Virus record (IMG/VR): IMGVR_UViG_3300048837_000192
Location: 1-22,189 of that record
DNA: 22,189 nucleotides
Source of the DNA: a virus
Strand: one strand, 5' to 3'
Within the stretch, counting starts at the first letter, position 1. Each line of letters begins with the position of its first letter. Shown in pieces: positions 1 through 22,189 of the stretch. The notes under the pieces were generated by a model, which saw only the letters and a list, made by a program, of their open reading frames with translations, did not search any database and was not told the origin of the DNA. Made by a program: the position numbers and the translations under genes.

Positions 1-234
1 GCCGTGACATCCGCCGCCGCGCTCGAACTGCCACAACCCCTTGGCCGGGCCGACCGGCCGCGGCGGGTTGCCCACCAGCTGCCGGCGGTGCACCAGCCGC
101 GATTCCTGCAGGCCGATGGCTATCATCATCACCCGCGCCTCGGGCGTGTCCATGGCGGCCGGCAGCAGGGCCAGCGCAGGGTCGAGCGCGTCGCGCGTGA
201 ACGACTCGATGCGGGGGCGCAGGTCGTCGGTCAC
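1..234 (-). CDS. Endolysin, lytic-transglycosylase-like (3' part missing)
   Basis: Only the first 78 codons are in the window; the gene runs off the left edge. Translating the minus strand from the GTG at 234 gives an open frame to position 1. Around residues 40-46 is the motif IGLQESR, and around residues 62-71 is GPAKGLWQFE. An 'ES' glutamate followed by a GLWQF-type segment is characteristic of lysozyme-like transglycosylases, with Glu44 the likely catalytic acid. Such enzymes cleave the glycan strands of peptidoglycan at lysis. The GTG start overlaps the stop of the upstream membrane-protein gene (GTGA), suggesting translational coupling. The position after the tailspike and beside a membrane protein fits a lysis cassette. 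No signal peptide is seen, so a holin or similar would be needed for export. The C-terminal half cannot be judged. Confidence 0.72.
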   Translation of the reverse strand, partial: MTDDLRPRIESFTRDALDPALALLPAAMDTPEARVMMIAIGLQESRLVHRRQLVGNPPRPVGPAKGLWQFERGGGCHG

Positions 235-524
235 CGCTCGCCCCGCGAGGCCTGCCGCTCGACCAGCCGTTGCGTCCGCTCGTCGATGCGCCGCAGCACG
301 TCCTTGGCGTCGAGCATCTGGCTCTCCAGCGTCGACAGCCGCTCGCTCACGCGGTCACTGGCCCGCGCCGCCTCCAGCGCCGCGATGCGCTGCGCCTGCA
401 GTTCGATGCTGGCCTGCTGACCCCTGGCCCACCAGACCGCGAGGCCGGTTTGCGCGAGGATGGTCCAGATCAGCGCTAGCGGCACGCGACGGTCCAGACT
501 CCAGTGCTTCTCGGTCTGGTCCAT
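231..524 (-). CDS. Small one-pass membrane protein with C-terminal coiled coil (putative lysis-cassette protein)
   Basis: A 97-residue protein. The ATG at 524 is chosen over an upstream in-frame start at 575 because a GGAGG ribosome binding site lies 5 bases before it; the upstream start would overlap the neighbouring gene. Residues 1-13 are polar (MDQTEKHWSLDRR). Residues 14-32 form one hydrophobic segment ending in WW, and residues 35-95 are a charged, heptad-like helix rich in Glu, Arg and Leu. This layout (short N-terminus, one membrane helix, long soluble coiled coil) is often seen beside phage endolysins. It could be a holin, a spanin-like protein or an accessory factor; nothing in the sequence decides between them. 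It overlaps the endolysin start by 4 bases. Confidence 0.7.
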   Translation of the reverse strand: MDQTEKHWSLDRRVPLALIWTILAQTGLAVWWARGQQASIELQAQRIAALEAARASDRVSERLSTLESQMLDAKDVLRRIDERTQRLVERQASRGER

Positions 525-552
525 CAGCGCCTCCAGTGTCGCGCGGCAGGCA

Positions 553-996
553 TCAGCCGCCGCCCGCGGCCGCACGCAGCTCCGCCTGGCGCGCGATGAT
601 GGCCCGCTCGATGACCGACAACGGCGTGCCGTCCTGATGCAGCAGGATCACGTTTCCATCGGCGTCGCGCCGTGGGCTGCCGTCGTCGTGCTGCGCCTGC
701 TTGGTGATGATGCTGGGCAGGTCGTTCGGGCCAGCCGCGGCAATGCGCGCGAGCTCGGCCTGCATGGCGTCGTCGGGCGGCGGGTCTGCCGTCGGCGACT
801 GCGCGGGGGCGGCCGGCGCAGGCTCGGCCGCGCGCTGCTTGGCCTGCTGGATCGCCTGCTGAAGCTGCGCCGCCTGCTGCTGCAGCTCGCGGTGACGGTA
901 GCGCCCGATTTCGGCATTGGCCGCCAGCAGCTCGGCCTGCAGCCGCGCCACCTGCAGTTGCAGGGTCAGGACTTCGACGGATGGGGTGTTGCTCAT
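553..996 (-). CDS. Coiled-coil protein of unknown function downstream of the tailspike
   Basis: A 147-residue protein. The ATG at 996 overlaps the tailspike stop as ATGA, which decides the start over an in-frame upstream extension. Residues 1-55 form a strong coiled coil rich in Leu, Gln and Ala. Residues 57-76 are a Pro/Ala linker. The C-terminal part has a DADGNVILLHQDG stretch resembling a short beta-hairpin, then a helix. I do not recognise the family. The position between the tailspike and the lysis genes leaves two options: a virion-associated tail protein or an early-acting lysis accessory. Nothing indicates a membrane segment or enzyme active site. Confidence 0.65.
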   Translation of the reverse strand: MSNTPSVEVLTLQLQVARLQAELLAANAEIGRYRHRELQQQAAQLQQAIQQAKQRAAEPAPAAPAQSPTADPPPDDAMQAELARIAAAGPNDLPSIITKQAQHDDGSPRRDADGNVILLHQDGTPLSVIERAIIARQAELRAAAGGG

Positions 997-3137
997 ACGA
1001 CCATCTGCTCCACGGGGATGGCGAAGATCGCGTTGCCGTCGATCTCGATCAGGATGTGCCCGACGCGCGTGCCTGGCGTGCCGCTCAGGGTCCACGCCGG
1101 GAAGGCGCCGGTGTAGAACCGCAGCAGCGCATTCACGCCGCCGCCGGTCTCGAAGTCCATCGCATAGGCCGCCGTCGCGGTGTTGCTCTGCCGGATCAGC
1201 GCGCCGTCGACGTTCGCGCGGAAGTCGATGCCGTTGGTCAACTTGGCAAGGGCCTTGTCCTCGCCCTGCGGGGCAATCTCGAAGGCAGACCGCGCCACGA
1301 ACTGGGCACCGCCGCTGTTCGCCTTGCCCAGCACCAGCTGCGTGCCCACGCGCGAGGCGGCCCCGGTCGACCCGTTGCCGAACAGGTCCAGTTCAAGCGC
1401 GCACAGGATGCCCGCTCCGCTGTCGCCGCTGAAGTCCTGGGCCTCCAGCACACCCGCGAAGCTGTTGCCGTCCGTGGCGTACTTGTACGCCTGGCCGTAC
1501 AGCGTGACGTTCTCCGCCTCGTCGCCCGCGTAGTTGGAATTGCGCGCGATCAGGCTCCACTCAAATGCGGTCGTCGTCGCGCTGGCCTTGTGGTCGATGA
1601 TGAACGGACTGCGCACCGACCCCAGGCCGCCAGCCGGCGACGTGCGCGCGATGCGGGTGGTGTCGTAGGTCGGCACGAGGATGGCCGGATCACCGGTGGC
1701 GCCAGCGTCGAAGGTGTGCGAGCCGGTCCAGTCGTAGTCAGCCGCCTCGTCGACCGTGCCAGGGCTGCCGCCCAGCTCGTTGGTGATGCTCGGCACCTCG
1801 GCCGCGTCTTCGTAGAGCGAGCCCGTCCAGCCGACTTGCACCGACCCGCCGCCGCTGGTGCCGGTCTGCACGTACTTGCGCGCGCTGTCGGCGGTGTAGG
1901 TGTTGAAGCTCTTGTGGCCGCAGCCGATCAGCGTGATCTTGTTCGCCGCCGTCGAGGCCAGCGAGTCGCCGTAGACGTTGTGCTTCGTGTGGGTGGTGCT
2001 GTCGATGCGGTTGAAGCTGCAGCCGGTCAGCACATGCGACGCGCCGGACGACCCTGACGCGCTGATGAAGACGTCAGCCCATCCAGCGTTGTGTTCGAAG
2101 TAGGTGCCGGACATGATCAGGCCGACAGACCCCTCGCCGCCAGCGCTCGTGACCTTCAGGCCAAAGCTGCCCGTGTCGTAGGTGGCCAGTGCGTCGCGCC
2201 CGTTGCCCTCGAAGGTGCCGCCATGGATGTTGAGCGTCGCCGGCTCGTCGAACTCCGCCCCGAACGTCGTGTTTCCTGCCCACACGCACGACGTGAAGGT
2301 CAGCGCGTTGGGGTGCGCCGAATTGCTGCGGAAGGCACGCATGCCCTCGTTTGCGAACATGAAGTAGCAATTCGAAAACATGGCCACCACAACGTCGGAG
2401 ATCGTCGTCCCCACGTCGCCGCCCGAGAAGAAGCAGTTCTCGACCGAGAAGTAAGCCATGTTGTCGAACGACACGATGCCGCCCGTCTTGTCGGCCTTCT
2501 CGAATGTCAGCCCGCGGATGAACTGCTGCGAGACCACACCGTTGCCGGTGCTTCCAATCATCGTCAGCATCGTGTAGTTTCCGGCCGCGCCGCTGATGCG
2601 CACCGAAGCCATGCCGTCGCCCAGAAGCGATGCTTTGGGGGCGAAGTAGTCCTCCAGCCCTGGCCCCACGCCGGCCACGCTGTTGTCGATCAGCAAGCCG
2701 GTGCTGATGAGGTAGTCGCCGCGCGGGAAGTACACCACCCCGCCGCGCGGGTTCGCGGCGTTGATTGCCGCCTGAATGGCCGCGGTGTCGTCGGCAACGC
2801 CATCGCCGACAGCGCCGTAGTCCATGACGTTGAACCACAGGCCGTCCCTGGCCACGCCGCGCGGCTGGTAGAAGATCAGCTGCCCGGCCGCGTCGCGCAC
2901 GTTCAGGCTGAACGGGTCCAGCGCGAACAGCTCGGCCGGCGTGCCGTTGCGCACCGCGTAGCCGGCCTTGGTGCGGATGGGCTGGTCGGCCGGCTGCGTG
3001 CCGGCGCGGTCCCAGTACATCGTGATCGGCGCCGTCTCGGGGTTCTGCCCGGCCTGGCCGAAGTAGAGGTAGCCGCCGTCCAGCGGCCGGCCGGCCTTGT
3101 CGGCGTAGATCGGGTAGGGGGAGAGGGTGGTCAGCAT
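993..3137 (-). CDS. Tailspike with P22-type head-binding domain and pectate-lyase-like beta-helix
   Basis: A 714-residue protein, slightly longer than P22 gp9 (about 667). Residues 1-94 resemble the P22 tailspike head-binding domain: IYADKAGRPLDGGYLYFG early, then a PI..KAGY.V.NGTPAE region and a RDAAGQLIFY strand. From about residue 102 the motif DYGAVGDGVADDTAAIQAAI, followed by GGVVYFPRGDYLIS, marks the start of a parallel beta-helix of the pectate-lyase-3 type. This is typical of phage depolymerase tailspikes that bind and usually cut surface polysaccharide. The rest is rich in Gly, Ser, Thr and Asn, as expected of a beta-helix with a C-terminal trimerisation region. Catalytic residues cannot be assigned by eye. 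It is the last large virion gene, as in P22, starting 11 bases after the gp16-like stop and overlapping the next gene as ATGA. It probably sets host-surface specificity. Confidence 0.9.
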   Translation of the reverse strand: MLTTLSPYPIYADKAGRPLDGGYLYFGQAGQNPETAPITMYWDRAGTQPADQPIRTKAGYAVRNGTPAELFALDPFSLNVRDAAGQLIFYQPRGVARDGLWFNVMDYGAVGDGVADDTAAIQAAINAANPRGGVVYFPRGDYLISTGLLIDNSVAGVGPGLEDYFAPKASLLGDGMASVRISGAAGNYTMLTMIGSTGNGVVSQQFIRGLTFEKADKTGGIVSFDNMAYFSVENCFFSGGDVGTTISDVVVAMFSNCYFMFANEGMRAFRSNSAHPNALTFTSCVWAGNTTFGAEFDEPATLNIHGGTFEGNGRDALATYDTGSFGLKVTSAGGEGSVGLIMSGTYFEHNAGWADVFISASGSSGASHVLTGCSFNRIDSTTHTKHNVYGDSLASTAANKITLIGCGHKSFNTYTADSARKYVQTGTSGGGSVQVGWTGSLYEDAAEVPSITNELGGSPGTVDEAADYDWTGSHTFDAGATGDPAILVPTYDTTRIARTSPAGGLGSVRSPFIIDHKASATTTAFEWSLIARNSNYAGDEAENVTLYGQAYKYATDGNSFAGVLEAQDFSGDSGAGILCALELDLFGNGSTGAASRVGTQLVLGKANSGGAQFVARSAFEIAPQGEDKALAKLTNGIDFRANVDGALIRQSNTATAAYAMDFETGGGVNALLRFYTGAFPAWTLSGTPGTRVGHILIEIDGNAIFAIPVEQMVV

Positions 3138-3148
3138 CGCGCGTGGCC

Positions 3149-5386
3149 TCAGTAGGTGGCAGCGGGCGCCGGCAACAGCATCGGCCGGTCATCGCTTCGT
3201 GATTGCATGGCCGGCACCTGGGCGGCCGGCGCGAGCGTCTGGGCGATCCAGGCTTCGCGCTGCGCGGCGGTTGCCGATGGCACGCCGATGTGGCGCATCA
3301 GGCGCACCATCTCCGGGGCCTTGGCCAGTGCCTTGATGGCGGCGCGCTGCTGCTCCGGCTTCTTCGCCCGCAGCAGCCGCTCGAACTCCGGCGAGACAAG
3401 CAGCTTGTCTACGGCTCGGATCGCTTCTGGCTTCGCGCCTTTCGTGAGAGCAGACGCGATGGCACCGCCAACACCAGGCCCAAGTACGCTGCCCACAGCA
3501 GTGCCCACAGTCGCACCAACCGCACCGCGACGCGCCGCGTCATACAGGCGACCAGCCAACGTATCAGGGTCACTGAACTGCTCCCGGGCGGCCTGGATGC
3601 GGCCGGTGGTGATCCGCTCGCGCGAGGCCGCATTGACGGCCTTGCTGACCCGGTACAGGTCACTGAGCTGCTTGCGCGATTCTGCCGGCAGATTCGACAT
3701 GACGGCCGAGTACGCCTGCTTGTTCTTCAGCAGTCCTTCGTACCACTTTTCATAGCGCACGAAGCTGACCGGGCCACGGGTCTCCGCGGTTCGGAAGGCC
3801 GTCAGCAGGCCGGCCGCCGTCACCTCGGTGCGCATCGAAGCCGGCACCGCGGCCAGGATGCGGCCCAGCTTGTCGGCGTCGCCCTTGGCCAGCGCTGCGG
3901 TCGCGGTCGACAGCGGCGATGCCAGGCTCTTGTCGATCTCGCGGCCGAACAGCGCCACCATGTCGTCCTCGACGCCCTTGCGCATGCGCGAGGCGTACTG
4001 CGCGGCGAGGTAGTTCCACCGCTGGCCGGACGCATCGGCCACCCGCAGCTGATCGTCGGAGAGCAGGCCGTAATACTTCTTCGCCAGCCCCACGTCGGCA
4101 TCCGCGAACGGGCCGCCGCGGGCCGTCACCGCGCCCACGTCGCGGCGCACATCGTCGAGCAGCGCATACGTTGGCTGGCGGCCGTCCTCACCCGGCGTCA
4201 GGCGGCGCATGATCTCGCGTTCCATGGCCGACAGGTTCTCGGCCCCGCCAAGCTCGTCAGCGCGGCGCCGCAGGAAGGCCAGAGCGCCTTCGGCAGGGGC
4301 CGGCGTGGTCGGCGGAAGACCGGCCTTGACCTTGCCGTACAGCGTCTTCTCCATGGCCGCCAGGTCGTCGATGCGGCCGAGCTGCGCGCGCTTCACGCCC
4401 TCGGAAATCGCGCTGACGTCGGCGCCGCCGATGTCGTCGACGATCTTCGATGCGCGCTCGGCCACCTTCGTCAGCCCGGCGATTTCCGCCGTGCGGGCCT
4501 CGCTGCCCGGGATGGACTTGACTGCCTGGGCCAGCTCGCGGAACGCCTGATTCGTCGTCACGTGGTCGGGCTGCAGGTACTCGCGGATGCCGAGCCGGTC
4601 GGCGGCTGCGACGACCTTGGGGTCCGGCGCGGCTGCCTGGGCCAGCGTCGCCTGCGCCTTTGGAGACTCGGCCACCGCAGCGCGGCGCGCGGTCTGCGTC
4701 AACGCCGTGAGCGACTGCGCGGCGGCCGGCGCCGCAGCCTGGGCAACCGGCGCCGCGGCAGCAGCCGCAGGCTGTTGGGTGGCCGGCGCCGCACCGCGCG
4801 CCAGCGTGCTGTCGATGGTCGATGCGACCAGCGGCGCCGCGGTCTGCCGCGCCGCAGTGGCGCCGCGCGCCAGCGTGGCCATCTCGCCCGTCAGCGGCGC
4901 GACGGGCAGCATCTGCTGCATAACCCGGCCAACGGTCGCCGCCTGCTCCTGGCCCTGCTCGGTGCGCGGCGCATACGTCAGCGCCTGCGCGCCCTGGGCG
5001 GCCGACTGCTCGACGAGGTTGGCCACCTCGCGCGTTCCGATATTTCCGCTCAGGATGCCTTCTGCGATACCCTTGACTGCGCCGTAAGCCATCCCGGCGG
5101 TTCCGCCAACCGCCCCGGTGGCCACGTTCAGCGCGGCCTCTCCAGTGCCGACCGCGCGCTGCGCCAGCGTGGGCTGCGGCTGGGCCTGCGCCACGGCCAC
5201 CCGGGCGGCCTCGCCCTCCTGGCCGGGGATGGCCGCCGCGCGCCCGCCGTCGATGTGCACCAGCTTTCGGCCGGCGAACTCGCGGTCGGCGCGCTCCTGC
5301 ACCTCGCGCGGCGTGGCGTCGTCGGGCACGCCGTCGTAGACGTGCTGCGAGCCATCGGCGAAGGTCAGCGTGACGCGGCGGGCCAT
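3149..5386 (-). CDS. Large DNA ejection protein, P22 gp16-like by position
   Basis: A 745-residue protein. The ATG at 5386 is chosen because it follows the previous stop by 4 bases with a GGTGA ribosome binding site; an in-frame upstream extension (to 5413) would overlap the previous gene. Residues 4-47 form a small beta-rich domain (TLTFADGSQHVYDGVP, then DATPREVQERA) that I recognise as a recurrent N-terminus of phage injection proteins. Residues 90-115 are Gly/Ala-rich and could insert in membrane. Residues 200-225 are Ala/Pro/Gln low complexity. The middle is long and helical, and residues 621-651 form a second Gly-rich hydrophobic stretch. P22 gp16 is packaged in the head and ejected to carry DNA across the inner membrane. 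The last place in the 7-20-16 order, just before the tailspike, supports the same role. Similarity to gp16 itself is by context and architecture only. Confidence 0.8.
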   Translation of the reverse strand: MARRVTLTFADGSQHVYDGVPDDATPREVQERADREFAGRKLVHIDGGRAAAIPGQEGEAARVAVAQAQPQPTLAQRAVGTGEAALNVATGAVGGTAGMAYGAVKGIAEGILSGNIGTREVANLVEQSAAQGAQALTYAPRTEQGQEQAATVGRVMQQMLPVAPLTGEMATLARGATAARQTAAPLVASTIDSTLARGAAPATQQPAAAAAAPVAQAAAPAAAQSLTALTQTARRAAVAESPKAQATLAQAAAPDPKVVAAADRLGIREYLQPDHVTTNQAFRELAQAVKSIPGSEARTAEIAGLTKVAERASKIVDDIGGADVSAISEGVKRAQLGRIDDLAAMEKTLYGKVKAGLPPTTPAPAEGALAFLRRRADELGGAENLSAMEREIMRRLTPGEDGRQPTYALLDDVRRDVGAVTARGGPFADADVGLAKKYYGLLSDDQLRVADASGQRWNYLAAQYASRMRKGVEDDMVALFGREIDKSLASPLSTATAALAKGDADKLGRILAAVPASMRTEVTAAGLLTAFRTAETRGPVSFVRYEKWYEGLLKNKQAYSAVMSNLPAESRKQLSDLYRVSKAVNAASRERITTGRIQAAREQFSDPDTLAGRLYDAARRGAVGATVGTAVGSVLGPGVGGAIASALTKGAKPEAIRAVDKLLVSPEFERLLRAKKPEQQRAAIKALAKAPEMVRLMRHIGVPSATAAQREAWIAQTLAPAAQVPAMQSRSDDRPMLLPAPAATY

Positions 5387-5390
5387 CGGA

Positions 5391-6740
5391 TCACCAGCCG
5401 CTGACGGTGACATTGCCGGCCGGCGCGGTCGGCTTGGCCGGGGTGTCGGGCTTGCCCAGCGTGACGCCGGTGCTGCGCTCGATGTTCTTGCGGCCCTTCA
5501 GCAGCAGGCGCGCGGCTTCGTCGAGGTTGGCGCGGAACTGCTTGGGAGACTGCGCGCGCTTGAAGTTCTGCAGCGCGCTCTGCAGCTTGTCGCCCTCGGC
5601 GTTGGACAGCGCGCCCATGCCCTTGATGTTCGGGATCTGCGACAGGAATGCCTGAGAGCCCAGCGTCTCGATCAGCATCTCGGCATCGGCGGCTTCGCCC
5701 GTCATCCCCGGCAGCCGGCCGGCGACGACACCGAGGATGCTGTCAAGACTGCCGTTGTTCTTGATGCGCTCGATCGTGTTCAGCATGTTGTCGATGGCCG
5801 CCCCGCCGGACTCGGCCTGCGCCACCTTCTCGCGTACCGCCGCGTCGCGCTTCTGCACGACATCCTCGACCTTCAGCTGCAGCTCCTTCAGCTTCAGATC
5901 GTTGCCCTCGCGCGAGGTCTGCGCGTTCATGGCCGCGATGCGGGCATTCATGCGCGCGATCTCGGTATCGGCGGCCATCTTCTGGATCTGCGCGGCGTTG
6001 AGCTTCAGGTCGGCCACGGCCTGCGACTCGGCGAACTTCGCCGCGACGGCCGCCTTCTGCGCGTCGGCCTGCTTCTTCCCGAGGTCGGCCACCGCGGTCG
6101 GCTCGGCGAAACGGGCCGTCACCTCGGCGGTCGTCGCCTTGGCATTGGCTTCGCGCACCGCCGGCCCTTGCAGCTCCGCCGCCCTGCCCTCGGCGCCCAG
6201 CTTCGTGAACGTCTCGGCGAACTTGTCCGGGTCCATGACGCTGGAAAGCATCAGCGCGCCCAGGTGCCGCGCCTGGTCGGGCTGCGCCTTGATCATGTCG
6301 GCCCACATCTCGTGGGGCTTGGCGCCTTCCTCGTTGCCGCTGGCGCGCATGGCCTCCGCGCGCTCGCGCATGACCTTCTCGGCGATGTCGGGGCGGCCCG
6401 AGGACAGCGCGGCGTAGCTGCGCGTCATCATGTCCAGCACGCCGGCCTGACGGTCCTTGCTGACCATCTCCCACGACTGCTTGAACTGATCCTTCAGCCC
6501 GGGGTAGCGCATCGTCAGCGCGGCATAGTCCCGCGCGCTGGCGTTGGGGTTGCTGGCCAGCGCCGCGACCTCCTGCTGCATCTGGATCTGCGCCAGCCGT
6601 GCGCGCTCCTGCTCGACGAGCTTGGCCTGCAGCGCGGCCTGCTGCTGCTGGTCGTCTCGGATCGCGGCGCCGGCCTGGTAGCCCTGCAGCGCGGCCTGGA
6701 TGGGCTGCTGCACCTGCGCCATGTAGTTGATCGGTTGCAT
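5391..6740 (-). CDS. DNA ejection protein, P22 gp20-like by position
   Basis: A 449-residue protein, close to P22 gp20 (about 471). The ATG at 6740 is 2 bases after the previous stop. Residues 1-60 are Gln/Ala-rich and helical. Residues 195-315 form a long coiled coil containing a near-duplicated segment: residues 210-233 (FAEPTAVADLGKKQ...) and 235-258 (FAESQAVADLKLN...). Residues 318-425 form a compact helical domain with LPGMTGEA and GALSNAEGDKLQSAL motifs, which I recognise from phage ejection or injection proteins. Such proteins are stored in the head and released ahead of the genome to build a conduit through the envelope. It sits between the gp7-like and gp16-like genes, matching P22 order. 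No signal peptide or membrane helix is obvious. Confidence 0.8.
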   Translation of the reverse strand: MQPINYMAQVQQPIQAALQGYQAGAAIRDDQQQQAALQAKLVEQERARLAQIQMQQEVAALASNPNASARDYAALTMRYPGLKDQFKQSWEMVSKDRQAGVLDMMTRSYAALSSGRPDIAEKVMRERAEAMRASGNEEGAKPHEMWADMIKAQPDQARHLGALMLSSVMDPDKFAETFTKLGAEGRAAELQGPAVREANAKATTAEVTARFAEPTAVADLGKKQADAQKAAVAAKFAESQAVADLKLNAAQIQKMAADTEIARMNARIAAMNAQTSREGNDLKLKELQLKVEDVVQKRDAAVREKVAQAESGGAAIDNMLNTIERIKNNGSLDSILGVVAGRLPGMTGEAADAEMLIETLGSQAFLSQIPNIKGMGALSNAEGDKLQSALQNFKRAQSPKQFRANLDEAARLLLKGRKNIERSTGVTLGKPDTPAKPTAPAGNVTVSGW

Positions 6741-6742
6741 GG

Positions 6743-8014
6743 TCAGAAGCCCCCGCGCGTGGCCGGTGCAATGGGTGGCGTGCCGCCCGGCGATGCGCCG
6801 CCGAGGCCCGAGTACATGCCCGCCAGTTGCGCCAGCGCCGCCGCGTAGCCGGTGTTCGTGGCGCCCTGCGCCAGCGCGCCGCCAGCCTGCGATGCGCCGA
6901 TCTGGCCCAGCAGCTGCGTCACGTTGTTGCCGGTCGTCAGCCCGGCATTGCCCGTGCCGGCTGCCGCGTTCTGGCCGATGCTGGTCAGCCCGCCCAGGCG
7001 GCCGTACTGCTGCTCGATGAGCTGCGCCAGCACTTGCGGCCGGAAGGTCGCCAGCGCGCCCTGCGTGTTGCCGCCTCGAAGACCGCCCGTGGCCGATGCG
7101 TTCTGCAGGATGGCCGTTTCGCCCTGCTGCACCAGCGCGGCCATCTGTGGCGAGCCCTCGAGCGCCGCGATCGCCGCGCGCTGCGCGTCGGTGCCGTTCA
7201 GGCCCGCCAGGTCAGCCTGGCCGCCGAGTGCCCGGGTGCCGGCCTGCGCGTAGGGGGCCAGCAGTTGCTGCACGAGGTCGAACTGCCGGCGCTGCTCGTC
7301 GATGCCGGACTGCGCGGCCTGCTGCTGCGCGGCCGATGCGTTCTCGGCCGCCTGGCCCTGAGCGAAGGTGCCGTAGAGCTGCGACGCGGCGCTGATCCAC
7401 GGAAACGCCTGCTGCATGGCGGTCATGGTGCTGGCGCCTCCTGCGGTTGCCCCTGCGCCGCCGGCGGCTGCGGCACCGCCCGCCGCTGCAGTCATCGTGC
7501 CCGGGGCCATCGCGCCGGGGACCATGGCCGCGATTTCGGCCTGCGTCAGCCCGGCGGCCTGCAGCGCGGCCACCTGCTCGGCGGTGGTCATGGCGGCGCC
7601 GGTCGCAGCCCCTGCGCCGCCGGCGGTGTTGGCCATGGCCAGGTTCCCACCCAGCGCGCCGCCGAACATCAGCGCCGCGGTGTTGAACTGACGGCCGCCG
7701 CCGTCCTGGGCTTCGAAGGTGCCCAGGTAGTTGCCGTCCATGTCCCAGCGGTCGGCCAGGCCGCCGCCGGTATTCGGCCGCAGGAGGGTGATGAAGCGCT
7801 GATCGAGCGCCGGGTCGGCGACCGTGGCGCCGCTGTCGCTCATGTTGTCGGCCATCCGCTGGCCGAGGTATTCATGGACCATGAACCCGTTCGGGTCGTC
7901 GGTCTTCAGGCGCGGGTCATACCAGACGCGCCCCGGGCCGGATGCGACGCCCTGGCCGCTGCGAAGGGCCAGGATCTGCTGCAGCTGCTCCGGCGTGAGA
8001 TTCGGGACCGCCAT
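6743..8014 (-). CDS. DNA ejection/transfer protein, P22 gp7-like by position
   Basis: A 423-residue protein, much longer than P22 gp7 (about 229). The frame could start at a GTG (8023), but the ATG at 8014 is preferred: a GGTGG stretch sits 5 bases upstream of it, whereas nothing resembling a ribosome binding site precedes the GTG. Residues 1-125 contain WYDPRLKTDDPNGFMVHEYL and a WDMDGNYLGTFE strand. Residues 128-195 are Ala/Gly low complexity. Residues 200-423 are helical, with QLLAPYAQAGTRAL, a GLNGTDAQRAAI segment, and QNASATGGLRGGN followed by LIEQQYGRLGGL. I recognise this C-terminal half as the DNA transfer-protein type common in podoviruses. It is first of three consecutive ejection genes and is preceded by a 107-base gap, the largest between genes outside the capsid module. 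Confidence 0.78.
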   Translation of the reverse strand: MAVPNLTPEQLQQILALRSGQGVASGPGRVWYDPRLKTDDPNGFMVHEYLGQRMADNMSDSGATVADPALDQRFITLLRPNTGGGLADRWDMDGNYLGTFEAQDGGGRQFNTAALMFGGALGGNLAMANTAGGAGAATGAAMTTAEQVAALQAAGLTQAEIAAMVPGAMAPGTMTAAAGGAAAAGGAGATAGGASTMTAMQQAFPWISAASQLYGTFAQGQAAENASAAQQQAAQSGIDEQRRQFDLVQQLLAPYAQAGTRALGGQADLAGLNGTDAQRAAIAALEGSPQMAALVQQGETAILQNASATGGLRGGNTQGALATFRPQVLAQLIEQQYGRLGGLTSIGQNAAAGTGNAGLTTGNNVTQLLGQIGASQAGGALAQGATNTGYAAALAQLAGMYSGLGGASPGGTPPIAPATRGGF

Positions 8015-8067
8015 GCTCTCCACCCGTGTGGGTTGCGAGCTGCTGGCGGCTCAACGGTCTCAGCGGG

Positions 8068-8101
8068 CCGGGCATGTCGCCCGGTCGGTGCGCGGATTGT
8101 A
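8068..8101 (-). promoter_or_regulatory. Hairpin and possible -10 element upstream of the ejection genes
   Basis: The gap between the 218-residue protein gene and the gp7-like gene contains, on the minus strand, TACAAT (8101-8096), a 5/6 match to the sigma70 -10 box. A perfect 6-bp stem-loop, CCGGGC-GACAT-GCCCGG (8084-8068), follows about 12 bases later. No convincing -35 hexamer is found 16-18 bases upstream, where the sequence is pure GC. The hairpin has no U-tract, so it is not an intrinsic terminator. It may mark a weak start for the ejection genes or act as an mRNA processing or stabilising stem. Confidence 0.28.
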
Positions 8102-8121
8102 GGGGCGGCCCGCGCGCCGCG

Positions 8122-8778
8122 CTATGGCTTCAGTTCGAGAGCGAAGGCCGAGTAGTAGGCGCCGCCGAACGCATCGACGAAGGTGGCCGAGAACGACGAC
8201 ACGCCGCCGGCCGTGTCGAACACCACGCCGGTGCCGCCGCCCAGCGACGAAGGGCTGGTCGTGCGCCGCGTCAGCCCGGCGGGGTCGGTCACGGACGCCT
8301 TGAGCTGATTCCAGATCACGCTGCCCAGCACCCAGGCATCGCCGCTGGTGTCCTCCATCGTCAGCGCCGGAATCTCGCCGCCGAAGTTGTCGAGGATGTC
8401 GGACACGCGGGCGAAGGCGCCCACGTCGGTCGCGCCTCGGTAGATGTACAGGCCCACCTGCGCCGTGCCGGCCGCGCCGTAGAACTCAAACGCTGCAGCC
8501 GGCGCCAGGCACCACATGACATGCACGCCATTCCCAAAGCTCGGGGACCACTGGTCGATGCTGGTGAATGTAATCAGGTCTGTGGAGAACGCATTGCGCA
8601 GTTTGCCGATGCCGGGCGCAGACGTGCCGCGCACGACCGCCACAATCATGTCGCCGGCCTGGTGCACCGGCAGTTCGAGCTGCTCGGGCGTGTCGTCGCC
8701 GGTGTCCGCGGTGTAGACCGCCGCGACGAACTCGATGCCGGCCGGTGGACTGCTGAAGAACGTCGGCCCGACGATCAC
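8122..8778 (-). CDS. Beta-rich structural protein of unknown function in the gp14 slot
   Basis: A 218-residue protein. The start is GTG at 8778, which overlaps the previous stop as GTGA; there is no ATG nearby. The sequence is rich in Gly, Ser, Thr and Val with alternating hydrophobic strands, for example AGDMIVAVVRGTSAPG, VGLYIYRGATDVGAF and SATFVDAFGGAYYSAFALEL. It resembles an all-beta jelly-roll or Ig-like fold of the kind found in phage fibres and baseplate or neck proteins. I do not recognise a specific family. In P22 this position (after gp10 and gp26) holds gp14, a head-assembly factor, but I see no resemblance to it. A minor virion protein, perhaps receptor-binding or attached to the 218-residue neighbour, is the most likely reading. 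Confidence 0.68.
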   Translation of the reverse strand: MIVGPTFFSSPPAGIEFVAAVYTADTGDDTPEQLELPVHQAGDMIVAVVRGTSAPGIGKLRNAFSTDLITFTSIDQWSPSFGNGVHVMWCLAPAAAFEFYGAAGTAQVGLYIYRGATDVGAFARVSDILDNFGGEIPALTMEDTSGDAWVLGSVIWNQLKASVTDPAGLTRRTTSPSSLGGGTGVVFDTAGGVSSFSATFVDAFGGAYYSAFALELKP

Positions 8779-9431
8779 GGCGCGGGCACCTCGAAGGCCT
8801 TGTTCATCACGCAGATCAGCGTGCCGTCCGCCGCGTCGTACTGGCAGGACATGAAATCCAGCGCGTCGGCCGCGGTGCTGAGCACCGGCGCCGTGCCACC
8901 AGGGAAGGCGTACATCGACCCGTAGGCCAGCGTCCGGCCGCCGGTGCCGTCCTGCAGGATCCGCACGTTGAACACCTGGCCATCGATCAGGCCGGTCGGG
9001 TTCGCCAGCGTGCGGTTGCCGCCCAGCACGACGCGGAAGTTGTTCCCCAGCGCCGCGTTGATGTCGATGGTCGCCGCATCGGTCAGCGTGACGACCTTCT
9101 CGCCCAGGTCGGCCCGGGTCTGCGCCACGGTCAGCAGGCCCAGCACGCCGGCCGCCAGCTTGGCGTAGCCGTTGCCGGTGGCGCGCTTGCCGAGCTTGCC
9201 CGTGGTGTCGGCGAACAGCACCAGCTCATCGACGATGGACGTCGCGGTGTTGGTACTGAAGTCGCCCGGCGTGCCCAGCGCGTCGATGATGGCCTGCAGC
9301 GCCTCGATCAGCTGGCTCAGCGTCAGGATGTCGTCGCCCAGCGCCTCGATCAGCCGGATGGCGCGCGGGTTCGTGCCGACCGCCGCCGCGACCTGATCCC
9401 GCGTCAGCCGCCGCGACTGCAGATCAGCCAT
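8775..9431 (-). CDS. Tail fibre- or needle-like protein in the gp26 slot
   Basis: A 218-residue protein whose ATG at 9431 lies inside the end of the gp10-like gene (8-base overlap). Residues 5-50 (RRLTRDQVAAAVGTNPRAIR, then IEALGDDILTLSQ) are helical and resemble the virion-attachment N-terminus of many small podovirus fibres. Residues 55-110 look like a shaft. Residues 115-218 match in pattern a beta-domain seen at the end of many phage fibres: GNRTLANPTGLIDGQVFNV, GSMYAFPGG.APVLS, then ALDFMSCQYDAADGTLICV. In P22 the gene after gp10 encodes the trimeric tail needle gp26, which closes the portal channel. This protein has the right place and size (gp26 is 233) but not the long heptad coiled coil. 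It may replace the needle or be a short side fibre. Confidence 0.7.
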   Translation of the reverse strand: MADLQSRRLTRDQVAAAVGTNPRAIRLIEALGDDILTLSQLIEALQAIIDALGTPGDFSTNTATSIVDELVLFADTTGKLGKRATGNGYAKLAAGVLGLLTVAQTRADLGEKVVTLTDAATIDINAALGNNFRVVLGGNRTLANPTGLIDGQVFNVRILQDGTGGRTLAYGSMYAFPGGTAPVLSTAADALDFMSCQYDAADGTLICVMNKAFEVPAP

Positions 9432-10842
9432 GGCCCTGCTTCGTGTGCAGCGGCTCGATCTGGATCTCGAGCCTGGCCACCGACAGGTGCGCCTCCGACG
9501 TGCCGCGGAATCGCTGCACGCGCCAGTGGCGCAGCTGGCCCTGCCGGCGCCACGCGATGCGCTTCGCGCGCTGGCCCTGGCGCCCGGCCGGCATCGGCCG
9601 CTCCTGGCTCCACGTCGCGCCGTCGTGGCTGTAGCTGGTCCAGATCACCGGCGCGGCCCCCAGGGCGGCACTGCCCGGCAGCGTGACGAGCTCGATGTCG
9701 TGCACGATGGCGCCCAGGCCTTCGGCGTACATCACCGGCGTGCCGAACTCCCAACCCACCGGCTGGCCCCAGTGCGACGACACGTCGCTGGTCAGCCGGC
9801 CGAGCTTGGCCGACAGCGGGTCGGACACGTTCCACCGGTCATAGCACCACACCAGATTGCGCGCCCGGTAGGTCGACGGGTGCAGCAGGCCCGAGTCGAG
9901 GGTGAACCACACCGGCACGCCCATGGTCTTGCTGGCCATCGCGTCATAGACCAGGCAGCGGTCCGGCAGGTGGATCAGCACGTGCTGATGGTGCTTCTCG
10001 ACGCGGGTCTCGACGACGGTCACGGAAAGCTGCGCCTCCGTGAAGCCGGCCAGGATCTCGTCGACCTCGCGCGTGCTGACCTTGGCCACGTTGCCCGGCA
10101 CCATCTGGTACACCGCGGGCGCCTCGCGCCGGCCGCTGCCGACGAAATAGAACGTGTCCTGCAGCGAGTCATAGGCGTGCGTGCCGATCACGCCCTTGGT
10201 GATCTGCGCGCCGTCGATGCGCCGGAAGGGGAAGCCCGTGCCGCCGACGTTCTGGTACACCTCGATGCTGTAGCGCCCGAAGGCATAGGCCTCGGTGCGC
10301 AGCTCGTCGATGGCCAGGATGGGGTCGGGGTCGGTCTCGGCGCTGCCGTACTTCAGCGGGTTGACCTGCGTCGGGTCTGCCAGTTCGGTGACCACGAGGT
10401 ATTCGCCGTCGGTGGTCATGAAGTAGCCACCGATGTACTGCATGTCCACGACGGTCAGCAGGTCCGGGTCGGTCACCTGGGTGAGCGTGGCGCCGTCCCA
10501 GTAGTACAGCCGGCCGCCGGAGGCCACGGCCAGGCGGTCAAACGAATAGTCGAGCGTCACCTGCCCGCCGCTGCCGACGTCGCCCAGCACCGTCACCAGG
10601 CCATCGGCGCCGATGCGGCACAGCTTCGTGCCCATGACGCGGTATAGCGTCCCGTTCCAGTTGATGCCGCCGCGGTCGATGCCCGGGCCGCTGCCGGCGT
10701 CGGCGATGCCATCGGCCGGCCGCAGGTAGCCGCCGCTGATGCCGCTTTCCTTCGGCACCGGCACGAGGTTTCGCGGGTAGCTGGTGCGCATGTCGGGCGA
10801 CGAGCCCTCGGCGTAGATCCCGCTCAGAATTTGCACCTGCAT
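9424..10842 (-). CDS. Tail accessory protein / packaged-DNA stabilisation protein, P22 gp10-like
   Basis: A 472-residue protein, the same length I recall for P22 gp10. The ATG at 10842 follows the previous stop by 7 bases, with a GAGG ribosome binding site. The sequence is beta-rich with repeating short strands and many aromatic residues: RNLVPVPKESGISGGYLRP near the N-terminus, then LYRVMGTKLCRIGADG, FDRLAVASGGRLYYWDG, MQYIGGYFMTTDGEYLVV, YAFGRYSIEVYQNVGG.GFPF and DTFYFVGSGR. These match the Phage_stabilise/gp10 family. gp10 forms a hexameric beta-propeller ring below the gp4 adaptor and helps keep packaged DNA in the head. In P22 the gp4 gene immediately precedes gp10; here five extra genes lie between them. 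Confidence 0.85.
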   Translation of the reverse strand: MQVQILSGIYAEGSSPDMRTSYPRNLVPVPKESGISGGYLRPADGIADAGSGPGIDRGGINWNGTLYRVMGTKLCRIGADGLVTVLGDVGSGGQVTLDYSFDRLAVASGGRLYYWDGATLTQVTDPDLLTVVDMQYIGGYFMTTDGEYLVVTELADPTQVNPLKYGSAETDPDPILAIDELRTEAYAFGRYSIEVYQNVGGTGFPFRRIDGAQITKGVIGTHAYDSLQDTFYFVGSGRREAPAVYQMVPGNVAKVSTREVDEILAGFTEAQLSVTVVETRVEKHHQHVLIHLPDRCLVYDAMASKTMGVPVWFTLDSGLLHPSTYRARNLVWCYDRWNVSDPLSAKLGRLTSDVSSHWGQPVGWEFGTPVMYAEGLGAIVHDIELVTLPGSAALGAAPVIWTSYSHDGATWSQERPMPAGRQGQRAKRIAWRRQGQLRHWRVQRFRGTSEAHLSVARLEIQIEPLHTKQGHG

Positions 10843-10849
10843 GGCGGCC

Positions 10850-12220
10850 TCACATCACCACGAGCACGACGCCCGTGGCCGTCATCACCTGGCCCTGATT
10901 GCCGCCCGGCAGCGCGTGCACCCTGACGAGCTTCGTCGTGCCGCGGCGCTTGGCGTGCGTGGGCACGTTGTCGTCGTTGATCACCAGCGTCCACAGCTCG
11001 CCGTTGCGCGCCATGCCGATGCGCGGCGGGGACATGGCGCCGTCGCCGGGGGTCCAGCTCGAGGCGCCGCCGACGTTCGCCAGCGCCTGCGCGACGTCCA
11101 GCTCGCTCGCCTGCCCGATCACCAGCGAGGCGCCGCTGATGAGCGCGGTCAGCGGCTGGGCGGTGTCGATCTCCAGCGCCATGCCGGCCAGGATCGTGGC
11201 CGCAGCACGGGCAGACATCGCCTGCGCGCTGTCGGTCTCGCTCGCCTGCCCGATGGCCACGGTGCGCACACCGGGCACCGCGGTGAGCGTCTGCGCCGCG
11301 TCGGTTTCGCTGGCCTGGCCGATCAGCGTAGCGCCGCCGACCACTGGCGACATCGCCTGCGCTTCGTCGGTTTCCTCGGCTTGGCCGATGGCTGCCGTGC
11401 GGGTCGCGCTGACCGTCAGCGCCTGGGCTGTATCCGACTCGGCGGCCTGGCCGATGCCGACCGTCTGCGGGCTGCCGCCGGTGACGGGCGTCAGGGCCTG
11501 AGCGGTGTCGGTTTCCGACGCCTGGCCGATGGCTGCCGCCAGCGTCGTCGTGACCGTGAAGGCCTGGGCCGTGTCGGTCTCGGTGGATTGGCCGATGGCG
11601 ACGGTCTGGCCGCTCGTCGGCATCGTGGCGGTGTCGCCATTCGTGCCGACGTTGAAGTGGCGCCAGAGCTGCGTGTTGGTGTTGGCGCCCTTGATGCACC
11701 CGACGTGCCCGACCGTGCTGTACGTGGCGTCGGTCTGGCTGCAGATCCACGACCCCGGCTCATCAGCTTCCGCGCCGGTCCAGCCCTTTGCCTGGATCGT
11801 GGTCCCGACCATGCGGAATCGAATCCACACCCAGGTGCCAGACGACACGCTGAACGTGCCGTTCTCGATCGCGGTGTAGGTCGAACCGGTGAATCGGTAC
11901 GTGTCGAGCGAGTTGCTGCGCACCCGCAGCGCGTAGCCCGTGCGCGATGCGCCGGAGGTGCTGATGCGGCCGCCCAGGTAGCGCTGCGTCGTGCTGGTGC
12001 TGTCGACGTAGACCTGGCACAAGATGTCGAAATCGTCGCGGTCGCCGTCCGCGTCGACGTCATCCCATACCAGCGCCTCGTTGTGGCTGCTGGCGCTGGT
12101 TGCCTGCAGCTGGTCGGTGCTGACCGGCGCGGTCCACGCCGGGTCCGTCTGCCCAGAGGTTAGGGCGACCTGCGTCCAATCGCCGATGCCCGCGGCGAAA
12201 TCATGGTGCAGGACCGCCAC
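10850..12220 (-). CDS. Virion protein with lectin-like (LamG/jelly-roll) N-terminus and eight ETDTAQ tandem repeats
   Basis: A 456-residue protein. The start is GTG at 12220, with GAGG 8 bases upstream and no suitable ATG nearby. Residues 1-195 look like a concanavalin/LamG-type jelly roll: DFDILCQVYVDS, RYLGGRIS, GYALRVRS, TWVWIRFRMVGTTIQAKGW and GHVGCIKG are alternating strands typical of the fold. Residues 207-388 contain eight imperfect 22-25-residue repeats with core IGQASETDTAQAL. Residues 389-456 form a separate C-terminal domain (GDGAMSPPRIGMARNGELWT ... VRVHALPGGNQGQVM). I recall ETDTAQ-type repeats in other phage and bacterial surface proteins but cannot name a function. Lying just before gp10, it is probably a tail- or neck-attached protein, with the lectin domain presented on a repeat stalk. 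Carbohydrate binding is inferred from the fold only. Confidence 0.75.
   Translation of the reverse strand: MAVLHHDFAAGIGDWTQVALTSGQTDPAWTAPVSTDQLQATSASSHNEALVWDDVDADGDRDDFDILCQVYVDSTSTTQRYLGGRISTSGASRTGYALRVRSNSLDTYRFTGSTYTAIENGTFSVSSGTWVWIRFRMVGTTIQAKGWTGAEADEPGSWICSQTDATYSTVGHVGCIKGANTNTQLWRHFNVGTNGDTATMPTSGQTVAIGQSTETDTAQAFTVTTTLAAAIGQASETDTAQALTPVTGGSPQTVGIGQAAESDTAQALTVSATRTAAIGQAEETDEAQAMSPVVGGATLIGQASETDAAQTLTAVPGVRTVAIGQASETDSAQAMSARAAATILAGMALEIDTAQPLTALISGASLVIGQASELDVAQALANVGGASSWTPGDGAMSPPRIGMARNGELWTLVINDDNVPTHAKRRGTTKLVRVHALPGGNQGQVMTATGVVLVVM
11063..11602 (-). repeat. Eight protein-coding tandem repeats (about 66-75 bp; IGQASETDTAQAL core)
   Basis: The repeats start at residues near 207, 230, 255, 277, 299, 322, 344 and 367 of the 456-residue protein. 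Each has the pattern [AVLG]-I-G-Q-A-S-E-T-D-x-A-Q-A-[LM]-[TS], followed by a variable 6-11-residue spacer often ending in Gly/Ala/Thr. Glu, Asp-x-Ala-Gln and the Gly are nearly invariant. The seventh copy has drifted most (LAGMALEIDTAQPL). The DNA copies differ at many third positions, so the array is not freshly duplicated. Confidence 0.85.
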
Positions 12221-12230
12221 CGCTCAGGCC

Positions 12231-12626
12231 TCAACCCCAGGGGTCGAAGATGTCGACGTGCTCGATGTTCACTGCGGGCTGCACCTCGTGCACCGCCAGC
12301 TCGATCACTTCCTTGATCGACATCGTGGCGTGCGGCTGGAAGGTGAAGCCGAACGAGCGAATGGATGCCGCAATGGCGTTGCGGTCGTCCTGCGGGATGG
12401 TCGACCACGACACGCCGAGCGGCACTTCGGGGAAGATGAAGACCGCCGGGTCTTGGCTGACCGCCTGCAGGTTCGGCAGCGCGACCAAGCCGCAGCACTT
12501 CTCGGCATCGTCGTTGCTGTAGTTCTTGAGCACCGGCGAAGAGGGGTGCGAGTAGGGCGACACGCGCGGGTAGCGCTCGCCGCTCTCAGGGTCGGTGACG
12601 AGGGTCGTGAAAAACCAGCGCTTCAT
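12231..12626 (-). CDS. Conserved-looking phage protein of unknown function, 131 residues
   Basis: The ATG at 12626 has a good ribosome binding site (AAAGGAG, 6 bases upstream), and the gene follows its neighbour by 16 bases. The N-terminus MKRWFFTTLV is followed by DPESGERYPRVSPYSHP, and a CC pair lies at residues 44-45. The middle (VFIFPEVPLGVSWSTIPQ) looks like beta strands, and the end is NIEHVDIFDPWG. No membrane segment, signal peptide or catalytic motif is visible. I do not recognise the family. It belongs to the block of five genes between the gp4-like and gp10-like genes and is probably a minor virion or assembly protein. Confidence 0.65.
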   Translation of the reverse strand: MKRWFFTTLVTDPESGERYPRVSPYSHPSSPVLKNYSNDDAEKCCGLVALPNLQAVSQDPAVFIFPEVPLGVSWSTIPQDDRNAIAASIRSFGFTFQPHATMSIKEVIELAVHEVQPAVNIEHVDIFDPWG

Positions 12627-12642
12627 GGCGTACTCCTTTGCC

Positions 12643-13116
12643 TCAGCTCGCGCGGAAGAAACCAGCGGCGGCGACCTGCATGGTGATGTCGCCGCCGTTG
12701 GGGGTGACTGCGAAGTCGTGCAGCGTCAGCGGCACGATCGACGAATCGGTGCCGCTGGTGGTGTCGTTGTCGTAGGCGATCACCACGTCGGTCCATGCCG
12801 TGCCGGCGGCCACGCTGGTCCACGTCTGGTCCGGGATGTCCAGATCCACGCGGTCGTTCGTGTCGTCGGGCGCGAAGGCCGTCAGGTCGGCGTCGGTCAG
12901 CGTCTTGCGGGCGTAGCCGCTGTTCGCCACCTCGGCCGCGTTGGCGTCGCCCTCGATGGCGGCCAGCGTGTCGTAGTCGCGCAGCGTGGCGTCGGTGGCC
13001 GCGCCGACGTTGAACACGGCGACGATCAACGCGGAGTTGGTCGGGTCGTTGCTGTCGACGCGGTTGTAGAGCTCGGCCACGCGGCCCTTGGCGATGTTGA
13101 AGACCAGATCCGCCAT
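12643..13116 (-). CDS. Putative minor structural protein, 157 residues
   Basis: The ATG at 13116 begins one base after the previous stop codon (TGA-C-ATG), so translation is probably coupled. The N-terminal half (MADLVFNIAKGRVAELY, then DPTNSALIVAVFN) alternates strands and helices. The C-terminal half is beta-rich and ends TLHDFAVTPNGGDITMQVAA followed by AGFFRAS. That last segment resembles the end of the 150-residue protein encoded at 13598-14050 (AAGGFFRLRF), hinting at a shared small beta-domain. I do not recognise a named family. Size, composition and position suggest a capsid or neck decoration protein. Confidence 0.68.
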   Translation of the reverse strand: MADLVFNIAKGRVAELYNRVDSNDPTNSALIVAVFNVGAATDATLRDYDTLAAIEGDANAAEVANSGYARKTLTDADLTAFAPDDTNDRVDLDIPDQTWTSVAAGTAWTDVVIAYDNDTTSGTDSSIVPLTLHDFAVTPNGGDITMQVAAAGFFRAS

Positions 13117-13117
13117 G

Positions 13118-13570
13118 TCACACCCCCGCGCGGCAGGCCGCGACCACGTTGCCGGATACCGCCGTCACCGCGCGCCAGCGGGCATGCTGCTCGGGCTGCA
13201 GCTCGCACTCATAGGCCCAGGTGACCGTGTAGTCGTCCTGCGCCTTGCCGTGCGCGGCCAGCCAGGCCACCGCGTCGCGCCGCGACAGGTCGCCGTTGCC
13301 GGTGGCGCGCATCCGGCCCCAGGCCACTTCGCTGATTGGGATGCGCTCGCCGGTGCTGGTGCAGTAGTACCCGGGCGTGCGCTTGAGCGTGTAGACCAGC
13401 GGCTCGGGGTCGGCGTGCAGCGTCAGCGTGTCGCCGCTGATGTCGGCCCAGCCTTCGGCCATGGCCTGCTCGATGAGGCGGTGGCTGAAGTTCTGCTGCG
13501 GCTTCAGCCCGGTGTGCAGGATCTGCACGCCGGTGCATCGGCCGCCGTCGTGCTTGCGCTTGAGCATCAT
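13118..13570 (-). CDS. Phage protein of unknown function, 150 residues
   Basis: Two adjacent ATGs (13570, 13567) are possible; GGAGA lies 9 bases before the first, which is used here. The sequence starts MMLKRKHDGGRC and contains a helical segment (FSHRLIEQAMAEGWADIS). A central module follows, reading LVYTLKRTPGYYCTSTGERI and then PISEVAWGRM, where a tyrosine pair and a Gly-Glu turn suggest a small beta-hairpin. The end has DAVAWLAAHGKAQDDYTVTW and a YECEL segment. The three central and C-terminal cysteines are not in a CxxC pattern. I do not recognise the family. Its neighbours are small virion-type genes, but nothing in this protein specifically shows it is structural. Confidence 0.62.
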   Translation of the reverse strand: MMLKRKHDGGRCTGVQILHTGLKPQQNFSHRLIEQAMAEGWADISGDTLTLHADPEPLVYTLKRTPGYYCTSTGERIPISEVAWGRMRATGNGDLSRRDAVAWLAAHGKAQDDYTVTWAYECELQPEQHARWRAVTAVSGNVVAACRAGV

Positions 13571-13597
13571 GTTCGGGGTCTCCGGGTTGAGCGTCGG

Positions 13598-14050
13598 TCA
13601 GCCGATGCGATACCAGGCCTCGTTCACGGCGTCGAAGCGAAGCCGGAAGAAGCCGCCAGCGGCCATGGTGGTGGGGGCGCCTGAGATGCCGGCGCCGTTG
13701 GCGTCGACGGTCAGCGCGGTGACGATCTGCGTGGAGTGCAGCAGCAGTTCCTGCCCGTGCTGGCACTGGTCCTTGAGCGGCAGCTGCACGGTCAGCGTCG
13801 CCAGCGTCGCCAGCGGGGTCAGCAGCATCAGCACGCTGCCGCCGGCCTGAAATGGCAGGATCGACACCGTGTCGCCGGTGCCGGGCGTTTCGTATGCGCT
13901 GATGTAGTCGTCGGCCGCGCCCAGCAGTTCCTGGATCACGGCGGCCAGCTCGAGCAGCGAAGCGCGCCGGTCCTGGCCGTTGGTCGGGTCGTAGAACGGC
14001 ACCTGGCTGGCGCCGGTGGCAGTGCCCGTGTTGAGCTTTTCGATCGCCAT
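13598..14050 (-). CDS. Putative fibre/decoration-type structural protein, 150 residues
   Basis: The ATG at 14050 has AGGAG 9 bases upstream, inside the end of the gp4-like gene. The N-terminus MAIEKLNTGTATGASQVPFY then DPTNGQDRRASLLELAAVIQ resembles the start of small phage fibre proteins. Residues 60-150 are beta-rich: VSILPFQAGGSVLMLLTP, LATLTVQLPL, HGQELLLHSTQIVTALTVDA, then GAPTTMAAGGFFRLRFDAV and ending WYRIG. This last pattern is frequent at the C-terminus of phage fibre or head-decoration proteins. No enzyme motif is visible. Directly after the gp4-like adaptor gene, it may attach near the head-tail junction or on the capsid. It shares a weak C-terminal pattern with the 157-residue protein two genes on. 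Confidence 0.68.
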   Translation of the reverse strand: MAIEKLNTGTATGASQVPFYDPTNGQDRRASLLELAAVIQELLGAADDYISAYETPGTGDTVSILPFQAGGSVLMLLTPLATLATLTVQLPLKDQCQHGQELLLHSTQIVTALTVDANGAGISGAPTTMAAGGFFRLRFDAVNEAWYRIG

Positions 14051-14056
14051 CGCGGG

Positions 14057-14542
14057 TCACTCCTGCAGGATGTCGAGGGACTGCCCGGCGCCCTCGCGCA
14101 GCGGCGAGGTGTCGGGCGTCGGGAAGTAGGCCGGCAGGCCCACGCGCGGGCCGTTGCCGGCGCCCAGCGGCATGGTCCCTGGCAGTTGCTGCGGCACAGG
14201 CCGCGCGGCGGCCCAAAGCAGGGCGTCGAAGCCTTCGCGGGCGGTGGCCAGCGTGGCGGCGTGCAGCGTCTTTCCGAAGCCGGGCGCCAGGCGCACGGCC
14301 AGATTGATGGCCACCGTCTCGACGGCGCTGTCGGGGATGCCGCTGTCGGTGTTGGGGTCGGCGGCATCGGGGCTGGCCGGGAAGGCGTAGCCCACGCGCA
14401 CGCCGCGGGCCTCCCAGGTGGCCATCATGGCGTCCAGGCGTCGCAGCGCGGTCTGCTCCATCTCCGGCGTGATGTCCCACTCGTCGCCGGCCAAGGCCAG
14501 CTCGCCGAAGGCTTCGCGGATCAGCTCGCGCTTCGAGTACAT
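14057..14542 (-). CDS. Head-tail adaptor / tail accessory factor, P22 gp4-like
   Basis: A 161-residue protein, close to P22 gp4 (166). The ATG at 14542 follows the previous stop by 4 bases. The start MYSKRELIREAFGELAL, then a helix with EQTALRRLDAMMATWEARGV, then YAFPASPD and a PDSAVETVAINLAVRLAPGF segment are typical of the gp4 / phage head-completion adaptor family. In that family an N-terminal helical bundle docks on the portal ring. gp4 is added after DNA packaging and links the portal to gp10. Some gp4 proteins also have muramidase activity; I see no clear catalytic residue here. Its position after the coat region and its length support the call. Confidence 0.83.
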   Translation of the reverse strand: MYSKRELIREAFGELALAGDEWDITPEMEQTALRRLDAMMATWEARGVRVGYAFPASPDAADPNTDSGIPDSAVETVAINLAVRLAPGFGKTLHAATLATAREGFDALLWAAARPVPQQLPGTMPLGAGNGPRVGLPAYFPTPDTSPLREGAGQSLDILQE

Positions 14543-14546
14543 GGCG

Positions 14547-14906
14547 TCAGGCCTTCAGCGCGGCGGCGATGCGCTCGGCCAGCGTCTTGTCGCTGACTCG
14601 GCCGTCGAACTTCACGCCAAGCTCGGTGGCCTTTTGCTCGAGCTCGGCGCGCGTCGGGGGCGCTGCGTCGGCGGGAACCACCGCAGCATTCGCGCCGGCA
14701 TCACCAGCGCCCGCGGCAGCGGCAGGCTGCGCAGCCAGTGCGGCGGCCTCGTGCGCGGCCTTGGCGGCGTATTGATCGAGGAACCACCCGTCTGCCAGCG
14801 CTGCATCGAGCTCGTCCTTCGTGTTGACGACCAGCAGGTCATACCAGCCCGATTCGAGCTGCCACTGCTTGCCAACGCGGACAAGCATGAAGGTTTCTTC
14901 AGCCAT
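14547..14906 (-). CDS. Small protein with C-terminal helix-extension-helix (HeH/SAP-like) motif
   Basis: A 119-residue protein. The ATG at 14906 is fixed by the best ribosome binding site in the window (AGGAGG, 6 bases upstream); a longer in-frame start at 14993 would run into the coat gene and through the terminator. Residues 1-45 form a small alpha/beta unit (FMLVRVGKQWQ, DLLVVNTKDELDAALADGW). Residues 46-82 are an Ala-rich linker. Residues 84-119 (PTRAELEQKATELGVKFDGR, then SDKTLAERIAAAL) match the HeH/LEM or Rho-N-like motif often found in small phage proteins beside capsid genes, sometimes with DNA or protein contacts. Its role is unknown; a head-related accessory is plausible. It is the first gene after the terminator-like structure that follows the coat gene. 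Confidence 0.75.
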   Translation of the reverse strand: MAEETFMLVRVGKQWQLESGWYDLLVVNTKDELDAALADGWFLDQYAAKAAHEAAALAAQPAAAAGAGDAGANAAVVPADAAPPTRAELEQKATELGVKFDGRVSDKTLAERIAAALKA

Positions 14907-14918
14907 TGCGGCCTCCTG

Positions 14919-14950
14919 AAAAAGCGGGGGAGCCGTTTCCGGCGTCCCCC
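14919..14950 (-). terminator. Intrinsic terminator after the coat gene
   Basis: On the minus strand the coat stop codon is followed 12 bases later by GGGGGA-C-GCCG, loop GAAA, CGGC-TCCCCC, then GC and TTTTT. This is a 10-bp GC-rich stem with a single bulged C, a GNRA tetraloop and a five-U tail, the standard form of a rho-independent terminator. The ribosome binding site of the next gene begins one base after the U-tract, so downstream expression needs read-through or antitermination. Confidence 0.82.
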
Positions 14951-14962
14951 GTGGCACTGCGA

Positions 14963-16186
14963 TCAGGTCTGGTTCGCCAGGATCAGGCCGCACTTCTCCG
15001 GGTCCAGCACCGTGGCCGCGTACAGCGTGGTGTGGCGCACGAAGAGCTTGCCGGTCTGGGCGTTGAGCTGCGCCACCATGACCAGCGGCACGCCGTTCTT
15101 CGTGGTGGCCGTCATCACCTCGGCGCCAGTGCCGGTCGGGAAGTTCAGCCGACCGAAGTCGAGCGTCACCGCGCCCTGCGCCCAGAAGGCGTTCACCGAC
15201 TTGGTGGCCGTGTTCAGGAACGTCAGCGGGGCGTTGTTGGCTGCCTGGGCGCTGCAGTTCTGGTACGGGCCGGTGATGACGATCTTCGGCGTGATGACGA
15301 GGTTCGCCGTGCCGCCACCGCTGATGACGCGGAACGTCATCGGGATGCCGGTGTCGCTCTTGTCGATCATGTGCACGGCGTTGACGCCGCTGATCGTGAA
15401 GGCGTCGCCGTTCTTGATGTTGGCGATGTTGGCGCCCGAGACCGTCAGAGCACCGAACCGGTTGTCGGTCGGCGCGCTGCCGGTCATGGCCGTGACCGTG
15501 TGCGACGTGTTGCCGCTGACCACCGTCGACGTGACCGTGCCGACAGCGGCCAGATTCGACACGTTGTCGGTGCGGAAGGTCTTAAAGGTGGCCACGTCCG
15601 GCACGCGCGAGCGGGCATAGGCGTCCTTCGACCAGTCGCTGAGGTAGGCCTTGCCGCCCAGGTCGCCGCTGATCGACAGGTAGTCGAGCGGGTTCATGAA
15701 CAGCTTCTTCTCGCCTTCAGCGATGCCGCGGGCGATCATGTGGGCCTCGGCGGTGGCGCCGTCGGACCAGGCCAGTGCGCCGACCTTTTTCACGATGATG
15801 GCCGCGTTCAGGCGCACCGCGTCATACAGGTTCTTGTCGATCTCGGCGGCCAGGCGCAGTGCCGCGGCGCGGCCCATGCGCTGCATGTGCTGCGGGTCGC
15901 GCAGTTCCTTGGCGTCCAGCTCGTAGATCACGTTGTCCGGCGTGCGGTACACCGTGGGGACGAAGCGCTCGATCACGTCGGTGCGCGTGCCGGCGGACAC
16001 GTCCAGCCCGGTCACGACGGCGGCGTGGTAGTTCTGCTTCTTGTAGAAGGTGTCGCCGGCCCGCTGCATGGCGGTGGCGTCGGGGTAGGAAGTCTCGGCC
16101 TCGCGGCTGATGACGCAGGCGGCGTCGAAGCCTTCGACGACCTCCTCGAACATCAGTTCGAGGTCTTGGGCGAGTGCGTTGGGCAT
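14963..16186 (-). CDS. Major capsid (coat) protein, P22 gp5-like
   Basis: A 407-residue protein (P22 gp5 is 430). The ATG at 16186 has AGGAG 6 bases upstream. The N-terminus MPNALAQDLELMFEEVVEGF and ACVISREAETSYPDA, then the GDTFYKKQNY and DVIERFVPTVYRTPDNVIYE segments, follow the pattern of the P22 coat family. That family builds the T=7 shell with an HK97 fold and an extra inserted domain. Later parts fit too: MRFRVISGGG-type and VITPKIVITGPYQNCSAQAA strands, then NLAFHRNAF-like equivalents (TKSVNAFWAQGAVTLDFG) and a C-terminal VRHTTLYAATVLDPEKCGL segment. There is no maturation cleavage signal, as in P22. It lies between a structured leader and a terminator, which suggests separately controlled, high expression. 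Confidence 0.9.
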   Translation of the reverse strand: MPNALAQDLELMFEEVVEGFDAACVISREAETSYPDATAMQRAGDTFYKKQNYHAAVVTGLDVSAGTRTDVIERFVPTVYRTPDNVIYELDAKELRDPQHMQRMGRAAALRLAAEIDKNLYDAVRLNAAIIVKKVGALAWSDGATAEAHMIARGIAEGEKKLFMNPLDYLSISGDLGGKAYLSDWSKDAYARSRVPDVATFKTFRTDNVSNLAAVGTVTSTVVSGNTSHTVTAMTGSAPTDNRFGALTVSGANIANIKNGDAFTISGVNAVHMIDKSDTGIPMTFRVISGGGTANLVITPKIVITGPYQNCSAQAANNAPLTFLNTATKSVNAFWAQGAVTLDFGRLNFPTGTGAEVMTATTKNGVPLVMVAQLNAQTGKLFVRHTTLYAATVLDPEKCGLILANQT

Positions 16187-16200
16187 GTCTTGCTCCTGAG

Positions 16201-16246
16201 GGATGAATCACGGGTTGCGGCTTGCGCCGCGCTGCTTGACTCATCC
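16201..16246 (-). promoter_or_regulatory. Long stem-loop just upstream of the coat ribosome binding site
   Basis: In the minus-strand transcript GGAUGAGUCA pairs completely with UGAUUCAUCC (10 bp including one G-U). The pair encloses a 6x6 internal loop and an inner perfect hairpin, GCGGC-GCAA-GCCGC, closed by a GNRA tetraloop. On the plus strand the G-U becomes an A-C mismatch, so the fold favours the coat mRNA. The stem ends 3 bases before AGGAG, leaving the ribosome binding site exposed. No U-tract follows, so it is not a terminator. A translation standby site, an mRNA-stability element or a protein-binding site are all possible. Confidence 0.6.
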
Positions 16247-16267
16247 GCTTAGGGCCGGACGGGGGCC

Positions 16268-16297
16268 TCTCGCACTGCCCGTTGACGGTGGGCGAGA
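16268..16297 (-). promoter_or_regulatory. Second stem-loop in the scaffold-coat gap
   Basis: A 6-bp outer stem, TCTCGC/GCGAGA, encloses a short CCG-UCAA-CGG hairpin on the minus strand. An alternative pairing, GCCC/GGGC, competes with the outer stem. It lies between the stem-loop at the scaffold stop codon and the long stem before the coat gene, so the whole gap may fold as one structured leader. It is weaker than its two neighbours, and GC-rich sequence makes chance pairing likely. Confidence 0.35.
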
Positions 16298-16321
16298 CCG
16301 TGGCGCGCTGACGCGGCGCCG

Positions 16322-16344
16322 GGCGGCCTGATGCTCAGGCTGCC
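16322..16344 (-). promoter_or_regulatory. Stem-loop spanning the scaffold stop codon
   Basis: On the minus strand GGCAGCCUGA pairs with UCAGGCCGCC around a GCA loop: 10 positions with one A-C mismatch and a perfect 6-bp apical part. The scaffold UGA stop codon lies in the left arm. No U-run follows, so intrinsic termination is unlikely. It could be a processing or stability element that lets scaffold and coat messages differ in amount, or could affect translation past the stop. Confidence 0.45.
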
Positions 16345-17288
16345 TTGCGCGCGGCGCGCTTGGCCGCGAGGTATTGCGTGTAGTCGCCGGTCCGCTGGGC
16401 CTCGGCGTGCAGCTGGGTCAGGCGCCCATGCGCCACGATGCCGGCGCCAGCACCGGCGCCGCGCACACGTTGGTCGGGAGGCGGGGCGGTCTTGCGGGGG
16501 GTGGTCTTCACCTTGGCCTCCAGTTCCTTCAGCGCCCAGGTGAACTTCACCGGGTTCGTGATCGCGGCCAGTTGGCGCGCGCCCTTCGGGTTCTTGCCCA
16601 GCGCGTACCGCAGCAGGGCCGCGGTCTTCGGGTCGTCGGGGGCGTCGAGGATGATTCCCTGCTGCATGACCGAGAAGGTCTCCTCGAACGTCGCCAGCGC
16701 GTCGTCGGCGTCGGCGACCTTCAGCGTCGCGGCGGCCTTGCCCACGGCGTCGAGGCGGGCCAGCCATTGCTGCTGGGCCTGCTCGGCGGCCTGGGCCTGG
16801 GCGCGCTGATGCTGCTCGGCCGCGGCCTTGCGGGCGTGCCAGCCCTCCAGCTCGGCGGCGAACTTGTCCTCGTCGAAGTCGCAGCCGGCCAGCGTGGGCT
16901 TGTCGCCGACGACGATGGCCGCCTGAGCCGGCCGCGCGGTGGAAAGCTGCGCCTCCAGCTCGCGGATGCGCCGCTCCTTCTCGCGGTTCGCCTTGCGCAG
17001 CTCGCGCACCCAGTCGGGCGCCTTGCCCTGGTCGGCGTCGGCCGCCGGCTCGTCGCCGATGGTGACCACCAGCTCGTCGGCCTCTCCGTCGTTGGCTGCC
17101 GCCGCGCCTTCGCCAGCGTCGCCGGCATCGGCTGCCGCATCGGTGGCGCCGCCTTCGGTGTCGGCCGCGCCGTCGTCGGCGGCCTGGTCGCCGTCTTCGG
17201 CCTGCTGGCCCTGCTGCTCGTCGCCTTCCTCGGTGCCGGGCTGCAGTTCGTCGTCGTCGCGGTCCAGGGTGTCAGCGTCGCCGGCCAT
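16335..17288 (-). CDS. Scaffolding protein, P22 gp8-like
   Basis: A 317-residue protein (P22 gp8 is 303). The ATG at 17288 follows the previous stop by 2 bases. Residues 1-90 are extremely acidic and rich in Asp, Glu, Ala and Gly (LDRDDDELQPGTEEGDEQQG, then ELVVTIGDEPAAD). Residues 91-115 are a basic-acidic coiled coil (VRELRKANREKERRIRELEA). Residues 160-190 are Gln/Ala-rich helix. Residues 240-285 carry a basic Lys/Pro/Arg segment (KTTPRKTAPPPDQRVRG), and the C-terminus is basic (YTQYLAAKRAARKAA). An acidic disordered N-terminus and a basic helical C-terminus that binds coat protein are the hallmark of P22-type scaffolds. It assembles with coat into procapsids and exits before DNA packaging. 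It precedes coat, as in P22, and its stop codon lies in a stem-loop. Confidence 0.85.
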   Translation of the reverse strand: MAGDADTLDRDDDELQPGTEEGDEQQGQQAEDGDQAADDGAADTEGGATDAAADAGDAGEGAAAANDGEADELVVTIGDEPAADADQGKAPDWVRELRKANREKERRIRELEAQLSTARPAQAAIVVGDKPTLAGCDFDEDKFAAELEGWHARKAAAEQHQRAQAQAAEQAQQQWLARLDAVGKAAATLKVADADDALATFEETFSVMQQGIILDAPDDPKTAALLRYALGKNPKGARQLAAITNPVKFTWALKELEAKVKTTPRKTAPPPDQRVRGAGAGAGIVAHGRLTQLHAEAQRTGDYTQYLAAKRAARKAA

Positions 17289-17290
17289 GG

Positions 17291-17512
17291 TCAGGCTCCC
17301 GTCTCGATGCTGACGTTGCGCAGTTGCAGCCGCAGGGCGAAGGTGTTCGCGCCGGACGGGTGCAGGCCAGGGATGCCCGTGCTTTCGACCACCGCGTCAG
17401 CCGTCAGGGCGTACACGGCGCCGATCTTCGGCAGCTCGGTGATGCCCAGCGCCGCCACCTGATCGGGCAGCAGCGTGATCCGCGGCGGGTCGTTCAGCGG
17501 GACAGTCGGCAT
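17291..17512 (-). CDS. Small capsid-staple-like protein
   Basis: A 73-residue protein. The ATG at 17512 has GGAG 8 bases upstream. Its pattern, LGITELPKIGAVYALTADAV followed after a loop by FALRLQLRNVSIE, resembles the small capsid 'staple' proteins (Gp77/YSD1 gp16 type). Those typically read LGI-x2-LP-K-[IV]-G, then a strand with A-x-V-x-S, then a final L-x-[IL]-Q-[IL] strand, and they bind the outside of HK97-fold shells to strengthen them. It lies between portal and scaffold, as I would expect for such a protein, and is first in the putative capsid transcription unit. The match is recalled by eye only; an unrelated decoration or assembly protein is possible. Confidence 0.6.
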   Translation of the reverse strand: MPTVPLNDPPRITLLPDQVAALGITELPKIGAVYALTADAVVESTGIPGLHPSGANTFALRLQLRNVSIETGA

Positions 17513-17528
17513 GCCGTGCGCTCCGGTG

Positions 17529-17545
17529 TGTCTGGAATCCAGACA
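17529..17545. repeat. Perfect palindrome, possible operator or 5' mRNA hairpin
   Basis: TGTCTG-N5-CAGACA is a perfect inverted repeat: 7-bp arms TGTCTGG/CCAGACA around a 3-base centre. On the minus strand it starts where transcription from the proposed promoter would begin, so it would be either an operator over the start site or the 5'-terminal hairpin of the message. It repeats the half-sites of the palindrome at 17563-17579. Confidence 0.6.
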
Positions 17546-17580
17546 GCGCGAATTGTGCGCGATGTCTGATTTTCAGGCAA
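17545..17580 (-). promoter_or_regulatory. Candidate sigma70 promoter for the staple-scaffold-coat unit
   Basis: On the minus strand TTGCCT (17580-17575; four of six bases match TTGACA) is separated by exactly 17 bases from CACAAT (17557-17552; four of six match TATAAT). The predicted start, about 7 bases on, falls near 17545. The gap is also less GC-rich than the surrounding coding DNA. A GGAG ribosome binding site and the ATG of the staple-like gene follow. The hexamers are only moderate matches, so the call leans on spacing and context. Confidence 0.4.
17563..17579. repeat. Second palindrome with the same half-sites, overlapping the -35 region
   Basis: On the minus strand TGCCTG-AAAAT-CAGACA has the same half-sites as the palindrome at 17529-17545, with one substitution. 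The centres are 34 bp apart, and the two 17-bp elements are separated by 17 bp. It overlaps the proposed -35 box and part of the spacer, where a bound protein would block or position RNA polymerase. Confidence 0.5.
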
Positions 17581-17583
17581 CGA

Positions 17584-19641
17584 TCATGCTCCGGTGGGCC
17601 GCGGCGGGCTCAAAAGCCGCTGCAAGGCGTCGGCGCTGGCAATCTGCTGGCTGTTCACCTCGCCCATCGTCTCGGCCATGATCTTGGCGCGCTGGGCCTG
17701 CTTCAGGTCGGCGTCGGCCACCTTCTGCACGGTGCTGGCGCGGGCCGATGCGGCGTTCGCCTTCGCCTCCTCGGCCATGGCCAGCAGCGCCTGCTGCTGC
17801 GGGTCTGGCTGCTGGCCGGCGGCCTCCTCGGCCAGCTCGGCCTGCTCCTCCTCGGTGGGCTTGACGATGCCCATGCGCACGCCACGGCGCCGCGCCCAGT
17901 CCTGCACGTCGCCCAGGCCCTCGCCCTCGATGTTGGTCAGCGCGACCATGGTCAGCGCCTGCAGCGTCTCGGGGTCTTGCGTCATGCCCATGAGGCCGGT
18001 GACGGCGCGCACGGTGGCCGCGCGCTTGCTGCTGCTGCTCGGGCCGACGTCGACCGCCACGTCGAAGTGCGCCGCGGTCATGTCGTTATCGACCACCTCG
18101 CGCGCCGTGTCCTCGTCGTATGCGGGCTTGTTGATCACCACGCTGGCGGCCTTGCCGTCCGCGCTGATCGTCTTCATCTTGCGCTCGCTCTCGACGGCCA
18201 GGTCTCGCATCATCGACAGCCAGATTTCACCGGCGCGCTTCATGCTCTTGGCCAGGTTGCTCATGTAGATGAACACCTGCATGTCGAGCCGGTTCTGAAT
18301 CAGCTCCACCGCCTTTCCGCTGATGTTCGGCCGCACTTCCTCGCCGGCCTGCTGGTTGCCCAGCAGATCGGACAGCGCCTGCTCGGCGATCTGCGCCAGG
18401 GCCGCCATCGCCGCGGGGATGTTCGGCGCCTTGGTGTAGTTCAGCGGGCCGGGCGGCTGCGGCTGGCCGTTGGCGTCCACCACCTGATTGACCAGCAGGT
18501 ATGGCAGCTTGTCCACGTTGTCGCGCGCCCAGGTCAGCGCGTGGCCGGCGATCTGCTGCGGCGTGAAGATGGGTTTTTCGATGTCGAAGCGCCCGGCCAT
18601 CTCGGCCAGCCACGACAGCAGCATGTTGTAGAGCCGCTGGGCGTCCTTGGCCAGGCGCACGTGGCCCATGCAGCGCTCCACGCCGTCCACCACCCAGCGC
18701 TTTCCGTAGTAGGGCACGATGGGGATGCAGCGCCCGGCGATTTCCTCGCCGTCGCTGAGCATCTTGCCGCCGCTCATCATGTACTTCATGACGCGCTTGC
18801 GCTTCACCCGCTTCTGCCGGACCTCGCGGAAGCCGGTGGCCAGCAGCTCGTCGAGCATGTCCGGGTCGGCGTCGAGCTGGGCCTGGGTGACGCGCATCTC
18901 CGGCGCCTCGTCGTCCAGGCCGCGGAAGAAGCGCACCAGCTCGGTGTCCTCCTCGATGCGGTAGTGCTCGCAGATCCAGGTGATGTCAGCGGCCGACCAC
19001 TCGAACAGCCACGGCGTGACCTCCTTCGGCCAGGTCGTCGGGTCGTCGCCGTATTCCTTGCGGTAGGCCTTGGTCGGCAGCGGCGTCAGCACGTAGCAGC
19101 GCGTCGCGTCGCTCTTGTCGTAGCGCTTGGCGCCCAGGTCGAAGAAGACGCAGGTGTCGGCGTCGAAGATCGGCTCCATCGCCACGCGCTGGCGGGTGTC
19201 TTCGTCGTCGTCCTCGTTCTCGTAGCAGGCGCGCAGCCGCCAGGCGCCGAAGCCGCCGCCGACGCCTTCCTCGAAGCAGTTGTCGTAGGCATCGTCGGCG
19301 CTGCACCGCTGCTCGTCCGCGCGGAACAGGCCGTCGCAGGTGTCGGCCATCTCGTTCTCGTCGCCGTCGTGCGGTTGGAAGTCGACGGTGATGCGGTTCG
19401 CGCGGTACTCGTTGAAGATGCGAATGACCGCCAGGTGCACCTTGTTGAACTCGAAGCGCGCCTTGTTGGCGAACTGGTCGCCCGTTGGGCCTTCCCACTG
19501 CTGGCCGGCGATGCTGTAGAAGCGGCGGTCCTCGATGGCCTGCAAGCGCTCCTCGCGCACCGCTGACCAGATGTCGTCGAAGTCCTCCAGCGCCTCGCGG
19601 TGGATGCGGGCCAGCCGGTCTTCCTTGCTCTCTCGTGCCAT
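17584..19641 (-). CDS. Portal protein, P22 gp1-like
   Basis: A 685-residue protein (P22 gp1 is 725). The ATG at 19641 has AGGGA 8 bases upstream. The N-terminal segment with FYSIAGQQWEG, NKVHLAVIRIFNEYRANRIT and VDFQPHDGD, then an acidic GVGGGFGAWRLRACYENEDD region and the FDADTCVFFDLGAKRYDKSD segment, are characteristic of P22-type portals. The last 100 residues are helical and Gln/Ala/Glu-rich (EEEQAELAEEAAGQQPDPQQ onward), matching the C-terminal barrel that projects into the head. Twelve copies form the channel through which the terminase pumps DNA, and the gp4 adaptor docks on it. It is separated from the upstream HEAVH protein gene by 44 bases and followed by a 71-base regulatory-looking gap. 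Confidence 0.9.
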   Translation of the reverse strand: MARESKEDRLARIHREALEDFDDIWSAVREERLQAIEDRRFYSIAGQQWEGPTGDQFANKARFEFNKVHLAVIRIFNEYRANRITVDFQPHDGDENEMADTCDGLFRADEQRCSADDAYDNCFEEGVGGGFGAWRLRACYENEDDDEDTRQRVAMEPIFDADTCVFFDLGAKRYDKSDATRCYVLTPLPTKAYRKEYGDDPTTWPKEVTPWLFEWSAADITWICEHYRIEEDTELVRFFRGLDDEAPEMRVTQAQLDADPDMLDELLATGFREVRQKRVKRKRVMKYMMSGGKMLSDGEEIAGRCIPIVPYYGKRWVVDGVERCMGHVRLAKDAQRLYNMLLSWLAEMAGRFDIEKPIFTPQQIAGHALTWARDNVDKLPYLLVNQVVDANGQPQPPGPLNYTKAPNIPAAMAALAQIAEQALSDLLGNQQAGEEVRPNISGKAVELIQNRLDMQVFIYMSNLAKSMKRAGEIWLSMMRDLAVESERKMKTISADGKAASVVINKPAYDEDTAREVVDNDMTAAHFDVAVDVGPSSSSKRAATVRAVTGLMGMTQDPETLQALTMVALTNIEGEGLGDVQDWARRRGVRMGIVKPTEEEQAELAEEAAGQQPDPQQQALLAMAEEAKANAASARASTVQKVADADLKQAQRAKIMAETMGEVNSQQIASADALQRLLSPPRPTGA

Positions 19642-19685
19642 AGCGCGTCCCTGCTCAGGGTCGTGCGCTGCTGGCGGCGCGGTAC

Positions 19686-20132
19686 TCAGCGGACCAGCGC
19701 GGGGCCGGTCGGGCAGGCCCGATTATCGGGCGAAGGGGCCGGTTTGGCACATTCGTCGATCCTCCGCGCGTACTCGCTCAGCAGCTCCTGCGCAATCGCC
19801 TGGATGCCGTAGGCCTCCTGCTCGATGCCGGGCGTGTTTTCGCCGATGCCGCTGCAGTAGCGCTGCCAGACGTGCACGGCCTCATGGACCAGCACGCCGG
19901 CAATCTCGATTGGCGTGTTCTCGGGGCCAGGACGGATGCAGACGATGCACACCTCCTCGCCGCCGTCGTTCCTGGCGTAGTGCGTCTTGCCGCCGGCCTC
20001 TTGGCACCACACGTCGTCGGCCGGGATCAGGTTCAGGTGCGCCAGTGCCTGCACGTACTCGGCCTGCGACAAGCACAGGCACAGGTACGGGCCAGGCCAG
20101 GCGATGCGGCGGTCAAGCCATCGCGTCTTCAT
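19686..20132 (-). CDS. Cys-rich putative zinc metallopeptidase (HEAVH)
   Basis: A 148-residue protein. The ATG at 20132 overlaps the large-terminase stop as ATGA. Residues 80-90 read VLVHEAVHVWQ, a textbook HExxH zinc-peptidase helix (His83, Glu84, His87). About 17 residues later EQEAYGIQAIAQEL offers Glu106 as the third ligand, the spacing of gluzincin-type or SprT-like small peptidases. There are eight cysteines (18, 20, 43, 62, 65, 93, 128, 140), including CxC and CxxC pairs, so metal or disulfide structure beyond the active site is possible. No signal peptide or membrane helix is seen. P22 has no such gene between terminase and portal, and P22-type capsids need no protease. Its substrate is unknown: it might act on a host protein, an ejected protein or a packaging component. 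Confidence 0.72.
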   Translation of the reverse strand: MKTRWLDRRIAWPGPYLCLCLSQAEYVQALAHLNLIPADDVWCQEAGGKTHYARNDGGEEVCIVCIRPGPENTPIEIAGVLVHEAVHVWQRYCSGIGENTPGIEQEAYGIQAIAQELLSEYARRIDECAKPAPSPDNRACPTGPALVR

Positions 20133-21634
20133 CGACCCCTCGCATACGGGCTGACCATCGGGACGGGCGCGTAGTCTTCTTCGGCCGGCTGCTGCAGCGC
20201 CTTTCCCAGCGAATCGGCGCCTCGTCCGATGATCGAAAGCGCGTCCACGCCGTCGTCTGGGCGGCCAGCCGGGAAGACCAGGCACTGCCGCTGCAGCTCC
20301 GGCACCCAGGCTGCGCGCGGCCACCACAGCCTGCCCATGCCGGCCGTGGCGATGATCGACTGCGCCCGCGTCACCTTGTCGGTGACCGATGGCAGCCATT
20401 CCAGGCGGCACATCACGTTGCGCTCGATCATCCGGCGGCGCAGGGTGTGCTCTGTCGCGCGGCGGATCGGGCCGGCCTCGCCGAACCACGCCAGCGGTGA
20501 CCACCGCGACATCATGTCGATCTTGCGCTCGATCCACACTTCTGGCCCGGTCTGCCCGCGCCACCAGTCCAGCAGGTAGACCGCGCCATCGGGCGCGATG
20601 CCGGCGATGCCATGCTCGGTCCAGTCGCCATCGTCTGGCGTCACGGCGTAGTCGCTGCCGCCGATGATGCGCAGCGCTCCGGGCGCGCGCTCGTACTCGC
20701 CCATGTCGTCGCGGCGGAACAGGATGCCTTCTGTCGGCGCCGGAGTCTGCTGGTACAGGCTCGACCATGTACGGCGGTTGGACCGAAACTGCGCCCAGTG
20801 CTGCGCGTCGAACCACTCCGGCCACAGCATCTGGCCGACGCTGCGGCCCAGCGGGTCGGTCTGCGTCGCGCACTCGGCCTGCAGGCACAGCACCTGCCAC
20901 ACGTTGCCGTCGCGGCACTTGATCGCGCCCGACTCGCCGGCCCAGTTCTCCGGCAGGATGCGGCCGGCGAGGTCGTCTTCGTGCCACCGGGTCTGGATGA
21001 TCACCACCCAGCCGCCGGGGATCAGGCGCGTCAACAGGTCGTCTTCGTAAGCCTCCCAGGTCTTCTGGCGCACCGTCTCGCTGTCGGCCTGTTCTCGGCC
21101 CTTGATGGGGTCGTCGATCACCAGGCCGTGCGCGCGGTTGCCGGTCACGCCGGCCATGATCCCGCAGGCAATGTACTCGCTGCCGTTGGTCAGCGCGAAC
21201 TCGTCGGCCGCCCGGCTGTCGTCTGCAATGCTGGCCTGCAGGATGGCCTGCGACTCCGACGACGACAGCAGCTGCCGCGTGCGGCGCCCGTGCCGGCGCG
21301 CGAGGTCGCCGCCGTAGCTGGCCAGGATCACGCGCCGGTCGCGCTCGCGGCCGAGATACCAGCTCGGCGCAACCACAGTCGCGTAGGTGCTCTTGGCCGA
21401 GCCCGGCGGCGCCATGATCATCAGCCGGCCGTGCCGCGTGTCCATGCACTGCTGCATGGCGCGCAGGATCAGCCGATGGTGCGCGGCCTGCTGGCTTTCG
21501 ATCAGCGGGATGCGCGCGGCGTCATCGTCCGAAGCAGGAGAGCCCGGCACCGGCACGCGGGCCGCGAAGTCGCACACGTCACGGCGCGCCAGCTCGCGCA
21601 CCACCTCGCGCGCCAAGTCACTTGGCTGCTGCAT
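20129..21634 (-). CDS. Terminase large subunit (packaging ATPase and nuclease)
   Basis: A 501-residue protein (P22 gp2 is 499). The frame opens at a TTG (21637), but the adjacent ATG at 21634 is the better start. The ATPase domain has a Walker A box APPGSAKS (about residues 75-82), Walker B LVIDDP (about 171-176) and a coupling motif QTRWHEDD (about 214-221). The nuclease domain begins near residue 325 with IIGGSDYA, whose Asp328 is a likely metal ligand, and ends with DDGVDALS, where Asp464 is a further candidate. It cuts concatemeric DNA and pumps it into the procapsid through the portal. The N-terminus overlaps the small-terminase candidate by 17 bases, and the stop overlaps the HEAVH protein start. 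Headful packaging is likely by analogy with P22, not shown here. Confidence 0.95.
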   Translation of the reverse strand: MQQPSDLAREVVRELARRDVCDFAARVPVPGSPASDDDAARIPLIESQQAAHHRLILRAMQQCMDTRHGRLMIMAPPGSAKSTYATVVAPSWYLGRERDRRVILASYGGDLARRHGRRTRQLLSSSESQAILQASIADDSRAADEFALTNGSEYIACGIMAGVTGNRAHGLVIDDPIKGREQADSETVRQKTWEAYEDDLLTRLIPGGWVVIIQTRWHEDDLAGRILPENWAGESGAIKCRDGNVWQVLCLQAECATQTDPLGRSVGQMLWPEWFDAQHWAQFRSNRRTWSSLYQQTPAPTEGILFRRDDMGEYERAPGALRIIGGSDYAVTPDDGDWTEHGIAGIAPDGAVYLLDWWRGQTGPEVWIERKIDMMSRWSPLAWFGEAGPIRRATEHTLRRRMIERNVMCRLEWLPSVTDKVTRAQSIIATAGMGRLWWPRAAWVPELQRQCLVFPAGRPDDGVDALSIIGRGADSLGKALQQPAEEDYAPVPMVSPYARGR

Positions 21635-21971
21635 CAAGCCCCAGGCGCGCGACAGCCTGCCGCAGTTCTTCGGTGCTCAGGTCGGCCAGCGGGCGTGCGA
21701 ACTGCACGGGGCCGCCGCCGGGGCCGGTGATCGCCTGCGCCGGCTTGCCGAAGCCGCGATCCAGCAGCGCCACGGCAGCCGCCACGCGCGACGCGGCGGG
21801 CTTCTTCGCGTCCTTGGCGATGCTCAGCAGCACGGCCAGGGCTTCCGGCCCGTGGATCGCTGCCGCGGCCTTGATGTCGGCCGTCGCCTTGTTCGGGATG
21901 CCCTTGCGCGAGCCGCCGCGAGGCTGCGGCCTCTTCTTCGGCAGTTCGCCGGCACTTTGCCGAGTGTTCAC
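21618..21971 (-). CDS. Small terminase subunit candidate (DUF5681-like)
   Basis: A 117-residue protein starting at GTG 21971, which overlaps the previous stop as GTGA. Its N-terminus has a basic RGGSRKGIPNK motif, which I recognise from the DUF5681 type of small proteins found just upstream of large terminases. A helical core follows (ALAVLLSIAKDAKKPAASRV, AAAVALLDRGFGKP), and the end is the helix STEELRQAVARLGL. The position immediately before the large terminase, with a 17-base overlap, supports a role in recognising the packaging site on the DNA. The basic, glycine-rich start could contact DNA. It is shorter than P22 gp3 (162), and I see no direct similarity to it, so DNA recognition is inferred from context. 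Confidence 0.72.
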   Translation of the reverse strand: MNTRQSAGELPKKRPQPRGGSRKGIPNKATADIKAAAAIHGPEALAVLLSIAKDAKKPAASRVAAAVALLDRGFGKPAQAITGPGGGPVQFARPLADLSTEELRQAVARLGLDAAAK

Positions 21972-22168
21972 GTCACCAACTCCATCTGCCCCGATTCCAC
22001 TTTCCGCTTACGCGGCGCAAGCTCAAACAGCCGCGGCCTGGCCACCTTCGGCGCCAGCAGCCCGAGCTTCCGCGCGCAGGTCGGGCCGGCGTGTCCGGTG
22101 CCGTCCGCGGTGGTCACGGTGGCCGCGGCGCGCAGCAGGCGCCGGCCGCATCCGTAGCAGCGCATCAT
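21968..22168 (-). CDS. Small zinc-ribbon-like protein
   Basis: A 66-residue protein starting at tandem ATGs (22168, 22165), with GAGG about 10 bases upstream. The N-terminus MMRCYGCGRRLLRAA carries a CxxC pair (Cys4, Cys7), followed by VTTADGTGHAGPTCARKLGL with Cys31; His27 or another residue could complete a zinc site. The C-terminal third is basic (RKRKVESGQMEL). This resembles small DUF6011-like zinc-binding proteins common in phages of GC-rich hosts. It leads the packaging genes and is GTGA-coupled to the small-terminase candidate, so a packaging or transcription-related accessory role is possible; a function is not shown. The upstream neighbour lies outside the window. Confidence 0.65.
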   Translation of the reverse strand: MMRCYGCGRRLLRAAATVTTADGTGHAGPTCARKLGLLAPKVARPRLFELAPRKRKVESGQMELVT

Positions 22169-22189
22169 GGCCGCCGCACCTCGTCGCCC

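Follow-up and report, generated by a model that had tools for sequence, protein, structure and literature searches.

The 71-base gap behind the portal gene of a P22-like virus fragment holds a candidate internal promoter whose -10 element is bracketed by two palindromes (dyads) with shared arms. Judged from sequence comparison, the chances seem about even that an internal late promoter lies in the gap and that the dyads are an operator pair for one dimeric DNA-binding regulator. The interest of the site is that relatives of P22 have promoters and structured leaders at this position.

The head-gene module and its gap

The stretch analyzed (the window) is a virus fragment of 22,189 bases without early genes. 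Its minus strand encodes a head module of P22 type, in the order terminase, portal, 71-base gap, an ORF of 73 amino acids (ORF73), scaffold, coat, and P22_Tail-4. The features in and around the gap are:

17584..19641, minus strand: portal gene, P22-like (Pfam PF16510, PHROG 156)
17575..17580, minus strand: -35 element TTGCCT (promoter scoring)
17579-17563, minus strand: dyad 1, TGCCTG-AAAAT-CAGACA = TGCCTGAAAATCAGACA, one arm mismatch (direct reading)
17552..17557, minus strand: -10 element CACAAT, 17-bp spacer (promoter scoring)
17540..17568, minus strand: larger inverted repeat of 29 bases, CAGACATCGCG-CACAATT-CGCGCTGTCTG (direct reading)
17545-17529, minus strand: dyad 2, TGTCTG-GATTC-CAGACA = TGTCTGGATTCCAGACA, perfect, 7-bp arms (direct reading)
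17521..17524, minus strand: Shine-Dalgarno-like GGAG preceding ORF73 (direct reading)
17291..17512, minus strand: ORF73, lineage-specific, first gene behind the promoter (ORF reading and homology searches)
16335..17288, minus strand: scaffold gene (PHROG 648)
14963..16186, minus strand: coat gene, P22 gp5 family (PF11651)

The distance from the portal stop to the next ATG is 71 bp (17583-17513, with the ATG at 17512), and in the gene-sense direction up to this ATG the gap reads TCGTTGCCTGAAAATCAGACATCGCGCACAATTCGCGCTGTCTGGATTCCAGACACACCGGAGCGCACGGC. ORF73 has no family-level match in PHROG or Pfam and occurs only in two near-identical or close contigs. The initial annotation had labeled it "staple", a name that its sequence does not support, as no sequence homology to a known staple or decoration protein was found. 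A weak match to PHROG 825 (E 0.012) was seen, and the AlphaFold model of ORF73 (pLDDT 59) was too weak for a fold search to be based on it.

A candidate promoter preceding the capsid genes

The TTGCCT-17-CACAAT promoter scores 7.8 bits with the E. coli sigma70 matrix, which may not fit the host. It exceeds 99% of the scores obtained when the gap is dinucleotide-shuffled (p = 0.0099). Only two sigma70-like sites in the whole window reach 6.5 bits on the sense strand, and the gap promoter ranks second. Its predicted +1 is 17545, 7 nt after the -10 and identical with the first base of dyad 2. The geometry proposed at the outset, with dyad 1 on the -35, dyad 2 at the predicted start and the -10 between them, was recovered. 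An alternative promoter with dyad 2 in its spacer, as in relatives, was inspected and shows no credible -10.

For conservation, the sole close relative that is not identical to the window, L004, was used. Counted from the portal end, the gap shows 0/64 differences over 64 bases, a stretch that includes both palindromes. At fourfold sites, 62 of 312 positions differ in the portal gene and 4 of 49 in ORF73; compared with these, the conservation of the gap has p = 7e-7 (portal rate) or 0.004 (ORF73 rate).

We compared 101 non-redundant portal-scaffold gaps, taken from contigs of viruses and bacteria. A promoter score of at least 7 bits was found in 37 of the 101 gaps, compared with 6 of 101 control stretches of portal coding sequence. 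The usual form in the relatives is TTGNNN-17-TATCAT or GATAAT. The internal capsid promoter is likely to be real, supported by its score, its conservation in L004 and the finding that many relatives have a promoter at the corresponding position. The earlier proposal of an extra promoter for staple, scaffold and coat is supported as regards a promoter before capsid genes, but not as regards the staple identity. Its premise, that P22-like late operons are usually read from one promoter, agrees with the single late promoter described for P22 and phage L (PMC8022706).

Two palindromes with shared arms

The two palindromes reported in the 71-base gap are present at the positions and sizes given before, on the gene-sense (minus) strand. 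Dyad 1 overlaps the -35 and the spacer and is identical in L004. The dyads are separated by 17 bp, or 34 bp from centre to centre, and are centred near -26 and +8. The 29-base repeat is made up of the inner half-sites of both dyads together with a CGCG to either side of the -10. The dyads are similar in their arms only and not outside them, and therefore do not reflect a recent duplication. No T run follows dyad 1 or dyad 2, as an intrinsic terminator would require.

It could be argued that the dyads have no regulatory role and are chance or leftover sequence. When the whole window was shuffled, a comparable pair (17-bp type, near-identical arms) arose somewhere in 20 of 60 shuffles, i.e. in a third of them, which is compatible with this explanation. 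Dinucleotide shuffles of the 71-bp gap alone gave a comparable pair in 0 of 20,000 cases, a figure that flatters the result because the pair criterion was fixed only after the palindromes had been noticed. The placement next to a promoter in 71 bp of noncoding DNA, the lack of any change over 64 nt compared with L004, and the promoters that many relatives have at the corresponding position argue against chance, which we regard as improbable.

The palindrome sequence itself appears to be confined to this lineage. As had been suggested, we searched for TG[TC]CTG-N5-CAGACA; the motif is shared with the gap of L004, but no further copy exists elsewhere in the 33-kb relative. The longer dyad pattern recovered only the two known contigs from the viral contigs, and the number of independent sequences with these dyads is only two. 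A pattern scan of viral contigs for paired dyads returned 16 matches, by a rough estimate about the chance number for 18 fixed bases in so large a collection. A search for prophages in the order to which the Pseudorhodoferax host belongs (399 genomes) gave one match, which was already known. A plasmid search with the gap returned nothing, and a search of phage DNA one weak, unrelated match.

Paired sites at the same place in relatives

Two copies of one site beside the promoter recur in the closer relatives, with a sequence that differs by lineage. The paired site is GCGCYGATATTCGA in L005 and L007 (31 bp apart), of the ATTCAAA-N3-TTTGAAT type in L160 (32 bp apart), and CAATTCGG-N5-YTGAA in L022 (32 bp apart); in L158 the repeat spacing is 31 bp. 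Direct repeats at 31-32 bp are enriched among relatives with at least 59% identity (Fisher p = 0.004; control 0.64). The signal is restricted to relatives with a portal identity of at least 58-59%, and across all 101 gaps the test is not significant (Fisher 0.62); for the window alone, p = 0.06. When spacings from 12 to 60 were scanned, six of the eight strong repeats lay at 31-32. Dyads within the spacer of promoter cores are likewise enriched (Fisher p = 4e-4; control 0.43). In L005, L160 and L004 the pair is restricted to the portal-scaffold gap.

The sites of the relatives are centred near -21 and -52, i.e. in the spacer and upstream of the spacer, and in several relatives the downstream copy occupies the -35/-10 spacer. 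The pair in the window follows the same plan, with two copies of one site about three helical turns apart, in another geometry (34 bp, further downstream).

One P22-like lineage reuses a GATAG-N7-CTATC dyad at the portal, the scaffold and a third late promoter. The sites are:

G005: 21456, 23637, 30383, 30415
G020: 18579, 20799, 29820
also in G016, G018 and G019

The third late promoter of G005 has two of these sites, 32 bp apart. The GATAG sites are likely to form a late-promoter regulon, and the reuse of one dyad at several promoters suggests a trans-acting regulator.

Possible operators or other DNA sites

If the dyads of the window are operators, both would be bound by one dimeric regulator. 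It would most likely be a repressor or modulator, because one dyad lies over the -35 and the other over the start site, with the -10 enclosed between them. The internal late promoter would read ORF73, scaffold and coat, and its transcripts would add to the read-through late message. Here we infer promoter firing, protein binding and the sign of the effect. The idea of an operator-flanked promoter gains from the shared arms and from the pairs in relatives; it loses in that no regulator was found, that the 33-kb relative has no additional copies, and that the sites of the relatives sit in or upstream of the spacer, not on both sides of the -10. In a search for an encoded repressor, as proposed before, no HTH_3 domain was found in the window or in L004, both of which are fragments, and a Pfam scan of 20 ORFs of L004 yielded NinB and no regulator.

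Two other types of DNA site were considered. In Q-type late antitermination, spacer dyads would be late antiterminator elements, and the operon would be re-primed at several Q-dependent promoters. Lambdoid Q binding elements lie between the -35 and the -10 (PMC6606751), as do the dyads of the relatives, and the GATAG lineage has spacer dyads at several late promoters. However, no Q family was detected in 49 mostly non-structural ORFs of G005 and G020 (Pfam; the commonest families of the PHROGs), and the second site of the window is downstream of the -10. We regard a role of Q as quite improbable. Even less probable is that the dyads are operators of phage CI/Cro immunity repressors that silence the capsid genes in the lysogen. 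Several relatives do have genes for an integrase and an HTH_3 repressor, some as divergent pairs, but the immunity operators of G003, G005, G009, G010 and G020, compared by eye, differ from the dyads of their own gaps. Immunity operators were thus rejected in five relatives; the window fragment does not include its own immunity region.

A possible hairpin at the start of the capsid mRNA

The main alternative to an operator pair is at the level of RNA. Dyad 2 could be a 5'-terminal stem-loop protecting the capsid mRNA against RppH/RNase E, or a leader that replaces the scaffold-leader pseudoknot of relatives (see below); dyad 1 would either be incidental or contribute to another hairpin formed in read-through RNA. 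The first base of dyad 2 coincides with the predicted +1, the dyad folds into a 7-bp hairpin of -8.3 kcal/mol, and mRNAs are stabilized by 5' secondary structure (PMC3997798). The 29-base repeat could form an alternative hairpin of -12.4 kcal/mol, which competes with dyad 2 in read-through RNA. The RNA of the gap folds better than shuffles (z = -2.6), and half of the relatives have a structured leader at this place. In contrast, the stability of the leader by itself has a p value of only 0.083, leader hairpins are not enriched in the 14 relatives outside the pseudoknot group (Fisher 0.32), the window itself lacks the pseudoknot, and the repeat of the same arms in dyad 1 is left unexplained. 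The exact geometry of the previously suggested 5'-terminal hairpin stands, but relatives without a pseudoknot do not bear it out. We consider an RNA function of dyad 2 rather unlikely, and prefer operators, because a hairpin does not need the shared arms and because relatives have paired sites.

Leader RNAs at the scaffold and portal genes

Immediately upstream of the scaffold start, an H-type pseudoknot is predicted in 50 of the 101 non-redundant gaps, compared with 0.5% of shuffles; the latter rate is the fair test of existence because the sequences had been chosen for pairing. The pattern is S1-NNC-[C...]-S1'-loop-[...G]-AG. Examples are:

L089: 6085-6117
L060: 3829-3860
L179: 5113-5144
L102: 6095-6123
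L288 (PfAn1): gap 3604-3679
others

In alignment A6, 92% of the cells pair and 53 cells are changed on both sides, compared with 13.8 in shuffles. The covariation score is 0.361, compared with 0.108 or less in slid controls. The cultured Pseudomonas phage PfAn1 has the pseudoknot by eye (AGGC-ATC-[CATCA]-GCCT-CAA-[TGATG]-AG). Rfam contains no match, and this predicted scaffold-leader pseudoknot of about half of the relatives appears to be previously uncatalogued. The window scores 0 in both of its gaps, and P22 and Sf6, with gaps of 13 bp, have no room for it.

Upstream of the portal gene the window has two further features:

19722..19750, minus strand: second internal sigma70-like promoter, GTGCCA-17-GATAAT (promoter scan)
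19642..19714, minus strand: conserved structured portal-leader RNA (sequence comparison, 12 sequences)

The promoter is the only other sense-strand site of at least 6.5 bits and is unchanged in L004. Its -10 lies within the palindrome CCCGATAATCGGG. In the GATAG lineage, too, sites stand at portal and scaffold, as do the two candidate promoters of the window. The portal-leader RNA comprises a hairpin, an H-type pseudoknot (GCTG/CAGC plus GAGC/GCTC; GCGC/GCGC as the second stem in the window), and a stem including the ribosome-binding site. The 5' strand of this last stem overlaps the pseudoknot, and therefore the two may exclude each other. Compared with L004 there is 1 change in 117 nt, with the pair kept. 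The RNA also occurs in relatives (L005:4926-5003; L010:4924-5003; L030:1321-1398; others) and has no match in Rfam.

Implications for capsid-gene dosage

The proteins of portal, scaffold and coat are needed by phages in widely differing quantities, and the scaffold of P22 controls its own synthesis after transcription. P22 is described as achieving the differing amounts from one late promoter (PMC8022706). As a tentative proposal, P22-like phages may have a module that is absent from P22, consisting of dedicated promoters within the operon, paired DNA sites that differ by lineage, and the two uncatalogued leader RNAs, through which free capsid-assembly proteins would feed back on their own synthesis. 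The module would set the dosage of the capsid genes, acting at portal and scaffold, and the window would represent a branch with a DNA pair in place of the scaffold pseudoknot. If this is true, the promoters and structured leaders at portal and scaffold, together with the fast-changing DNA sites, would be testable cis elements for the control of capsid stoichiometry. As PfAn1 is cultured, the scaffold pseudoknot can be tested now.

Comparison with known systems

The late operons of P22, phage L and Sf6 (Lederbergvirus) have the same order of terminase, portal, scaffold and coat as the window, and their portal, scaffold and coat families match. In contrast, the portal-scaffold gap of P22 and Sf6 has 13 bp with neither promoter nor dyads, too little space in P22 for a promoter to fit, whereas the window has 71 bp with both and an extra ORF between the two genes.

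With its two 17-bp dyads on the -35 and the start, the site resembles the operator-flanked sigma70 promoters of lambda or P22 repressor type. Unlike those, the pair of the window lies inside a late operon, and the gap dyads of relatives differ from immunity operators. Q binding elements are similar to the sites of the relatives as lineage-specific sites in a promoter spacer, but they are direct repeats of 6-8 bp; here dyads are found, at several promoters, and no Q protein.

The putative dyad 2 hairpin, starting from the predicted first base, would be similar to the mRNA-stabilizing 5' stem-loops of the ompA or papA type, but its arms recur in a dyad further upstream. The scaffold-leader pseudoknot of the relatives, not of the window, is similar to autoregulatory phage pseudoknots of the T4 gene 32 type as an H-type leader pseudoknot just before the ribosome-binding site; it differs from T4 gene 32 in sequence and gene and in having no counterpart in Rfam.
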